Of a stretch of DNA of 64,000 bases, positions 1 through 64,000 are shown one piece after another. Numbering within the stretch: the first letter of the stretch is position 1; each line of letters begins with the position of its first letter. The notes beneath the pieces are model-generated. The model ran no database searches and was not told the DNA's origin. It worked only from the letters and a program-made list of their open reading frames with translations. This DNA is from Paracholeplasma brassicae. Its GTDB lineage: Bacteria; Bacillota_I; Bacilli_A; Acholeplasmatales; UBA5453. The stretch is from positions 1,352,366 to 1,416,365 of the forward strand of contig NC_022549.1 of assembly GCF_000967915.1 (NCBI RefSeq). Reading direction: 5' to 3'. The translations under genes were made by a program, and so were the position numbers.

Positions 1-1
1 A

Positions 2-214
2 GTTGTCTATTTCTATCAAACTTACCGATTAATGATTGAAAAAAGAAAATTTGAAGTCCTCTTTATTATAATTGGTGTAACTGTGACACAAATTCATGGC
101 TTAATTGATAATACACAGTTCATGCTTGTTTACACATTCATCACGATCATATTAATGGTCTCAATCGAAAATAACACCCAAATAGAAACAAAAACCGTGC
201 CTATCCTGAATTAA
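2..214 (+). CDS. C-terminal end of a membrane protein, possibly O-antigen ligase/polymerase-like (partial)
   Basis: The frame is open from the first bases of the window, so this is the tail of a gene that begins upstream; the internal ATG at 32 is not a convincing start. The visible part has two hydrophobic segments (about codons 20-36 and 40-55) separated by a short loop with the motif HGLIDN, then a polar tail. A short His/Asp-containing loop between the last two membrane helices is seen in O-antigen ligase and Wzy-type polymerases, which would suit a genome that also carries CpsBCD, but the fragment is too short to prove this. It ends inside a terminator shared with the convergent methyltransferase gene. 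Confidence 0.5.
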   Translation, partial: VVYFYQTYRLMIEKRKFEVLFIIIGVTVTQIHGLIDNTQFMLVYTFITIILMVSIENNTQIETKTVPILN

Positions 215-234
215 TCAGAAGGCACGGTTTTTCT
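192..234. terminator. Bidirectional rho-independent terminator
   Basis: A 10-bp perfect stem (AAACCGTGCC / GGCACGGTTT, 192-201 and 221-230) is flanked by A and T runs on the two sides. It lies between convergent genes and can serve both. Confidence 0.85.
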
Positions 235-1506
235 TTATTTTAATTTTAAAACTACGACTGTTTCATTTTCTACGGTACGATAAAACATTTTTACTGGTTG
301 GACACTTTCAACCTCATAGACTTCTTTTAGATACATCAAATCTCTTGAAAGTGATTTAAGATCACAAGAAGCGTAGATGATTTTATTGACAGGGTTTTTA
401 ATTAGTGCATCAATAATCGTTTGGTTAAGCCCCGCCTTTGGTGGATCAAAGACGATAACATCCGCTTTTAACCCATCTGTTTTCAATGCATCTTCAACGG
501 TTTGTTCAAGTATTTCTAAGTTCTTGATGTGATTTACCTCAATCGATTCTTTTGCGCTAATTACGGCGTCGTGATTAGATTCAATCGAAATCACTTTACT
601 AGCGACATCACTAACGTATTGTCCGATTGAAGATACACCTGCGTAAGCATCAATAACAACGTCATTATTATCAACATTGGATTTGATGTAATCATACATT
701 AAAATGGACGCTTCAAAATTGATTTGAAAAAATGCTTGTGGGTATAATTTAAACTTTAAGTGTTCAAATTTAACGTCTAGTGTTCGTTTTCCTTTTAAGA
801 AAATATTTCTATTTCCTAAGTTTTTGGCTGAGTCTTCTTTAATATTTTGATAAATCGATGCTGATTCATAGTTTTCTAAGAAAAACTCTTTTTCTTTCCA
901 TTGTTTCTTAGAGGTAACAAAAATGGTAAGCACTTCAATCCCATTGGTCCTAAGAACGATGTGTTCTAAACTACGATCGGTTAATGTGACGGTAGAAAAC
1001 AGTTTGTTTAATTGCTTGATTTTCTCATTTATCACTGGTAAAGCCAAAATGTCTTCATCAATTTGATTTAATTTGTGCGATTTATTTTCAAACACACCTA
1101 AGTTTAGGCGATCATTAAAAAATCGAACATGAAGTGTCACTTTATTTCGGTAGTTTGTTTCTTTACTTCCGGCTAACGTCTGATTCACTTTCACGTCAAG
1201 GTCGCTGATTTTTTTTATCGTTTCTTTAGTAATGCGTTCTTGCCATTTTAATTCCTCTTTTGGATTTAGATGATAGAGTGTTGCATTCGGGTATGTCAAC
1301 GTCGAAAATCGATCAATTGAAGGTTCAATTATCGAAACAATCTCACCTTCACAATAGTTTTTTTTGACCTTTTTGATGCGGACAATCGCCTTCTCATCTT
1401 TAAGTAACTTGGGTACAAATACAAGTAAATCATTTAATTTACAAATGCCTTGTCCTTGATAGTCAAGTTCAAAAGCGGTTAATTCATAAGTGTTATTTTC
1501 AATCAT
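235..1506 (-). CDS. rlmCD: 23S rRNA (uracil-5-)-methyltransferase, RlmCD/RumA family
   Basis: SAM-dependent m5U methyltransferase of the RumA/TrmA family, expected to modify 23S rRNA. Residues 1-60 form a TRAM RNA-binding domain. The C-terminal half is a Rossmann methyltransferase with VIDAYAGVSSIG (SAM loop), FDPPKAG, the catalytic cysteine in YASCD (Cys381) and the terminal ENETVVVL that supplies the general base. At 423 residues it is slightly short for the family. Oddly, the [4Fe-4S] cluster motif (CGGCxxxH in typical members) is replaced at residues 72-79 by YPNATLYH, so the cluster cysteines are gone. The start ATG overlaps the stop of the serine dehydratase gene by 4 nt, implying translational coupling. 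The family call is firm; the exact target uridine(s) are inferred. Confidence 0.88.
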   Translation of the reverse strand: MIENNTYELTAFELDYQGQGICKLNDLLVFVPKLLKDEKAIVRIKKVKKNYCEGEIVSIIEPSIDRFSTLTYPNATLYHLNPKEELKWQERITKETIKKISDLDVKVNQTLAGSKETNYRNKVTLHVRFFNDRLNLGVFENKSHKLNQIDEDILALPVINEKIKQLNKLFSTVTLTDRSLEHIVLRTNGIEVLTIFVTSKKQWKEKEFFLENYESASIYQNIKEDSAKNLGNRNIFLKGKRTLDVKFEHLKFKLYPQAFFQINFEASILMYDYIKSNVDNNDVVIDAYAGVSSIGQYVSDVASKVISIESNHDAVISAKESIEVNHIKNLEILEQTVEDALKTDGLKADVIVFDPPKAGLNQTIIDALIKNPVNKIIYASCDLKSLSRDLMYLKEVYEVESVQPVKMFYRTVENETVVVLKLK

Positions 1507-2702
1507 TTATTTTTTCCTTTATAGAAGTAAGCCATGCCTGCCTCTGCTGTTTCTTTGTATTTTGGGTGCATATCTAAACCAGTTTGATACATGGTTTCTA
1601 CTATCATATCGAATGATATTTTCCTCGTATCGCTTAAGAAATAAGATAACCCTGAGGCATTAATTGCACGAATCGCAGCCACTGCGTTTCGTTCAATACA
1701 TGGAATTTGCACATAACCATCAATTGGATCACAGGTTAGCCCTAGATGGTGTTCCATTGCAACCTCGGCTGCGTATTCAATTTGGTCAATGGTTTGTCCT
1801 TCAACGTAAGCGTGTGCGCCAGCCGCCATGCTACATGCTGAACCTACCTCAGCTTGACAACCACCGACTGCCCCACTAATGGTGGCGTTGTGTTTAATCA
1901 GATTACCGATTAACCCCGCGACCGCTAGTGATTCAATTAGTTTTGATTCATTAACTTGCTCTACTTCTTTTAAAAAGTATAATACGGCTGGTAAAACACC
2001 TGAGGCCCCACACGTTGGTGCGGTTGTAATAATACCACCAGCGGCATTTTCTTCACTCGCAGCAAACGCGTAAGCAGAAACCAAACGATTTTGTTTAACC
2101 GAGTGACTTTCGGCTTCATTTCGTTTCTTGATTAACGTTGATGCTTTTCTCTTTACCTCTAAATCACCAGGTAAAACACCTTCAGTCACTAACCCTTTTT
2201 CGACTGTTTGTTTCATGGTTTGCCAGACAAAAGACAAAAACTCATCAATTTCAGGTCCTTCAACTTCCCTAACGTACTCATACAAACTGATTTCTTTTTC
2301 TTTTGCATAAGCGGCAATATCTAAAAATGTGTGATGCGGATAAATTGATTTATTTCTAGAAATCTCATTGCCATAAATAATATCACCACCACCCACACTT
2401 TTAACTTCGATTTCATCTAGTAAGTCGTCGTCTTTAAAGACTTTAAATACCATTGTGTTTGGGTGTTTAGACACATCAATGTGAAACAAAAAAGTAACCG
2501 GCACTGGATAAAGTGTTTGTTTTATGATGTAATCCGTAAGATGACCTTTACCTGTTAAGGCAAGTGAATTAAGTAGTGTTACCTCAACGTGAGTCATCTG
2601 TTTGTATTTATCTAAAATATCTTGTGCAGCAAACGCAGGGCCCATGGTATGACTTGATGAAGGTCCATGTCCCACCTTAAATAAGTGCTTGATTGATTGC
2701 AT
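1503..2702 (-). CDS. sdaA: L-serine ammonia-lyase (dehydratase), single-chain iron-sulfur type
   Basis: Converts L-serine to pyruvate and ammonia using a [4Fe-4S] cluster. The N-terminal third is the beta (SdaAB-like) domain with KVGHGPSSSHTMGPAFAA; the rest is the alpha domain with TAPTCGASGVLPAV and the cysteine-containing CDPIDGYVQIPCIERN. The two domains are fused as in the Escherichia coli enzyme, whereas many Bacillota use two separate subunits. At 399 residues it is shorter than E. coli SdaA (about 450). An AAGGA ribosome site precedes ATG 2702. It sits 3 nt after the M32 carboxypeptidase gene and overlaps rlmCD by 4 nt, so the three genes form one operon; peptide breakdown feeding serine deamination is a reasonable reading. 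Confidence 0.93.
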   Translation of the reverse strand: MQSIKHLFKVGHGPSSSHTMGPAFAAQDILDKYKQMTHVEVTLLNSLALTGKGHLTDYIIKQTLYPVPVTFLFHIDVSKHPNTMVFKVFKDDDLLDEIEVKSVGGGDIIYGNEISRNKSIYPHHTFLDIAAYAKEKEISLYEYVREVEGPEIDEFLSFVWQTMKQTVEKGLVTEGVLPGDLEVKRKASTLIKKRNEAESHSVKQNRLVSAYAFAASEENAAGGIITTAPTCGASGVLPAVLYFLKEVEQVNESKLIESLAVAGLIGNLIKHNATISGAVGGCQAEVGSACSMAAGAHAYVEGQTIDQIEYAAEVAMEHHLGLTCDPIDGYVQIPCIERNAVAAIRAINASGLSYFLSDTRKISFDMIVETMYQTGLDMHPKYKETAEAGMAYFYKGKNK

Positions 2703-2705
2703 AAG

Positions 2706-4202
2706 TTAGTCCTTTAGTATGACTTTGTATTTTTCAATTAAATAATTGACGTAATAATGTGGATCAAACGGCTCTTTAGTTGCGATCAGCATGATCTCTT
2801 TTGGTGTTTTAAGACCACCAAATTGGTGAATCTTTTCTTTCGACCATTCGTTAATTAAATGGATTTGATTGCTAGAAATCGCTTTTGCTATGTCGATGTC
2901 TTGATTCATCGCATGATAGATTTGTGCTGCGTAAGCCGTGCCTAGTGCGTAGGTAGGAAAATAACCAAATGACCCGCCTGCCCAGTGAATGTCCTGAAGG
3001 ACACCTTCTGTGTCTGTTTTAGGCGTTACACCAAGGTATTTTCGATAAAGTTTATTCCAAGTTTTTGGAAGGTCTTTAACCTTTAATTTTCCATTAAACA
3101 ATTGTTTTTCAATTTCGTACCGAATCATCACGTGTAAAGAATACGTTAGTTCATCCGCTTCGATTCGAATTAATCCTCTTGAAACACCGTTAACGTAAGC
3201 ATAGAACTCATCTAATGTGACCTTTTTAAGTTCTTTTTTAAATATCTCCTGTAGTTTAGGGTAGTGCTGAGCCCAAAACTCATAGCTTCTACCGATCATG
3301 TTTTCATAAAGTCTCGATTGTGACTCATGAATGCCCATAGATGTCCCACCATTTAGAAGTGTTTCATCATAAGATTCGTTGACTTGTTGTTCATAGATTG
3401 CGTGCCCCATTTCATGAATGGTAGAAAAAATAGATGAAATCAAGTTGTCTTCATGGTAAGCGGTTGTGATTCTAGTATCGGTACTACTAACCCCACTCGT
3501 AAATGGGTGGACCGATTCTTTTAACACACCTTTTTTCAAATCATAACTAAACACATCGAGTAGGTACTTAGAAAATGCACGTTGACCTTCGATTGAAAAT
3601 TTATTTCTTGTTAATGCTCGATTAAACTTTGGTTTTTTCTTTGTTTTTTCTAATACAAATGGAACTAAGTTCTCTTTTAATGTATCAAAAAATTGATCGT
3701 ACTCTTTAATACCCATTTCATCTTCGTACATATCAAGTAAGACATCGTATCCCTTTAACGTGTCTGTTTCGTATAATTTGACGACTAAACGGTTAAATTC
3801 AACGATTTTTTCCAAGGTCGGTAAAAAGGATTCAAAATCATTGTTATGTTTTGCCTCAGCCCAAACCTTACTCGATTTCGAGAGTAAGACTTGATAATCA
3901 ATGTAGCTTTCTTTTGGAATCTTCAACAGACGATCAATCGATTTTTTAACTTTTTTAATTTCGATTTTAATCTCGTCATTTAAATCATTTATTTGATCGT
4001 ACAGATGGTTGATGGCTTCTAATCGCTCTTCTGCCATCTCTAAATCGTATTGTGCAGATGCAAGCACTTCTAATTGATTACTTGCATAATCATTAGAACG
4101 TTCTGGTGCTTCGGTTTCTTGATCCCAAGAAATCAGCCACAACGCATAGTCGTACGCTTTAATCTTTTTTCTGTATGTTTGATATATATCTAAATAATTC
4201 AT
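2706..4202 (-). CDS. Metallocarboxypeptidase, M32 family (Taq carboxypeptidase)
   Basis: Zinc carboxypeptidase that removes C-terminal residues from peptides in the cytoplasm. The zinc site HEMGH (about residues 263-267) is followed by AIYEQ, and the other M32 signatures DTRITT and HESQSRLYEN are present; length (498 residues) matches the family. No signal peptide is seen. Two ATGs are possible, at 4208 and 4202. The GAGGT ribosome site abuts the first but lies at normal spacing from the second, so 4202 is chosen. First gene of the run that continues with serine dehydratase and the rRNA methyltransferase. Confidence 0.92.
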   Translation of the reverse strand: MNYLDIYQTYRKKIKAYDYALWLISWDQETEAPERSNDYASNQLEVLASAQYDLEMAEERLEAINHLYDQINDLNDEIKIEIKKVKKSIDRLLKIPKESYIDYQVLLSKSSKVWAEAKHNNDFESFLPTLEKIVEFNRLVVKLYETDTLKGYDVLLDMYEDEMGIKEYDQFFDTLKENLVPFVLEKTKKKPKFNRALTRNKFSIEGQRAFSKYLLDVFSYDLKKGVLKESVHPFTSGVSSTDTRITTAYHEDNLISSIFSTIHEMGHAIYEQQVNESYDETLLNGGTSMGIHESQSRLYENMIGRSYEFWAQHYPKLQEIFKKELKKVTLDEFYAYVNGVSRGLIRIEADELTYSLHVMIRYEIEKQLFNGKLKVKDLPKTWNKLYRKYLGVTPKTDTEGVLQDIHWAGGSFGYFPTYALGTAYAAQIYHAMNQDIDIAKAISSNQIHLINEWSKEKIHQFGGLKTPKEIMLIATKEPFDPHYYVNYLIEKYKVILKD

Positions 4203-4256
4203 ATTCATACCTCTTTTCTTTCATATTGAGTAAATTATAGCATAAAAGGTGATAAA

Positions 4257-4286
4257 AGCATACAGAAACAAACGGTCTGTATGCTC
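4257..4286 (-). terminator. Probable terminator of the mgtE operon
   Basis: Stem AGCATACAGA / TCTGTATGCT (4258-4267, 4276-4285) followed on the minus strand by a short T run (TTTTATC). It lies just downstream of the short MgtE gene. Confidence 0.6.
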
Positions 4287-4291
4287 AAATA

Positions 4292-5263
4292 CTAAATCAA
4301 AAACACGGTCGCAAGTGTAAAATACACAATCAGTGAAAAGACGTCATTTAGCGTCGTCATAAATGGCCCCGATGCGACCGAAGGGTCAATCTTAAGTTTT
4401 TTAAGTATTATAGGGACAAATGCACCTGTAGCCGCGCCAATTAACAAGGCTATAAATAGCGTTAGCCCGATCACCAAACTAATCTCGATGTTTCTAGGTT
4501 CATTTTTCGCAAAGACAACCAAAAAGAAGTATGCGATTGCAAAACCAATCATCGAAGAGAATAATGAGTTAATTAATCCAATTACGAGCTCGTTTTTTAT
4601 GTGCTTATTTATATTTGCATCTGGCTCGTGATTTAACAGTAAAATTGTTTTTGCCAACGATTGGGTAGAAATATTACCGGCGGCGTCTAGAATCATTGGT
4701 TGAAACAAGATGAGTAAGACAATTTGCTCAATCGTTGCCTCAAAAAACGAAAGCACCGAAGCCGTAATTAAAGATAAGCCCAAAAGTATCACTAACCATG
4801 GTAATCGCTTTTTTGAACGCATCAGTGCGGATGCATTAACATCGTATTCATTAAGTGAAGCCATTTTTCGATAATCTTCTAGTGATTCTTCCTTCAGTAA
4901 ATCAAGCGCATCCTCGGCGGTTATGATCCCTTTTAACGTGTTGGATTTTGATACAATCGGTAGGGCGTTCGTGTCGTACTTTTGAACCATATCGATCGCC
5001 TCTACCACACTTGATTCTTCAAATAATTGAGGGTATTTTGATTTCATCAAGGACTCGATTCTTGCAGGACTTCTTGCGATAATCAGTGCCTTAAGTGATA
5101 CAACACCAATTAACTTGTTCTTATTATCAACAACGTATAAATCATCAATCATAGTCTCATTTGTGACATTATTTATGACAATCCTCATCGCATCTTTCAC
5201 ATCAATGTCCTTTGATAGTGTTAAATAGTTCGTTCTTTTGAGTTCTTTAAGTGATTTGATCAT
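4292..5263 (-). CDS. MgtE-family magnesium transporter, short form without N domain
   Basis: Integral membrane Mg2+ channel/transporter. Residues about 10-130 are a pair of CBS domains and about 150-323 carry the five-helix MgtE pore domain; the last helix has DPSVASGPFMTT with the conserved Asp in LNDVFSL. It lacks the helical superhelical N domain that full-length MgtE proteins have, so it is only 323 residues. Its start overlaps the stop of the upstream full-length paralog by 4 nt (ATGA), so the two are made together. Because MgtE works as a dimer, a heterodimer of one long and one short chain is an attractive inference; an independent homodimer with altered Mg2+ gating is the alternative. 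Confidence 0.88.
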   Translation of the reverse strand: MIKSLKELKRTNYLTLSKDIDVKDAMRIVINNVTNETMIDDLYVVDNKNKLIGVVSLKALIIARSPARIESLMKSKYPQLFEESSVVEAIDMVQKYDTNALPIVSKSNTLKGIITAEDALDLLKEESLEDYRKMASLNEYDVNASALMRSKKRLPWLVILLGLSLITASVLSFFEATIEQIVLLILFQPMILDAAGNISTQSLAKTILLLNHEPDANINKHIKNELVIGLINSLFSSMIGFAIAYFFLVVFAKNEPRNIEISLVIGLTLFIALLIGAATGAFVPIILKKLKIDPSVASGPFMTTLNDVFSLIVYFTLATVFLI

Positions 5264-6594
5264 CCTAACAGCCCCCCAATCACAAACGAAGCGATGCCGT
5301 AATAGATGCCGATGGTCGCAATATCAATGACGGTTGTGATCAGTGGTCCTGACGCACTTGCTGGGTCAAGTCCTATTTTATTCACAAGGACTGGAATAAT
5401 GCTTGATGCAAACGTACCAAAGGCTAAGGATAAGAACACCGATAAAGAAACAATCAGTCCAAAAATAATCGGATCTTCACTTAATGACGGATTAAATGCG
5501 ATAAATAGATTCGTTACGACAAACGCAATAACCGATAAAACCAATCCAGTCGTTAACCCGCTTAAAAATTCTTCAATGATGTTGTTTTTGATGACGTGTT
5601 TTTCTTCTTTGTCCGATAGCATGATTAAACTCACAGTTAAGGTTTGTGTGCCTGCATTACCAACCATTGATAAAATCAGTGGTTGTAAAATGATGATAAT
5701 GGTATACGCACTGATGGTTGCTTCAAAACTCAAGCTGAGTCTTGCAATCGGAAGCGATAATACCATTAATAAGGCGAGCCAAGGTAAGCGAGTAATCGCA
5801 CTCATCAAAGGTTTTGTTTGTGAATCCTCACTAAGCATGGTTAACTTTTGAAAGTCTTCGATGATTTCTTCTTCATAAGCATCAATCGCGTCATCAAACG
5901 TAATCATGCCGAGTAAGACGTTTTGGTCATTTAATACCGGCATTTCATAGATACCTTCTTCTTGAATTAAATCAGTGACTTCTTCAAGGTCATCGGTATC
6001 ATAGACAAAAAGTGATGTTTCATAAAGTGCTTCAACCTTCATTGGGCTTTTTGCTTTTATCAGTTTTTTTAAAGGTAATACCCCTAAAAATGTGTCGTGT
6101 TTATCCACAACAAAAAGTTGATTAATACTTTCAACCTCAGGGGCAAGTAAAACCAATTTTTTCATCGCATCCTTTACATCCATCTCAGCCGTCACACTGA
6201 TTAAATCAGGGGTCATGATAGACCCTGCTTGATCATCTAGATAATCAATTAGCTGTTCAATGTCTTCTTTGGTTTCATCATCAAGAAGTTCTAAGAGTTC
6301 TTCTTGCTGATTCTCTTCTAGTTCATTTAATATGTCTGTGATGTCATCTGGTTCCATATGATAGAAGATGTCTTTTGTTTCTTGAAGGTTTAACTCTTCG
6401 ATCACATTCGCAGCATCAAGCGGTTCTAGATAGGCAAGCAAATCCGCTTTTTGTTCATCGGTTAACAGTTGAAACAATGCTTCCTTTTCTACCGTTTCTA
6501 ATGATTCATACAATTCAACTAAATCGGAGGCATGTAGACCAACTAAGTAATCCTTTTGCTCTTCAATCGAACGATTAAAAAATGCTTCTTTCAT
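5260..6594 (-). CDS. mgtE: Magnesium transporter MgtE, full length
   Basis: Mg2+ transporter with all three family parts: N domain (about residues 1-115, acidic helical repeats rich in EELNLQETK-type segments), a CBS pair (about 120-250) and five membrane helices ending in DPASASGPLITT with a conserved Asp in TVIDIAT. The reading frame is open to 6639, but the ATG at 6594 has a strong site (GAGGGAGGG, 6 nt upstream) and starts at the family N-terminus MKEAFFNRS, so the longer form is rejected. Cotranscribed and overlapping with the short paralog. The leader of about 105 nt is too short for an M-box riboswitch and I see no M-box features in it. Confidence 0.92.
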   Translation of the reverse strand: MKEAFFNRSIEEQKDYLVGLHASDLVELYESLETVEKEALFQLLTDEQKADLLAYLEPLDAANVIEELNLQETKDIFYHMEPDDITDILNELEENQQEELLELLDDETKEDIEQLIDYLDDQAGSIMTPDLISVTAEMDVKDAMKKLVLLAPEVESINQLFVVDKHDTFLGVLPLKKLIKAKSPMKVEALYETSLFVYDTDDLEEVTDLIQEEGIYEMPVLNDQNVLLGMITFDDAIDAYEEEIIEDFQKLTMLSEDSQTKPLMSAITRLPWLALLMVLSLPIARLSLSFEATISAYTIIIILQPLILSMVGNAGTQTLTVSLIMLSDKEEKHVIKNNIIEEFLSGLTTGLVLSVIAFVVTNLFIAFNPSLSEDPIIFGLIVSLSVFLSLAFGTFASSIIPVLVNKIGLDPASASGPLITTVIDIATIGIYYGIASFVIGGLLG

Positions 6595-6699
6595 GTTTTT
6601 CCCTCCCTCATATAAAAACAATCTGGCTAGTTTTATCATAGCACAGATTGTGATTATTTTGATTTAATTTAAACGTCTTATTATCGTTATTTAAATCCT

Positions 6700-8499
6700 T
6701 TACTCGTATTGTAGTTGATATAAACTATAATAGAGACCTTTTCGTTTTAATAACGCTTGATGGTTACCCATTTCTTTGATTTCACCTTTTTGCATCACAA
6801 TGATTGTGTCTGCGTGCTGAATGGTGGATAATCGGTGAGCAACAACGAGCATTGTATTGACTGCCATCATTTTTTCTAATGAGGTTTGAATGAGTGATTC
6901 CGTCTCTGAGTCAATGTTCGCCGTGGCCTCATCTAAAATCATTAACGACGGTTTATAAACAATTGCTCTTGCAAAACTTAAGAGCTGGCGTTGTCCTGTT
7001 GAGAAGTTATTCCCACGTTCTCTTACAATGTGATCATAACTATCATCAAGTTTATCAATAAAGGAGTCTGCACCCACATATTTTGCTGCTTCAATCACTT
7101 CTTCTTGAGAAATTGAATCGTCATTTAATGTGATATTTGATTTAATAGAGCCTGTGAATAAGAAGACATCTTGTGGCATTTGACCAATGAATTTTCTTAG
7201 ACTTGAACGTTTAATCTGTTTGATGTCAATCCCATCAATCAAAATTTGACCTTGATTGATTTCATAGTTTCTAACAATTAAACTCATGATGGTTGTTTTA
7301 CCACTCCCTGTTGCACCAACAAATGCCACAGTATCATTAGGATTCACCTTGAAACTCACGTCTTTTAATACCCATTCATCTTCAACGTATTTAAACCAAA
7401 CGTTCTTAAACTCGATTTGCCCCGAGAACGATTCTAATTCAATCGCATCTTCACTATCACTAATCTCAGGGGTTGTGTCTAGAACATCAAAAATCTTTTC
7501 CGCCGATGCCATAGCACTTTGTAAGACGTTAAACTGCTCTGCGAGTTGTTGAACCGGTTCAAAGACGTCCTTAGCGTATTGATATAACATAGCAAGCAAA
7601 CTAATTTGTGCGACCACAAAGATTAAACTTTGACCAGCTGCGATTGATTTGATGATTTCTTGAGTCATCAAATAAAGAACCAAGATGGATGCCAATGAGG
7701 CAAACAAAAACATGATTGGACGGTAGATCGCAAATACAAGCAATTCTTTGTAATAACTCTTCTTAAGGTTTCTGTTTTTCTCTTTAAATTCATTCATCTT
7801 CTTCTCTTCTTGATTAAAGATTTGCGTCAGCTTAATACCTGAAATGTTCTCATTTAAAAACGCATTGATTTCAGAGACATTATTGCGAACGGTACGATAT
7901 GAAAGACGAGAAACTTTTCTAAAAATCATTGTAGCGATAACAACAAAAGGAAATAATAACGCCATCATAAGGGCAACCCTAAAGCCAATCGCAAGCATAA
8001 TAACGTAAAGCGTAATCATTAGTAGGGTGTTTCTAATTAAAGAAACGATCACCGAGGTATACATTTCTGATAACGTATTGGTGTCATTGGTTACACGAGT
8101 GACAAGTTTACCAACTGGAATGCTATTGATTTGGTTATTTGATAAACTTTGAATGTGCAAGAATACCTCTTGTCTTATGTTATAAACAATCTTCTGGCCA
8201 CTGGTTTGTAAGAGCCAGTTTTGAAGGTAAATGACCACAGAGACCATCATGATAATCGCTAAAAACGCAACACCGATTAACACAAGGTACTTGATTTTGT
8301 CATCGTATGCAATGGGTGAACCAATCAAACGAATGATCAAACCTAATAGCACGGGTGCTAAGGATGAAATACCGACTTCAACTAAAATCAACACTAATGA
8401 AATGATAAAATTTTTCTTATAAGGTGAGGCGTATTTTAATAAACGCCCAACAATTTGTTTATCGGTCTTAAATATGGTGGTTTCATTAAAATCTTTCAT
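6700..8499 (-). CDS. ABC exporter half-transporter with consensus Walker B (heterodimer partner)
   Basis: Type IV ABC exporter subunit (LmrCD/BmrCD/TM287-288 style): six membrane helices in about residues 1-320, then an ATPase domain with Walker A GATGSGKTT, Walker B LMILDEATANID and an H-loop in VVAHRLS. The signature is degenerate, FSTGQRQ instead of LSGGQ. The partner encoded 2 nt upstream has a perfect LSGGQ but a degenerate Walker B, the pattern expected for asymmetric heterodimers with one hydrolytic site. Substrate unknown; drugs or lipids are typical for the family. Preceded by a good ribosome site (GAGGGGG). Confidence 0.9.
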   Translation of the reverse strand: MKDFNETTIFKTDKQIVGRLLKYASPYKKNFIISLVLILVEVGISSLAPVLLGLIIRLIGSPIAYDDKIKYLVLIGVAFLAIIMMVSVVIYLQNWLLQTSGQKIVYNIRQEVFLHIQSLSNNQINSIPVGKLVTRVTNDTNTLSEMYTSVIVSLIRNTLLMITLYVIMLAIGFRVALMMALLFPFVVIATMIFRKVSRLSYRTVRNNVSEINAFLNENISGIKLTQIFNQEEKKMNEFKEKNRNLKKSYYKELLVFAIYRPIMFLFASLASILVLYLMTQEIIKSIAAGQSLIFVVAQISLLAMLYQYAKDVFEPVQQLAEQFNVLQSAMASAEKIFDVLDTTPEISDSEDAIELESFSGQIEFKNVWFKYVEDEWVLKDVSFKVNPNDTVAFVGATGSGKTTIMSLIVRNYEINQGQILIDGIDIKQIKRSSLRKFIGQMPQDVFLFTGSIKSNITLNDDSISQEEVIEAAKYVGADSFIDKLDDSYDHIVRERGNNFSTGQRQLLSFARAIVYKPSLMILDEATANIDSETESLIQTSLEKMMAVNTMLVVAHRLSTIQHADTIIVMQKGEIKEMGNHQALLKRKGLYYSLYQLQYE

Positions 8500-8501
8500 G
8501 T

Positions 8502-10274
8502 TTAAACCCCCTCAACCACGTGTTCAAGTTCTTGGCGTTTAACCATGTCTTGATACACACTATTACGACTCAATAGTTCGTCATGAGTCCCGACATCCAG
8601 TAATCGACCTTTTTCTAGTAACACAATCTTATCCATCTTTTTAATGGTTGAGATTCTGTGTGCAATGATTAAAGTCGTTTTTCCTTGACGTACTTTCTTT
8701 AAATTAGATAAAATCGCTTCTTCGGTTTTAGTATCTACCGCTGAGACACTATCATCTAGAATTAGAATTGGTGCGTCTTTGGCAAGTGCTCTTGCAATTG
8801 AAACACGTTGTTTTTGACCACCGGACAATGTAACACCACGCTCACCTAGTACTGTATCAAACCCATCTTTAAAATCCATGATGTTCGTAAAGACATCAGA
8901 TAACTTAGCGGCTTCGATTACTTGTTCTTTTAACATATTATTTTCGCTAAATCCGATGTTTTTTTCAATTGTATCAGAAAATAGAAAGTTATCTTGTGGT
9001 ACATAAGCGATGTTTCTTCTTACGTCCTTAACCGAAAGTCGCATTAAGTCATGGTCATCTAGAAAGATGCTTTGATCGTCAACGTTATATAGCCTTAACA
9101 GCAAGTCGACTAGTGTCGATTTCCCACTACCTGTACGGCCTAAAATACCAACCGTTTCTCCTGCATTAATCGTTAGCGATATATTTTCTAATACCATTTG
9201 ATTCAAGTCATCTGGGTAGGAGAAGGTTAAGTTATCAAAGCGAATGTTTCCTTTTAAGCGATCAATCGGTGTGACATCTTTATCCACAATTGACGGTTTT
9301 TGGTTGAAAAATTCATCTAAACGTTTTTGTGACGCCGAAGCTTGTGAACGAATATTTGCGAACTGAGATAACGCCATGACAGGCCAAATCAGTGTGGTAA
9401 ACAGTGTAAAGTATTCTGTGATTTCACCACTGGTTAACCCACCGTTTAACGCCACATATGCCCCAAAGCTAAGAATAACTAAAATCGTTAAATTAATGAA
9501 CACATTAATGACGACATTGACAACAATCATTGTTTTGACAAAATCAACGTGCTTGTTGTAAAATTCATCGTTCTTATCTTTAAAGAAATACGCTTCTTTC
9601 ATTTCCTTAACAAACGCACGAATCACTTGAAAACCAGAAAAACTTTCTTGTGTAAAGTCATTGATCTTTTCAAATGCGTCTTGACGAAGTTTAAACTTCA
9701 TCTTCATTTTCTTTAATATAAACACCATCACGACACCCATTAATAACATTGGTACAACTGCCATTAAGGTTAGTGTGACCGACAGTTGAGTCATTTTAAT
9801 AATGACCATGGTACCTAAAAATAAGGAGTCAACAATCATTAACACCCCTGGTCCAAACGCCATACGAATGGCCTCTAAATCATTGGTAAAGTAGGTCATG
9901 ATACCACCGACTTTTTCTTTTTGATAATAATCTTGTCCAAGACTTTCTGCGTGTTTAAATAAATCATTTCTAATGTCATGCTCAATTGAGCGTGACGCAC
10001 CAAATACGGTAATACGCCATAAGAATCTTCCGATGACCATGACGAGAATCATCCAGATGATTGTGAATATCATTTGATTGATTTCTTTGGTTGCTAATGT
10101 TTCAACAAACGTTAATTCACCAGCACCATATTCTCTTAATGTGTCGATAATATTTCCATAAATACCCGGAATTTGAACTTGAATATAGTCTACTGCAATT
10201 AGTGCAGCAATCCCTAAGATAAAAGCAATCCCATATTTAAGGTAGTATTTATTAAAATGTTTTCCAAAAATCAT
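8502..10274 (-). CDS. ABC exporter half-transporter with degenerate Walker B (heterodimer partner)
   Basis: Six-helix membrane domain followed by an ATPase domain with Walker A GRTGSGKST, signature LSGGQKQR, and Walker B ILILDDSVSAVD, in which the catalytic Glu is Asp. This is the typical non-catalytic partner in heterodimeric exporters and pairs with the gene 2 nt downstream. It begins only 32 nt after the SHOCT/DUF2089 gene trio, so all five genes may be one operon, with the small genes regulating the exporter. The AGAGGGG ribosome site supports ATG 10274. Confidence 0.9.
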   Translation of the reverse strand: MIFGKHFNKYYLKYGIAFILGIAALIAVDYIQVQIPGIYGNIIDTLREYGAGELTFVETLATKEINQMIFTIIWMILVMVIGRFLWRITVFGASRSIEHDIRNDLFKHAESLGQDYYQKEKVGGIMTYFTNDLEAIRMAFGPGVLMIVDSLFLGTMVIIKMTQLSVTLTLMAVVPMLLMGVVMVFILKKMKMKFKLRQDAFEKINDFTQESFSGFQVIRAFVKEMKEAYFFKDKNDEFYNKHVDFVKTMIVVNVVINVFINLTILVILSFGAYVALNGGLTSGEITEYFTLFTTLIWPVMALSQFANIRSQASASQKRLDEFFNQKPSIVDKDVTPIDRLKGNIRFDNLTFSYPDDLNQMVLENISLTINAGETVGILGRTGSGKSTLVDLLLRLYNVDDQSIFLDDHDLMRLSVKDVRRNIAYVPQDNFLFSDTIEKNIGFSENNMLKEQVIEAAKLSDVFTNIMDFKDGFDTVLGERGVTLSGGQKQRVSIARALAKDAPILILDDSVSAVDTKTEEAILSNLKKVRQGKTTLIIAHRISTIKKMDKIVLLEKGRLLDVGTHDELLSRNSVYQDMVKRQELEHVVEGV

Positions 10275-10306
10275 TTCTTACCCCTCTACAATTTCTATAT
10301 AATTTA

Positions 10307-10699
10307 CTATTCTACCACAATTTTAACAATATCGCCATCCGCAGATGTGATATCGACTAATTCACCTAATTGACCTTCTTCTGCCATTTGAATGATTTGA
10401 TCTATGTCAATTTGATTCATAATGTCTTGATCGACACCACTCATCTTAAAACTACCTGATTTAAATGCTGCTTTTGCAAACTTCAATGGTAAGTTTACGT
10501 TGACTTTGTCACCATCAGCAGATAGAATTCGAATTTTTAGTGACAAGTTTTTTGGATCGACCTTGTATTTCGGTACAATCACTTCGACGCTGTTATCTTT
10601 TTCTTTTGATTGATCAAGTGCACGAAGTAAGCGATCGGCTTCCTCAATCGAAATAATACCATCTTTAACCATTTCTAATATTCTTAATTTTTCACTCAT
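10307..10699 (-). CDS. SHOCT-like domain protein, YvlB-type
   Basis: 130 residues, no membrane segment. The N-terminus has a short amphipathic helical hairpin, MSEKLRILEMVKDGIISIEEA, typical of SHOCT-like regions; the rest is predicted beta-rich with a repeated ILSADGD / ITSADGD phrase (about residues 59-65 and 119-125). The family is found beside DUF2089 regulators in Bacillota, and its biochemical role is not established. Third in a gene trio and directly upstream of the ABC exporter genes. The gene at 11095-11469 looks like a distant paralog with the same order of parts. A scaffolding or regulatory role is inference only. Confidence 0.7.
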   Translation of the reverse strand: MSEKLRILEMVKDGIISIEEADRLLRALDQSKEKDNSVEVIVPKYKVDPKNLSLKIRILSADGDKVNVNLPLKFAKAAFKSGSFKMSGVDQDIMNQIDIDQIIQMAEEGQLGELVDITSADGDIVKIVVE

Positions 10700-10717
10700 T
10701 TCCTTATTCTCCTTATG

Positions 10718-11092
10718 TTATTTTAATTTTTTGAGTAGTTCTTCTGCTTTTTCAATTGAAATTGCACCGGTTCTAATTTGTTCGATAATCTCACTTCTTT
10801 TTTCTTCAAGTTCTTGCGATTTTTGGTCGACTTTATAACCCATCGCGGTTGAAACTTCATCGAGTGTCTTTTTCACGGTTGGATAAGATATCCCTAGTTC
10901 TTTTTCAATCATTTTAATGTTGCCTTGATTTTTTATAAACACCTCAATAAAATACTGGTGTTCCTTAGATAAGTAGTCAAATTTGGATAATTGAAACTGT
11001 CCTCGGATAATTACCTCACTATTTTTACTTCTGACTTCGGTGACCACTAAGTCGACACCACACAAATCAAATGCTTTTGTAATATCTTTCAT
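10718..11092 (-). CDS. DUF2089-family DNA-binding protein
   Basis: Small predicted transcription regulator of the DUF2089 type. The central helix-turn-helix is visible in NIKMIEKELGISYPTVKKTL (about residues 65-84), and the C-terminus GAISIEKAEELLKKLK matches the SHOCT-like helix of the neighbouring gene. The usual N-terminal zinc-ribbon cysteines of longer DUF2089 proteins are absent. An upstream in-frame ATG (11107) exists, but GGAG inside the end of the preceding gene is positioned for the ATG at 11092, which begins directly after that gene's stop. It probably autoregulates this operon; target sites were not identified. Confidence 0.72.
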   Translation of the reverse strand: MKDITKAFDLCGVDLVVTEVRSKNSEVIIRGQFQLSKFDYLSKEHQYFIEVFIKNQGNIKMIEKELGISYPTVKKTLDEVSTAMGYKVDQKSQELEEKRSEIIEQIRTGAISIEKAEELLKKLK

Positions 11093-11094
11093 CT

Positions 11095-11469
11095 TTACAC
11101 ACTCCATATCTGAAACATAAATTGTTCCGTTTTACTTTCAACATCAATTAACATGGTATGTCGGTTGATGTCTTTTAAGCTTTTAACCAAATCATTAAAA
11201 TTGATTTGTTCAATGTTGATTTTGCCATTGATGTTTTTATATCGATACAAAAACTTCGACAGCCATTTTAAAAGTGAAATTGGAATTCTAGGTGGCACAA
11301 TGATTAAGCTTCCTTTAATGATTACCAATTTAAATCCTCTTGATTTTTTGAATCGTTTTTTCGATACAAATTGATTTTTCTTGATCGGTATCCCTTGTTT
11401 GTAATCAAGGTACTCACTGACTGTGAGTTCTTGTTTTTCGACTTTTTTTAGTAGTTTTTCGTCTTTCAT
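11095..11469 (-). CDS. Hypothetical protein, distant SHOCT-like paralog
   Basis: About 124 residues. I do not recognise it by motif, but its layout parallels the SHOCT-like protein two genes on: an N-terminal helical hairpin (KMKDEKLLKKVEKQELTVSEY region), a central beta strand pair (FKLVIIKGSLIIVPPRIP), then an INIEQINFNDLVK helix and a final strand pair. The middle is more basic and hydrophobic, but no clear transmembrane helix is present. The ATG at 11469 is chosen because GAGGTGG lies 4 nt before it; an upstream start at 11487 has no such site. First gene of the probable five-gene operon with DUF2089, SHOCT-like and ABC exporter genes. Confidence 0.6.
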   Translation of the reverse strand: MKDEKLLKKVEKQELTVSEYLDYKQGIPIKKNQFVSKKRFKKSRGFKLVIIKGSLIIVPPRIPISLLKWLSKFLYRYKNINGKINIEQINFNDLVKSLKDINRHTMLIDVESKTEQFMFQIWSV

Positions 11470-11656
11470 CTTACCACCTCTACACATAGTATAGCATTAA
11501 TTTAAAAAATTTCAACCGTTTTATTAATATTTTAAATGTTGAAATTGATATTATTAATTTTTATCAGTGAAATGATTAATTCTACACTTTTTTTACCAAT
11601 GTGGATGATATTTTTGATTGAATGCGTTATAATTAGTTAACAGAGGAGTGAATATT

Positions 11657-12871
11657 ATGACTGTATTAGAACGTTTATTAACTTATGTTTCAATTGATAC
11701 ACAATCGGATCCGACTTGCGATTTATGTCCATCAACAGAAAAACAAAAAGACCTTGGAAGACTTTTAGTGACTGAACTAGAGGCTATGGGTTTAAATGCT
11801 TTTATGGATGCGCACGGGTACGTCTATACAAAGATTGAAAGTAACCTAGATTACGAGGTCGACGCCATCGGGTTTGTCGCTCATATGGATACCTCATTTG
11901 ATGCACCAGGCGCTAACGTAAAACCAAGGGTAATTAATAACTACGATGGTTCTGTGATCAAACTAAACAAAGAATTATCCATGGACCCAAAACATTTTAC
12001 TGTCTTAAACCGCGTGATCGGACAAGATTTAGTTGTTACCGATGGTAATACTCTACTTGGCGCAGACGACAAAGCAGGTGTTGCTGAAATTATGCAACTT
12101 TGTGAGTTCTTAACCACGAACAAAGAGTTTAAACACGGTGATGTCTATATCGGGTTTACCCCAGATGAAGAAATTGGACGTGGTGCTGATCTATTTGACC
12201 TTGATTATTTTAAGGCTAAATACGCATACACAGCCGATGGCAGTGAAGTCGGCGGGATTGAGTATGAAAACTTCAATGCCGCAACCGCCAACATTAAATT
12301 CATCGGTAAATCAATCCATCCAGGCAGTGCTAAAAACAAATTAATTAATGCCATGCACATCGCTTTTGAATTCAACCAACAATTACCAGTGTTCTTAAAC
12401 CCGGCTTATACCGAAGGTTATGAAGGTTTTAACCATCTGTCACACATGGAAGGTTCGGTTGAGGAGGCTAAGCTTCAATACATCATCCGTAATCATGACA
12501 AAGAAAAATTCGAAAGTCAAAAAAGAGATTTCGAACAAATCACAACGTATTTGAATCAAAAATATGGCTACGAAGCCGTCAACTTAACCATCACAGACTC
12601 ATACTTTAATATGTATGAAATTCTTAAAAATGACATGAGTCCAATTGAGATTGCTAAAGAAGCAATCACAAACAGTGGTGTTACCCCTTATAGTTTAGCC
12701 ATCCGAGGTGGAACTGATGGGGCAAGATTAACTTTCATGGGACTTCCATGCCCGAATTTGGGTACAGGTGGTTATAATTTCCATGGCAGATACGAGTTTG
12801 CCTCAGTTAATCAAATGGAAAAAGCCGTTGAAATACTAATCGAGATTTGCCGCCTAGTTACAATCAAATAA
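11657..12871 (+). CDS. pepT: Peptidase T (tripeptide aminopeptidase)
   Basis: Dizinc M20-family aminopeptidase that releases the N-terminal residue of tripeptides. Zinc-binding and catalytic motifs are in order: GFVAHMDTS, LLGADDKAG, FTPDEEIGRG, YTADGSEVGG, and near the C-terminus GGTDGARL with TGGYNFHGRYE. Length (about 404 residues) matches the family. A GTG at 11648 is in frame, but GAGGAG lies 8 nt before the ATG at 11657, which is taken as the start. Monocistronic, followed by a strong terminator. It complements the M32 carboxypeptidase and PepF in peptide use. Confidence 0.95.
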   Translation: MTVLERLLTYVSIDTQSDPTCDLCPSTEKQKDLGRLLVTELEAMGLNAFMDAHGYVYTKIESNLDYEVDAIGFVAHMDTSFDAPGANVKPRVINNYDGSVIKLNKELSMDPKHFTVLNRVIGQDLVVTDGNTLLGADDKAGVAEIMQLCEFLTTNKEFKHGDVYIGFTPDEEIGRGADLFDLDYFKAKYAYTADGSEVGGIEYENFNAATANIKFIGKSIHPGSAKNKLINAMHIAFEFNQQLPVFLNPAYTEGYEGFNHLSHMEGSVEEAKLQYIIRNHDKEKFESQKRDFEQITTYLNQKYGYEAVNLTITDSYFNMYEILKNDMSPIEIAKEAITNSGVTPYSLAIRGGTDGARLTFMGLPCPNLGTGGYNFHGRYEFASVNQMEKAVEILIEICRLVTIK

Positions 12872-12889
12872 GCTTCCGTCAATTGAAAC

Positions 12890-12920
12890 AAAAGGGACTT
12901 GCCTGGCAAGTCCCTTTTAT
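12890..12920. terminator. Strong terminator after pepT
   Basis: Perfect stem AAAGGGACTTGCC / GGCAAGTCCCTTT (12891-12903 and 12905-12917) followed by T residues. The stop codon of the convergent small membrane gene lies in its 3' arm. Confidence 0.85.
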
Positions 12921-13075
12921 TCATTTTCATCTTTCTGAAAAATAATGCTAAATAGTACACCCAGTGAAAGACCTAGAATTAGACCAGTTGTCATGTTTTT
13001 AAACAAGATACCGATAACCATACCAAGTAATACACCAATGCCTATAAACACAACACCTAGTTGATCTTCATTCAT
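12917..13075 (-). CDS. Small two-helix membrane protein (52 residues)
   Basis: An ORF below 60 residues with all the marks of a real gene: a near-perfect ribosome site (AGGAGGGAT, 5 nt before ATG 13075) and a clean protein of two Gly-rich hydrophobic helices (GVVFIGIGVLLGMVIGILF and GLILGLSLGVLFSIIF) joined by KNMTT, with charged ends (MNEDQ, QKDENE). Function is unknown. Its stop TAA is embedded in the pepT terminator, so its mRNA end is shared with or overlaps the convergent pepT transcript. Confidence 0.75.
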   Translation of the reverse strand: MNEDQLGVVFIGIGVLLGMVIGILFKNMTTGLILGLSLGVLFSIIFQKDENE

Positions 13076-13124
13076 TTAGATCCCTCCTATCTTTATTATT
13101 ATAACTCAATTTATTCTTAAATAA

Positions 13125-13152
13125 AGAAAAAAGTGGGTATTATTTACCCACG
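13125..13152 (-). terminator. Terminator of the Sel1-repeat gene
   Basis: Stem GTGGGTA / TACCCAC (13133-13139, 13145-13151) followed on the minus strand by six Ts. The gene's stop codon lies in the loop. Confidence 0.75.
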
Positions 13153-14429
13153 TTTTGGTTTTCTTTTGACTTATAAAAATTATCGATTGATTCTAAATAC
13201 ATTTTTGATGGTTCATGTCCTTGATCAGCTGCTTTTTTCCACCAATGCTTAGCCGTTGATTCGCTCTTTTTGACACCTAGGCCTTTCATATAGAGCATGC
13301 CTAGATTATACATCGCTCCAACAACGTTTTTTTCCGCTGCTTGGCGGTACAGAACCGATGCTTTTTCATAATTTTGTTCAACGTAATCCCCATTTTGGTA
13401 CATGACACCTAGGTTGTACTGTGCGTATGGGTGCTTTTGATCTGAGGCTTTGGTAAGCCATAGGAAGGATTTATCAAAGTGTGGTCGACCTTTATATTGA
13501 AAATAGAGGATACCTAAGACGTATTGTGCGTTCATGTCATTTTGATTAGCCGCAAGGCTTAAATACGTGATGGCTTCTTCTAAATCTTTATTAACGCCTT
13601 GTCCATTTTTATACATAAGGCCAACGTAATACTGCGCTTCTTTATAGCCTTGATCAGCACTAGTTAAGAAATATTTAAACGCTTGTTCGTAATTGATTTT
13701 ACCGAGTTCACCTTCATAATAAAGCATACCAAGTGTGTAAGCCGCAAGATAGTGATTTTGTTCTACGGCGAGTTCTAGCCACTTTTTCGCCTCAAAGTAA
13801 TCTTTCTTAACCGCTTCACCAGTAATATACATTAAAGACAAACCATACTGTGCGTAAGGATGTCCTTGCATGGCTGCCTTTGAATAATAGTCAAACGTTT
13901 CTCTGTATCTAGGAAATTCATCGCTTAACTGTTCATAGATCGAACCAAGTAGAAATTGAGCTTCACTGTAACCCAAGTCTGCCGATTTTGTTAAGTACTC
14001 AATTGCCGTGGCAACGTAGCGTTTAACATAAAACCCATAATAGTAATAACAGCCCACAATGTATAAGCTAATCGGATCGCCTTCGTTGGCTTCTTCTACT
14101 AGGCCATGATACCCCGCTTCAAAGTAGTCTTTCGCTAGTCGTTCGTCTTTTAAAACGCCATGCCCCGTGGTGTGCAGTAACGCATAACCATAAAATGATT
14201 TTAAAGACCCGATTTTCATGCCTTCTTCATACATTTGTTTTGCTTTTACCACATCCATTTGATAAAACTCACCAACCGCATAAGAACGGCCTAAAAAATA
14301 ATAGGCATCGGCATACCCCGAGTAGGCAAGCGCTTCTAGTTGTTGTTTGGCTTCAATTACGTCTTTATTTGATACGTTTAAATTTAATTTTCCTAACGCG
14401 TCGTAAAATTTATTTTGTTGTTCATTCAT
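13140..14429 (-). CDS. Sel1-like repeat (TPR-type) protein
   Basis: Cytoplasmic repeat protein built from about ten Sel1-like repeats of 36 residues, each with the pattern A-x-x-x-LG-x-(L/M)Y-x-x-G followed by a basic/aromatic helix (for example AQYGLSLMYITGEAVKKDY and AQYYVGLMYKNGQGVNKD). Such proteins act as protein-protein scaffolds, often in signalling or surface processes. No signal peptide if translation starts at ATG 14429 (MNEQQNKFYD), which has a modest GAAGTGAG site upstream; the open frame to 14495 adds 22 residues that look non-coding. It lies just downstream of the SGNH hydrolase gene on the same strand and may be cotranscribed with it. Confidence 0.85.
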   Translation of the reverse strand: MNEQQNKFYDALGKLNLNVSNKDVIEAKQQLEALAYSGYADAYYFLGRSYAVGEFYQMDVVKAKQMYEEGMKIGSLKSFYGYALLHTTGHGVLKDERLAKDYFEAGYHGLVEEANEGDPISLYIVGCYYYYGFYVKRYVATAIEYLTKSADLGYSEAQFLLGSIYEQLSDEFPRYRETFDYYSKAAMQGHPYAQYGLSLMYITGEAVKKDYFEAKKWLELAVEQNHYLAAYTLGMLYYEGELGKINYEQAFKYFLTSADQGYKEAQYYVGLMYKNGQGVNKDLEEAITYLSLAANQNDMNAQYVLGILYFQYKGRPHFDKSFLWLTKASDQKHPYAQYNLGVMYQNGDYVEQNYEKASVLYRQAAEKNVVGAMYNLGMLYMKGLGVKKSESTAKHWWKKAADQGHEPSKMYLESIDNFYKSKENQNVGK

Positions 14430-14496
14430 ACTCTCACTTCTTTCAAATCTATGATAACATATCTTGTCCATCTTTTGGTTAAAAAGGCTCATCAAC

Positions 14497-15489
14497 CTAG
14501 GATTCTATCTTTGCATGTTTTTCTAATTGTTTCAATAGATGGTAAGCAATTTCAATCATGCCTTGATTTGATGGGTGGATCAAATCATAACTCAACTGGT
14601 GAAAAGACATAATCTCTTCACCTTTGACTTGAATGACGTTTGGTAAATCAGAAGACAAGTCTAACAAAATGTCACGATATGAGATCACGTCATTTTGATT
14701 GCCTCTGTTTTGATCAATTCCAATCAAACGCCAGTTGTCTAGCACTGTAATTACGGTGACGATCGCGTTTGTTTGAAGACGCTTAATTTGATTCATTAAA
14801 TAGGCCACACGGTCTTTAAAGACTTCTTTTGGATAACCATCGCCGATCATGTTTACTGACAATTCTAGGGTAATGTAATCGTATGGTTCTTTTAAGATAA
14901 AATCCACCATTTCTTTTTCGATGTAACAACACCCACTCATGCCATAATTAAAAACGTCTGCTTTTAGCTGATTACCTAAAATACCCGGGTAATTAAGATC
15001 TGGCATCAAAGCCACACGCCCTTGCGTGATTGAAGTGCCATAAGAAAGCAATCGTTTTGTTGGCATTTCATCAGCTTTTGGTAAACGATATTCCCCCTTG
15101 ATTTGATCAAGTCTTATATTTTCTTTTAACATGATACGAATGACACCGGGGTGAAATCGTCCACGTTTTATGTCAAGTGATTCAATCACCGATTGGTTAT
15201 ATTTTTGTTTAATCTCGATGGTTGTTTTACCATTAATCTTAACACTTGAGTCTTGAAAGTCGCCATAATAGATTAACACCTCAGCGTTTTCTTGCGTAGA
15301 GCTTAGTGTTATTGTCACCTCTTTTAAGAGGAAAAAACGTAACTCTGACCCATGGTGAGTCAAAGACACGTTTTTTCCTTTATCTGAAAGATGATTTCTT
15401 AGTTCTTTAGGAAACCGGTGAAGTAATAACCCCTCACTTGTTTCTTCGATTTCATTAATGTTGTGAAAATATATTGAATCTTTAATCAT
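14497..15489 (-). CDS. SGNH/GDSL-type hydrolase with N-terminal beta domain
   Basis: Probable esterase or deacylase. The C-terminal domain has the SGNH blocks: SYGTSITQG (nucleophile Ser153), block II around FNYGMSGCC, LELSVNMIG (block III, Asn) and DLIHPSNQG (Asp302/His305). The first 140 residues are beta-rich and resemble the carbohydrate-binding jelly-roll front domain seen in CE2/CE3-like esterases. No signal peptide is visible, so it may act in the cytoplasm or leave by an unusual route. It overlaps the upstream phosphodiesterase gene by 8 nt, which argues for a joint role, perhaps on glycolipids or glycerophosphate-decorated glycans (inference). Confidence 0.83.
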   Translation of the reverse strand: MIKDSIYFHNINEIEETSEGLLLHRFPKELRNHLSDKGKNVSLTHHGSELRFFLLKEVTITLSSTQENAEVLIYYGDFQDSSVKINGKTTIEIKQKYNQSVIESLDIKRGRFHPGVIRIMLKENIRLDQIKGEYRLPKADEMPTKRLLSYGTSITQGRVALMPDLNYPGILGNQLKADVFNYGMSGCCYIEKEMVDFILKEPYDYITLELSVNMIGDGYPKEVFKDRVAYLMNQIKRLQTNAIVTVITVLDNWRLIGIDQNRGNQNDVISYRDILLDLSSDLPNVIQVKGEEIMSFHQLSYDLIHPSNQGMIEIAYHLLKQLEKHAKIES

Positions 15490-16957
15490 TGTCTTTTTCC
15501 TTTACATTGACCTTGATCAAATCAGATGCAAGCTTATATCTAGTTGAGCCTAACTTCACTTTTGTGATTAAGTAGACGTAGGCAACCCCAGGCTTTGTTG
15601 CGCCTGTGATTTGATCTTTTGATGTTTGAAGTCCGGTGTTTTGATCATCAAAGACATAGACTTCTTTTGAAACATCAAGTAATTTATCACTCTTTAACTC
15701 GAAATTAAACACGTCCCCAATGTCGTAGGTAACCTCTTTTTTAGTTGAGACAAATTTGATAACTTCAGCTAATTGATCGATATGGTTCGTATTGACACCA
15801 TAAAAACCTCTTAAAAAAGTAACGACCGCGTCTTTCTCTGAGACACCCCATGGTAGGACGTTGATTGCGCGTTTTCTTAATTCTTCACAGTATTCACTTC
15901 TTGAATGTTTGTAATACGGATGTATCATCATTTGATATTTATTACTTGTTTTGATGATGGATTTTAGACTCATTTTATTTAAGTTAAAATCAATCAACAA
16001 ACCATTTAATAGATTAGGCATATATTTCTTCATGTGAATGATCGAAAACGGATGAAAACTCATCAGTAATACCGGTCGATTAATGGTGTTGATTACTTTT
16101 GATAATCGTTTCATCGCATGTTTAGAATCCACCTTGGATTCCACAATAAAACCAATATTCGATTCAACAAGCTTATTGTCAAAATCTTTTAAGAGTGGTA
16201 ATCGTTCGTCGACTGCCTCACCTTGATACGTCATTTTGATTTTTTGGAGTTCTTTTAATTTTTCTTTTTTAATGATAAAGTCTTTTTCATAAGTTCTTCC
16301 AAGCGTATGGTCGTGATTGACAACGATTTTATTGTCTTTTGTCATGTGGATATCCATCTCAATAAAATCCGCGTCCATTTGATGTGCTTTGATCCCTGCT
16401 CGGATGCTGTTTTCTTGCGCGTCGTTGTGAAACCCGCGATGGGCAATCACAAATGGGGAAAACCCATAATCCGCATTCAAATCTGGTAGTTCATTAATAT
16501 CAAGACCTACCACACCATCCACACCAGCCAACATCGATTGTGCAATGTCAAGGGTTGAATTAACCCTCGTGAAAACCACAATTCCGTGACGTTTTAATTG
16601 TCTAACGGTTTGTTGGTTAATTTCACCATCTGAAATTAAGACCGTATAAGAATGTAGCCCAAAAATCTCATTTTTCAATTTGTTAAAATCGTATAAATGA
16701 GAGATTTCATAAACCAACCGAGCGTACGGGTATAACTTATAGATTTGTTTTAATACGTTACGATCTTTTGAGATAATGAATAAATCAAAATGATCATTAA
16801 ATTTTAGAAAACCAGCGACTTTCTTCGCAAGTTCCACGTCGTTAATTTCAATCGCATTTAACCCATCTAAGATTTGATGCTCATCGAACTTAACAAGATA
16901 CTCTACGTCTGCAAAAGACGTATTTGAAACGACTACTATTTTTTTTAACACTGCCAT
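15482..16957 (-). CDS. Glycerophosphodiester phosphodiesterase with an extra N-terminal half-barrel
   Basis: The catalytic GDPD barrel starts near residue 170 with FVIAHRGFHNDAQENS and continues with ADFIEMDIHMTKD and VVNHDHTLGRTY, giving the His-Arg, Glu-Asp and second His of the family. It should hydrolyse glycerophosphodiesters to glycerol 3-phosphate and an alcohol. The preceding 165 residues are unusual: HGIVVFTRVNSTLDIAQSML and GVDGVVGLDINELPD look like the C-terminal strands of another GDPD barrel (GVDGIITD-type), suggesting a degenerate partial duplication. The last 75 residues form a beta-rich tail. GTG 16960 is possible, but ATG 16957 is preferred. No signal peptide. Overlaps the SGNH hydrolase gene by 8 nt. 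Confidence 0.85.
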   Translation of the reverse strand: MAVLKKIVVVSNTSFADVEYLVKFDEHQILDGLNAIEINDVELAKKVAGFLKFNDHFDLFIISKDRNVLKQIYKLYPYARLVYEISHLYDFNKLKNEIFGLHSYTVLISDGEINQQTVRQLKRHGIVVFTRVNSTLDIAQSMLAGVDGVVGLDINELPDLNADYGFSPFVIAHRGFHNDAQENSIRAGIKAHQMDADFIEMDIHMTKDNKIVVNHDHTLGRTYEKDFIIKKEKLKELQKIKMTYQGEAVDERLPLLKDFDNKLVESNIGFIVESKVDSKHAMKRLSKVINTINRPVLLMSFHPFSIIHMKKYMPNLLNGLLIDFNLNKMSLKSIIKTSNKYQMMIHPYYKHSRSEYCEELRKRAINVLPWGVSEKDAVVTFLRGFYGVNTNHIDQLAEVIKFVSTKKEVTYDIGDVFNFELKSDKLLDVSKEVYVFDDQNTGLQTSKDQITGATKPGVAYVYLITKVKLGSTRYKLASDLIKVNVKEKDND

Positions 16958-17196
16958 CACACCTTCATTAATATGATATCTTATTTTGTTTACTTTTTCA
17001 AATGATTTTTAATCAACTATTAGTAGTAACGACGAAAGATATTCCATTTAGTTTTTGAAATTTATTATAACACACTAAACGAACATAAAAAGATGTAACC
17101 GATTTCATTTGTGAAAATAGCAAACATACGCTTTTTTCCTCTTGAACATGGTGTAAAAACGTTTTCACTTATGTTATCATAAAGACAGGTGATTTC

Positions 17197-18123
17197 ATGA
17201 ACCCACACATTCTATCAAAATTAAAGAAAGATCATAACATTTCCTACCTTGAAGACGTTCTGTTGAAAAAGGATTTTTTTTCGTTTTACATTAATTTGAA
17301 TGACAAAGAAAAATCTTTTTACATGATCTCAGGCTCACCTTCCATTGTTGGACTTGAGGATAAACCCGTTTATACTGTCTTAGAGATTGTAAATCAAATC
17401 GAACCTGACAACACATTCTCAGAAATTGACGGTAAGAATTTGTACATTCAAAAACTTACTTATCAAATTGAGCATTTGTCACATGAACTTTATACGTTCA
17501 TTCCATTCAAAAACAAAACACATGATAAACCAATTTGGCTTTACCTTAAGTTTGATAAAGACAAAAATAACAACCTCGTGTTTGGTCAAGTCTTAAGAAT
17601 TTATGACGAAACACCCAGTGAGATTATTTATTATCAAAAGACACACCAAGACCCATTAACCAAACTCTTCACAAGAGAAACGTTAAAAGAGCATTTGAGT
17701 AAAAACACTCATCAAAATAACGCCTATGGCATGTATCTAGACATTGATGGTTTTAAACAAATCAATGACTTCTACGGCCATGAAAAAGGCGATCAGTTTT
17801 TGATTACTCTTGCTAACTTTTTTATTTCAAGATGGGAGCATAACGTGATTTATTATCGGCTCGGTGGGGATGAATTTTTCATCTACGCATACGAGCACAC
17901 CAAAGAACAAATCATAAAAAGAGCTAAACAACTCATCTACGACATCGAACACCTTAACCTAATCGCACAAAAACACAACATCAGCGCTTCAATTGGAATT
18001 ATTGAACTTTGTGCGGATTTAAGTGAATACAATAAAATCCTCGATTTAGGCGATAAAACCATGTATCATGCAAAAAAACAAGGGCCAGGACGATTTGCTT
18101 TTTACAACCAGTCAAATGAATAA
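17197..18123 (+). CDS. GGDEF-domain protein (probable diguanylate cyclase)
   Basis: 308 residues. About 1-140 is a PAS-like sensory domain with no membrane segment; about 150-305 is a GGDEF domain with DPLTKLFTR, LDIDGFKQINDFYGHEKGD and an intact active site RLGGDEFF (GGDEF at 223-227). It should make cyclic-di-GMP from GTP. The RxxD product-inhibition site five residues before GGDEF is not present. No EAL, HD-GYP or PilZ protein is encoded in this window, so the pathway outputs lie elsewhere. Monocistronic; ATG 17197 is preceded by AGGTG. Confidence 0.87.
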   Translation: MNPHILSKLKKDHNISYLEDVLLKKDFFSFYINLNDKEKSFYMISGSPSIVGLEDKPVYTVLEIVNQIEPDNTFSEIDGKNLYIQKLTYQIEHLSHELYTFIPFKNKTHDKPIWLYLKFDKDKNNNLVFGQVLRIYDETPSEIIYYQKTHQDPLTKLFTRETLKEHLSKNTHQNNAYGMYLDIDGFKQINDFYGHEKGDQFLITLANFFISRWEHNVIYYRLGGDEFFIYAYEHTKEQIIKRAKQLIYDIEHLNLIAQKHNISASIGIIELCADLSEYNKILDLGDKTMYHAKKQGPGRFAFYNQSNE

Positions 18124-18223
18124 TTCTTAGATAAAGTCATGCATTATTTGTGTGGCTTTTTTGTTAATAAAAATAGGCTATTGCCAAAGCATTCGCCTAC
18201 TTAATAGTTGAGTTATCTAAATT

Positions 18224-18461
18224 CTAAGTTGTTGGGTAATAAAACGTATACAACACAAGTGTACTTGAAATACCTGTCTCAAGATAATTCACACGAATAT
18301 CATGTACATAGAAAAACGTCGTTGAGGCTTCTAATTCATCGAGTAATTTCGTTAATGTCGTTTTATTCGCAGATTGAAACGATACATTGATTAATACATA
18401 CGATAATCTCGAAGGTGGCGATTTTGTCTACACGTTTCCAAAACTTAGAAATTGAATCCAT
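18224..18461 (-). pseudogene. Frameshifted small gene remnant, function unknown
   Basis: The gap between the GGDEF gene and the GH17-like gene is not empty. On the minus strand an ATG at 18461 opens a frame reading MDSISKFWKRVDKIATFEI, and a second frame continues with a coherent segment (SYVLINVSFQSANKTTL, then KLLDELEASTTFFYVHDIRV) to a TAG at 18224. The two join only with a frameshift near 18385. The strand-helix-strand pattern faintly recalls the end of PilO-type pilus proteins, but this is a guess. No Shine-Dalgarno site is seen. Treated as a decayed gene. Confidence 0.35.
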
Positions 18462-18483
18462 TTTTGTTAATCTATATAGTCAA

Positions 18484-18520
18484 AAGCACTCTCCAAATAA
18501 AATGGAGAGTGCTTCTTTTT
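18484..18520. terminator. Hairpin terminator between 18.1 and 18.5 kb genes
   Basis: Perfect 10-bp stem AGCACTCTCC / GGAGAGTGCT (18485-18494, 18504-18513) with a T tract on the plus side. It abuts the 3' end of the minus-strand GH17-like gene and may act in both directions. Confidence 0.7.
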
Positions 18521-18522
18521 AA

Positions 18523-19335
18523 TTACTCATATAGACCATGCTTTTCTAAGTATGGATTTAATCGATCGATCGAATCAAATGCTTCATAAATCGTAACTAA
18601 GATATTCTTCTCTGTCATTACTTGCTGAATTGTATCAACGTAGAAACGCTGTTCTTCGGTGATGTGTAATTTTTCTTTATTTACTCTAGGGTAGCCAGTT
18701 TCAGTTAATACGACAGGTTTATCATTAAAATTTTCTTGAGAAGCTTCTAGCACTAAAACCGTGTAGTCAACCGCTTCACTTAAGAACTTATCTTGATAAT
18801 ACGGGTGCACATGAATGCCAATGAAATCAACCAGGTTAGCAAGCTCTTTAAGTTTGGTATTCCATAAATAGAAACTATCGCTATACGTTAACGGTTGTTT
18901 GATCTTTGGTTTAACCATTTTTAAATATTTTGATAACTCGACGACTGAAATCATGTGATAATCAAAACTAGAGATATTTAAGTAACCCACGCTAACGTAG
19001 CTAATAATTTCCTCGTATTGGTTCGCTAATGAAATTAACTCGGTCACTTTTTGTTGATTACTTCTTTTATTTAATATGACGTCTTTGGTCTTTATGATTT
19101 TTTCTAGTGGTGCTTCTTGATCGATTAATTCTGGGCTAAACTTGATGCCTAGAAAAACTTCTAAGTTTATATGATGCTTAACGATTATTTCTACAACCTG
19201 ACGTGAGGTATTTACATCATCGATGAGTCGGATCATTTGATAGCCCTGTTCAGCTAAAAAATCAAGTTCCTCTTTGATTTTGATTTCATCGTTACTCCTT
19301 GGTGTATATGAAATCGATTTAACATAGTGATACAT
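18523..19335 (-). CDS. Glycoside hydrolase family 17-like protein, possibly non-catalytic
   Basis: 270 residues with a TIM-barrel pattern similar to GH17 beta-1,3-glucanase/glucosyltransferase-like proteins. The nucleophile strand is recognisable as KPVVLTETGYP (Glu212), as is DFIGIHVHPYYQ. The strand that normally carries the acid/base (VGNE) reads VSVGYLN (114-120), so the catalytic Glu is missing. No signal peptide, so it would act in the cytoplasm or on the inner leaflet. Good AAAGGAG site. It could be a sugar-binding or regulatory relative, or an enzyme with a displaced catalytic residue. Family assignment is moderate and activity uncertain. Confidence 0.62.
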   Translation of the reverse strand: MYHYVKSISYTPRSNDEIKIKEELDFLAEQGYQMIRLIDDVNTSRQVVEIIVKHHINLEVFLGIKFSPELIDQEAPLEKIIKTKDVILNKRSNQQKVTELISLANQYEEIISYVSVGYLNISSFDYHMISVVELSKYLKMVKPKIKQPLTYSDSFYLWNTKLKELANLVDFIGIHVHPYYQDKFLSEAVDYTVLVLEASQENFNDKPVVLTETGYPRVNKEKLHITEEQRFYVDTIQQVMTEKNILVTIYEAFDSIDRLNPYLEKHGLYE

Positions 19336-19460
19336 AAAAACACTCCTTTCTATAAGAGAATTTTATCATTAATGCTGGAATTTTTAGAGCAATTTGATTT
19401 GAAATCCTGCCAGAAACTCAAAGATATGTTACAATAACTCATGAAGAGGTGAATTAAAAT

Positions 19461-20537
19461 ATGATTATTGGATGTGTAAAAGAAATCAAACCCTTTGAAT
19501 ACAGGGTTGGACTTACACCAGGTGCAGTAAATGCCTATACAAACGAAGGGCATGTTGTATTAATGGAAAAAGGAGCCGGAATTGGAAGCGGATTTAGCGA
19601 TGAAGACTATGTGTTTTATGGGGCTAAAATTGTTGATGACGCTAAAGAAATTTGGGCAACTTCTGACATGATTGTCAAAGTTAAAGAACCACTTGCAAGT
19701 GAATACCAATACTTCAGAAAGGATTTAATCTTATATACTTATCTTCACTTAGCCTATAATAAGCCACTCTATGAAGCCCTTAGAGACCGTGGTGTTACTT
19801 CGATTGCTTATGAAACCATTGAAGAAAACGGTGTGCTTGTCTGTCTTGAACCGATGAGCAAGGTCGCAGGAAGACTTGCCTTAATTGAAGCGGCTAAGTA
19901 TTTAGAAGCCCCTTTTGGCGGACCCGGTTTACTTATTTCAGGACTCCCTGGAACCCCTAGGGCAAACATTGTTATCTTAGGTGCTGGTGTTGTCGGAAGA
20001 AACGCTTTAATGATGGCGGTTGGTATGGGCGCGAATATAACCATACTTGATATCAATACTAAGCGATTAAGTGACCTTGAAGATTTATATCAAAATAAAA
20101 TTAATACATTATATTCAAATGAAAAAAATATCATGGACGCATTAAAATCAGCGGATGTAGTTATCGGTGCTGTATTAATCGCAGGCGATAAACCACCACT
20201 GTTGATTACCGATGAAATCCTGGCTAACATGAAGAAAGGCGCGATTATTATCGATGTTTCCATCGATCAAGGCGGCATCTCTAACCACGCTAAAGTGACT
20301 TATCATGATAACCCAATTTATGACGTCGATGGTATTTCATTTTATGGTGTCGCCAACATGCCAGGTTCTGTACCTAGAACCTCAAGCCAAGCACTGTCAA
20401 ACGCTACCCTAAGATACGGCTTAATGATTGCGAAAGATCCAACAAAGGCTTTAGCGCATGAACCAATAAAAAAAGGTCTACAAACAATGAATCATCAGGG
20501 TGTCTACCAAACACTCATCAAATTATTTGAATCTTAA
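19461..20537 (+). CDS. ald: Alanine dehydrogenase
   Basis: NAD-dependent reversible oxidative deamination of L-alanine to pyruvate and ammonia. Family marks: MIIGCVKEIKPFEYRVGLTP at the N-terminus, the conserved Lys and His in IVKVKEPLASEY and YTYLHLAYN, and the NAD-binding loop VILGAGVVGRNALMMA. Length (358) is close to the usual 370, ending slightly early. GAAGAGGTG ribosome site, single-gene unit, strong terminator. Together with the serine dehydratase it feeds pyruvate from amino acids. Confidence 0.95.
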   Translation: MIIGCVKEIKPFEYRVGLTPGAVNAYTNEGHVVLMEKGAGIGSGFSDEDYVFYGAKIVDDAKEIWATSDMIVKVKEPLASEYQYFRKDLILYTYLHLAYNKPLYEALRDRGVTSIAYETIEENGVLVCLEPMSKVAGRLALIEAAKYLEAPFGGPGLLISGLPGTPRANIVILGAGVVGRNALMMAVGMGANITILDINTKRLSDLEDLYQNKINTLYSNEKNIMDALKSADVVIGAVLIAGDKPPLLITDEILANMKKGAIIIDVSIDQGGISNHAKVTYHDNPIYDVDGISFYGVANMPGSVPRTSSQALSNATLRYGLMIAKDPTKALAHEPIKKGLQTMNHQGVYQTLIKLFES

Positions 20538-20566
20538 TTAACTAGTAACCTTGTTTATAAAATAAC

Positions 20567-20606
20567 GAAAGCCTTAAGTCATATATTCGACTTAAGGCTT
20601 CTTTTT
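20567..20606 (+). terminator. Terminator of ald
   Basis: 12-bp perfect stem AAGCCTTAAGTC / GACTTAAGGCTT (20569-20580, 20589-20600) followed by CTTTTTT. The convergent CotH-like gene ends at its outer edge. Confidence 0.85.
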
Positions 20607-22054
20607 TATGTTGTTTCGTAAACGGTTTTAAGGTGTTCTGCTCGCTCAACCAAAAACTGATATAATAACTCGTCTTGACCGGTCACCGTCGTTACCTCTA
20701 CCATGTGTGGTGGGTTTGGCCAAACATAATGCCCCATAATCTGCCATCGAGTAAAATTAAGTTCACGCGCCTCAAGTGTATTTTCTCTTACCTTAAGGAT
20801 GGATTCTAGAAGAATTGGTAAGTACGTCTCGTAGATTTCGTTATAACGATTGATATACGCTTGTTTAAATGAATCTTGATCAAACAGCATTGTAAACCAT
20901 TGATTATAACCATACGCATGAAATCCCTGTGGGGTTGAATCAAAATAATCCCCATTACCTAATGAGATATCAAAATCCCACAAGGGGCCCATGGTCAACT
21001 TCCCATTGGCATCTTTAAAACTGTAAACACTTGAGTAACCACTATCGACATTTTTTGTCAGCTCTTGAACAATAAAGTAGTCAATAAAAGACTCGACGTC
21101 AATGTAGTCTTCATAAGTGTCATTTGTAATGCTTGCCTCAAAGGCGAGCAGGTAGTCTTTAATGCTTTTTGCCTTATCTCTTAATTCATTTTCTGTGTAA
21201 TCCTCTGTATCTGGAGACTTTATGACATAATTTTTATTATTGGCGCGAATCCAGTGGATATCCTCAACACCTTCCGCGCCTACTCGATCATCAGCCTCTA
21301 GTTCAATTAAAAACCCACTATCGATGTCAATCGCTGCTTCGATGCTTAGTTTGTTCTTATCGGTTTCTACTTGTTCAGTTAATAGATAAAAACCCTCATA
21401 AACACCATTTAAATAGACTTCAACAAACCGAGTATCTAGTGTATAGCCTACCTCAAGCATTGAGGCTAATTTGTGTGCCACGTAGTTTCTCATTAATGTC
21501 TTGTCCGTATATTCTGCTAAAAGTACGTATTCCTTCGCATTTTTCATCCCAAGCAGCGAAACACGTTCATCAAATTTAATTTTAAATGGTTTTTTGGGGT
21601 TATCCCAAGTTGAGTTTCCTCTGCCTTTAATTCGCATCACTACGTTTTCGTTTAACGTTTGGTTATTATTCGATAAACTAATCTTGCCTTGAACGTAGTC
21701 GTCTTTTGATGTTATTTGAACGCCATCGGTATCAATTAACAACTTTGATACAACAGCGTATTTGCTTAGGGTTGGTATTTCATATGAATAAGTTTGCCCA
21801 TCATAAAGTGCAGTAACTGTGGTTGTTTGACTATAATCAAGGTATGGTTGTATTAATTGACCATCTTCTAATAGCACACCATCATAGTACCATGTGATTG
21901 GACTGCCTTTCAATTCTTGATCAAGCATTAAATCCCCTTTAATCTCGGTTGGTAGAAGCCTTTTTAGTTGATTTTCTGTTGAATTTTCACTTTGGCAACC
22001 AAATAGCGAAAACCCGATTAATACCATCAAAATCGTAATCATTATTTTTTTCAA
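20606..22054 (-). CDS. CotH-like kinase family lipoprotein
   Basis: Secreted lipoprotein: the signal peptide MKKIMITILMVLIGFSLFGC ends in a lipobox with the modified Cys at 20. After a small beta domain, residues about 135-400 form a CotH protein-kinase-like fold with RIKGRGNSTW, KKPFKIKF, LLTEQVETDKNKL and the metal-binding GPLWDFDISLG (Asp360/362 region). CotH of Bacillus phosphorylates spore-coat proteins; relatives are common as surface lipoproteins in non-spore-formers. Start is TTG 22054 with GAGGTG upstream. It faces the outside, so its substrate would be another surface protein (inference). Single gene, no partner apparent. Confidence 0.88.
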   Translation of the reverse strand: MKKIMITILMVLIGFSLFGCQSENSTENQLKRLLPTEIKGDLMLDQELKGSPITWYYDGVLLEDGQLIQPYLDYSQTTTVTALYDGQTYSYEIPTLSKYAVVSKLLIDTDGVQITSKDDYVQGKISLSNNNQTLNENVVMRIKGRGNSTWDNPKKPFKIKFDERVSLLGMKNAKEYVLLAEYTDKTLMRNYVAHKLASMLEVGYTLDTRFVEVYLNGVYEGFYLLTEQVETDKNKLSIEAAIDIDSGFLIELEADDRVGAEGVEDIHWIRANNKNYVIKSPDTEDYTENELRDKAKSIKDYLLAFEASITNDTYEDYIDVESFIDYFIVQELTKNVDSGYSSVYSFKDANGKLTMGPLWDFDISLGNGDYFDSTPQGFHAYGYNQWFTMLFDQDSFKQAYINRYNEIYETYLPILLESILKVRENTLEARELNFTRWQIMGHYVWPNPPHMVEVTTVTGQDELLYQFLVERAEHLKTVYETT

Positions 22055-22091
22055 AATATCACCTCATATATAGTATAACAATAAATCATTG

Positions 22092-22124
22092 AAAAAAATG
22101 AGGAAACTAATGAATGGTTTCCTC
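22092..22124 (-). terminator. Terminator of the zwf-cyclase operon
   Basis: Stem GAGGAAAC / GTTTCCTC (22100-22107, 22117-22124) followed on the minus strand by a run of Ts (ATTTTTTTC). Confidence 0.75.
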
Positions 22125-22131
22125 ACAATCG

Positions 22132-22752
22132 TTAGGATTCAATTAATACCGCACGGCAAAAAGATGCCTCAACACTTTTTATTTTGATTGGTAAAGCAAT
22201 CAACTGATAGTTGCCTGGTTTAATATCTTTTAGTCGAATCCCTTCTAGTATCACAATGTCTTTTTCTAATAAATACTTGTGGGTCTCGTGGTTTTTTTGA
22301 GCTCGTTCAATACCAAGCGTATCGATTCCGACACCAATAACGCCTAATTCACTTAAATATTTAGCCGCTATTTTTTCGACGTAAACGAATTCAAAGTTAA
22401 ACGCATCATCAAAACTATTTTTAGTTTTGAATAACACAAAATCGCCTTTTTTAATCCCTAAACGATCAATATCTTCTTTTTTGATGCATTCATTTAAATG
22501 CGTCAGGTCATAAACACTCGCTTGCGTGATGTAATTACTTAATCGCTCACTGTCGCTAGTACTTCCATTTTCAATCATGTGAAGTGGAAAATCAACGTGG
22601 GTGCCTGTGTGAAGATTGATTTCTAAGTTCGTTTCATAATGACTCGCATTTTCATAGTTATCAACGTTGATAAACTTAGGCTTCTTTTTGTCTAAATTCT
22701 TATAAACTGGCATATCCTCACTAATTGTCATGCTAATATCGTGTATTTTCAT
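22132..22752 (-). CDS. Cyclase-family metal-dependent hydrolase (kynurenine formamidase-like)
   Basis: 206 residues. The metal motif HTGTHVDFPLH (48-58) and a downstream GVGIDTLGIER are the marks of the cyclase/KynB family, which hydrolyses small amides or lactones. The true substrate cannot be told; tryptophan catabolism genes are not seen. Its start overlaps the zwf stop by one base (TAATG), so it is translationally coupled to glucose-6-phosphate dehydrogenase. A lactone substrate such as 6-phosphogluconolactone would fit that context, but this is speculation from position. Confidence 0.82.
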   Translation of the reverse strand: MKIHDISMTISEDMPVYKNLDKKKPKFINVDNYENASHYETNLEINLHTGTHVDFPLHMIENGSTSDSERLSNYITQASVYDLTHLNECIKKEDIDRLGIKKGDFVLFKTKNSFDDAFNFEFVYVEKIAAKYLSELGVIGVGIDTLGIERAQKNHETHKYLLEKDIVILEGIRLKDIKPGNYQLIALPIKIKSVEASFCRAVLIES

Positions 22753-24128
22753 TAAAACACCTCATTTGTTTTTTCTTTAATCAGTTTCTTTAACTCATCA
22801 AAGTTCTTGTATGTCACTAATGATTTACTGGATGCCACAAAGTCTTGTTTTATCTCGTCAACGAGTTGCCAAGAATATTCGATTTCATCCCATCTTGTAA
22901 ATAGTCGTTTATGATACTTAGTGATATCTAATAACAGCTTTTCATAAGCCTCCGGCATATTACCTACCGAATTACATGCAATGCAATACTCAAGTTCAAC
23001 GGATTCAACGTCATCACTTAATCCTGGTACTTTAGAATTTAGAGCAAGTGATATCCCATCTTGTGGGGCAATCTTAATATAAAGCTTATTTGTCTTTAAA
23101 GGAAAATGCCATTTGTGTTGTTCAGCGGTTTCTTCAAACTCGACAATGATGACCGATTCTTTTATATCGAGCTTTTTACCTGTTAATAGATACATAGGTA
23201 CCCCTTTAAATCTAGGGGTATCGACAAAGGCTTTTAGGAAGACAAACGTTTCTGTTTTTGATTCCTTGTTCACATTTTTTTCATTTAAGTAGCCTTCGTA
23301 TTGTCCCATAATCAACGATTCTTTATCGTAACGAATGCGTTTGAGGACATTGACTTTCTCTTCTTTTAAATCATCCGATTGATACGATTTTGGGACATCC
23401 ATCGACACAAGTGCTAGCATCTGTAGTAAATGCGATTGAACCATGTCCTTTAATGCGCCCGAAGTGTCGTAGTAGCCACCTCTATTTAAAATGCCATCGG
23501 TTTCTTTGACAATATACTTAATGGATTTTATTGAGTTGTTATGCCAAGAATCTTCAAATATTTTGTTGGCAAATCGAACAGTTAATATGTTTTGAATCAT
23601 TTCTTTGCCTAAGTAATGATCGATTCGGTAGATTTGTTTTTCATCAAAATAACCCCACAACAACTCATTAATGGCCTTCGCACTTTCTAAATCTTGACCA
23701 AAAGGTTTTTCAAACACAATCGACGAATTAATGTCCTTTTTCTCAATCAAATGAGACGCATTAATATTCTTAGATATTACTTCAAGTAAATCAGGACCAA
23801 CCGCTAAGTAATATATTTTTCTAGTGTCTTCAAAAGATTCATCATCAATCAACTCTTTTAGTTTAAAATAGTCTGTTTGTTTTTCAATGCTCATATTGAA
23901 ATAGATAATATTTGGTTTGATGCGATCAAGATCTTGGTTGTCAGGATATATTTTTCTTACCGAGTCAAGGTAACTTGCATGATCGTAATCTCTGCGCCCG
24001 ATGCAAATGATTTTTGTTTGTTCTTCGATTAATCTATCTTTATTTAATTTTGTCAGTGCAGGTAATAGCTTTCTAGCAGTTAAATCACCGGTTGCACCAA
24101 AAATAGTAATTATCAATTTTTGTTTCAT
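22752..24128 (-). CDS. zwf: Glucose-6-phosphate 1-dehydrogenase
   Basis: First enzyme of the oxidative pentose phosphate route, producing NADPH. NADP-binding IFGATGDLTARK (9-20), EKPFG (140-144) and active-site RIDHYLGK (168-175) are intact; 458 residues is a little short of the usual 480-490. No pgl or gnd gene is nearby; instead the next cistron is a cyclase-family hydrolase overlapping by one base. There is no Shine-Dalgarno near ATG 24128, but GGGAG lies about 30 nt upstream with a small hairpin between. Confidence 0.93.
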   Translation of the reverse strand: MKQKLIITIFGATGDLTARKLLPALTKLNKDRLIEEQTKIICIGRRDYDHASYLDSVRKIYPDNQDLDRIKPNIIYFNMSIEKQTDYFKLKELIDDESFEDTRKIYYLAVGPDLLEVISKNINASHLIEKKDINSSIVFEKPFGQDLESAKAINELLWGYFDEKQIYRIDHYLGKEMIQNILTVRFANKIFEDSWHNNSIKSIKYIVKETDGILNRGGYYDTSGALKDMVQSHLLQMLALVSMDVPKSYQSDDLKEEKVNVLKRIRYDKESLIMGQYEGYLNEKNVNKESKTETFVFLKAFVDTPRFKGVPMYLLTGKKLDIKESVIIVEFEETAEQHKWHFPLKTNKLYIKIAPQDGISLALNSKVPGLSDDVESVELEYCIACNSVGNMPEAYEKLLLDITKYHKRLFTRWDEIEYSWQLVDEIKQDFVASSKSLVTYKNFDELKKLIKEKTNEVF

Positions 24129-24141
24129 ATACTTTTATCGA

Positions 24142-24156
24142 TTGGCAAATTGCCAA
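24142..24156 (-). promoter_or_regulatory. Inverted repeat in the zwf leader
   Basis: TTGGCA-AAT-TGCCAA, a perfect 6+3+6 inverted repeat just upstream of the zwf start, lying between a GGGAG site (about 24158-24162) and the ATG. It could be an operator or an mRNA hairpin that brings the ribosome site within normal distance of the start codon. Confidence 0.4.
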
Positions 24157-24279
24157 ACTCCCTTCATTAATTTAAATGTGACAAGATCGACTAAATTCCT
24201 AGGAAATCCTGGTTGATTGTTTTATGCATTACTATAATAATTATAACATCAAAGTATTATTTTCTTGTACTTGATGCAA

Positions 24280-24309
24280 AAAAAATAAAAGTCGCAAGGA
24301 CTTTTATTC
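24280..24309 (-). terminator. Terminator of the aminotransferase gene
   Basis: Stem AATAAAAGTC / GACTTTTATT (24284-24293, 24299-24308) with a long T run on the minus strand. The aminotransferase stop codon is inside the hairpin. Confidence 0.75.
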
Positions 24310-25554
24310 GTTATAAGAATCTATTTTCTCGATTGAGTTTTTTAACGCCTGCACTAATCTTGGGATTTCCTTTTCACAAATACTCGATATCGCTACTCGG
24401 ATGGCCTTATCTAAAGGAATGACAAACACATGTTGATTTGCTAAATCCTCATAAATCTCAACCGGATTTTCAACTGGAATTGTTACAAAGAACCCATCTT
24501 TATACGGATAAATTGACAACTCAGACATTAATGCAATTTTTACAAACTCTGTGCCACGTTTGTTTAACGTTTCTTTCACATAACTTAGTTCGTTTAAATA
24601 GTCTTCATAATCAAGTTCATGATTCATTAAATGGTTCATTATTGATATGCCGGTAGCTGGACTGCAACTCCAGGTTGCTCTGGCCTTAAACGTTGTAATT
24701 CGTGACATTTCATCAATTAGATGTTTACTTCTAGATAGTCCAATTAAAGCGCCTAATCGAAACCCATATAGACCAAACGTTTTTGATCCACTAAAAGCAA
24801 TGGCTGTGATCATATTCGACTTAATTGTCTCAAGAATAGCAAATTTTTCTCTAGACTCTTCCATTGTTTTACCAAAATAATCAATATAGGCAACATCATA
24901 AATTAGAATTACTGGTACTTTTAGAGATAAGTCATCAAGGGTTTGAATAATCGTTTTGAATTCTTTTTTTGATAACGAGTACCCCGTTGGGTTATGTGCT
25001 GGATCATTTAAGATAACGACTAATTTCTTTGTGATTTCAGCAATCATGGTTGCTTTTTGTTTAAAATCATCTAGATTGAACTCATTTTCTTTAAACATTT
25101 GGTAAGTTTGATAGGTTGCCCCAACCGACTTAATCATTTCTTTATAATTACTCCAATGAATGTGTGGCAATAAAACCATGTCACCATCGGTTACGTAATT
25201 CGATAATACCAAATAAAGCGCCCCTGATGCGCCAGGTGTTGCGCAAACCATTGACTCAAAGTTATCTTCGACAAGCTTTAATTGATTTTGAAACACAAAA
25301 CGTTTAATCGCATCTTTAAAGACAGGGCCGCCATCAATCGATGGATAAGCTCGATAGGTTTTATTGTCAATTCGACCAAAAACATTTGAGATCGACTTGA
25401 ATTCATAGAGTTGTCCAACATCATCCATCATTGCTCCGATGGTCGCATTAATGGTTTCATTGGCCTCTAATTTTGCTTTTTTAGCTTTTGCGCCTAAGGC
25501 CAAAATATCCTCGCCTAAATCATATTTTCTAGTTTTAATGTTTGCATAGTCCAA
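24304..25554 (-). CDS. Class I/II pyridoxal-phosphate aminotransferase (aromatic/aspartate type)
   Basis: Cytoplasmic fold-type I aminotransferase of 416 residues. Seen: NDPAHNPTGY (NPTG at 188-191), YDVAYIDY (Asp220/Tyr223 region) and the PLP-lysine block FSGSKTFGLYGFRLG (Lys258). It most resembles the aromatic amino acid or aspartate group, but the amino-acid specificity cannot be fixed from motifs. Start is TTG 25554, chosen for the strong GGGAGGG site 6 nt upstream. It may form the transamination step for amino acids released by the peptidases in the window. Confidence 0.87.
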   Translation of the reverse strand: MDYANIKTRKYDLGEDILALGAKAKKAKLEANETINATIGAMMDDVGQLYEFKSISNVFGRIDNKTYRAYPSIDGGPVFKDAIKRFVFQNQLKLVEDNFESMVCATPGASGALYLVLSNYVTDGDMVLLPHIHWSNYKEMIKSVGATYQTYQMFKENEFNLDDFKQKATMIAEITKKLVVILNDPAHNPTGYSLSKKEFKTIIQTLDDLSLKVPVILIYDVAYIDYFGKTMEESREKFAILETIKSNMITAIAFSGSKTFGLYGFRLGALIGLSRSKHLIDEMSRITTFKARATWSCSPATGISIMNHLMNHELDYEDYLNELSYVKETLNKRGTEFVKIALMSELSIYPYKDGFFVTIPVENPVEIYEDLANQHVFVIPLDKAIRVAISSICEKEIPRLVQALKNSIEKIDSYNE

Positions 25555-25589
25555 GAAAATCCCTCCCTATCAAGTCTTTAGTGACCGTC

Positions 25590-26237
25590 TTATTGTTTAC
25601 ATTCGCAATCTTCTAGTTTATTACCGCAATCGCATGTTTCTTCTTCATCGTCGTGATGGTGGTGATGTCTTCCACAGCCACAACCTTGTTCTTCATTTTC
25701 GTGATGGTGGTGATGCCCACCACAGCCACAACCTTGTTCTTCTTCATCGTGATGGTGATGATGACCCCCACAGCCACAACCTTGTTCTTCATCGTGATGG
25801 TGGTGATGACCGCCACAACCACAACCTTGTTCTTCTTCATCAAATTGATCAAAGCCTAACATAAAACTATCTTCATTAAAATCAAAACGATTATCGTATT
25901 CATCGAAAATACCGAATGTTTCATGCCCGATTTCCTTGATTTCATAGGTGATTCCGTTGATGTTAAATACCTTTTGTTCCCCGATAACTTCTAAATTTTC
26001 CAAATGAACGATTTCGAGGTTATCGTCTGTTTCAGTTCCTCCGAATTTTAGAGGTTTTTTATAAAGTATGCCCCAACCAAAATTATAGGATTCCTCATCA
26101 CCATAAAATTCTCTAAGCGTTTCACCGTCTAAATAATCCTCTTTATATATCCAGGCACCTGCGAAATCCTCTACGACTTCGTGATCACCATAGCGTGATT
26201 CCCACAAGATTAATGCTTTTTCTTTACTTATCTTCAT
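25590..26237 (-). CDS. Cys/His-rich repeat protein with four GCGCGGHHHHH-type units
   Basis: 215 residues in two parts. Residues 1-135 are an acidic globular domain with no motif I can name (aromatic, rich in GxEE/YxxE). Residues 138-215 hold four near-identical units GCGCG(G/R)HHHHH at 138-148, 153-163, 169-179 and 185-195, spaced by acidic DEEEQ/ENEEQ linkers, then a CDCGNKLEDCEC tail. That gives 20 repeat histidines and at least 12 cysteines, a layout that should bind several soft or borderline metals (Zn, Ni, Co, Cu). No signal peptide or membrane helix, so it is cytoplasmic. Monocistronic with AAAGGAG before ATG 26237. Metal storage or buffering is an inference. Confidence 0.8.
   Translation of the reverse strand: MKISKEKALILWESRYGDHEVVEDFAGAWIYKEDYLDGETLREFYGDEESYNFGWGILYKKPLKFGGTETDDNLEIVHLENLEVIGEQKVFNINGITYEIKEIGHETFGIFDEYDNRFDFNEDSFMLGFDQFDEEEQGCGCGGHHHHHDEEQGCGCGGHHHHHDEEEQGCGCGGHHHHHENEEQGCGCGRHHHHHDDEEETCDCGNKLEDCECKQ
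25650..25829 (-). repeat. In-gene tandem repeat, about 48-54 bp units
   Basis: Four DNA units encode the GCGCG-polyHis blocks; unit lengths vary in multiples of three, so the frame is kept. The near identity of the units implies recent expansion or ongoing gene conversion, and copy number may vary between strains. Confidence 0.85.
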
Positions 26238-26287
26238 TATTTGTAAATTCTCCTTTTACGTCATTATAACACGATTCTTCGATGGAT

Positions 26288-26318
26288 AAAAGAAAAAGAG
26301 TATAGTAATCTATACTCA
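26288..26318 (-). terminator. Terminator of the cps genes
   Basis: Stem GAGTATAG / CTATACTC (26298-26305, 26310-26317) followed on the minus strand by TCTTTTTCTTTT, directly at the end of cpsB. Confidence 0.7.
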
Positions 26319-27010
26319 AATGCTTTCATTTAAAATGATACGTTTTGGGTTATCCTCAAAGATCTTTTTCGCATATTCTTTTGAATACTTCTTTACCACG
26401 AATTGAAACGCCTCTTTAAGATTAGGTTTACGGTCACCTAAATTATGACTATCGGTTGCTACCACATCAACTAATTGTTTTTTTAGTAAATAGCGCGCCA
26501 TTTTTTTCTTTTATAACCATCAAGACCTAAGATAGCTGAACTGTTAACTTGAATCAAGCCACCTGTTTTTTTGATCTCTGTGTAATCTTTTTTCTTTAAG
26601 TAACCATAGCGTTCAACGTGTGCTACAATTGGTCTTATCTTGAGTGTTCGAAAATTATACACAATTTCTTCAATTGGTGTTTCAAGAATCGTTGAAAATT
26701 CAACTAATACATAGGAGGTGTTCTCAATCGTCATTAAGTGTTTGTTTGAAAGGGATTCTTTCGTATAATACACTTCACTTCCTAACAAGAGTCGCACATC
26801 TAAATTTTGTTCTTTTACTTTTTCTTTTAATTGTTCAAAGTTATGTCTTATTTTTGAAACTTTTTCTGGTTTAAAACTTCTCATATGAGGGGTTAAAACA
26901 ACCGTTGTGACACCATCATTGATCTGTTTTTTTATCATCTCAATCGACATCTCAATATTAGCTGACCCATCATCTATTTCATGCAGTATGTGGCAATGAA
27001 GATCAATCAT
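26316..27010 (-). pseudogene. cpsB: PHP-type tyrosine-protein phosphatase CpsB, frameshifted at an A7 tract
   Basis: Metal-dependent phosphatase that removes phosphate from the CpsD kinase in capsule/exopolysaccharide systems. The first part starts MIDLHCHILHEIDDGSANIE (metal His motif) and includes VVLTPHMRS, LLGSEVYY and IVAHVERYGYL. The last part, in the -1 frame, gives VDVVATDSHNLGDRKP and ends in NPKRIILNESI, the normal C-terminus. The switch falls exactly on seven As (T7 at 26501-26507 on the plus strand), reading AGA AAA AAA TGG in frame. Without a shift the product stops about 6 codons later and loses the ATDSHN metal ligands. Could be a true null, a phase-variable tract, programmed slippage or a sequencing error. 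Start 27010 overlaps the cpsD stop by 8 nt. Confidence 0.82.
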
Positions 27011-27707
27011 ACTTGTATGAGTATTTGTACCCATAAACACCATTAGTCATTTTTACTTGTGTAAATCCAATACCTATGATTTTAGCATTGTTTCTTTCAA
27101 GGGCATGGAAAGCGTCACGAACAAGTGCTTTTTTCGCTTTACCAAAACCAACAACAAAAATGACGCCATCCGATATTTTATTGATGATTAGTGTATCAGC
27201 AACGGCCAATACCGGTGGAGTATCTAAGAGAACGTAATCAAAATCTTCTTTTAATTTATTGATGAGTTCTTCTAATTTCTTTGATTCTAACAAATTGATA
27301 ACTGCTGTGGTTTTCTCCCCAGCAACCATATAATATATGCCATCTTCGGATACTCTTAATAGTTGTTCATAAGTGATCTTACCAGCCAAATAGTCAGTAA
27401 TTCCATCTTTATTGATTTCAGAAAACACACGATTTAGTTTAGGTCTTCTTAAATCTAGGTCTAATACGACTACTTTTTTGCCTTTATCTGCCAATAAATA
27501 GGCAATATTCGCAAATAAAGTGGTTTTACCTTCTGCTTGAAGGGTTGAAGTAAATTGAATCACCTTATATTGGTTATCTACGTTTGCGTATTCTAAGTTG
27601 AGTACTAATTTTTGAAATGATTCTGTAACGAAAGACATCTTATCTTCTCTAGCCACTAAGTAGCCATAGGATTCTTTTCTTTTTCTCTTTAAGATATTTG
27701 GAACCAT
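27003..27707 (-). CDS. cpsD: CpsD/CapB-type tyrosine-protein kinase (BY-kinase)
   Basis: Cytoplasmic bacterial tyrosine kinase that pairs with a CpsC-type membrane activator to control polysaccharide chain length and export. Walker A is FTSTLQAEGKTT, Walker A' VVVLDLDLRRPKLN, Walker B YVLLDTPPVLAVADT, and the C-terminus is a Tyr cluster (YGYKYSYKYD), the usual autophosphorylation tail. An ATG at 27716 is possible, but the AAGGAGG site abuts it and is properly spaced for ATG 27707. Lies between cpsC and cpsB with overlapping ends, the classical order. Confidence 0.92.
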   Translation of the reverse strand: MVPNILKRKRKESYGYLVAREDKMSFVTESFQKLVLNLEYANVDNQYKVIQFTSTLQAEGKTTLFANIAYLLADKGKKVVVLDLDLRRPKLNRVFSEINKDGITDYLAGKITYEQLLRVSEDGIYYMVAGEKTTAVINLLESKKLEELINKLKEDFDYVLLDTPPVLAVADTLIINKISDGVIFVVGFGKAKKALVRDAFHALERNNAKIIGIGFTQVKMTNGVYGYKYSYKYD

Positions 27708-27708
27708 T

Positions 27709-28401
27709 TTAGACATCCTCCTTCACTTCAAAATCAGGAATTGAACCAAGTACTTGCGTTTTTAAATCTCGTTCAATTTCATCTTTATCACGGTATGTGT
27801 TATTGGTTAATTCCATTAATAATACAAAACCGACACCAACAATACCACCAAGTAATACACCAATAATGATGTATAAGGTTTTATTTGGTGAGACGTAAAC
27901 GCCTTCTGTTGCTGTGCTCATGCGAACAATTTTGTCTTTTAGCAAGTTAAATTGGCCACCACTAGCAACGGTAACTGCCGCATCAATAACACCGTTTGCG
28001 ATTGTCTTAGATAACTCAGGGTTGGTTGATTCATAGCTGACATAGACGAAATAACTACCTGTGTTCGTACTTGTTGATATCCCATTTTTGAGTTCAGAAA
28101 GCGTCACAGTAAGTTGTAAATCATCGATTAATTTTTGTAATACAATTTCGGATTTCATAAACTCTTCGACGGTACCAATCAGGTTTCTAGCATCTGTTAA
28201 GTTATACCCCGTTTCAGTCGTTGAATTCGGTACCTGAACCATCACACTTGCTTTTGATTGATACTTTGGTGTGACTTTGTAAGCATAGAATGTTGCAAGT
28301 GCAGCAATTACTACGGTGACAATACCAATGAAAAGCCATTTGCGCAAGATTATTGCAAACAATTCTGCTAAGCTCAGGCCTTGTTCTTCATGTGTTTCCA
28401 T
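27709..28401 (-). CDS. cpsC: Wzz/CpsC-type polysaccharide chain-length and kinase-activating membrane protein
   Basis: 230 residues with two transmembrane helices (about 20-40, WLFIGIVTVVIAALATFYAY, and about 180-200, IIGVLLGGIVGVGFVLLME) around an extracytoplasmic Wzz domain, then a short cytoplasmic tail that contacts CpsD. In Gram-positive systems the kinase is a separate protein, as here. GGAGG ribosome site, ATG 28401. First gene of cpsCDB; no glycosyltransferases or flippase adjoin, so the polysaccharide biosynthesis genes must lie elsewhere (the partial gene at the start of the window may be one). Confidence 0.9.
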   Translation of the reverse strand: METHEEQGLSLAELFAIILRKWLFIGIVTVVIAALATFYAYKVTPKYQSKASVMVQVPNSTTETGYNLTDARNLIGTVEEFMKSEIVLQKLIDDLQLTVTLSELKNGISTSTNTGSYFVYVSYESTNPELSKTIANGVIDAAVTVASGGQFNLLKDKIVRMSTATEGVYVSPNKTLYIIIGVLLGGIVGVGFVLLMELTNNTYRDKDEIERDLKTQVLGSIPDFEVKEDV

Positions 28402-28437
28402 TTTTTTCCTCCATAAACTCTTTTTGAGTCGTTCACG

Positions 28438-30189
28438 TTATTTTTTTTGAAATAAGCTAATGACTTTATCAATGTCTTTAACCACTTCATTTAATGATTG
28501 GTGCCAGAATGATTTGTCTTTAACATCAATGCCCATTGACATTGCGACGTCTTCAACACTGGCTTTACCTGTTAACATTAATAGTTTATCATAATTTCTT
28601 AAAAAATCATCCTTATTTTCTAAGTATTTAGCGTATAATCCTTTTCCAAATAATAGACCAAATGCGTATGGAAAGTTATAGAAATTCAAGCCTGCACTGT
28701 AGTAATGTCCCTTGTTTAACCACATATATGGGTGTAAATTCTCGTGATCAAGCCCCTCAAGATAGGCTTCTTTTTGAGCTTCTACCATCCACGTTTTCAT
28801 TTGATTCTTCGAGATTGGTCCGGTCGAATTCTCAAATAATTTGGTCTCGAAAAAGTAACGTGATAAGATATCAATAATCACTTGCGTATCCCCTTGTAAG
28901 GCGATTTCAAGAACAGATAATATTTCATCATCGTTTGATAGTTTTGATAGTAAGTTGTTAGTAACAATTGTCTCACAGAAAATAGAAGCTGTTTCTGCTA
29001 AAGGCATTGGATAACCCCAATTTAAAGGCTTTTCATCACTTATCACGTCGCCATGGTAACCATGACCAAGTTCGTGTGCGATGGTTGAAACGTCGGATAA
29101 AGAGCCCGTGAAATTTGTTAGGATTCTAGACTGTTTTATTTGTTGTTGATTTGAACAAAATGCACCACCACGTTTACCTTTTTTCGGATAAACATCAATC
29201 CAATTTTCATTAAAAGCTCGTGTTGAAAAATCACCTAACCGTTTAGAAAATCCGTAAAAACTTTCATTAACAATTGCTTTGGCTTCCTCGTAAGTGTAGT
29301 TCTTATCGAGTTTACCGACTGGTGCGAATAATTCATAAAAAGGTAGTCCATTTTCATAACCAAGGTAAGTTGCCTTGGCTTTCAAATATCTTTCAAAATG
29401 TTGTCTATAATCTTTCATCGCATCAATCATTGCATCAAGTGTCTCTTTTTGCATACGTGATGAAATGAGTGTTTTTTCTAAAGCTGAGTCATAGCCTCTG
29501 AGTGTGTTCATCTCTGTTACTTCACGTTTGATGTTAGATAACGCAAGCGCAACCGCATCATCAATTTGTTCATACGCTTTTAACTCTGCCTCGTAGGCGT
29601 TCTTACGAATGTCTTTATCATTGTCGTATGCGAGATTTCTAACCTCAGATAACGTGATTTCCTTGTCACCCATTTTTACGTTCAAGTTTGACGTGAGTAA
29701 CCCTTGCAACTGACTCCAAGATCCGCTTGAAAGTGGTCTTAGTTTTGCGTAGAGAACTTCTTCTTTTTCGCTTAGTAAGTGTCTCGCACTTTCTTTTTCT
29801 TCGTTTAATTGAAATAAGTATGTTTTGATTATTTCGCTATGATTGCTTAACTCTTGTAAATCAAGTGTTGCGATGTATCTTGAAACCATTACATTTTCTT
29901 TTGTAACCGATGAATAAATTTGTTGAAGTTTCGATAGATAACCAAGTGCTTCTTGATTCGTAACATCCGTTGACATGGTTAAGCTTGCAAACGCACTTAA
30001 ACTTCTTGCGAGTTTTGTTGTTTCTTCTTGGGAAGTCAAGTAAGCTTCTAAAAACGCCACTGGTTTCATCGCTTGCATTTGTGATACTAATTGTTGAAAC
30101 GATAACATTTGCTCTTTAAGTGTTTCAATATCCTTTAGGTATTTCTCATTAAATCCCTGATACAAATCATCTAAATTCCAATTACTCAT
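28438..30189 (-). CDS. pepF: Oligoendopeptidase F (M3B family)
   Basis: Cytoplasmic zinc endopeptidase cleaving short peptides. Zinc motif HELGHGYHGD with the third ligand in ETASIFCET, and the family pocket AFCSNQQQ upstream; 583 residues is typical. Separated by 3 nt from uvrB upstream, so possibly cotranscribed with it. With peptidase T and the M32 carboxypeptidase it makes this window rich in peptide-processing enzymes, suiting an organism that lives on peptides. Confidence 0.92.
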   Translation of the reverse strand: MSNWNLDDLYQGFNEKYLKDIETLKEQMLSFQQLVSQMQAMKPVAFLEAYLTSQEETTKLARSLSAFASLTMSTDVTNQEALGYLSKLQQIYSSVTKENVMVSRYIATLDLQELSNHSEIIKTYLFQLNEEKESARHLLSEKEEVLYAKLRPLSSGSWSQLQGLLTSNLNVKMGDKEITLSEVRNLAYDNDKDIRKNAYEAELKAYEQIDDAVALALSNIKREVTEMNTLRGYDSALEKTLISSRMQKETLDAMIDAMKDYRQHFERYLKAKATYLGYENGLPFYELFAPVGKLDKNYTYEEAKAIVNESFYGFSKRLGDFSTRAFNENWIDVYPKKGKRGGAFCSNQQQIKQSRILTNFTGSLSDVSTIAHELGHGYHGDVISDEKPLNWGYPMPLAETASIFCETIVTNNLLSKLSNDDEILSVLEIALQGDTQVIIDILSRYFFETKLFENSTGPISKNQMKTWMVEAQKEAYLEGLDHENLHPYMWLNKGHYYSAGLNFYNFPYAFGLLFGKGLYAKYLENKDDFLRNYDKLLMLTGKASVEDVAMSMGIDVKDKSFWHQSLNEVVKDIDKVISLFQKK

Positions 30190-30192
30190 TCG

Positions 30193-32151
30193 TTATTTCT
30201 CCTTTTCGACTCTAAGTTCGTAGAGTGCATCTCTAAGTTCTGCTGCTAATTCAAAATCTAGATCCTTGGCCGCTTGCTTCATCTCACGCTCTAACATGGC
30301 GATTTCAGCGTCAATGTTCTTCTTAGTGCGTTTCTTTTTATCACTTTCGATTAGCTCTTTAATTTTTATATCATCTCTAATTGCTTTGTTAATGGATACG
30401 GGTTGAACGTTGTATTTTTCATTAAACGCTAATTGGATTTCTCTTCTTCGTTTGGTTTCATCCATTGCTTTTCTCATGGCATCACTGATTGAATCGGCGT
30501 ACATGATGACTTTACCATTGATGTTTCTTGCAGCTCTACCGATGGTTTGGATTAAACTTCGTTCACTTCTTAGAAAACCTTGCTTGTCCGCATCTAGTAT
30601 TGCTACGAGTGAAACCTCTGGTAAATCGAGGCCTTCTCTCAACAAGTTAATCCCAATGATGGCATCGTATTTTCCCAATCGTAAATCTCTTAATATGGTA
30701 ATCCGTTCAAGTGACTTTATCTCTGAATGCAAGTAGGTCACCTTTAATCCTAACTTCTTAAAGTAGGCGGTTAAGTCTTCACTCATTTTAATTGTGAGTG
30801 TGGTAATTAGCACACGCTCATTGGCGGCTATTCGTTTGACGATTTCGCCATAAAGATCATCGATTTGACCCATAGTTCTTCTAAGTTCAATCTCAGGGTC
30901 TATCAAATAGGTAGGTCGAATGATTTGTTCAACAATTGGATAACCTTTGGTTAGTTCATAATCCCCAGGTGTCGCAGATAAAAAAATTACCTTATCGAGT
31001 TTGTCTTCAAATTCATCAAACTTTAGTGGACGGTTATCAAGTGCGCTTGGTAAACGAAAACCATAATTAACAAGTGTTTGTTTTCTTGATCTATCTCCGT
31101 TATACATACCTCTTACTTGAGAGACGGTCACGTGTGATTCGTCAATAATCATTAAGAAATCTTTTTCAAAGAAATCAAGTAGTGTCGCTGGGGTTTCGCC
31201 TTCTTCTTTTAACGACATGTGTCTTGAATAGTTTTCTATGCCACTACAAATGCCAATCTCTTCTAACATTTCTACGTCATATTTTGTGCGCATTTCAATA
31301 CGTTCGGCCGCTAACAACTCATTGTTTTCTTTAAAATATAGTATGCGCTCAGCCAGTTCATTTTTTATCCGTCTAATGGTTTCCGCCATCTTATCTTTGT
31401 TAGTTACAAAGTGAGTGGCAGGAAATATGGTGACATATTCGACGTTTTCAATGGCTTGTCCAGTTAGGACGTCAAAACGCCTAATCCGATCAATTTCATC
31501 ACCAAAGAACTCCACGCGAATGCCTTGTTGTCGTTCATTTGCTGGAATAATCTCAACCGAATCACCTCTAACTCGAAAAGTCCCCCTTGAAAAGTCAATG
31601 TCGTTACGTTGATAAGTCAACTCAACTAAACGGTTTAAAAGTGTGTTTCGTTTTAGCTCATCGCCTGTTCTTAATACGAGTAGTGAATTCTTATAATCTT
31701 CTGGATCGCCAATCCCGTAAATACAAGAAACCGATGCAACAACAATAACATCGTCACGGTCTAACAAAGACGCCGTAGCGCTGTGTCTCATTTCATCAAT
31801 TTCATCATTGATTGATGAGTCTTTTTCGATGTAGGTATCGCTTGTAACCACGTAAGCTTCTGGTTGGTAATAATCGTAGTAGGAGATAAAATATTCCACT
31901 CTATTTTCAGGAAAAAACGATTTTAACTCACTGTAAAGTTGGCCTGCTAGTGTTTTATTGTGTGCCAACACCAACGTTTTTTTACCTAGTTTTTTAATGA
32001 TGTTACTGATTGTAAAGGTCTTACCTGTTCCGGTTGCCCCACGTAGTACTTGTCTATTGATTCCTTTTTCAAAGTTTTTTGTCAAGGTTTCTATAGCTTC
32101 AATTTGGTCACCCATGGGTTCATAGGGTGCTTTTAGTTTAAAATCTGCCAA
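30193..32151 (-). CDS. uvrB: UvrABC excinuclease subunit B
   Basis: Damage-verifying helicase-like subunit of nucleotide excision repair. Walker A GATGTGKT (38-45), beta-hairpin region [11 protein letters not shown] with [19 protein letters not shown] helicase motif, helicase motifs V/VI ([26 protein letters not shown]) and a C-terminal UVR motif ([20 protein letters not shown]) for UvrC contact. 652 residues, full length. Start is TTG 32151 with TAAGGAG upstream. The UvrA-like protein at 55 kb lacks the domain that binds UvrB, so the true UvrA is elsewhere. Confidence 0.96.
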
Positions 32152-32182
32152 AGTATCACTCCTTACAGCTTTCTATCATTAT

Positions 32183-32220
32183 AACAAAAAAACACGCTAT
32201 TTTAAACAATAACGTGTTCT
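32183..32220 (-). terminator. Terminator of the PadR-HAAS operon
   Basis: Near-perfect stem AACACGCTATT / AATAACGTGTT with the T run on the minus side (GTTTTTTTGTT). Confidence 0.7.
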
Positions 32221-32233
32221 AAGTTATCCATCA

Positions 32234-33223
32234 CTAATTTCTTTTTTGTTTCTTTGTCAACTTAATCCATTCGACGATTTGTTCAATGATAAAAATCACC
32301 CACACAAAGATCACGATACCATGAACGATTTGATTTCCGATTTGTGTAATTTCCAAGATCGTTTTATTTGAAGCAGTGGCCGTAGCCTCGATGAATGATG
32401 GATTAAACACATCCATACTAACCGTTAGAATAGTAGCTGCTACTAGACTAATAAAGTCAATGACGCTATAAATAGCAAACGTAAGAATCGACGTTTTTGT
32501 CTTTATGATTTTATACGCTGAGTAGAAAAGCGAACTAGCGATCGACACAACCATGACTGGAATTATGTATGTCGTGTAATTTGTATTTAATAAGTTTCCT
32601 TTAAAGTAAAATGAATCTTCATCCAGCTGTATGTTAACATCTAGATGGTTGGTAATTAGAAAGCCGACAAACATCGAACCGAAGATGACGATCATGATGA
32701 CTTCGATGATACCTTCGATTCGTCTGCTTTTTAGGGTTTGATCTTCTGGTACCTTAGGAAGTTTTCTAGGGTCAAATTCGGTTTGTTTTTCTGTGTTCTG
32801 ATCAATTGCCCAAAAAATCACAGTAACAATGGTAAAACCAAAGAAGATAGACCCAAACAAACCATCGGTGAATTCTTCGATGAGTGATGAGATTAGTTTA
32901 ACACCCGAGTACTCTAGAATCGAACTTGTGATTCCACTGAGCACAGTGACAGCAATAAATACGATAAGCACTATTTTAAGAACTTTGATATAGTCATCGT
33001 ATTGTCTAGGTGAAATGACGTAGGATTTTTTCTCTTTGTATTCAAGTGCAAGATCCACTGGACGACCCAGTTTTTTTAATACATCAACCACGTGTGCTTC
33101 ACTTAAATCATCCCCAATCATATCATAGATATTGGCCCTTAGTTCATTTTCAATGTCTTTTTTCTTACTTTCTTCTAGTCGTTTGGTTACGTCATAAATG
33201 TAGCGTTCAATTAAATCATTCAT
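32234..33223 (-). CDS. HAAS-domain membrane protein
   Basis: 329 residues. The first 70 are a HAAS-type helical domain (MNDLIERYIYDVTKRLEES, then ELRANIYDMI and VLKKLGRPVDLALEY), found beside PadR regulators. The rest has about six hydrophobic helices. The function of the family is unknown; it is thought to respond to envelope state together with PadR. Start ATG 33223 overlaps the padR stop by 4 nt, so the regulator and membrane protein are made together. AAGGAG site present. Confidence 0.8.
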   Translation of the reverse strand: MNDLIERYIYDVTKRLEESKKKDIENELRANIYDMIGDDLSEAHVVDVLKKLGRPVDLALEYKEKKSYVISPRQYDDYIKVLKIVLIVFIAVTVLSGITSSILEYSGVKLISSLIEEFTDGLFGSIFFGFTIVTVIFWAIDQNTEKQTEFDPRKLPKVPEDQTLKSRRIEGIIEVIMIVIFGSMFVGFLITNHLDVNIQLDEDSFYFKGNLLNTNYTTYIIPVMVVSIASSLFYSAYKIIKTKTSILTFAIYSVIDFISLVAATILTVSMDVFNPSFIEATATASNKTILEITQIGNQIVHGIVIFVWVIFIIEQIVEWIKLTKKQKRN

Positions 33224-33564
33224 TGTTTGTTATCTCCTTTAATTAATTTCATCATTTCATCATTAATCTCTGTCCATGTTTTAATAAGGTGCTCTAAGAC
33301 TTCTTCACCAAATGGACTTAACACATAGTACTTTCGTGGTCTAGATTCGCTTGTGTCCCAGTTAGATGTTAGCATCCTTTGAGTCTCTAATCGTCTAAGT
33401 AACGGATAAAGTGTCCCCGCCTCAATGTTAATTTGTCTTTCTTCTAAAGCTTGTAGTAGGGAATAACCATATTGCTCATTCTTTAATAGAAAGAGGACTT
33501 GTAAGGTTTGTGTCCCTCGTTTGAGTTCAACCTCAAGGTTGTTAATTATCATTTTTTCATCCAA
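33220..33564 (-). CDS. PadR-family transcriptional regulator
   Basis: Small winged-helix repressor. The family start is visible as DEKMIINNLEVELKRGTQTL, with the wing-helix NIEAGTLYPLLRRLETQRM and SRPRKYYVLSPFGEEVL. The frame is open upstream to 33612, but the protein family normally begins at MDEK, which here is TTG 33564 placed 6 nt after GAGGTG. Translationally coupled to the HAAS membrane protein. A palindrome in its promoter spacer suggests autoregulation. Confidence 0.86.
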   Translation of the reverse strand: MDEKMIINNLEVELKRGTQTLQVLFLLKNEQYGYSLLQALEERQINIEAGTLYPLLRRLETQRMLTSNWDTSESRPRKYYVLSPFGEEVLEHLIKTWTEINDEMMKLIKGDNKQ

Positions 33565-33582
33565 TTCATTCACCTCACTTTT

Positions 33583-33612
33583 ATTATAGTGTATGACATA
33601 CAATATTGTCAA
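33583..33612 (-). promoter_or_regulatory. Sigma-A-type promoter of the padR operon with a palindromic operator
   Basis: On the minus strand, -35 TTGACA (33612-33607) and -10 TATAAT (33588-33583), both consensus, separated by 18 nt. The spacer contains TGTATG-A-CATACA (33590-33602), a perfect 6+1+6 inverted repeat placed where a bound repressor would block RNA polymerase. This fits PadR autorepression. Confidence 0.75.
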
Positions 33613-33682
33613 TAAGAAAATGTTGTGTGTTAAATATTTTTATATCGTATGGAAAAAATAGCGCGCTTTCGTGCCTACACAA

Positions 33683-33711
33683 ACAAAAAAACTCCTATTT
33701 GTAGGAGTTTT
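33683..33711 (-). terminator. Terminator of the Na/Pi symporter gene
   Basis: Stem AAACTCCTA / TAGGAGTTT (33689-33697, 33702-33710) with TTTTTTGTTT following on the minus strand. Confidence 0.75.
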
Positions 33712-33723
33712 CGTTCAATTTGC

Positions 33724-35430
33724 TTAATTTCGTTCTCTAATTTGTGATTTAACTTTTTCAACATCAAGTCTAGAGACCCGCAGTGGGTTAATCACATTTT
33801 CTGCGATATTAGATAAATGGTCAGCAATTCTTTCTAAGTTTGATAGAATTTCAACGTAATTTGTTTTGGTTGTGAATGCGGCTTCGCCAGATTTTAATCG
33901 TTCAATGTAATTTAGACGGCATTTCTCTTCAATTTTATCAATCAAATCTTCGTATTCAATGACAAGTTTTGCTTTATTGACGTCGTTATGTTCAAAAGCA
34001 TCTAGGGTCAAATCAAACATATACTCTAATTTATCAAAAAACCAAATTAAATCTTCTTTACCGCCTTCAGTTAAGCGTTGATTGTCATTGTAACGTTCTA
34101 AGAAAAATCCAACAAGGTTGTTCAAATGGTCACCGATACGTTCAAAATCTCTGATCGTATCTAAGTCACGTGAAAGTCGGTTTGAATCTCTTTGTGATAA
34201 TTCATTATCACGGACAAGTTTAATCATATAGTCATGTAACCGTTTATCGTAATCATCGAGTTTCTTTTCTAGTTTATCTGACTTGTCTTCTGCGTCTCCA
34301 CTATTTTCAAAGCTATACGCTTTTACTAATTCTAAGTAGGATTTGGCAATCGAACCCATTTGATTTAACCCCTTCTTAACATAAGATAGGGCAAGCGTTG
34401 GGGAACCTTGAAGATAAGATTCGTCAATAATCGATTCAAGTTCATCATTGTATTTTGGTTCTTTAATGATACGAACCGCAATCTTAATAAGATAATCAAT
34501 AAAGAAAAACAAGATAACGGTGGTTACTATGTTCATCAATACGTGCGCAAAAGCAAGTGTTGCCATAGCATAGGGTTCAAAGAATCTTAGTTCAATCCAC
34601 TTAACCGCATGATAATATGGCCATAAGAAAATCAAGAATAAGATGGACCCAAACAAATTAAATAAGATGTGAACCATCGAAACACGTTTGGATTCAATTG
34701 ATCCGTTTAGTGAGGCAAGTAGACCAGTGACTGTCGTTCCGATATTTGCCCCTAAGATCATTGGTAGTGCACCAATCAAACTAAACGTCGCAACACTCTC
34801 ATTTAAATGATAGAGCTTTTGAATAATACCAATTGCCGCAGATGAACTTTGAACAGCCGCTGTAAATAGCGTTCCAAATATCACACCAAATAGCCAAAAG
34901 AAATGGTTTGATGTATTTGAAAACAAATAAAACATTTCTTCAATGAAGTCAGTTTGTACAAATGGGACTAAGCCTACCTCCATGGTATCTAGTCCAAAGA
35001 AAATCAATCCAAAACCAAATAAGACTGCCCCTAAGTTCTTCATAAACTTCTTTGTGAAGAACAAGTATAATACGACACCGATAAATATCATTAATAGACC
35101 ATAGTCTGATATCGGTAGCCCGATGATAACAGACGTAACCGTGGTTCCGATGTTTGCACCAAACATTAAACCGACGGCTTGTTTTAAATTCATTAGACCT
35201 GCACTTACTAATCCAATGACTAAGACAGTTGTCCCTGAGGACGACTGTAATAGAATCGTTAGTAAGAACCCTGTAATAATCCCTGTTAAGGGTGTGGATG
35301 TTGTTTTTTCAATAATAGTTCTTAGTCGGTTCCCAGCTAATTTCTTTAGCCCGTCACCCATTAAGTCAATTCCAAAAAGAAATATTGCTACACCACCAAG
35401 GATGTATAATACACTTTCACCTAATCCCAT
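33724..35430 (-). CDS. Na+/phosphate cotransporter family protein with PhoU-like tail
   Basis: Membrane symporter of the NptA/PhoU type. The first 340 residues contain two inverted repeats of the family, with LLQSSSGTTV and VQSSSAAIGI (QSSS signatures) and GANIGTTVT appearing in each repeat. The last 210 residues are a cytoplasmic helical PhoU-like domain (about 350-560). Imports phosphate with sodium; the tail may sense or regulate. Monocistronic with GGAGG ribosome site and its own terminator. Confidence 0.92.
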   Translation of the reverse strand: MGLGESVLYILGGVAIFLFGIDLMGDGLKKLAGNRLRTIIEKTTSTPLTGIITGFLLTILLQSSSGTTVLVIGLVSAGLMNLKQAVGLMFGANIGTTVTSVIIGLPISDYGLLMIFIGVVLYLFFTKKFMKNLGAVLFGFGLIFFGLDTMEVGLVPFVQTDFIEEMFYLFSNTSNHFFWLFGVIFGTLFTAAVQSSSAAIGIIQKLYHLNESVATFSLIGALPMILGANIGTTVTGLLASLNGSIESKRVSMVHILFNLFGSILFLIFLWPYYHAVKWIELRFFEPYAMATLAFAHVLMNIVTTVILFFFIDYLIKIAVRIIKEPKYNDELESIIDESYLQGSPTLALSYVKKGLNQMGSIAKSYLELVKAYSFENSGDAEDKSDKLEKKLDDYDKRLHDYMIKLVRDNELSQRDSNRLSRDLDTIRDFERIGDHLNNLVGFFLERYNDNQRLTEGGKEDLIWFFDKLEYMFDLTLDAFEHNDVNKAKLVIEYEDLIDKIEEKCRLNYIERLKSGEAAFTTKTNYVEILSNLERIADHLSNIAENVINPLRVSRLDVEKVKSQIRERN

Positions 35431-35567
35431 AACTTACCTCCGTTATTAATCCTATTACATTTTACAATAAAACACACTCAAATAAAACCCTAAAAAAGGA
35501 TTTTAAAAATTAGGTATATACAAAACCCTTGCTTCATCAATCAAAGTGGATAAAAGTAAATTAAAAA

Positions 35568-36707
35568 TCAAATGCTTCTTTTTGAATCTTTAGAAATTGA
35601 TATCAACGTAACAAATGCCATAGAGACAATCCCTATAATGACTAAATAAAGAATTGACGTGGATGATACCATGTCGAGTACTAGTCCAGAACTTAGATGT
35701 CCGACGATTGCTGCTACTCCATAAGAAGTAAACATAACCCCAAAATAACTAGCATATCGATCGATACCGTAGATTGTCTTGATGACTTGTGGCATTAATG
35801 AGAGTAATCCGCCTAGTGAAAACCAAAAAAGACTAAAGGATACCGCAAAAAGACCGATGTAACTTCCTTGGTTTATTAGACCAATTGAAGCACCTGTAAT
35901 TAAAACTATTAGTAAGATAAAACCGTTGATAGTAAACCCAAATCGATCGTGTAAATAACCAAAAAGAGGCCTTGATATACCGTTTCCTAATGCAAAAACT
36001 GTTAAGAGAATGCTAAGATTTCTACTTGAATAACCATAGGCAAGGCCAATTTGCATTGATAAACCAATCATCATGAGACCAATACTAATTGACAACATAA
36101 AGAATATATATAATTTGAAGAAAATACGGTCTTTAGGTAGTTGGTGTTGAACTCTTTTAATTGGCACATCATTATTGTAAACAACCATCAAAGGCATAAT
36201 AAGTACAAATATTAACGCCATTAAACGAAATGCATTGTTTAAGCCAAAGCTTAAGAAATAGCTAATCAATGGTGCAGTTATTACTGGCGAGACACCAAAA
36301 CCAAGTAGCACAAAACCTGTAATCAAACCTGCATGTTTGGATCCAAACTGCTGTATCCTAAATACAGGCACCGTATAGACCATACCGACGCCAAATCCAA
36401 CGATTACACCGTAACTTAAAGTTAATGACCAAATTGATTTGGATTCACTTGCAAGGTAAAATCCCAACACAATTAAAGACAACCCTATAAATGAAATCAA
36501 TCTGACGTTATTTCGTCTGATTAATCTTCCTGTAAGAAACATAGACACTGCATAAAATAAAAGTGCAACCATGTATGGTAATCCACTTAAAAAGAGGTTT
36601 ACTTGATACACCAACCGGATATCTTCTCTAAAGACACTATAGGCATAAACACTTCCCATAAAAATCATAACTAGAAGTCCCACGCATATCTCAATCACTT
36701 TTCTCAT
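35568..36707 (-). CDS. MFS transporter, OFA (oxalate/formate antiporter-like) family
   Basis: Twelve-helix major facilitator of 379 residues. The N-terminus GLLVMIFMGSVYAYSVF and the mid-loop RLIRRNNVRLISF resemble the OFA family; GNGISRPLFGYLHDRFG is the second-half cytoplasmic loop signature. Likely moves a small carboxylate, but the substrate cannot be read from sequence. Good GGAG site at ATG 36707. Single gene between the phosphate symporter and the glycolytic operon. Confidence 0.85.
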   Translation of the reverse strand: MRKVIEICVGLLVMIFMGSVYAYSVFREDIRLVYQVNLFLSGLPYMVALLFYAVSMFLTGRLIRRNNVRLISFIGLSLIVLGFYLASESKSIWSLTLSYGVIVGFGVGMVYTVPVFRIQQFGSKHAGLITGFVLLGFGVSPVITAPLISYFLSFGLNNAFRLMALIFVLIMPLMVVYNNDVPIKRVQHQLPKDRIFFKLYIFFMLSISIGLMMIGLSMQIGLAYGYSSRNLSILLTVFALGNGISRPLFGYLHDRFGFTINGFILLIVLITGASIGLINQGSYIGLFAVSFSLFWFSLGGLLSLMPQVIKTIYGIDRYASYFGVMFTSYGVAAIVGHLSSGLVLDMVSSTSILYLVIIGIVSMAFVTLISISKDSKRSI

Positions 36708-36810
36708 AAAAATTCTCCAATACTTTGAAATTCAAATCTTTTATAGAATAACACAAGATATGGTTCATGACAAGACTTTTAATTATCACCTAAGATCTTT
36801 TGTTGTTATC

Positions 36811-36853
36811 ACGAAAAAAAAGACTACGACGATGTAAAACGTCGATAGTCTTG
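36811..36853 (-). terminator. Terminator of the pfkA-pyk operon
   Basis: Long hairpin (AAGACTACGACG paired with CGTCGATAGTCTT, one bulge) followed on the minus strand by eight Ts. Confidence 0.8.
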
Positions 36854-36863
36854 AAGTTTGTTA

Positions 36864-38249
36864 TTAAAGAGTTTTTAGAGTTAGTTCGCCATCTTTTAAT
36901 ACAACAACTAATGAACCTGCTGTTCCAATTTGATTGGTTACTAACAATTGTGCAGCGGTCATGAAATCGCCTCTTACAATTGGGTGAACACCGTAGTAAA
37001 GCGCTAATCCTCTTGCTTGTCTGTAGTTATCAACAAACGCAACAATTGGACATGCTGGACGGAAACGAGCCGCTTGTTTAGCCACGTCATACCCGTAAGC
37101 GAAAATAGCCGATCCGTTGAATTCTAAGGCAATCTTTGAAGCTGAATGGCCTAAAGCTTCTAAACTAAGTAATCTAGAATTATTTTGATCGTAAGAACCT
37201 TTTAGTCCGTTTTCTAATAATCTTTCATAGTCAACTTCATGTTCGATACGTTCTTGGATTTTAGCCATGATTGAAACAGACTCTAAAGGATAATCCCCTG
37301 CCGCTGATTCACCTGAAAGCATCGTTGCATCGGCACCATCATAAACCACGTGTGCAATGTCAGAAACTTCGGCTCTTGTAGGTCTTGGATTCTTTTGCAT
37401 TGATTCTAACATTTGTGTTGCAACAATAACAACCTTACCACGTGCTTGGCATGATTGAATCATGTGTTTTTGTGCAACTGGTACTTCTTCGGCTGGAATT
37501 TCAGTACCTAAGTCACCACGTGCAACCATGATACCATCAGCAACTTCGATAATTGAATCGACGTTGTCAACACCTTCTTGGTTTTCAATTTTACAAATAA
37601 TTTGTACTCTTTGTCCACCATGTGCATCAAGAATTTCTCTTACTGCAATTACATCTTCTGCTCTTCTTGTAAATGAAGCAGCAATGTAGTCATATTCATT
37701 TTGAGCAGCGAAAATAATATCTTCTCTGTCTTTTTCTGAAATAAAAGGCATATTTAGTACTACGTTTGGAATATTGATTCCACGTCTTGATTTGACCGCA
37801 TGTGTGTTATTAGCAAGTGTTACTAATTCACGTTTTTCTTCGTCTTTCTCAACAACCACTAATTCTAAGTAACCGTCGTCAACACGTACAGTGTCGCCGA
37901 TTTTCATATCGTCGTATAACCCTGGATACGATACAGAGAAGTAAGTTTCATTTCCTAAGACTGGTGTCATAGAAATACGAACGGTTGATCCTTTTTTGAT
38001 TAAAACAGATTTGCTTTCGAATTCACCAGTTCTAATTTCTGGTCCTTTCGTATCTAATAAATACCCAACGGTTGTTCCTAGTTCGATATTTAATTCTTTC
38101 GCTGTTTGTAATCTTCCACCGTGTTCTTCATGTGAACCGTGTGAAAAGTTAAATCTAAATACGTTAACCCCTGCTTTGATTAACTCTCTCATTACATCTT
38201 TTTGTTCGGACGCTGGTCCTAACGTTGCTACTAATTTTGTACTACGCAT
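36864..38249 (-). CDS. pyk: Pyruvate kinase
   Basis: Last ATP-forming step of glycolysis. Motifs: MRSTKLVATLGPASEQ, VFRFNFSHG, the catalytic block IICKIENQEGVDN and MVARGDLGTEIPAEEVP, and ATQMLESM. The frame extends upstream to 38285, but ATG 38249 with a TAGGAGGAAAA site and the standard N-terminus is the true start, giving 461 residues. It lies 19 nt after pfkA, the common Bacillota pfkA-pyk pairing, and lacks the extra C-terminal PEP-utilizing domain seen in Bacillus. Confidence 0.96.
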   Translation of the reverse strand: MRSTKLVATLGPASEQKDVMRELIKAGVNVFRFNFSHGSHEEHGGRLQTAKELNIELGTTVGYLLDTKGPEIRTGEFESKSVLIKKGSTVRISMTPVLGNETYFSVSYPGLYDDMKIGDTVRVDDGYLELVVVEKDEEKRELVTLANNTHAVKSRRGINIPNVVLNMPFISEKDREDIIFAAQNEYDYIAASFTRRAEDVIAVREILDAHGGQRVQIICKIENQEGVDNVDSIIEVADGIMVARGDLGTEIPAEEVPVAQKHMIQSCQARGKVVIVATQMLESMQKNPRPTRAEVSDIAHVVYDGADATMLSGESAAGDYPLESVSIMAKIQERIEHEVDYERLLENGLKGSYDQNNSRLLSLEALGHSASKIALEFNGSAIFAYGYDVAKQAARFRPACPIVAFVDNYRQARGLALYYGVHPIVRGDFMTAAQLLVTNQIGTAGSLVVVLKDGELTLKTL

Positions 38250-38268
38250 AATTTTCCTCCTAATTACC

Positions 38269-39222
38269 CTATGATATTTTCCCAATTAGCTCGTATAAAT
38301 CTTGCATCGATCCGCGATCTCTGTCAAGTGCTTTTTCGTATGGCATATAAACTAAGTCGTTGTGGCTTACACCAACAGCAACACCAGATATACCTTGTTT
38401 AATTAATTCTACTGCATAAGCGCCCATGCGTCCTGCTAAAATACGGTCTTCCGCAACTGGTGATCCACCACGTTGAACATAACCTAAGACCGTTGCACGA
38501 CATGCAAACCCACTTCGTTCAGAAATCTCTTGAGCGAGTTCATAAACGTTGGTTGTATTTTCCGTAATCATGATGATTGCGTTTCTTCTACCTTCGAGTT
38601 TATGTTTTTTCAAGTTTTCAATCATTTTTTCTTTATCCATTGGATGTTCTGGTGTAATGATAAATTCTGCACCACAACTAAGACCCGCAGCAATCGCAAG
38701 ATCCCCACAATGTCTACCCATGGTTTCAACAATCGAACAACGTTGATGAGACGATGCCGTATCTCTTAATTTGTCAACCGCATCCACAATCGTTGCTAAA
38801 GCCGTGTGAAAACCGATGGTATAATCTGTACCACCTAAATCGTTATCAATCGTACCTGGAACGCCGATGGTTGGAAAACCCATTTCATTAAGAGCTAAAG
38901 CGCCCTTATATGAACCATCGCCACCGATGACGATTAATGCTTCAATTCCTTCTTTTCTTAGATTTTCAATCGCAATTTCACGAACTTCTTTTTGTTGAAA
39001 GGAAGTCATTCTTGCTGTACCTAAAACCGTACCGCCTCGACTAAGAATCTCAGAAACACTTTTACGTGTCATTTTTTCAAAATTTCCAGCAACAAGCCCA
39101 CGATAGCCATCATAGACGCCATAAACTTCTATGCCATAGTAAAGACCAGCTCTAACAACTGCTCTTATTGCCGAGTTCATGCCCGGAGCATCGCCACCAG
39201 AGGTTAAAACAGCTATTCTCAT
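38269..39222 (-). CDS. pfkA: ATP-dependent 6-phosphofructokinase
   Basis: Fructose 6-phosphate to fructose 1,6-bisphosphate with ATP. TSGGDAPGMNSAIR, GGDGSYKGA (100-108) with Gly104, PGTIDND (122-128), and VETMGRHCGDLA are all of the ATP-using short clade; 317 residues is typical. GAGGTG at ATG 39222. Forms an operon with pyk. About 150 nt upstream on the other strand begins a pyrophosphate-type phosphofructokinase, so both kinds are encoded back to back. Confidence 0.95.
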   Translation of the reverse strand: MRIAVLTSGGDAPGMNSAIRAVVRAGLYYGIEVYGVYDGYRGLVAGNFEKMTRKSVSEILSRGGTVLGTARMTSFQQKEVREIAIENLRKEGIEALIVIGGDGSYKGALALNEMGFPTIGVPGTIDNDLGGTDYTIGFHTALATIVDAVDKLRDTASSHQRCSIVETMGRHCGDLAIAAGLSCGAEFIITPEHPMDKEKMIENLKKHKLEGRRNAIIMITENTTNVYELAQEISERSGFACRATVLGYVQRGGSPVAEDRILAGRMGAYAVELIKQGISGVAVGVSHNDLVYMPYEKALDRDRGSMQDLYELIGKIS

Positions 39223-39376
39223 ATCTAATCACCTCAAACCGTTGTTATTATATCACTAATTGCCAAAATATATGAGTAAATCATTAATATTTATAAAAGA
39301 AATCGGTTTCAAGGGTTGCAAATTTCAAATATATGATAAAATGGTTATGAAATTCACACGAAAGGAACAGAAAACT

Positions 39377-40621
39377 ATGAAAAATTTAGTAGGTGCAGCA
39401 ATTCTAGGCCAATCAGGTGGTCCAACAAGCGTTATTAACGCAAGTGCTGCAGGCGTATTTATCGAAGCTTTAAAACAACCGAACATCACCGCTGTTTACG
39501 GAGCTAAACACGGAGTTAAGGGAATTCTAAATGAAGAATTCTATGATATTAACAAAGAAGATCTAAAAGAGTTAGAACTTCTTAAGAACACACCATCATC
39601 AATGATCGGTAGCGTTCGTTACAAATTAAAACCACTTAAGAAAGATCCAAGTGATTACCAACGTCTACTTGAAGTATTCAGAAAGTACAACATCCGTTAC
39701 TTCTTCTACAATGGCGGTAATGACTCAATGGATACATGTAATAAGATTTCTAAGTTCTTCAAATCAGAAGGTTACGATTGTAACGTCATCGGTGTTCCTA
39801 AAACAATCGACAATGATTTATTTGGAACCGATCATACCCCAGGTTATGGATCAGCTGCTAAGTATGTAGCAACCACATTAATGGAGTTATACCACGACGC
39901 AACCGTTTATGACACTCCAATGGTAACTGTCGTTGAAGTGATGGGAAGAAACGCTGGTTGGTTAACTGCAGCCGCTCAACTAGCTGTTGCTAAAGGCCAA
40001 GGTCCAGATTTAATCTATCTACCTGAGGTTGCATTCGATTATGATGAATTCTATGCTTCCGTTGCTGAAGTTGTTAAGAGAAAAGGGAAAGCCATTGTGG
40101 TTGTCTCTGAAGGTATTAAAGATAAAGATGGTAAATATGTTCCAGAACATTACACGTCATTATCAAAAGATTCATTCGGACATGCTCAACTTGGTGGTAC
40201 TGCTCAAATTTTAGCTGACCACATCAAAGAACAATTAAACGTCAAAGTACGTGCAATTGAATTCTCACTACTACAACGTTGTGCGGCACACTTAGCTTCT
40301 AAAAACGACGTCAAAGAAGCTTACATGGCTGGTGTTAAAGCCGTAAGAGCTGCTGTCAAAGGTTCAACCGATAAAATGGTTGGTTTTGAACGCGTTTCAT
40401 CAAACCCATACAAGATTAAATACAAACTAGTCTCACTAGCAAAAGCAGCAAACACAGAAAAAGTGGTACCTGCTGAATGGATTCTACCTAATGGTAAAGG
40501 CTTAACTCAAGAATACGTTGATTATGCGCTTCCGTTAATTCAAGGCGACGACAAAGCACCGCTTGTTGATGGTCTACCAAGATTCGCTAATTTGAAAAAA
40601 ATATTAGTCGAAAAGAAATAG
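39377..40621 (+). CDS. pfp: Pyrophosphate-dependent 6-phosphofructokinase
   Basis: Phosphofructokinase that uses PPi and is reversible. In the two positions that decide the phosphoryl donor it has Asp (GGNDSMD, Asp116, where ATP enzymes have Gly104) and Lys (PKTIDND, Lys142), the PPi pattern; VVEVMGRNAGWL binds the sugar phosphate. An upstream in-frame ATG (39260) is too far; ATG 39377 has AAAGGAA upstream and matches the family N-terminus, giving 414 residues. Acholeplasmas are known for PPi-PFK. Divergent from pfkA, ends in a strong terminator. PPi rather than ATP use is a well supported inference from these two residues. Confidence 0.92.
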   Translation: MKNLVGAAILGQSGGPTSVINASAAGVFIEALKQPNITAVYGAKHGVKGILNEEFYDINKEDLKELELLKNTPSSMIGSVRYKLKPLKKDPSDYQRLLEVFRKYNIRYFFYNGGNDSMDTCNKISKFFKSEGYDCNVIGVPKTIDNDLFGTDHTPGYGSAAKYVATTLMELYHDATVYDTPMVTVVEVMGRNAGWLTAAAQLAVAKGQGPDLIYLPEVAFDYDEFYASVAEVVKRKGKAIVVVSEGIKDKDGKYVPEHYTSLSKDSFGHAQLGGTAQILADHIKEQLNVKVRAIEFSLLQRCAAHLASKNDVKEAYMAGVKAVRAAVKGSTDKMVGFERVSSNPYKIKYKLVSLAKAANTEKVVPAEWILPNGKGLTQEYVDYALPLIQGDDKAPLVDGLPRFANLKKILVEKK

Positions 40622-40631
40622 TCTTTATAAA

Positions 40632-40668
40632 TAACATTTGAAGAATTCAAGCTTCAAATGTTTTTTTC
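40632..40668 (+). terminator. Terminator of pfp
   Basis: Perfect stem AACATTTGAAG / CTTCAAATGTT (40633-40643, 40652-40662) followed by seven Ts. Confidence 0.85.
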
Positions 40669-40754
40669 TCTTGTTTGTCTGTATGATTGTTGTATAATAA
40701 TAGTATTGCAAAGTCAATTTAAGGACTTATGATCAATTTAGGAGGTTCTAGTTT

Positions 40755-41744
40755 ATGGATTTACTCATACCGTTTTTGGTATTGGTGTTTGGATTTATCG
40801 TTTTAGTTAAAGGTGCTGATTTGTTCGTCGATGGGGCATCAAGCATCGCTCGTTTTTTTAAAGTCTCCCCACTGATTATTGGTTTAACGGTGGTCGCGTT
40901 TGGAACATCCTTGCCTGAGGCAGCAGTTAGTATCACCTCTGCGATTAAAGGCGTTGATGACGTTGCGTTTGGTAATGTGGTTGGATCAAATATTTTTAAT
41001 ATGTTGCCCATACTTGGGATTTCTGCGATGGTTTTCCCACTCACAGTAAATAAAGATCTTCTCAAACGTGATTTTCCAATTGCCTTACTCACCGTCCTGA
41101 TTTTAATCCCAATGTTTTTCTTTGGCGGTAGTGGCAATCAAATCACTCGCATCGAAGGTCTAATCATTATTTTATTCTTTATTGCATTCTTATATATCTT
41201 ATTTGACCACGCGAAAAAAAATCCACATGGGGAAGAATTATTGTTAGGTGCACTAGAAACTACAGAGGTTCAACCAGAAGCAATTAATGTAAAGAAAAAC
41301 ACGATCATCACTTTAATTGGGATGGTTGGTATTGCAGGTGGCGGTTTAATGGTCACTGAAGGCGCGAAAGAAATTGCCATCTCACTTGGCATGTCTGAAT
41401 GGCTTGTTGGGCTTACAATTGTATCTTTGGGTACTTCACTGCCTGAGCTCGTCACTTCGATTGTTGCCTCAATGAAGAAACAAAATGAGATTGCGATTGG
41501 AAATATTGTTGGTTCAAACATCTTTAATGTTCTTTTCATCCTAGGTGCTACCGCCGTAATTTCTGGCGTCTCAATTAACCCACAAGCGTTATTTGATTTG
41601 ATATTTGTCGTCGGTGTCACAATTGTTGTCTTCTTGTTTGCTTATACAAGTAAAAAGATTACACGCTTAGAAGGCTTGTTGTTGATTTTAATGTATGTCG
41701 GCTATTTTACCTACATCCTATTAAGAGATCTAGGTAAGTTATAA
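40755..41744 (+). CDS. CaCA-family calcium/sodium antiporter (first copy)
   Basis: Ten-helix cation exchanger of the YrbG type. Two alpha-repeats are visible: GTSLPEAAVSITSAIKG with GNVVGSNIFN, and GTSLPELVTSIVASMKK with GNIVGSNIFN. The acidic residues of both repeats are intact, so it should exchange Ca2+ for Na+ or K+. GGAGG before ATG 40755; a TATAAT at 40693 with TTGTTT 16 nt upstream is a plausible promoter. A close paralog sits at 50883-51866. Confidence 0.9.
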   Translation: MDLLIPFLVLVFGFIVLVKGADLFVDGASSIARFFKVSPLIIGLTVVAFGTSLPEAAVSITSAIKGVDDVAFGNVVGSNIFNMLPILGISAMVFPLTVNKDLLKRDFPIALLTVLILIPMFFFGGSGNQITRIEGLIIILFFIAFLYILFDHAKKNPHGEELLLGALETTEVQPEAINVKKNTIITLIGMVGIAGGGLMVTEGAKEIAISLGMSEWLVGLTIVSLGTSLPELVTSIVASMKKQNEIAIGNIVGSNIFNVLFILGATAVISGVSINPQALFDLIFVVGVTIVVFLFAYTSKKITRLEGLLLILMYVGYFTYILLRDLGKL

Positions 41745-41745
41745 A

Positions 41746-41798
41746 ATAAAAATCCATTGAATGAGACCTTTATCGTCTCTATTTCAATGGATTTTTTT
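41746..41798. terminator. Bidirectional terminator between CaCA and esterase genes
   Basis: A 13-bp outer stem (41748-41760 with 41784-41796) plus an inner GAGAC/GTCTC stem and T runs on both sides, between convergent genes. Confidence 0.85.
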
Positions 41799-41799
41799 A

Positions 41800-42573
41800 T
41801 TAATTAAATTCTTGATTTAACCAGGATATTACTAAATTTGCCCAGCTAGAAAAATGAGCATTCTCTCTTTCATATTCTAGTGGTGTACCGAGGTAATCGT
41901 CTTTAACAACCGATTTAGTGCCTAAACTTAGCCCATGTTCACCTTGATCATATAAATGTAGTTCACATTTTACTTGATGGCGATTTAAAGCCTCAAAAAA
42001 GACTAGGCTGTTTTGATAACAAACCGCTTGGTCAGCAATCGTGTGAAATAAGAAAGTTTTCGGGGTGTCTGTTGAGACAAAATTTTCTAGCGAGAATAAA
42101 TGCCTTGTCTCATCTGTCGTTTCTTTAAATAAACGTGTGATCGAATCTTCGTGAGCGATGCCCTTTTTTCCACTAATCACTGGATAAGCGAGCACAAGTC
42201 CATCCGGTCTCGCTTCTAAATCAATTTGATTAAACAGCACACCGAGTCTTGCCACATAGTGGCCACCACTTGAAAAACCCATTAGTATTACCTTGTTTTT
42301 CGCAATATGATAGTCGTTTGAATGTTTTTTAATATGACTGACAAATTGCGCAAGCTCTACCGTGGTCTTCTCATGTGTGAGAAGCGTCTCACGGTAGTAT
42401 ACAATGGCGGCATGAAAACCATTTGAGTTCATCAACTCCACGATTGGCATTGCTTCTCTTTTTGAAGTGTGTCTGTAGCCACCACCAGGCGCGATTAAAA
42501 TAAGTGGTCTTGTTTCTTGATCTAATAAATGCAATTCTACGTAATTATTCGTGTCAAACTGTATTTTATTCAT
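41800..42573 (-). CDS. Alpha/beta hydrolase (acetylesterase-like)
   Basis: 257 residues; cytoplasmic. LILIAPGGGYRHTS is the oxyanion loop (GGGY), GFSSGGHYVA holds the nucleophile Ser, and HLYDQGEHGLS the His; the charge-relay Asp is likely in TIADQAVCY. Resembles acetylxylan esterase/BD-FAE-type esterases. The longer frame starts 7 codons earlier without support; ATG 42573 overlaps the dnaE stop (ATGAATAA). The pairing with dnaE is probably just transcriptional. Substrate unknown. Confidence 0.85.
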   Translation of the reverse strand: MNKIQFDTNNYVELHLLDQETRPLILIAPGGGYRHTSKREAMPIVELMNSNGFHAAIVYYRETLLTHEKTTVELAQFVSHIKKHSNDYHIAKNKVILMGFSSGGHYVARLGVLFNQIDLEARPDGLVLAYPVISGKKGIAHEDSITRLFKETTDETRHLFSLENFVSTDTPKTFLFHTIADQAVCYQNSLVFFEALNRHQVKCELHLYDQGEHGLSLGTKSVVKDDYLGTPLEYERENAHFSSWANLVISWLNQEFN

Positions 42574-45559
42574 TATTTTCCCCTTGAATCTCATATAATT
42601 TTGATAAGATTAATTTAAATCCTTGATAGTTTTGAATATTGCATTCAAAAACCATGTAATCTTTCCTTGATAATATCGGTCCATAAGCCTCATAGATTTC
42701 TGGAAAAACAGTCATCTCATGAGTCATATTACCGTCGGTCACACTAATAAATGCCATCGTCTTATTGTTTTTTGTGGTTATTACCTTGGTCTTAGCAATA
42801 TAGCCAATTGTTTTTACCGTTTTATCAGTCTCGACAATGTCCTCTAGTAGTTTTAATTTATTCTTCTTAATCACGCCTTGAAACATCATTAGTGGTGTCA
42901 TAATAAGATTAAAACCCAGAGTTTCTTTTTCTTTTTCGATTAAAAAGGCTAAATCGTATTCGTCGTAAGTCTTTGATTTAATATCCGACACAACTAATGC
43001 GTATAAATCCATTACTTCTTTTCGATTTTCATAAAGTGTTTGTTTGTTTAACCCAAACACATCAAGTGCACCAGAAAAAATTAATGCTTCGATTATTTTA
43101 TCGGATAACTGAGCCGTCATCCGTTTTTTAAAATCGTCATAGGATGTAAAGATTCCCTTTTCTCTTTCATTTGTAATCACTCTTACGGTTTGAGTACCGA
43201 TGCCTTTTATCCCTGATAGTGGGTAAAAAATACCTAACTTCGTTGGTTTAAATGTGTCATCTGATTCATTGATATTTGGTGGAAGGATTTTAACTTTTCT
43301 TTGTCTCGCCTCACTAATATAATCTTTAATCTGTGTCTCATTTGAAATAACCGACGTAAGTAAAACAGAGATAAACTGTTCAAAGTGATTCGCTTTTAAA
43401 TAGGCCATTTGATAGGCAACGATCGCGTAGGCCACACTATGACTTCGGTTAAAACCATAATCCGCAAACTTCACGATATAATCATATATTTTAGTTGCAA
43501 TCTCGACAGAACGGTGATTTTCAATGCTCTTCTTGATGAATTTTTCACGCTCTTTGTTGAGGATTTCATGGTCTTTTTTGGAAACACCACGTCTTAGTAA
43601 ATCGGCCTCAGCTAATGAATAGCCTGCAAACGTATTTGCGATGGTCATGATTTGTTCTTGATAGACAATAAAGCCGTAGGTGCTTTTTAAAATATGATCA
43701 ATTGATGGATCAATTTCTAAGTACGTCTTCTCATGACGTCTTTTGATGTATTCATCAATATTGTCCATTGGTCCTGGTCTAAACAATGCCAGTACTGCAA
43801 CGATATCTTCAAATTCCTGTGGCTTCAGTTTATAAAGGACGTTGCGCATCCCAGAGGATTCCAATTGAAAGACACCAAGCGTGTCTGCTTTAGAAAGTAA
43901 ATCAAATGTCTTTTTATCGTCAAGTGGAATTTTGTTAATATCAATATCCATCTGTTTTTGTGATTTGACAAGTTCTAACACATTATTAATGGTTTGTAGA
44001 TTTCGAATGCCTAGAAAATCAATCTTGAGCAATCCCATTTGTTCGAGATCACTTTGTTCAAATTGAGACTGATAAAGGGTTGCACCTTTCTGCAGTGGGA
44101 TGATATACCTTAAATCTTCGTTTGAAATGATAATGCCAGCGGCATGCGTCCCTGTGTGCCTTGGCAGTCCTTCGATTTGCTTAGCTAGTTCAAGAACCTC
44201 GATGACATTCTTATTGGTTGTTTCTTTATCGGTCGTCGCAATTTTAACGATACGGTTTGTCTCTTGTGGGCTGTAGCCCAACACACGACAAATATCTCTA
44301 ATTGAACTTCGATAGGCAAACGTACCAAAAGTAGTAATACTAACCACACGATTTGAGCCATACTTCTCTTTAACATAATTGATGACTTGATCTCGTTTAT
44401 CATCCGGAAAATCCAAATCGATATCCGGCATACTAATCCGTTCTGGGTTTAAGAAGCGTTCAAACAGTAGATCATATTTTAGCGGGTCAACGTTCGTAAT
44501 CCCAAGCGTATAAGATACCAAAGAGCCTGCGGCTGAACCACGCCCTGGACCTACCATTATTTGACTGGTTTTTGCGTATCGAACAAAATCATAAACCACT
44601 AGGAAATAATCGTTGTACCCCATTTGATCGATAACGCTAAGTTCGTACTTCAATCTTGATAGGTAAGGTTCATAGTGAGTGATTTGATCGTTAGCTAATC
44701 GTTTTTTTAAGCCAATCATGCATAAGTCTGTCAGGTAGTCTTTTGATGAAACCCCTTCTTTTAGTCCAACCGAGGGCAAATCAAAGTTTCGGTCAAGTTC
44801 AATTGCTTCGACTTGCTTAAACACTTTTTCTAAATTCTCGAACACAAATGGGTAATCAAAAAAAGCGTCTTGCAAGTCGTTATAACTCATGAAAGACAGA
44901 TTTGATTGATCAAATCGTTCGTTCTTTGGATCTTCGATTTTGATTAGGGCATCTCTTGCGCGTGCATCTTTCTTTTCTAAGTAAGCCGTTTGATGAATCG
45001 GTAATAGTAATACATTGGAATCCTCAGCTATTTGATACATCGCTGGAGCAACCTTCATCTCTAACTGAAACGACTGTACACTCAAGCCTAGATAGAATTC
45101 ATTAAAGGCTTGTTGATAACTTTGAAGTCTTTTTTTTGCTTGATTGAGATCATTATTAAGGATTGCTTGGTCTATGTCTGAAAGATACCCTGGTGTAACG
45201 ACTATTAAATCACTTGTAAATGGTAAAATAGCATCAAGTTCTAAGCGCTTCTCGTCATTTAACATCACCATTGACGATAAAATCAATAACGATTGGTAGC
45301 CTTTTTGGTTTTTCGCATAAAACAACAAACTACTTTTCACGTCTAAGTGGTAAATCTCTAATCTAAGGCCAATGATTGGTTTGATGTCAGGGTATTTTTT
45401 GGCATAACGAAAAAACTTATATGCGGCATATAAGTTATTTGTGTCAGACAAAGCTAGAAAATCATAGCCATGATTTTTCGCATTCAAAAAAAGATCATCA
45501 AGTCTTAACGTACTTTCTAAAAGACTGTACTCACTTTGAATAAATAAAGTTCCTTTCAA
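42566..45559 (-). CDS. dnaE: DNA polymerase III subunit alpha, DnaE type
   Basis: Replicative polymerase alpha subunit of C-family, DnaE form without the PolC exonuclease insert. The N-terminal PHP domain is present but its metal ligands look degenerate (FIQSEYSLLESTLRLDDL instead of LHxHSEYS). Polymerase palm: GPGRGSAAGS (337-346), PDIDLDFPD with catalytic Asp at 378-386; FRPGPMDNI and the trigger RHTGTHAAGI region follow; a C-terminal OB domain is seen near 900-990. 997 residues, slightly short, as in DnaE of Bacillota. TTG start at 45559 with GGAAGTGG upstream. Confidence 0.95.
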   Translation of the reverse strand: MKGTLFIQSEYSLLESTLRLDDLFLNAKNHGYDFLALSDTNNLYAAYKFFRYAKKYPDIKPIIGLRLEIYHLDVKSSLLFYAKNQKGYQSLLILSSMVMLNDEKRLELDAILPFTSDLIVVTPGYLSDIDQAILNNDLNQAKKRLQSYQQAFNEFYLGLSVQSFQLEMKVAPAMYQIAEDSNVLLLPIHQTAYLEKKDARARDALIKIEDPKNERFDQSNLSFMSYNDLQDAFFDYPFVFENLEKVFKQVEAIELDRNFDLPSVGLKEGVSSKDYLTDLCMIGLKKRLANDQITHYEPYLSRLKYELSVIDQMGYNDYFLVVYDFVRYAKTSQIMVGPGRGSAAGSLVSYTLGITNVDPLKYDLLFERFLNPERISMPDIDLDFPDDKRDQVINYVKEKYGSNRVVSITTFGTFAYRSSIRDICRVLGYSPQETNRIVKIATTDKETTNKNVIEVLELAKQIEGLPRHTGTHAAGIIISNEDLRYIIPLQKGATLYQSQFEQSDLEQMGLLKIDFLGIRNLQTINNVLELVKSQKQMDIDINKIPLDDKKTFDLLSKADTLGVFQLESSGMRNVLYKLKPQEFEDIVAVLALFRPGPMDNIDEYIKRRHEKTYLEIDPSIDHILKSTYGFIVYQEQIMTIANTFAGYSLAEADLLRRGVSKKDHEILNKEREKFIKKSIENHRSVEIATKIYDYIVKFADYGFNRSHSVAYAIVAYQMAYLKANHFEQFISVLLTSVISNETQIKDYISEARQRKVKILPPNINESDDTFKPTKLGIFYPLSGIKGIGTQTVRVITNEREKGIFTSYDDFKKRMTAQLSDKIIEALIFSGALDVFGLNKQTLYENRKEVMDLYALVVSDIKSKTYDEYDLAFLIEKEKETLGFNLIMTPLMMFQGVIKKNKLKLLEDIVETDKTVKTIGYIAKTKVITTKNNKTMAFISVTDGNMTHEMTVFPEIYEAYGPILSRKDYMVFECNIQNYQGFKLILSKLYEIQGENNE

Positions 45560-45585
45560 AAAACCACTTCCTTTATTCTATTATA

Positions 45586-46986
45586 TCACGAGCGACCTTG
45601 ATTCTTTTTATATTTAACGTAGAAAAACACGCCAATCGAAGACAAGAGTGCCACTGAGATTACCGCAAAATAAATCGGTGTTCTTGATGATCTTTTACTT
45701 CTAGTCTCATAGACATTGACCGTTCTTGTCTCATAAACATAATTACCTTTTAGATCAAAACACTCATAATTAATATAATAGATTCCTGGTGTATTCACAT
45801 CAATGTTATGGGAATGTACCGATAAATTGATGAACGCATTTGTATCGTAATTATCCGACACAACCACCCCTTCTAAGTAATTAATTGATGTTTCATATTG
45901 CTTAATCATTAAAACGTCAAAAGTTAGACTCGGTGAGCGTTTATCGTCAATCAATACAAGCAACGCCTCTTGTGTTTGATTACCATAGTGGTCTTTTAAT
46001 GTATAGAAAATTTCATATCGTCCAATCACATCAAAATTGACTTCACCTGAGATGGTCAATTGTTCAAAGTCAAGTAATTCATTATTATCTTGCAAATAAA
46101 GAATTGGATCAAAGAAATCAAACGAATGATGATAAACCTCAAGTGTCACTTGGGTATACCTTAGTTTGATCTCAGGTTTTTCTAAGTCACGAATAATGAC
46201 TTCATATTCCATAGAAGATTGGTTAAGTGATTGATCAATCGCCGTCACAACTAACGTGTAGTTGCCTGGTGTTTTATAATCAACTAATCGATCATCGTAT
46301 ACGACATACAGTGCTGTGTGATAGTTATCCACAATTAAGAAGTATTGTTCATAAGAAGGTATCTGATTTCTTTCAATAATGAGTGGTGTTGTTAAGACAA
46401 TTTGAGGAATGACTTCATCGACAATAACGACGTCTAATCTAACTCGCGTTTGATTGTTAGACAAATCAAACAAATCAATAATGACTTGATAAGTCCCTAT
46501 GATGTCGTAATTAATGGATTGATCATTGACGACCATTTTGATGTCTTGTTTTTTGGTTTGATTGTCTTGATAGTCAAGATATAAACTGAAATCAATTTGC
46601 TTTTGTCCATAATCGATTACAATCGGTTTTTCGCTCATTACCTCAGGCGCAATCGTGTCTTTGATCACAAATGTGATAGTAAAAACTTCATACGTATGGT
46701 ATTTAGGTGATACCGCTTTGTAGTAGTGCGTGTAGGTTTTTAGAATTTTTGTATTAATCACCGACAAAAAGGTATTATTGACTTGGTCTTTGATGAGGTA
46801 AAACCCCTCATCAATAAACCCTTCATTCATTGTAATATCTGGCACATCTAGGTAATCATTGATTTGACAGCCATAGCAGACTTCAACGACACTTTGTTTG
46901 ATGCTAAATATTGCATCTTTCGCATTTATGGGTGATGTCCTTATAAATTGTAGACAAAAGACCAACAAAAGTAGTTTAAATTTCAT
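45586..46986 (-). CDS. Surface-anchored protein with Ig-like (DUF5011-type) repeats
   Basis: 466 residues. Signal peptide (MKFKLLLLVFCLQF...), a long extracytoplasmic part made of about four repeated 75-90 residue beta-domains each ending in patterns like GTYQVIIDLFD, GNYTLVVTAIDQSLNQ, GRYEIFYTLKDHYGNQT and GIYYINYECFDLKGNY (bacterial Ig-like, HYR/DUF5011 fold), then one C-terminal membrane helix and a basic tail. Such proteins are adhesins or structural surface proteins. No LPXTG sorting motif, which fits a cell anchored by a helix. GGAGG at ATG 46986; next to the ABC exporter genes but separated by a terminator. Confidence 0.8.
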   Translation of the reverse strand: MKFKLLLLVFCLQFIRTSPINAKDAIFSIKQSVVEVCYGCQINDYLDVPDITMNEGFIDEGFYLIKDQVNNTFLSVINTKILKTYTHYYKAVSPKYHTYEVFTITFVIKDTIAPEVMSEKPIVIDYGQKQIDFSLYLDYQDNQTKKQDIKMVVNDQSINYDIIGTYQVIIDLFDLSNNQTRVRLDVVIVDEVIPQIVLTTPLIIERNQIPSYEQYFLIVDNYHTALYVVYDDRLVDYKTPGNYTLVVTAIDQSLNQSSMEYEVIIRDLEKPEIKLRYTQVTLEVYHHSFDFFDPILYLQDNNELLDFEQLTISGEVNFDVIGRYEIFYTLKDHYGNQTQEALLVLIDDKRSPSLTFDVLMIKQYETSINYLEGVVVSDNYDTNAFINLSVHSHNIDVNTPGIYYINYECFDLKGNYVYETRTVNVYETRSKRSSRTPIYFAVISVALLSSIGVFFYVKYKKNQGRS

Positions 46987-47032
46987 GGTATCTTCCTCCT
47001 AAATTTATACATACAAGTCGTTGGTCATTTTA

Positions 47033-47064
47033 CTTGAAAAAAATAACGCCTAAAAATAGGCGTT
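47033..47064 (-). terminator. Terminator of the second ABC exporter pair
   Basis: Stem AACGCCTA / TAGGCGTT followed on the minus strand by ATTTTTTTTC; the ABC stop codon lies in the stem. Confidence 0.8.
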
Positions 47065-48892
47065 AGATTGAATGAACTGCTTTATCCATTTGTTCGTTTA
47101 AGAATTGCTTCTTATAAAGATCGAAATACGCACCTTTTTTACTCAAGAGTTCCTTGTGTGAGCCAAGTTCAACAATTTTCCCTTCTTTTAACACTAAGAT
47201 TAAGTCCGAATGTACAATAGTAGATAATCGATGTGCCACAATAAAACTGGTTCTTCCCTTTAGTAAGGTATCTGTTGCGTGTTGAATAATCTTTTCTGAT
47301 TCAGAGTCGATTGAAGAAGTTGCTTCATCTAGAATTAGGATTCTAGGGTCTGCTAAAACAGCTCGTGCAAAACTAATTAATTGTTTTTGTCCGATGGAAA
47401 TCTTATTTCCACCTTCACCGACTTCACTATAATAACCTTGATCCATTTTCGAGATGAATTCATCGGCGCCAATCGCTTTGGCGGCTTCAATGACTTCCTC
47501 ATCGGTAGCATCTAGGCGCCCGTAACGAATGTTTTCCATCACGTTACCGCTAAATAAGTGTGGGGTTTGTAAAACATAGCCTAAACGTTTATGTAGCCAA
47601 TGAATACTTCTTTCTTTATATGATTTACCATCAATTAAAATATCACCACTAATCGGTTCATAAAAGCGTGATAATAAGTTGATGATGGTTGTCTTCCCAC
47701 TGCCTGTTTGTCCAACAAGTGCAACCGATGTACCACTTGGTATTTTAAGTGAGAAATTATCCAAAACGGTTTCATTATCAACGTAATTAAATGTGACGTT
47801 TTTAAACTCAACATCGCCTTGAATCGGTTCCCAATTCTCATACTTAGGTGTAAATATATCCCCATATTGTTCGATTACTTCAGGTGAATCCACTAACTCT
47901 GATTTGGTTTCAATGAGTTGAACCACACGTTCTGCAGACGCTTGGGCTTGTTGAAATTGTGCCAAGATACGTGCTATTTGCATGATGGGTTCGAAAAATC
48001 TTGTCGCATAATCAATGAAAGCATATAAGGTACCTAAGGTGAGTGCACTGACTAAAAGCATATTGGTACCTCTAACCATGATGAATCCGATAACGACATA
48101 AGAAATCATCAGCATGATTGGTGAAAAGATTGCACTAAATAAAATTGCCTTGACACTTGCTTGTTTTAATTCTTGTGTCTTAGAAATAAATTCTTGATAG
48201 TTTTCTTCTTCAATGGCTAAGCTTTTGGTCGTTTTTGCACCCATAAATGATTCGTTAAAACTACCCGTTACCAATGAATTAATCTTTCTAGCTTTTCGGT
48301 AGCCTTTGAGAATCTTTGTTCTAAAGTAGATTGATATCACAATCATCAGCGGCAATGCCGCTGTGATAATTAGTGCTAAGCGCCATTCAAGTACAAACAT
48401 CGTTACTAAGATTGCAATCATCATGATTAAACCCCATAATAAATCAACTAAACCCCATGAAATGATGTTTGCTAATCGTCTGGAATCTGAGGTCATACGA
48501 GCCATAATCCAGCCTTGCGGTGTTTTATCAAAATAGGAAAACGGTAAGCGTTGTAACGTTTCAAAGGATTGTTTTCTTAAAATGTAGTTCGTCTCAACTT
48601 CAATCTTACCTGCTTGGTAGATAAATCCCCAAACCGATAGACCAAACAATAAGCTCACAATGACGTTAAAAATGATGTAAGGAGTTAGCGTACTATAATC
48701 TTTCCCCTCAAAGAACACGTCAATTGCGTATCGGTTTAATAATGGTGTAATCGCCTCTAACATCCCTAAAAGGATGACAAAGGTAAATAGTAAAATCACA
48801 CTCTTTCTATTCGTAAAAACCGTCTTGATGATTTTCTTCCATGTTTGAAGATTCACCTTCTGGTTGTCAAACTCTTTTTCTTCGTAATTCAT
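47063..48892 (-). CDS. ABC exporter half-transporter, consensus Walker B (second pair)
   Basis: Six-helix type IV ABC exporter. Walker A GQTGSGKTT, degenerate signature ISIGQKQ, Walker B ILILDEATSSID with catalytic Glu, H-loop VAHRLS. Partner of the gene upstream, separated by no base: the upstream stop is followed directly by this ATG. It mirrors the pair at 6.7-10.3 kb, so the genome has at least two asymmetric heterodimeric exporters. Good AAGGAGG site. Substrate unknown. Confidence 0.9.
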   Translation of the reverse strand: MNYEEKEFDNQKVNLQTWKKIIKTVFTNRKSVILLFTFVILLGMLEAITPLLNRYAIDVFFEGKDYSTLTPYIIFNVIVSLLFGLSVWGFIYQAGKIEVETNYILRKQSFETLQRLPFSYFDKTPQGWIMARMTSDSRRLANIISWGLVDLLWGLIMMIAILVTMFVLEWRLALIITAALPLMIVISIYFRTKILKGYRKARKINSLVTGSFNESFMGAKTTKSLAIEEENYQEFISKTQELKQASVKAILFSAIFSPIMLMISYVVIGFIMVRGTNMLLVSALTLGTLYAFIDYATRFFEPIMQIARILAQFQQAQASAERVVQLIETKSELVDSPEVIEQYGDIFTPKYENWEPIQGDVEFKNVTFNYVDNETVLDNFSLKIPSGTSVALVGQTGSGKTTIINLLSRFYEPISGDILIDGKSYKERSIHWLHKRLGYVLQTPHLFSGNVMENIRYGRLDATDEEVIEAAKAIGADEFISKMDQGYYSEVGEGGNKISIGQKQLISFARAVLADPRILILDEATSSIDSESEKIIQHATDTLLKGRTSFIVAHRLSTIVHSDLILVLKEGKIVELGSHKELLSKKGAYFDLYKKQFLNEQMDKAVHSI

Positions 48893-50698
48893 TTAGTCCA
48901 CCTCCTTGAGTAAGTCTAAGAATTCTTGTTCAAGTTTACCCTGGATGTCCCATAACTTTTGATAGAGACCTTCTTTTTTATAAAGCGTCTCATGCGTACC
49001 AATATCGCTAATTTTGCCGTCTTCAACAACAATGATTTTGTCGGCTTGCTTAGCCGTTGTGATACGGTGTGTAATGATGATGGTTGTGGATACGGCTTCT
49101 TTCTCTTTTAACGCGTTACGAATCATTAAATCCGTTTCGGTGTCTACCGCAGATAAACTGTCATCAAAAATCAAAATAGGTTTATCTTCGACTAGGACAC
49201 GCGCAATGGCAACCCGTTGTTTTTGACCACCAGATAGTGTCGTTCCACGCTCACCAACGATGGTTTCATACCCTCGTTCAAATGAGGCAATGTCGCGTTC
49301 AATCGCTGCAATTTGAGCGGCTTTCATTACATTTTCCTTTTTGATTAGTGGACTGACAATTGCAATATTTTCATAGACCGTTTTTGAGAATAAAAATGGC
49401 TCTTGGAGTACAATACCCATTTGCTTTCTCAAATAGTGTTTTTCGATTTCTTTTGTGTTGACTCCATCCAAATAGATAGCGCCTGTGGTCGGATCAATCA
49501 TTCGGGATAACAGGTTAATAATTGTGGTTTTCCCACTACCCGTTTTACCAATAATCGCAACCGTTTCTTTGGGTTTAATCGTAAAGCTTACGTCTTTTAA
49601 AATGGCTTCATTTGCGTCAGGAAACTGATAACTGACATTTTCAAAACGTATTTCACCTTGAACTTCTGGTTTTAATGTCCCATTGTCGATAAACTCTGAT
49701 TTCAACTCTAAGATTTCATATATACGCGAGGTTGAAACAAGTGCTCTACCAAAGTCACCAATCATTCGACCTAAACCTCTTACTGGCCAAATAAGCATGC
49801 CAAGCAGCATCAATACCGCAACAATTTGACCACTAGAGATCATGTCTTGTCTTACAAAATAAACACCGACAATGACCGTAATCAAGTATTGAAACATCGC
49901 TAACACGTCCGATAGTCCCCAATACATTGATGAGGCTTTTTGAAATTTCATAAAAGCTTCACTGTAAGATTTATTTTCTTTCTCGAGTTTGTTAATTTCA
50001 AATTGTTCGTTCGCAAAAGCACGAACGATACGAGCCCCAGTTAAGTTTTCTTGAATCACGGTCATCATGCGTGCCTCTGATTCTTCAATATGCTTAAAAG
50101 ACTTGTCGACGTACTTGAAAAAGAACACCGATGAAACTGCTGTGATTGGAATCATCCCAAGTGCAATCCATACCATGGTTTGATTAATCGTATAAATTTG
50201 AATTGCCCCAAACGTAACGGTCGCAATTAAACGGATAAATTCGGGTATACGGTTTGAAACAAAGTTACTCATCGCTTCAATGTCGGTAGTTACTCTTTGA
50301 ACCAAATCACCGGTATCAACGTTGTTATGGTAATTATAGTCAAGTGACTGAATGTGACTATACAAACGATCTCTTAATGTTTTAGAGATGTGTTCCGCCA
50401 AACGTCCACGCATAAACTCCTCGAAGAAAATGAGTGTGAATCGAATTAGTTGATAGAATACCAATGTCGTTGCGATTACAACAACCAAATTTTCAATTTT
50501 CGTAAATCCATTTAGAAAATTCAAGAAGAACGTTGGAAAGTTCGCGTTACTTGACCCTTCTTTTAACATGTCGAATACATACTGTGTAAATAACGGCACA
50601 TAGGAATAAGTAAATCGCCCTATGACAACAAGTATCAATATGTATAAGATATGTAGATAACTGCCTTTTGCAGTTCTTATTAATTTAAATAATCTCAT
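48893..50698 (-). CDS. ABC exporter half-transporter, degenerate Walker B (second pair)
   Basis: 601 residues. Walker A GKTGSGKTT, perfect signature LSGGQKQR, Walker B ILIFDDSLSAVD with Asp in place of Glu, H-loop ITHRIT. These complement the other subunit to give one active and one degenerate ATP site. First gene of the operon; AGGGGTG before ATG 50698. Confidence 0.9.
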   Translation of the reverse strand: MRLFKLIRTAKGSYLHILYILILVVIGRFTYSYVPLFTQYVFDMLKEGSSNANFPTFFLNFLNGFTKIENLVVVIATTLVFYQLIRFTLIFFEEFMRGRLAEHISKTLRDRLYSHIQSLDYNYHNNVDTGDLVQRVTTDIEAMSNFVSNRIPEFIRLIATVTFGAIQIYTINQTMVWIALGMIPITAVSSVFFFKYVDKSFKHIEESEARMMTVIQENLTGARIVRAFANEQFEINKLEKENKSYSEAFMKFQKASSMYWGLSDVLAMFQYLITVIVGVYFVRQDMISSGQIVAVLMLLGMLIWPVRGLGRMIGDFGRALVSTSRIYEILELKSEFIDNGTLKPEVQGEIRFENVSYQFPDANEAILKDVSFTIKPKETVAIIGKTGSGKTTIINLLSRMIDPTTGAIYLDGVNTKEIEKHYLRKQMGIVLQEPFLFSKTVYENIAIVSPLIKKENVMKAAQIAAIERDIASFERGYETIVGERGTTLSGGQKQRVAIARVLVEDKPILIFDDSLSAVDTETDLMIRNALKEKEAVSTTIIITHRITTAKQADKIIVVEDGKISDIGTHETLYKKEGLYQKLWDIQGKLEQEFLDLLKEVD

Positions 50699-50882
50699 TA
50701 AATCACCCCTAACACTATATAAAAGTATACACGATTTTTACTTTTTGTCAATCAAATGAGACTGCTTTTAGTCCTTTATTCCTATTATTTTTCTTAATCA
50801 TTTAGTTTCTAGAAAACGACTTGTCTTGTTTTTTTTATACTTGTAGTATAATTATCTATTGAGACTAGGAGATTGAATATCT

Positions 50883-51866
50883 ATGGATTTTATATTACCG
50901 TTTATCATGCTTATCATCGGATTTATCGTATTGGTTAAAGGTGCTGATTTTTTTGTGGATGGCGCATCGAGTATTGCAAAGTATTTTAAGGTTTCTAGTT
51001 TAGTGATTGGCTTAACCGTCGTTGCGTTTGGCACATCGTTGCCTGAGGCAGCGGTGAGTATTTCAAGTGCCCTTCAAGGCGTCGATGACGTTTCTTTTGG
51101 AAATGTGATTGGATCAAATATCTTTAACCTATTACTGATTTTAGGTATATCTTCATTGATTGTACCTCAGATCGTACACAGTGATCTAATAAAACGCGAT
51201 TTGCCGATTGCGATTAGTGCTGTCTTTATACTAATCCCAATGTATTTTTTCATAGGTAATGGCCACATCATCACTCAATTTGAAGGCGCGTTATTGTTTG
51301 TGCTTATCATCGGATTTGTTGTCTTGTTAATAAAACAACCAAAAAAAGAGGTTTCTATCGACAAAGAAATCCAGATGAAGTTCACATTTAATAAAGCGAT
51401 TATCATCACGCTGATTGGTTTGATTGGTATCGTATTTGGTGGCATCCTTGTTACCGAAGGCGCAAAGTCTATTGCGTTACTATTTGGAATGTCAGAATGG
51501 CTCGTAGGTTTAACGATCGTTTCAATTGGAACTTCACTGCCTGAACTGGTAACCTCCGTTGTTGCCTCAATGAAAAAAGAATCCGATATTGCGATTGGCA
51601 ATATCATTGGATCTAACATATTCAACATCTTTTTTATCTTAGGATTTAGTGCGCTAGTTGCACCAATATCATTTAACCAAACCGCAATTTTTGATATCAT
51701 TTTCATCACAGTATCAACCATTATCGTCTTCATCTTCGCATCTAGAAAAAACCAAATCACCAGACGACACGGTATGATATTACTTGGACTTTATCTTGTT
51801 TATATGGTCTATATTATTTCTCGTGATCAAAACGCTCAAATTGCATTCATTCAGTTGATTCATTAG
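50883..51866 (+). CDS. CaCA-family calcium/sodium antiporter (second copy)
   Basis: Paralog of the exchanger at 40.8 kb with the same alpha-repeat motifs (GTSLPEAAVSISSALQG / GNVIGSNIFN and GTSLPELVTSVVASMKK / GNIIGSNIFN). The central cytoplasmic loop and the C-terminus differ most, so regulation may differ. TAGGAGA ribosome site before ATG 50883. Divergent from the ABC exporter operon and ended by a strong terminator. Confidence 0.9.
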   Translation: MDFILPFIMLIIGFIVLVKGADFFVDGASSIAKYFKVSSLVIGLTVVAFGTSLPEAAVSISSALQGVDDVSFGNVIGSNIFNLLLILGISSLIVPQIVHSDLIKRDLPIAISAVFILIPMYFFIGNGHIITQFEGALLFVLIIGFVVLLIKQPKKEVSIDKEIQMKFTFNKAIIITLIGLIGIVFGGILVTEGAKSIALLFGMSEWLVGLTIVSIGTSLPELVTSVVASMKKESDIAIGNIIGSNIFNIFFILGFSALVAPISFNQTAIFDIIFITVSTIIVFIFASRKNQITRRHGMILLGLYLVYMVYIISRDQNAQIAFIQLIH

Positions 51867-51883
51867 TTGAGTTAAGCAATGAA

Positions 51884-51926
51884 AAACGCAACCATCCATA
51901 TGGTGATATGGATGGTTGCATTTTTA
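51884..51926. terminator. Bidirectional terminator, 14-bp stem
   Basis: Perfect 14-bp stem (GCAACCATCCATAT paired with ATATGGATGGTTGC, 51888-51901 and 51906-51919) with A and T runs, between the convergent exchanger and phosphorylase genes. Confidence 0.9.
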
Positions 51927-51931
51927 TATTA

Positions 51932-52693
51932 TTAACTTAGTTTTGAAGCAAGATAAACAGCGATCCTAAAATACCATAAACGTGACGATATTGGCTCACT
52001 GCCAAGGGTTTTCTTGTCCCACACCAAATCAATCAGACTATCCGCACCATACAAAAAGGGGTAAAAGTGGATTTTTCTTAGATTAGCAAATGCTTGGATT
52101 GCACTCACTTCCATTTCGACAGTAATACATCCTTGTTCAATTCGCTCTTTTACGATTGCTTCGGTTTCTCGATAGAACGCATCCGTTGTCCAAGTATAAC
52201 CAAGCGTGTAAGGAATATTCGCCTCTTTAAATAGATGTTCCACTATTTGATAATGATTGATCTCGACAAATTCACTGGCCTTCATGTAATGGTAGCTTGT
52301 GCCTTCATCACGATAAGCTTTGGTCGGAATGATTAGGTTTGTTTTTGCCGCATTATGGTCTAACAAACCACAACTCCCATACATCACAACATTTTCAATT
52401 TTTAGCCTGTAAGTCATTTCTTCTAGTATACCTACGGTAGTCGGAGCACCTATTGGTGATAAGAAAAAGATTATGTTCTCATTATCAATTACCTCGTACG
52501 CGTGATATTTACCATGAGATGAACCAAATAGTAAGTCATCAATCGGTTTAATTAACGCATTATCTAACAAACTTTGTAGAACTTTACTTTGAAATGTTAG
52601 TATGAGGGTTTTATATGTACGATGATAGGGCGTTGTGACTTTAGATATGTCAATAATTTCGATTGAATCTCTATAGGTTTTTTCAATTGGCAT
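51932..52693 (-). CDS. Nucleoside phosphorylase (PNP/UDP family)
   Basis: 253 residues. Phosphate-binding and base-binding regions are seen in LSPIGAPTTVGILEEM, VVMYGSCGLLD and the ribose-binding VEMEVSAIQAFA (EME). Family: uridine or purine nucleoside phosphorylase, which split nucleosides with phosphate in salvage. The exact base preference cannot be assigned. AAAGAGG before ATG 52693. No other salvage genes nearby. Confidence 0.86.
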   Translation of the reverse strand: MPIEKTYRDSIEIIDISKVTTPYHRTYKTLILTFQSKVLQSLLDNALIKPIDDLLFGSSHGKYHAYEVIDNENIIFFLSPIGAPTTVGILEEMTYRLKIENVVMYGSCGLLDHNAAKTNLIIPTKAYRDEGTSYHYMKASEFVEINHYQIVEHLFKEANIPYTLGYTWTTDAFYRETEAIVKERIEQGCITVEMEVSAIQAFANLRKIHFYPFLYGADSLIDLVWDKKTLGSEPISSRLWYFRIAVYLASKLS

Positions 52694-52722
52694 AGGATTA
52701 CCTCTTTCTTTAATTGATTTGT

Positions 52723-53586
52723 TTAACTAAAAATGAGGTGCAAATCTTGCTTGATTTCGTCTCTTTTTGATTCGATAAACTCAATCTCTTTCTCATTAAA
52801 AACAAAATCGCTAAAAAAATCTGGTCTTTCAAGTAATAAAATTTGGTGTATTTCAATGGTTTGTTTGGTATTTAAAGGAAATAAGATATCTACTTTCTTA
52901 TTATTAAAGTGTAGGACGTAGTGCGCATTGGTTACCTCATCTTTAAACCGATGAACTGTGAAATAACGTTCCACTGAAGTTAACTCGTCATAAGGGAGCG
53001 TTGTTTCGTTAAGATCAAACATACCCTTCATTATAATTTCATCTTCATTGTAGTAAGCGTATTGATTTATACTAAACACAAAAAGAGGGTAGGTCAGCAA
53101 GATAATATAAAAACCGAGTCTAGTAACTAACCGAAAGTCAAACGCACGATAAGATACTTCAAATGTATCGATTTCAATACCGCGGTTTGTTTGATAAGTG
53201 AAATTCCGAACCAAATATCGTTTATTCTTGTAAGGATAAAAAATGATAGCGATAAATCCAATCATCAAAAAAAGCATGACAACTGCTTTGATTCCATGAA
53301 TATTGAGTTCTAGAACATCATAGTTTTTCTTAGGCAATATTTCGTAATAAAACGCACTAAGTATCAATACACCCATAATCCCAAGTGTTTTCCCCATCAC
53401 AAGTAAAAAAAGTAATAGTTTATAAGGCTTAGAACATTCGTCTTGGTGTGTAGTGATTGCACGATTTATTTGATTTTCTAGCAGAATTACCGTGGATTCT
53501 ACGGTCTTAAGCTTGATGAAACTGAGCCGGTAGAAATACGTTATCAAAAAGCAATAGACGACTAAGTGTAGCAATACTAAAATCAA
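52723..53586 (-). CDS. Hypothetical membrane protein
   Basis: 287 residues with about four hydrophobic helices (near 2-20, 60-80, 98-115, 158-175), a basic loop between and a C-terminal soluble domain of about 100 residues (LPYDELTSVERYFTVHRFKD..., PH-like strand pattern). I do not recognise the family. TTG start at 53586 after AAGGGGGTG. It sits between the nucleoside phosphorylase and the IS element and is the last chromosomal-type gene before the accessory region. Confidence 0.65.
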   Translation of the reverse strand: MILVLLHLVVYCFLITYFYRLSFIKLKTVESTVILLENQINRAITTHQDECSKPYKLLLFLLVMGKTLGIMGVLILSAFYYEILPKKNYDVLELNIHGIKAVVMLFLMIGFIAIIFYPYKNKRYLVRNFTYQTNRGIEIDTFEVSYRAFDFRLVTRLGFYIILLTYPLFVFSINQYAYYNEDEIIMKGMFDLNETTLPYDELTSVERYFTVHRFKDEVTNAHYVLHFNNKKVDILFPLNTKQTIEIHQILLLERPDFFSDFVFNEKEIEFIESKRDEIKQDLHLIFS

Positions 53587-53636
53587 TCAAACACCCCCTT
53601 GATGACTATCATAATCGGATTATAAGACGAACAAAA

Positions 53637-54506
53637 CTAGAATATAGGTTCTAATCTCGCATTCCTCGAGTTTTCGTATTGCTTTTCATACTGATTAGGA
53701 GAAATATATCCTAAGGTGCCATGTATCCTTACAGTATTGTAAAATGTTTCAATATATTCAAACACTAGTTGCTGAGCGTGCTCTAAATCTTTTGTCTTAA
53801 ATCTCTTTAACCATTCACGTTTGATAATGGCGTGAAAGGATTCTATACATGCATTATCCCATGGGTCTGCTTTCTTTGAATAGCTTGGTCTCATGTTAGA
53901 ATCCATTAAACTCAAATACTCTTTTGAAACATATTGTATCCCACGATCACTATGAATAATCAGTGGTTTATCCAAATTTCGTCTTTCTTTTGCACGTTTA
54001 ATACATCTAACAACTGAATCTACAGATAAGCTATCTGATAGATCCCAAGCGATGATTTTACGACTGAATAAATCCATCACACTTGTTAGGTATACAAACC
54101 CTGTATAAGTCCAAATATATGTAATGTCTGTGACCCACAGACTATTTGGTTTATCAGTGTCAAATTCTCGTTTGACTAAGTTTTCTAGATTAGTGCTGAA
54201 ATCACTATCAACAGTTGTTTTTATCCATTTAGAGCGATATATCGCTCTAATATCTAATTCTCTCATGTAATTAGATACTGTCTTAACGGCTATCTTTACG
54301 CTTGTATCTTTTAACTTCTCAGTAATCTTAGGTGCACCATAGATTTGTTTTGATTCTTCATATTTGATTTGAATCTGTGTTTTAATTTCTTTTTTACGTA
54401 ACGCTTGTTTACTGGGTTCTCTTTTGATGTAATCGTAAAACCCAGAAGTAGAAACACCTAAAATATTCAGCACTCTGGAAACCGAAATTTGGTGTCTCTC
54501 ATCCAA
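53637..54506 (-). CDS. IS3-family transposase, OrfB (catalytic part)
   Basis: DDE integrase-type catalytic domain. The three acidic motifs are intact: WVTDITYI, IIHSDRGIQY and DNACIESFHA. The N-terminal part has the HTH_21 domain (QIYGAPKITEKL). 289 residues from the first ATG, but in IS3 elements the active product is the OrfAB fusion made by -1 frameshifting; here the -1 frame from the A7 site in orfA runs open into this frame. No internal stops, so it is probably active. Catalytic competence is inferred from motifs. Confidence 0.88.
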   Translation of the reverse strand: MDERHQISVSRVLNILGVSTSGFYDYIKREPSKQALRKKEIKTQIQIKYEESKQIYGAPKITEKLKDTSVKIAVKTVSNYMRELDIRAIYRSKWIKTTVDSDFSTNLENLVKREFDTDKPNSLWVTDITYIWTYTGFVYLTSVMDLFSRKIIAWDLSDSLSVDSVVRCIKRAKERRNLDKPLIIHSDRGIQYVSKEYLSLMDSNMRPSYSKKADPWDNACIESFHAIIKREWLKRFKTKDLEHAQQLVFEYIETFYNTVRIHGTLGYISPNQYEKQYENSRNARLEPIF

Positions 54507-54520
54507 AACTAGTTTGTATA

Positions 54521-54814
54521 TTACTTGGGTTCCTCGTTTTGAATGCTGATGGCTTTTTTTAAGATTCTAAGCGCGTCTTCTTTAGCTTGAAGTTCTTTTC
54601 GTAGTCGTGCATTTTCTTTTTCTAAATCATTTGAAAAATTACCACTACCTCTGTGATTAATATCACCATCATTTTTATATTCAGCTGACCATTTATAATA
54701 TGTCGGTTCTGATATATTAAGGTTTCGACACACTGCCGCGACACTTAATTCCGGATGTGTTTGTCGGTACTTGATTGTGTCTAGTTTAAACTGTTTATCA
54801 TACTGTTTTGCCAT
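54521..54814 (-). CDS. IS3-family transposase, OrfA (DNA-binding part)
   Basis: 97-residue helix-turn-helix protein (AVCRNLNISEPTYYKW) with a C-terminal leucine-zipper coiled coil (LEKENARLRKELQAKEDAL). AAGGAAGTG precedes ATG 54814. Near the end lies TTAAAAAAAGCC: seven As (54554-54560 on the plus strand) form an A_AAA_AAA_G slippery site, and shifting to -1 there gives an open OrfAB fusion. Together with orfB this is a complete IS3 transposase pair. Confidence 0.86.
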   Translation of the reverse strand: MAKQYDKQFKLDTIKYRQTHPELSVAAVCRNLNISEPTYYKWSAEYKNDGDINHRGSGNFSNDLEKENARLRKELQAKEDALRILKKAISIQNEEPK

Positions 54815-54990
54815 TGATAAGTTCACTTCCTTTTCATGTATTATTTTAACATGAACACTCTATGTTTAACTTATCCGTTATTTATACTAGCATCAAAACT
54901 CATCCACGCTTGCCTACACTCAAACTTAACACTATCAATCTATTACCTGTATCAAGTCTGTTTTCTTTTGGTATATTTTGTGTTTTAAAT

Positions 54991-57519
54991 TTATAAAATA
55001 TACTGAATGTCTAAATTCATACTATTTATGTAGTTTCTAAGGTGCTTAGCGGTAATGCTCTTCTTATCCGCTATTAATCCTTTAATACTGCCTGAATAAA
55101 TGACTTGCCCTCCGTATTTACCACCCCTAGGTCCCATATCAATTAAATGATCTGCGTTAATCATTATATCTAAATCATGCTCTATCACAATAATAGTGGC
55201 ACCTTTAAAAATAAGTCTTCTCATCACTTTTAATAAAGTCTGCACATCATCCGGATGCAATCCAATACTAGGTTCATCAAATACGAAAAGTGTATTCTTG
55301 AATTGTTTTTTTAAGTGTAGTGATAGCTTTAAACGTTGGGCCTCTCCTCCAGAAAGTGACGGGGTTTGTTCACCTATTTTTAAGTACCCTAATCCTATAT
55401 CGTTTAAAATATTTAATGTTTCTTTCATATTTTTATGTTCATTAAAAATAGTGATAGCCTCATTAATAGATAAATTCATAACATCTGCTATCGTATATCC
55501 TTTCCATTTAATACTTAGAATTTTTTCATTAAATCGTCGACCTTGACAATTTGGACAAACCTCTGTCATATCAGGTAAATACTGAACATCCATTTTTATC
55601 CTACCCATGCCCTCACAATAAGGACAAGCACCTTCTTTATTATTATAAGAAAAGTTTGAAATCGTATACTTTTGATTCTTAGATTGAGGGAGTGACGCAT
55701 ATATTTTTCTAAGTTCATCCATCATATTGGTATAAGTTGCAACTGTAGATCTTATATTTTTTCCAATAGGGGTTGCATCTATTTCTACAATTTTATCAAA
55801 CTGATAATTACCTTCTAATGTATCACTTGTATTCTGACCATGAAGTGCTGGAATTAAACTATCTAATACGACTGTCGTTTTACCTGAACCCGACAATCCA
55901 GTGACAACGTTTAAAGCGTTTTTATAAAATGTAGCTTTAACCTTCTTCACATTATGTTTGTTATGGACGTTAATGCTAAATTGGTCCTCATCCTTAAGAT
56001 TACATTCATGAGTGTATTGTCTAAGGTTAATCTTGCCATTTAAATACTTGGCAATGATAGATTGTTCATTTTTAATGACATCATTAAGTGAGCCAGAAGC
56101 AATGAGTTCTCCCCCTAAATCTCCAGCTTTTGGTCCGATTTCTATGATATAATCAGCCTTACGAATCATGGATATTTCATGTTCAACAATCAGTACAGTG
56201 TTTCCTTGACTAATGAGTTTGTCCACAATTTTTAGTAAGCCATCAATATTTTCCTGATGTAAACCAACACTTGGTTCATCAAGGACATATAGAATCCCTG
56301 TAATTTCATTCCTTATTGTTCTGGCCAATTGAATACGTTGCAGTTCGCCCGTAGAAAGCGTATGTCCACTTCTATCTAATGTCAAATAATCAATACCCAA
56401 CTTCAATAAAGGCTCAATCAATTCCTTTAATTCCATAATTAACTTTTTTGCTAATTGCTTCATTTCAGGTATCGTCTCGTCTAAAATTTTTGCTGAAAAA
56501 TCAGATAACTCTTGTAAATCCATTGCAGATACTTCAACAATATTCTTTGATGACAACAACGTCGTTAAAGCAGCTTGATTAAATCTACTACCATTGCATG
56601 CACTACATTTGACAGTTGAATAAAATCGATTAAGTCGCAACATACCTGTTTCATTTGTCGTATTTTTAATACTGTTTTCAACTGCTAAAAATGCATTTTC
56701 ATAATTAAAATCTAAATTAAAGATTTTTCCATTTGCAGGAATCACGACCTTCTTTTTAACACTTGGTCCATATAACACAATGTTTTTCTCATCAATACTT
56801 AACGCATTATAAGGAATATCAATCCGTACACCAAGTTCTTGAGCTAACAGTGGCATTTGAGTTCTACCTGGCAATTTCCAAGATAAAACTGCTCCTTCTC
56901 TTAATGTTAAGTTCTCATCTGGAATAATTTTTGAGATTTCAATCACTCTTTCTTCCCCACTGCCTCCACACTGAAGACAAGCACCATCCGCATTAAATGA
57001 AAAGTTTATGGCACCTGGCGCTTTAAATTTCATACCACAAAAAGGGCAATCAACAATACCCGCTAAAGGGTTGGTTTCTGGAAAATTCATTGCTTTTGAA
57101 ACTAATAATGTTGGCTCCATACGGTGACCATTTGGACAAACGTGGGACCCCAAACGTGAAAACATTAATCTAATGATATTAAATATCTCTGTTAAAGTGC
57201 CAACGGTTGTCCGAATGCTAGGCACCTCCGGCCTTTGCGTTAATGCAATTGTTGAAGGTAAATGTTTTATACTTTCAAATTCAGCTTGCGTCTTTTGCTC
57301 AATTCTTCTTCTTGAGTAGGCCGAAAGGGCATTTAGATATCTTCTATTTCCCTCAGCATAAATTGTATCCATAGCTAGTGAAGATTTCCCACTTCCTGAT
57401 ACACCTGTGATAACAGTCATTTTGTGTAACGGTATAGACACAGAAACATCCTTCAAATTATTCGCTTTTGCTCCAACAACTTCAATTTCCTTAGGTAACT
57501 GTTCTTTTATTTCACTCAT
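54991..57519 (-). CDS. UvrA paralog (UvrA2-type) without the UvrB-binding domain
   Basis: Double ABC-ATPase of the UvrA family, 842 residues versus about 940 for UvrA. Walker A GVSGSGKSS and GLSGSGKTT, signatures STGELQR and LSGGEAQR, Walker B LYVLDEPSVGLH and LFVFDEPSIGLH, and zinc-finger cysteines CPNGH, CPFCG, CLQCGGSG, CSACNGS, CPYCEGMG and CPNCQGRR. The section between the first zinc-finger cysteines is only about 40 residues, where UvrA carries a UvrB-binding domain of more than 100. Such class II UvrA proteins are linked to drug resistance or unusual damage. ATG 57519 is chosen (GAGGTG); GTG 57525 is an alternative. Located between an IS3 element and an HxlR-controlled pair. Confidence 0.88.
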   Translation of the reverse strand: MSEIKEQLPKEIEVVGAKANNLKDVSVSIPLHKMTVITGVSGSGKSSLAMDTIYAEGNRRYLNALSAYSRRRIEQKTQAEFESIKHLPSTIALTQRPEVPSIRTTVGTLTEIFNIIRLMFSRLGSHVCPNGHRMEPTLLVSKAMNFPETNPLAGIVDCPFCGMKFKAPGAINFSFNADGACLQCGGSGEERVIEISKIIPDENLTLREGAVLSWKLPGRTQMPLLAQELGVRIDIPYNALSIDEKNIVLYGPSVKKKVVIPANGKIFNLDFNYENAFLAVENSIKNTTNETGMLRLNRFYSTVKCSACNGSRFNQAALTTLLSSKNIVEVSAMDLQELSDFSAKILDETIPEMKQLAKKLIMELKELIEPLLKLGIDYLTLDRSGHTLSTGELQRIQLARTIRNEITGILYVLDEPSVGLHQENIDGLLKIVDKLISQGNTVLIVEHEISMIRKADYIIEIGPKAGDLGGELIASGSLNDVIKNEQSIIAKYLNGKINLRQYTHECNLKDEDQFSINVHNKHNVKKVKATFYKNALNVVTGLSGSGKTTVVLDSLIPALHGQNTSDTLEGNYQFDKIVEIDATPIGKNIRSTVATYTNMMDELRKIYASLPQSKNQKYTISNFSYNNKEGACPYCEGMGRIKMDVQYLPDMTEVCPNCQGRRFNEKILSIKWKGYTIADVMNLSINEAITIFNEHKNMKETLNILNDIGLGYLKIGEQTPSLSGGEAQRLKLSLHLKKQFKNTLFVFDEPSIGLHPDDVQTLLKVMRRLIFKGATIIVIEHDLDIMINADHLIDMGPRGGKYGGQVIYSGSIKGLIADKKSITAKHLRNYINSMNLDIQYIL

Positions 57520-57608
57520 AGCCACACCTCTTAACTAAAACTTTCATATTCTACACACATATGTTAACTTATAAATCTAGTTATTCAAATTATTTTAGTA
57601 ATTCTTAA

Positions 57609-57645
57609 TCAAAAAGCCCCCTAAATATAGTAATTTAAGGGCTTA
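57609..57645 (-). terminator. Terminator of the SnoaL-like gene
   Basis: Imperfect stem AAGCCCCCTAAAT / ATTTAAGGGCTT followed on the minus strand by TTTTTGAT. Confidence 0.55.
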
Positions 57646-57703
57646 ATGAAAAATTATTTACACACGATTTCCATCATATCATGATGATTTATTTATTATA
57701 AAA

Positions 57704-58099
57704 CTATTTATTTCCAAAACTATCTTCGACATCTTGTTCTGATGAAAACAACCAAACCTCTTGAATTTTTCCATCTTTAATTCTAAAAAGATCAATACCA
57801 TTCATATCAAGTTTAATGCCATCTCGATCTGCTAAGAAAGTAACATTAGCAGCAACCAAATCATCATTACTTGATACCCAATTTGTAACAACCTTAAATG
57901 TACCATTACTTCTTTCTGCAAATTGACCTAAATGTGCACCAAGTGCTTGTTTTCCAACTACTAATCCTGAAAGTGAATTTTTTCCTGGTTGATGCCATTT
58001 TACATCATCTACCATTTGTTCGAATACTGCAGGAAAATCACCTTTTACCAATGCATCATTATATGCATTAAAAACTTCTAATACACTTTTTTTACTCAT
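57704..58099 (-). CDS. SnoaL-like/NTF2-fold protein
   Basis: About 131 residues with the NTF2 cone fold: VLEVFNAYNDALVKGDFPAVFEQMVDDVKWHQPGK, GLVVGKQALGAHLGQF, then a strand rich in the LDMNGIDLFRIKDGKIQEVWLF pattern typical of SnoaL. The family includes small isomerases, hydrolases and many of unknown role. The frame runs to 58189, but ATG 58099 has AAAGGAG upstream and matches the family start. Divergent from an HxlR regulator, the usual arrangement for a stress-responsive target gene. Confidence 0.8.
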   Translation of the reverse strand: MSKKSVLEVFNAYNDALVKGDFPAVFEQMVDDVKWHQPGKNSLSGLVVGKQALGAHLGQFAERSNGTFKVVTNWVSSNDDLVAANVTFLADRDGIKLDMNGIDLFRIKDGKIQEVWLFSSEQDVEDSFGNK

Positions 58100-58126
58100 T
58101 TTAACGCGCTCCTTTGATTTAATATA

Positions 58127-58144
58127 GTGATTAATACGTATCAC
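58127..58144. promoter_or_regulatory. Candidate operator between the SnoaL-like and HxlR genes
   Basis: Inverted repeat GTGA-TTAATACGTA-TCAC, next to a TATATT that could be the -10 of the minus-strand gene. It could be an HxlR site, but a single weak palindrome is thin evidence. Confidence 0.35.
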
Positions 58145-58167
58145 ACATATATAATAAATCAAATGTA

Positions 58168-58196
58168 TTGATTTTAAAAGTACGAACATTTATAAT
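58168..58196 (+). promoter_or_regulatory. Promoter of the HxlR gene
   Basis: TTGATT (58168-58173) and TATAAT (58191-58196) with a 17-nt spacer, 46 nt before the HxlR start codon. Confidence 0.65.
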
Positions 58197-58241
58197 ACAT
58201 AGTATCATTTATGTAACTAACAAATGAGTTGGAGGTATTAT

Positions 58242-58565
58242 ATGCAAAGTATTTATGGAAAATGTCCCTTTGCTACAACGCAAAGAGTTCTTCAAGGAAA
58301 ATGGGCGATTGTTGTTCTTTTTCAATTAAGTAGTGGTAAAAAAAGATTCAATCAACTAGAAAAATCACTTCCAGAAATCACAAGAACTGCACTAACACGT
58401 CAATTAAGACAGCTTGAAGAAGACAAGCTCATCATTAGAACTGTTTATCCAGAAGTTCCACCACGTGTAGAATATTTATTAAGTCCCATCGGAGATAAGT
58501 TTAAAAAAGTCTTAGATGAGATTGAAATTTTTGGTTTAGATTATATTGCACAATTAATTTCATAA
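58242..58565 (+). CDS. HxlR-family transcriptional regulator
   Basis: 107-residue winged-helix regulator: CPFATTQRVLQGKWAIVVLF, KRFNQLEKSLPEITRTALTR (recognition helix) and YLLSPIGDKFKKVLDEI are typical of HxlR, with the conserved N-terminal Cys that often senses oxidants or electrophiles. GGAGG lies before ATG 58242; the frame 18 nt longer is not used. Divergent from the SnoaL-like gene, which it probably controls (inference from layout). Confidence 0.88.
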   Translation: MQSIYGKCPFATTQRVLQGKWAIVVLFQLSSGKKRFNQLEKSLPEITRTALTRQLRQLEEDKLIIRTVYPEVPPRVEYLLSPIGDKFKKVLDEIEIFGLDYIAQLIS

Positions 58566-58597
58566 TTCATTTTTTTCTGTTCTAAAGATAAAAACAC

Positions 58598-58902
58598 TCA
58601 TTTATTAATGCTTTTTGATACTTTTATCACTGATTCAATGATCGCATCAATCACTTCATCAGAAATACTTATATTGTTTTGTTTTAAAAAACTTTGAATA
58701 TTTGATAAAACATACTTCTTTTTTTGTTCACCACTTGTATAATATCCTTCAGCATTAATCAGCTATATTCTTCAATATCTTTATATGATTTTATAAATAA
58801 TTTTGCATTAGTCATAATTAGTGCATCAACTAAAAAAGACTCTTCATCTTTCCAAGTTTCGACTTTTTCAAGTTCATTTATTATTAGTTGATGATTTTCC
58901 AC
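58598..58902 (-). pseudogene. Frameshifted LLH-type phage holin-like remnant
   Basis: GTG 58902 after GAGGAG opens a 47-codon frame (VENHQLIINELEKVETWKDE, then an acidic helical region) that stops at TGA 58761; shifting by one base gives INAEGYYTSGEQKKKYVLSN, then DEVIDAIIESVIKVSK to TGA 58600. The second part resembles the conserved C-terminal half of LLH holins (EQKKxxV... IEAxV). The first part lacks the expected membrane helix, so the match is partial. A single-base deletion explains the break. It lies 53 nt from the inverted repeat of the IS copy, and the terminase-like fragment is on the far side of that element. Confidence 0.42.
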
Positions 58903-58997
58903 CTTAAACACTCCTCTTATTTTTCAGGATAGTTCACTCCGTTTTTCTTAATTTTGAATTGATACCATTTTCTTGTACTTTATGTTCTTTGTAGTTA

Positions 58998-59890
58998 TTA
59001 TATCATTTGTTGGTTCATTAACCTATATTGAATAGGTGAATAACCATCTAGAGTTAATTTTATTCTATCGTGATTATACCAATAAATATACTCATCAATG
59101 GTCTTAATCAAATCCGATAGTGATTTAACTTTCTGTAAATAGATTGTTTCACACTTAAGTGTCCCGAAGAATCTTTCAACCACTGACATTTAATAGGCAT
59201 TACCTTTAGTACTTATGGATTGAGTAAATGATGATTTCTTACGGTAATTACGATATTTAGGTGATTGGTATAGAATGCCTTGACCAGAGTGCATGAGAAG
59301 CTTTGATAAGTCTTCATTTGGGTTGATTGATTTCTTCAGTGTCTTTAAGATTAAATCTTGATTCTGACTTCTAGATATTTGATAACCTTTGACTTCGCCA
59401 TTGTAAAGATCTTGAATGACAGATAGATATAAACGTTTACGATTAAATCTAAACTCTGATACATCTGTGACCCATGCGATATTAGGTTCATCTTTTTTAA
59501 AGTCTCTCTTAAGTAGATTGGGTGTAATTTTGTTTGATATTTGGGAGATATAGCGATATCTCTTTTTTCTTACCTTACAGACGATGGGTAGCTCTTTCAT
59601 AAGCTTCACAACCGTCTTATACGCTATTTTGACCTCATAGAAGTTTTGAAGTGCGAGTTTAATACGTCTATAGCCATATGTTTTGTTACTAGCTTCAAAG
59701 ATTTCTGAAATAAGTATCTTAATATCATGATATTTATCAGTCTCATTTTGATGTTCATAATAATCGTAAATAGATTTTGGAAGTCCTGATATTAGAAGTA
59801 GATCTATTAGTGCATATTTTCGCCTTAGTTCCTGGACTACTTGGTATTTTTGTTTGTTCCTGTTTTTTAAACTTTGGCTATAAGTAATTT
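58998..59890 (-). pseudogene. IS3-family transposase OrfB, copy A, broken
   Basis: The frame KYQVVQELRRKYALIDLL... runs without interruption to TKGNAY, then meets TAA followed by ATG, and continues as SVVERFFGTLKCETIYLQK. Thus the Asp-Asn pair expected before the catalytic Glu segment (YDNxVVE) is replaced by stop-Met. In addition the second catalytic Asp is mutated: LMHSGQGILY instead of HSDQG. WVTDVSEF keeps the first Asp. An in-frame TAG also separates it from orfA. Catalytically dead on two counts. Confidence 0.85.
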
Positions 59891-59891
59891 T

Positions 59892-60209
59892 CTAGTATTC
59901 TAGTTCCATTTCTAAGTGTTTAACTTTAAGTTCAAGACTTTGTTCGATCTCTTTGGATGGTTTATAGAACTGTCTAACTGGATTCTTACGATAGTCTTTA
60001 GGTGTTTGAAAGAATCGTTCTTTACCATAGAGCCTATACTGATAAACCCATCTTGCAGGTAGTGTATCATTTAGACTCCCTGATGATAAATACATATCAT
60101 ATTTGCGTGCCGCTTGACTGTATGAGAGTTCATTTTCAATGATATCTATAACGACTTTTAACTTGAATTCTCCGCTCCATAGTCTATTCTTTTTCTTTTT
60201 GTCTTTCAT
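59892..60209 (-). CDS. IS3-family transposase OrfA, copy A
   Basis: 105 residues with a helix-turn-helix (LSYSQAARKYDM) and a second part YGKERFFQTPKDYRKNPVRQ, ending in a coiled-coil (EIEQSLELKVKHLEMELEY). AGGAGGT before ATG 60209. The C-terminus is followed by an in-frame TAG rather than the A7 slippery run seen in copy B, so frameshift fusion with orfB is lost here. Confidence 0.75.
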   Translation of the reverse strand: MKDKKKKNRLWSGEFKLKVVIDIIENELSYSQAARKYDMYLSSGSLNDTLPARWVYQYRLYGKERFFQTPKDYRKNPVRQFYKPSKEIEQSLELKVKHLEMELEY

Positions 60210-60259
60210 CTGATACCTCCTGCATATATATTAGTTTACACTAAGTACAGGTTTTGGTA

Positions 60260-60550
60260 TCAGTTCACTTCAATAATTGTTTGAGTGTCTTCATAGTATT
60301 CACCCTCTGCTCTTCTTGTAATACTTACCAAAAGTAGTTGTTCATGAAGTTTCTTTGCTTCTGCAATTGTAAATCTAATCTCTTCATGTCTTTTCTTGAG
60401 TTTTTCCCAAGTTGCCTCACTCACTCCAAGTAAGTTATAAATTAAACCTCTTGCTTCTTTATATGAATAATTGTTAGAGATGATTTTTAGTTTTGCATCT
60501 AGTAAACCTTGTTCTTTCCATTTCACATAAGCATCTTTTGTATTGGCCAT
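60260..60550 (-). CDS. Terminase small subunit-like protein, truncated by IS copy A
   Basis: 96-residue frame, GGGAGGTGG before ATG 60550. It has a basic helical front (AYVKWKEQGLLDAKLKIISN), a helix-turn-helix-like LLGVSEATWEKLKKRHEEIR and then LLVSITRRAEGEYYEDTQTI, which resembles the KRAxGYEYEE signature of phage terminase small subunits. The last codons and the stop (GTGAACTGA) come from the IS inverted repeat, so the native C-terminus is lost. The prophage identity is an inference from this phrase and from the holin-like gene beyond the IS. Confidence 0.55.
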   Translation of the reverse strand: MANTKDAYVKWKEQGLLDAKLKIISNNYSYKEARGLIYNLLGVSEATWEKLKKRHEEIRFTIAEAKKLHEQLLLVSITRRAEGEYYEDTQTIIEVN

Positions 60551-60601
60551 ATAATTTCCACCTCCCAGTAATTGAAAGTGAAATCTACGAATTTTCTCAA
60601 G

Positions 60602-60630
60602 AAAAAAAGGAGCAAAAATTGCTCCTTTTA
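60602..60630. terminator. Hairpin terminator
   Basis: Stem AAAGGAGCAA / TTGCTCCTTT with A and T runs on both sides, just upstream of the terminase-like gene. Confidence 0.7.
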
Positions 60631-60726
60631 ATCCTAGACTTTTAAAGCCTGATATCCACGATAACCAGATTATAAGCTAAAAAGTTCAGTTTGTAGTGTA
60701 TCTAGTGGTAGACAAAAATACTTTTT

Positions 60727-60868
60727 TTAAGCCTTTTTATTAACATATTTTGTTGCTCTCAAACCTATATCATTGTAGTTATTAATTGTATTATTGCTAT
60801 TTGATTACTATTTGAGTATGGGCATCAACACTAATTATTGACCAGTGATTATATTTTGGTGCTAACAA
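60727..60868 (-). pseudogene. C-terminal remnant of an unknown protein
   Basis: Two frames joined by one frameshift near 60800 give about 46 residues: LLAPKYNHWSIISVDAHTQ, then (after IVIK) SNNTINNYNDIGLRATKYVN, with KKA and a TAA. Frame-consistent codon use suggests it was once coding. No function can be named; a polymorphic-toxin tail is possible because small immunity-like genes follow, but this is weak. Confidence 0.25.
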
Positions 60869-60999
60869 TCAAAAATCAAGTGTGTTATTTTAATTATTAC
60901 CAAGCAAGTCTTTTTCCTATTTTTAAATGAAAGCATTGTGAAAAAGCATCAAATTGGTATCAAAAATAATAATATTTAACAAACAAAGAGTTCCTCCAA

Positions 61000-61140
61000 T
61001 TATTGTAAGTAATCAGAATGAAAGCCCATTTTGAATGTTTGTTTCTTCATTTTAAGTTTTTCTTTTATAAGTTCGTCTATAGTATAAAAAATGAACCAAT
61101 CATTATTGATTAGTTCATCTTCAGTGTAAATAGTACTCAT
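61000..61140 (-). CDS. Small hypothetical protein or gene fragment (46 residues)
   Basis: ATG 61140 to TAA 61000: acidic MSTIYTEDELINNDWFIFY and a basic helix IDELIKEKLKMKKQTFKMG. No Shine-Dalgarno site and the frame is open only seven codons upstream, so it may be the tail of a decayed gene. Part of the AT-rich block between the two IS copies. Confidence 0.3.
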   Translation of the reverse strand: MSTIYTEDELINNDWFIFYTIDELIKEKLKMKKQTFKMGFHSDYLQ

Positions 61141-61174
61141 TTTAGTTGGAATTTCTCTTGATTAGACTGGATAT

Positions 61175-61597
61175 TTATCCATCATCTACGTGAATATGAT
61201 TTATACAATGTTGATAATTTTTATTATCTCTTTTCATCGTTAGATTTATTTGCGATACTCTAAAATCAATATTCTTAAATTTAATAGCATCCCAAAAATC
61301 ATATTGTCAATTTAAAAAATAAGCAATATCACTATTATTAAATGACAATATTTCAACCCTATTCCACATTTCTTTCAAGGTGTGCCCTGCAAAAATTTTT
61401 ATTTTAAACACATCACTAAATGCATTGACATTAACAGGTGTATACTCTTTTTTATTTGATTCCATAAAGTTGACTGAATAAAAGTTTTTTTCCACATCTT
61501 TAATTATAAGATATTGCTCTTTACCTATCAGTATCTCCATGTCAAAATTACTCGTATTCACCATTAATCTTTCAACATGTTCAAATTTATATTTCAT
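61175..61597 (-). pseudogene. Small immunity-like gene with in-frame TGA
   Basis: Strong AAAGGAGG before ATG 61597. The first 96 codons give an acidic beta-rich protein (MKYKFEHVERLMVNTSNFDM...) and stop at TGA 61309. The same frame stays open for another 43 codons (QYDFWDAIKFKNIDFRVSQI...) to TAA 61175, so the full gene would be 140 residues. Reading the TGA as Trp would restore it (FLN-W-QYDFWD). Other Trp codons here are TGG and TGA is a stop elsewhere in the window, so a TGG-to-TGA nonsense mutation is the simplest view. Confidence 0.5.
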
Positions 61598-61641
61598 TAA
61601 ACTTACCTCCTTTTTATAATAAATTTCGATTTTTATGATGA

Positions 61642-62012
61642 TTAAAGATTTTCTACTAGATTATCTGGAACAAATGGCTCAATTTCAAGATCAACTAGTT
61701 TATTTATTAATTCATCAAGATTTTTTTGGATTTTAACCAAATTAATAACACTCCAAAATTCATTCGGTGCTATTGAGATACCTTCATCATTTAATAAGTA
61801 ATCTGAAATCTTTAGATTTTTTTTGCTATTTTCTACAAACTTTTTAAATTGCACTATATTTTCATTGGGTTTAAAAAAAATGGAAATTCTTCTAGACATG
61901 CCTTCTTGAAAAACTATACAAAAAAAGTTTTTCTCAAACCCTTTCGTATATCCAGTTCCATATTCCCAACCTTTTATTTCACCAATTTTTTATAATAATT
62001 TTTGACAAACAT
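61642..62012 (-). pseudogene. Small immunity-like gene with two frameshifts
   Basis: AAGGAG before ATG 62012 opens MFVKNYYKK; a shift at an A6 run continues as IGEIKGWEYGTGYTKGFEKN; a second shift at a T6 run restores FFCIVFQEGMSRRISIFFK, NIVQFKKFVENSKKNLKI and so on to TAA 61642. The reassembled protein would be about 122 residues with a mixed alpha/beta layout of the kind found in bacterial immunity proteins. Both breaks are at homopolymers. Confidence 0.45.
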
Positions 62013-62029
62013 ATCTTTTTGCTCCTTAA

Positions 62030-62326
62030 TTAATAATTTTTATATTTATCGGGTAATAATCTAGTAAATGTTAAAGGTAGAGTATTAAATATATCATTTT
62101 TAATTTTAAAAGAATATCGATTATTTATAACTCCATTTTTTAGAAAAATATGTATACGACCTGGAACAACAGCATGCGTTCTACCTGTTAACCAATTCCA
62201 AAAACTATTTTTAATATATATAATCCTATCAATGTCTTGAAAGTTAATTTCTATATTTCTTTTTCTTTTTTTAATTATAAGACTATTCTTATAAAAAATT
62301 ACTTTCTTTGAAACTTTAATTTCCAT
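62030..62326 (-). CDS. Small hypothetical protein, PH-like fold
   Basis: 98 residues, ribosome site GGGGAG before ATG 62326. Strand-rich: KVIFYKNSLIIKKRKRNIEI, DIDRIIYIKNSFWNW, GRIHIFLKNGVINNRYSF and a C-terminal helix, a pattern seen in small PH-like or bPH domains. No membrane helix and no named motif. Intact, in the inter-IS block; may be an immunity or accessory protein (inference from position). Confidence 0.5.
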   Translation of the reverse strand: MEIKVSKKVIFYKNSLIIKKRKRNIEINFQDIDRIIYIKNSFWNWLTGRTHAVVPGRIHIFLKNGVINNRYSFKIKNDIFNTLPLTFTRLLPDKYKNY

Positions 62327-62477
62327 ATAATTATAACTCCCCTAATAGTAAAAAATGATATAACTCTTAGTCGAATTATACCATTTTTAGTTGCTTTATC
62401 TCAACCATATATGAAAACTATATAAACAATAGTTCAATATTACTTGAAATATATATCAAATTGTCCATGCACGCATA

Positions 62478-62870
62478 TTATTGTCCGGTAATTATTTTAT
62501 TTATACTTCGTACATACTTACGATAGTTTAACCCTAACATAAATGTCCAACTATCATCCATATAAACTTCACCTGTATCAGAGTTAACTAAGTAAAAGAC
62601 TACTAATGTATCAATATTATCAAAATATACTAGTTCTTTCTTTTCAAACGCATCATTAGTTTCAGCAACTACAATAATTGTTTTATATTTTCCCTTAGTG
62701 CTAAACTCGTCACTAATAAACTCTAAATATTCATTTATTTTAGATTTAACAATTGGTTTGTCATTAAATAGCAAATACCTCTTTTTTACTAGTTTATAAG
62801 TTTCTAGCTTAAAATCTTTACTTATTTCAATTTTTAGTTCTTGAACTATTTCTTTTTTACTTATTTTCAA
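62478..62870 (-). CDS. Small hypothetical protein, possible immunity protein
   Basis: About 130 residues: N-terminal helix EIVQELKIEISKDFKL, basic ETYKLVKKRYLLFNDKPIVK, strand KYKTIIVVAETND, then YFDNIDTLVVFYLVNSDT and MDDSWTFMLGLNYRKYVRSI. The in-frame ATG at 62885 has no ribosome site before it, while GGAGGAG lies 6 nt ahead of TTG 62870, which I take as the start. No family is recognised; size, layout and place in a row of small unrelated genes fit an orphan immunity gene. Confidence 0.5.
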   Translation of the reverse strand: MKISKKEIVQELKIEISKDFKLETYKLVKKRYLLFNDKPIVKSKINEYLEFISDEFSTKGKYKTIIVVAETNDAFEKKELVYFDNIDTLVVFYLVNSDTGEVYMDDSWTFMLGLNYRKYVRSINKIITGQ

Positions 62871-63028
62871 AATTGACTCCTCCATTTATTGTTTTCATTA
62901 CATTTATTATTTCAGTTGTAACATGTTTTATAGTACTATTTTATCATAACATATCCTAATCTTTTAATTTTATATTTGAATTGATACCATTTTCTTGTAC
63001 TTTATGTTCTTTGTAGTTATTGTATCAT

Positions 63029-63895
63029 TTATTGATTCATGAGTCTATATTGGATAGGTGAATAACCACCTAGAGTTAGTTTAATTCGTTCATGATTATA
63101 CCAATAGATATACTCATCAATTGTTCTAATTAAATCAGATAAAGATTTAACCTTTTGTAAGTAGATGGTTTCGCATTTAAGCGTCCCGAAGAAACTTTCA
63201 ACCACTGACATTTAATAGGCATTACCTTTAGCACTCATGGATTGAGTAAATGATGATTTCTTAAGGTAATTACGATATTTAGGTGATTGGTATAGAATGC
63301 CTTGATCAGAGTGTATGAGAAGCTTTGATAAGTCTTCATTTAGGTTGATTGATTTCTTCAGTGTCTTTAAGTTTAAATCTTGATTCTGACTTCTAGATAT
63401 TTGATAACCTTTGACTTCGCCATTGTAAAGATCTTGAATGACAGACAGATATAAACGTTTACGATTAAATCTAAACTCTGATACATCTGTGACCCATGGA
63501 TATTGGGTTCATCTTTTTTAAAGTCTCTCTTAAGTAGATTGGGTGTAATTTTGTTTGATATTTGAGAGATATAGCGATATCTCTTATTTCTTACCTTACA
63601 GACGATGTGTAGCTCTTTCATAAGCTTTACAACCGTCTTATACGCTATTTTGACCTCATAGAAGTTTTTAAGGTGCAAGTTTAATACGTCTATAGCCATA
63701 TGTTTTGTTACTAGCTTCAAAGATTTCTGAAATAAGTATCTTAATATCATGATATTTATCAGTCTCATTTTGATGTTCATAATAATCGTAAATAGATTTT
63801 GGAAGTCCTGATATTAGAAGTAGATCTATTAGTGCATATTTTCGCCTTAGTTCCTGGACTACTTGGTATTTTTGTTTGTTCGTTCCTGTTTCTGA
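63029..63895 (-). pseudogene. IS3-family transposase OrfB, copy B, broken
   Basis: Close to copy A, but here the second catalytic Asp is intact (LIHSDQGILY). It shares the TAA-ATG replacement before SVVESFFGTLKCETIYLQK, and in addition has a one-base loss near 63500 that changes WVTDV to HGSQMYQS, and another frame change near 63670. Upstream an A7 run (ACAAAAAAACTC) could support -1 fusion with orfA. Nonfunctional as it stands. Confidence 0.85.
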
Positions 63896-64000
63896 ATTAA
63901 GGCGGTGAGTTTTTTTGTGTATTCAAGTTCCATTTCTAAGTGTTTAACTTTAAGTTCAAGACTTTGTTCGATCTCTTTGGATGGTTTATAGAACTGTCTA
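63859..64000 (-). CDS. IS3-family transposase OrfA, copy B, C-terminal part
   Basis: Tail of orfA (…EIEQSLELKVKHLEMELEYT, then KKLTALIQKQERTNKNTK and TAG at 63859-63861). It contains the A7 slippery run at the codons TYR-THR-LYS-LYS, from which the -1 frame leads into KYQVVQEL of orfB. The rest lies beyond the window. Confidence 0.65.
   Translation of the reverse strand, partial: RQFYKPSKEIEQSLELKVKHLEMELEYTKKLTALIQKQERTNKNTK

Follow-up and report, generated by a model that had tools for sequence, protein, structure and literature searches.

A Cys/His-rich, putatively metal-binding tail on a dead HNH-type domain in Paracholeplasma brassicae

Described counterparts of the protein considered here are found among proteins that carry Cys/His-rich extensions or are themselves Cys/His-rich, namely HspA of H. 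pylori (a GroES protein with such an extension) and Hpn, both of which are associated with nickel sequestration (PMC4671568), and SlyD, whose tail binds up to 7 Ni(II), the tails of SlyD proteins being able to bind several Ni or Zn ions (PMC7055735). To these may be added the COG0523 proteins, which often have His-rich stretches that have been read as signs of metallochaperone activity (PMC2770081). In HspA, Hpn and SlyD the binding or sequestration of nickel is an experimental result (PMC4671568, PMC7055735); their likeness to the present protein lies in the Cys/His-rich extension or composition, and their bodies differ from it. In the case of SlyD, the window protein shares the presence of a tail and gives no match to the FKBP peptidyl-prolyl isomerase domain. 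How wall-less bacteria buffer their metals has received little attention, and it is in one of these organisms, Paracholeplasma brassicae, that the gene described below occurs, within a stretch of 64,000 nucleotides that is referred to throughout as the window. The features of the locus, all on the minus strand, are as follows.

25590-26237, minus: complete coding sequence including the stop codon, 215 aa, ATG start, with a degenerate HNH-type domain and a Cys/His-rich C-terminal tail
25881-26237, minus: HNH-family domain, residues 1-119 (profile built without the query, BLASTP, AF2 pLDDT 84)
25980-26078, minus: predicted beta-beta-alpha HNH core GWGILYKKPLKFGGTETDDNLEIVHLENLEVIG, residues 54-86 (alignment of 35 homologues with predicted strands and helix)
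25653-25826, minus: four tandem GCGCG[GR]HHHHH units with acidic spacers (motif positions and TRF)
25826-25794, 25781-25749, 25733-25701 and 25685-25653, minus: GCGCG[GR]HHHHH cores of units 1-4
25593-25637, minus: C-terminal segment TCDCGNKLEDCECKQ with the end signature CxCG..[ED]xCECK
26256-26250, minus: ribosome-binding site AAGGAGA
26271-26263, minus: extended -10 promoter-like element TGTTATAAT (sequence match only)
26317-26298, minus: terminator-like hairpin GAGTATAGATTACTATACTC with T-run, between cpsB and the 25590-26237 gene
24304-25554, minus: class I/II aminotransferase in the downstream flank, separate from the tailed protein and adjoining cpsB in five sister genomes

The original prediction described four GCGCG(G/R)HHHHH units with acidic spacers followed by a CDCG...CEC tail, and both the unit positions and TRF bear this out. 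The units begin at residues 138, 153, 169 and 185, such that the array spans residues 138-195 with a spacing of 45/48/48 nt, and TRF returns a single array (25641-25841, period 48, 4.2 copies, 87% matches). Residues 137-215, the 79 residues of the tail, contain 12 Cys, 20 His and 19 Asp/Glu and end in CDCGNKLEDCECKQ, which contains CDCG...EDCECKQ, while residues 1-136 hold no Cys at all and have a pI of 4.2. The tail is predicted to be disordered, with AF2 pLDDT below 50 for residues 138-202, and the multiple CxC and poly-His clusters within this segment are those of the Cys/His-rich metal-binding tail class. The array is not a product of chance, since the pattern TGYGGNTGYGG...CAYx4 occurs in only 3 of the 160 genomes of the order and the reversed control gave 0 matches.

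The units had further been described as near-identical and recently expanded. Tandem duplication stands as the origin of the array, yet the DNA identity among the four 33-nt unit cores is 88-91%, and both the near-identity and the recency were thus somewhat overstated. Seven of the eight nucleotide differences from the unit consensus are synonymous and one is nonsynonymous, and hence the repeat peptide is probably under selection: if the differences were neutral, 22% would be expected to be synonymous and, with no constraint, 78% nonsynonymous (P = 1.7e-4, from a binomial in which the differences are assumed to be independent, a simplification). In other words, the tail reads as a product of tandem duplication that was later maintained at the peptide level. 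The composition of the tail, this conservation of its peptide and the existence of like arrays in COG0523/G3E metallochaperones make a metal-binding tail, as originally proposed, the best reading of the sequence.

Arrays of this kind occur elsewhere in the class, where CGC followed by four His codons gives matches in 21 of 395 genomes. The carriers are mostly COG0523/G3E GTPases, which hold the array as an insert (PF02492 at 134.6 bits in the one tested). Those of the CobW/ZNG1 type (for example L061, L099 and L011), from the same order and class, resemble the window protein in their tandem CGCx-HHHH(H)-acidic units, of which there are up to nine copies, but differ in that the array is inserted in a GTPase with CxCC; in the window protein the array is C-terminal and the GTPase is absent, there being neither a PF02492 match nor a CxCC. 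Other carriers are a Nitro_FeMo-Co (NifX-like) protein, an HMA P-type ATPase and DUF1292 proteins. The last of these (L071 and L075) share a small acidic body, an acidic linker, a C-terminal CGC-HHHH cluster and further CxC groups, although their body is PF06949 and they have only one or two units. A histidyl-tRNA synthetase ending in a C-terminal EEHHHHCDCGCEDEHHHHEEE tail (L077) was also encountered. No match to the tail pattern was found in viral contigs. The analogous arrays in relatives differ in copy number, and the capacity for metal may be tuned by the number of copies, as had been suggested. The tail thus has the appearance of a portable kind of metal-binding module. The fusion of such a tail to an HNH domain was found in no other protein among the HNH-family proteins recovered, which agrees with the original expectation for this fusion; in other words, a known kind of tail is here joined to a new carrier.

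The N-terminal domain had been thought impossible to place, a view that no longer holds. When a profile was built from four relatives with the query left out, the window protein was recovered over residues 1-117 at 107 bits (E 5e-32), which places the domain as a degenerate HNH type. Indeed, it is homologous over its full length to HNH-type proteins of about 120 aa from Acholeplasmatales and phage contigs, which a search with the query only recovers at 1.5e-23 to 2.7e-19 with 38-44% identity; BLASTP against a Peloplasma protein gives 41% identity over 125 aa. One close relative lies above the Pfam HNH cut-off (25.0 bits vs 21.4), PHROG HNH families match two relatives, and the family profile run against the PDB reaches Cas8f-HNH (6.7e-4), an intron maturase (0.005) and, more weakly, Cas9 and IscB. 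The AF2 model (pLDDT 84) has predicted strands at 55-59 and 74-78 and a helix at 79-85, a strand-strand-helix order at the position of the HNH core, and Foldseek puts mostly HNH domains on top with weak E-values (best E 0.034). None of the models in Pfam, NCBIfam or PHROG picks up this copy by itself; its kinship with HNH is established by way of its relatives. The query has no Pfam match at E<=10, placing it below the curated HNH cut-off (PF01844 and kin), direct searches of Pfam, NCBIfam, PHROG and, by phmmer, the PDB with the whole protein gave nothing useful, and the sole PADLOC match, to Cas5b (E 0.007), is attributable to chance. A DUF1292 body for the N-terminal half was ruled out by the Pfam search.

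When 35 domains of the family are aligned, L58-Y59 (26066-26061) of the query take the place of the catalytic (D/H)-H, N73 and H78 are retained, and the Asn of the relatives at position 82 is Leu. Because L58-Y59 stand where the catalytic (D/H)-H belongs, the domain is, as judged from this alignment, a dead HNH domain, homologous to HNH nucleases and not to be named a nuclease, and it probably no longer cuts DNA. The small HNH endonuclease-type proteins of Peloplasma (L021) and of a phage contig (L059) are homologous to it over about 119 residues and differ in keeping (D/H)-H and in having no tail. The phage contig of L059 carries phage structural genes, L021 overlaps an AbiD/Abi_2 gene and a third relative (L022) is near an S24-type repressor gene; since its relatives sit near such genes, a mobile-element or defence origin of the domain is likely. 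A tblastn search of phage and plasmid records gave no relative, and of two scans of genome contigs the first gave no HNH relatives and the second, with an alignment, five, none of which is tailed.

The branch of the query in the HNH family tree is long (1.13). Other degenerate branches exist (L044/L045/L047/L049/L054, L042 and the first domain of L009). The degenerate domains L044/45/47/49/54 and L042 were considered as its source and rejected, as the tree, which has weak support near the query, needs three changes to account for the loss; the catalytic pair of the query was probably lost separately from these branches. L044, L045, L047, L049 and L054 form a separate clade in another family group, in which the DH motif is uniformly lost (GWVVSY/GWVISF); they are small proteins with acidic C-termini and are conserved pseudo-nucleases. 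A two-domain HNH protein (L006/L009, in G016), encoded upstream of an NYN-domain gene, combines a degenerate LEYILP copy with an intact TDHIMP copy.

With respect to its position, the aminotransferase gene comes directly after cpsB in five further genomes of Paracholeplasma, and only here does the tailed gene lie between them; by this comparison of gene order it is a lineage-specific insertion. The extended -10 element TGTTATAAT lies just downstream of the terminator-like hairpin of the capsule operon. P. vituli is the only other member of the genus with an HNH-family protein, which is untailed and at another locus.

The tail itself has a counterpart within the genus. When used as a protein query against the 160 genomes of the order it recovers G005, which also belongs to this genus and in which the tail sits on a HesB/IscA-like domain (PF01521 is matched by each of the five distinct versions scanned, best E 5e-4, with the displayed match below the cut-off). 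A tailed HesB/IscA-like protein is present in all six of the other genomes of the genus (L106-L111 in G001-G006), and a search of the complete genome of the window for such a protein gave no match. Like the window protein these proteins have a C-terminal CGCG/His-rich tail; unlike it, their carrier is unrelated to HNH and their units mix H, D and E where the window protein has HHHHH. The signature CxCG..[ED]xCECK stands at the C-terminal end of the window protein and of three out of six HesB-like tailed proteins, and at the DNA level GAAGATTGCGA(A/G)TG(T/C)AAACA is common to the window gene and G005. Matches of the tail, which is of low complexity, to the HesB-like tails score no higher than those to G3E inserts. 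Common descent of the two tails therefore rests on the short end signature, the remainder of the tail being too simple. Close to the HesB-like tailed genes are SRPBCC/pseudouridine-synthase genes and one of the CorC type. The tail appears to have switched carrier within one genus. Since the species of the window stands farthest from the rest of the genus by its aminotransferase (46-47% vs 57-100%), the change may have gone in either direction.

As regards function, the gene product is probably a cytosolic metal buffer or store, in which the dead HNH domain is the carrier and the tail chelates the metal, most likely Zn(II) and possibly Ni(II). According to this proposal an HNH-endonuclease domain was exapted from a mobile element or defence system with loss of its catalytic pair and would now be a stable, soluble carrier, or retain only protein or DNA binding. 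The tail would very probably bind metal: its four CxC-HHHHH clusters and one CDC/CEC cluster, in a disordered chain, could chelate soft or borderline divalent ions, about one or more per unit, with the acidic spacers maintaining solubility. Zn would be favoured by the company that such tails keep, with Ni, Co and Cu as further candidates. A regulator of the Fur family (Zur-like) is encoded next to ZnuABC in this genome; its ZnuA contains a His-rich loop, and there is a second transporter of the ZnuA type. Two observations count against a metal store: the promoter of the tailed gene and the two ZnuA-type genes share no Zur-type operator beyond chance, and none of the neighbouring genes (capsule phosphatase, aminotransferase, G6PDH) is concerned with metals. 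The tailed HNH protein may, moreover, stand in for the HesB/IscA-like tailed protein that is missing here. A wider proposal, which we put forward tentatively and would not yet call probable, is that the tail is the selected unit, on a HesB/IscA-like carrier in six species and on an exapted, dead mobile-element HNH in one, the carrier being largely interchangeable and the storage capacity residing in the tail. If true, selection would keep portable, low-complexity metal-binding modules rather than their host proteins, and dead mobile-element nucleases would be recruitable as scaffolds. Annotation from the folded domain alone (HNH, HesB) would overlook the likely function of the tailed proteins.

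The tail could equally serve metal delivery as storage. Accordingly, the protein might be a metallochaperone whose tail gathers Zn or Ni and whose N-terminal domain attaches to a client enzyme, in the manner of SlyD/HypB or COG0523 proteins. Such a role would suit the prevalence of COG0523/G3E GTPases among the carriers of comparable arrays, the Fe-S assembly-like (HesB/IscA-like) carrier in sister species, and a genome in which PF02492 matches are only marginal (21 bits) and an obvious COG0523 protein is absent. It is nevertheless rather unlikely, as the protein has no GTPase, no client gene is adjacent, the carrier domain has no kinship to any chaperone, and the difference in carrier among sister species argues against a fixed client.

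Less likely again is an HNH domain that still acts on nucleic acid, whether by DNA binding, as a divergent nuclease or in anti-phage defence, with the tail providing metal regulation or solubility. Relatives do occur in phage contigs and beside AbiD/Abi_2 and S24-repressor genes, N73 and H78 are kept and the fold is predicted to be intact; the catalytic pair has gone, however, the last Asn of the family is Leu, the domain is very acidic (unfavourable for DNA binding at such a pI) and its branch is long. That same long branch, together with confinement to a single species, the inserted position, repeats of 45-48 nt and the adjoining frameshifted cpsB, might suggest that the gene has no function and is the decaying remnant of a mobile-element HNH gene, with a low-complexity repeat gained by replication slippage. 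We regard this as very improbable, given the intact ORF with its ribosome-binding site and promoter-like element, the synonymous excess in the repeat units, the 41% identity to a relative and the predicted fold, which is intact. Storage of metal by the tail remains the preferred explanation.

The neighbouring cpsB gene (CpsB/CapC phosphatase) is itself split into two parts, at 26483-27043 and at about 26310-26490, both on the minus strand. Its 186-aa frame matches only 1-177 of the 234 positions of PF19567; a different frame just downstream is open over the conserved C-terminal part (VATDSHNLGDRKPNL...), with the break near an A-run. A real frameshift, phase variation and a sequencing error are indistinguishable as causes of this break; in the sister genomes the cpsB frame is 245-250 aa long.
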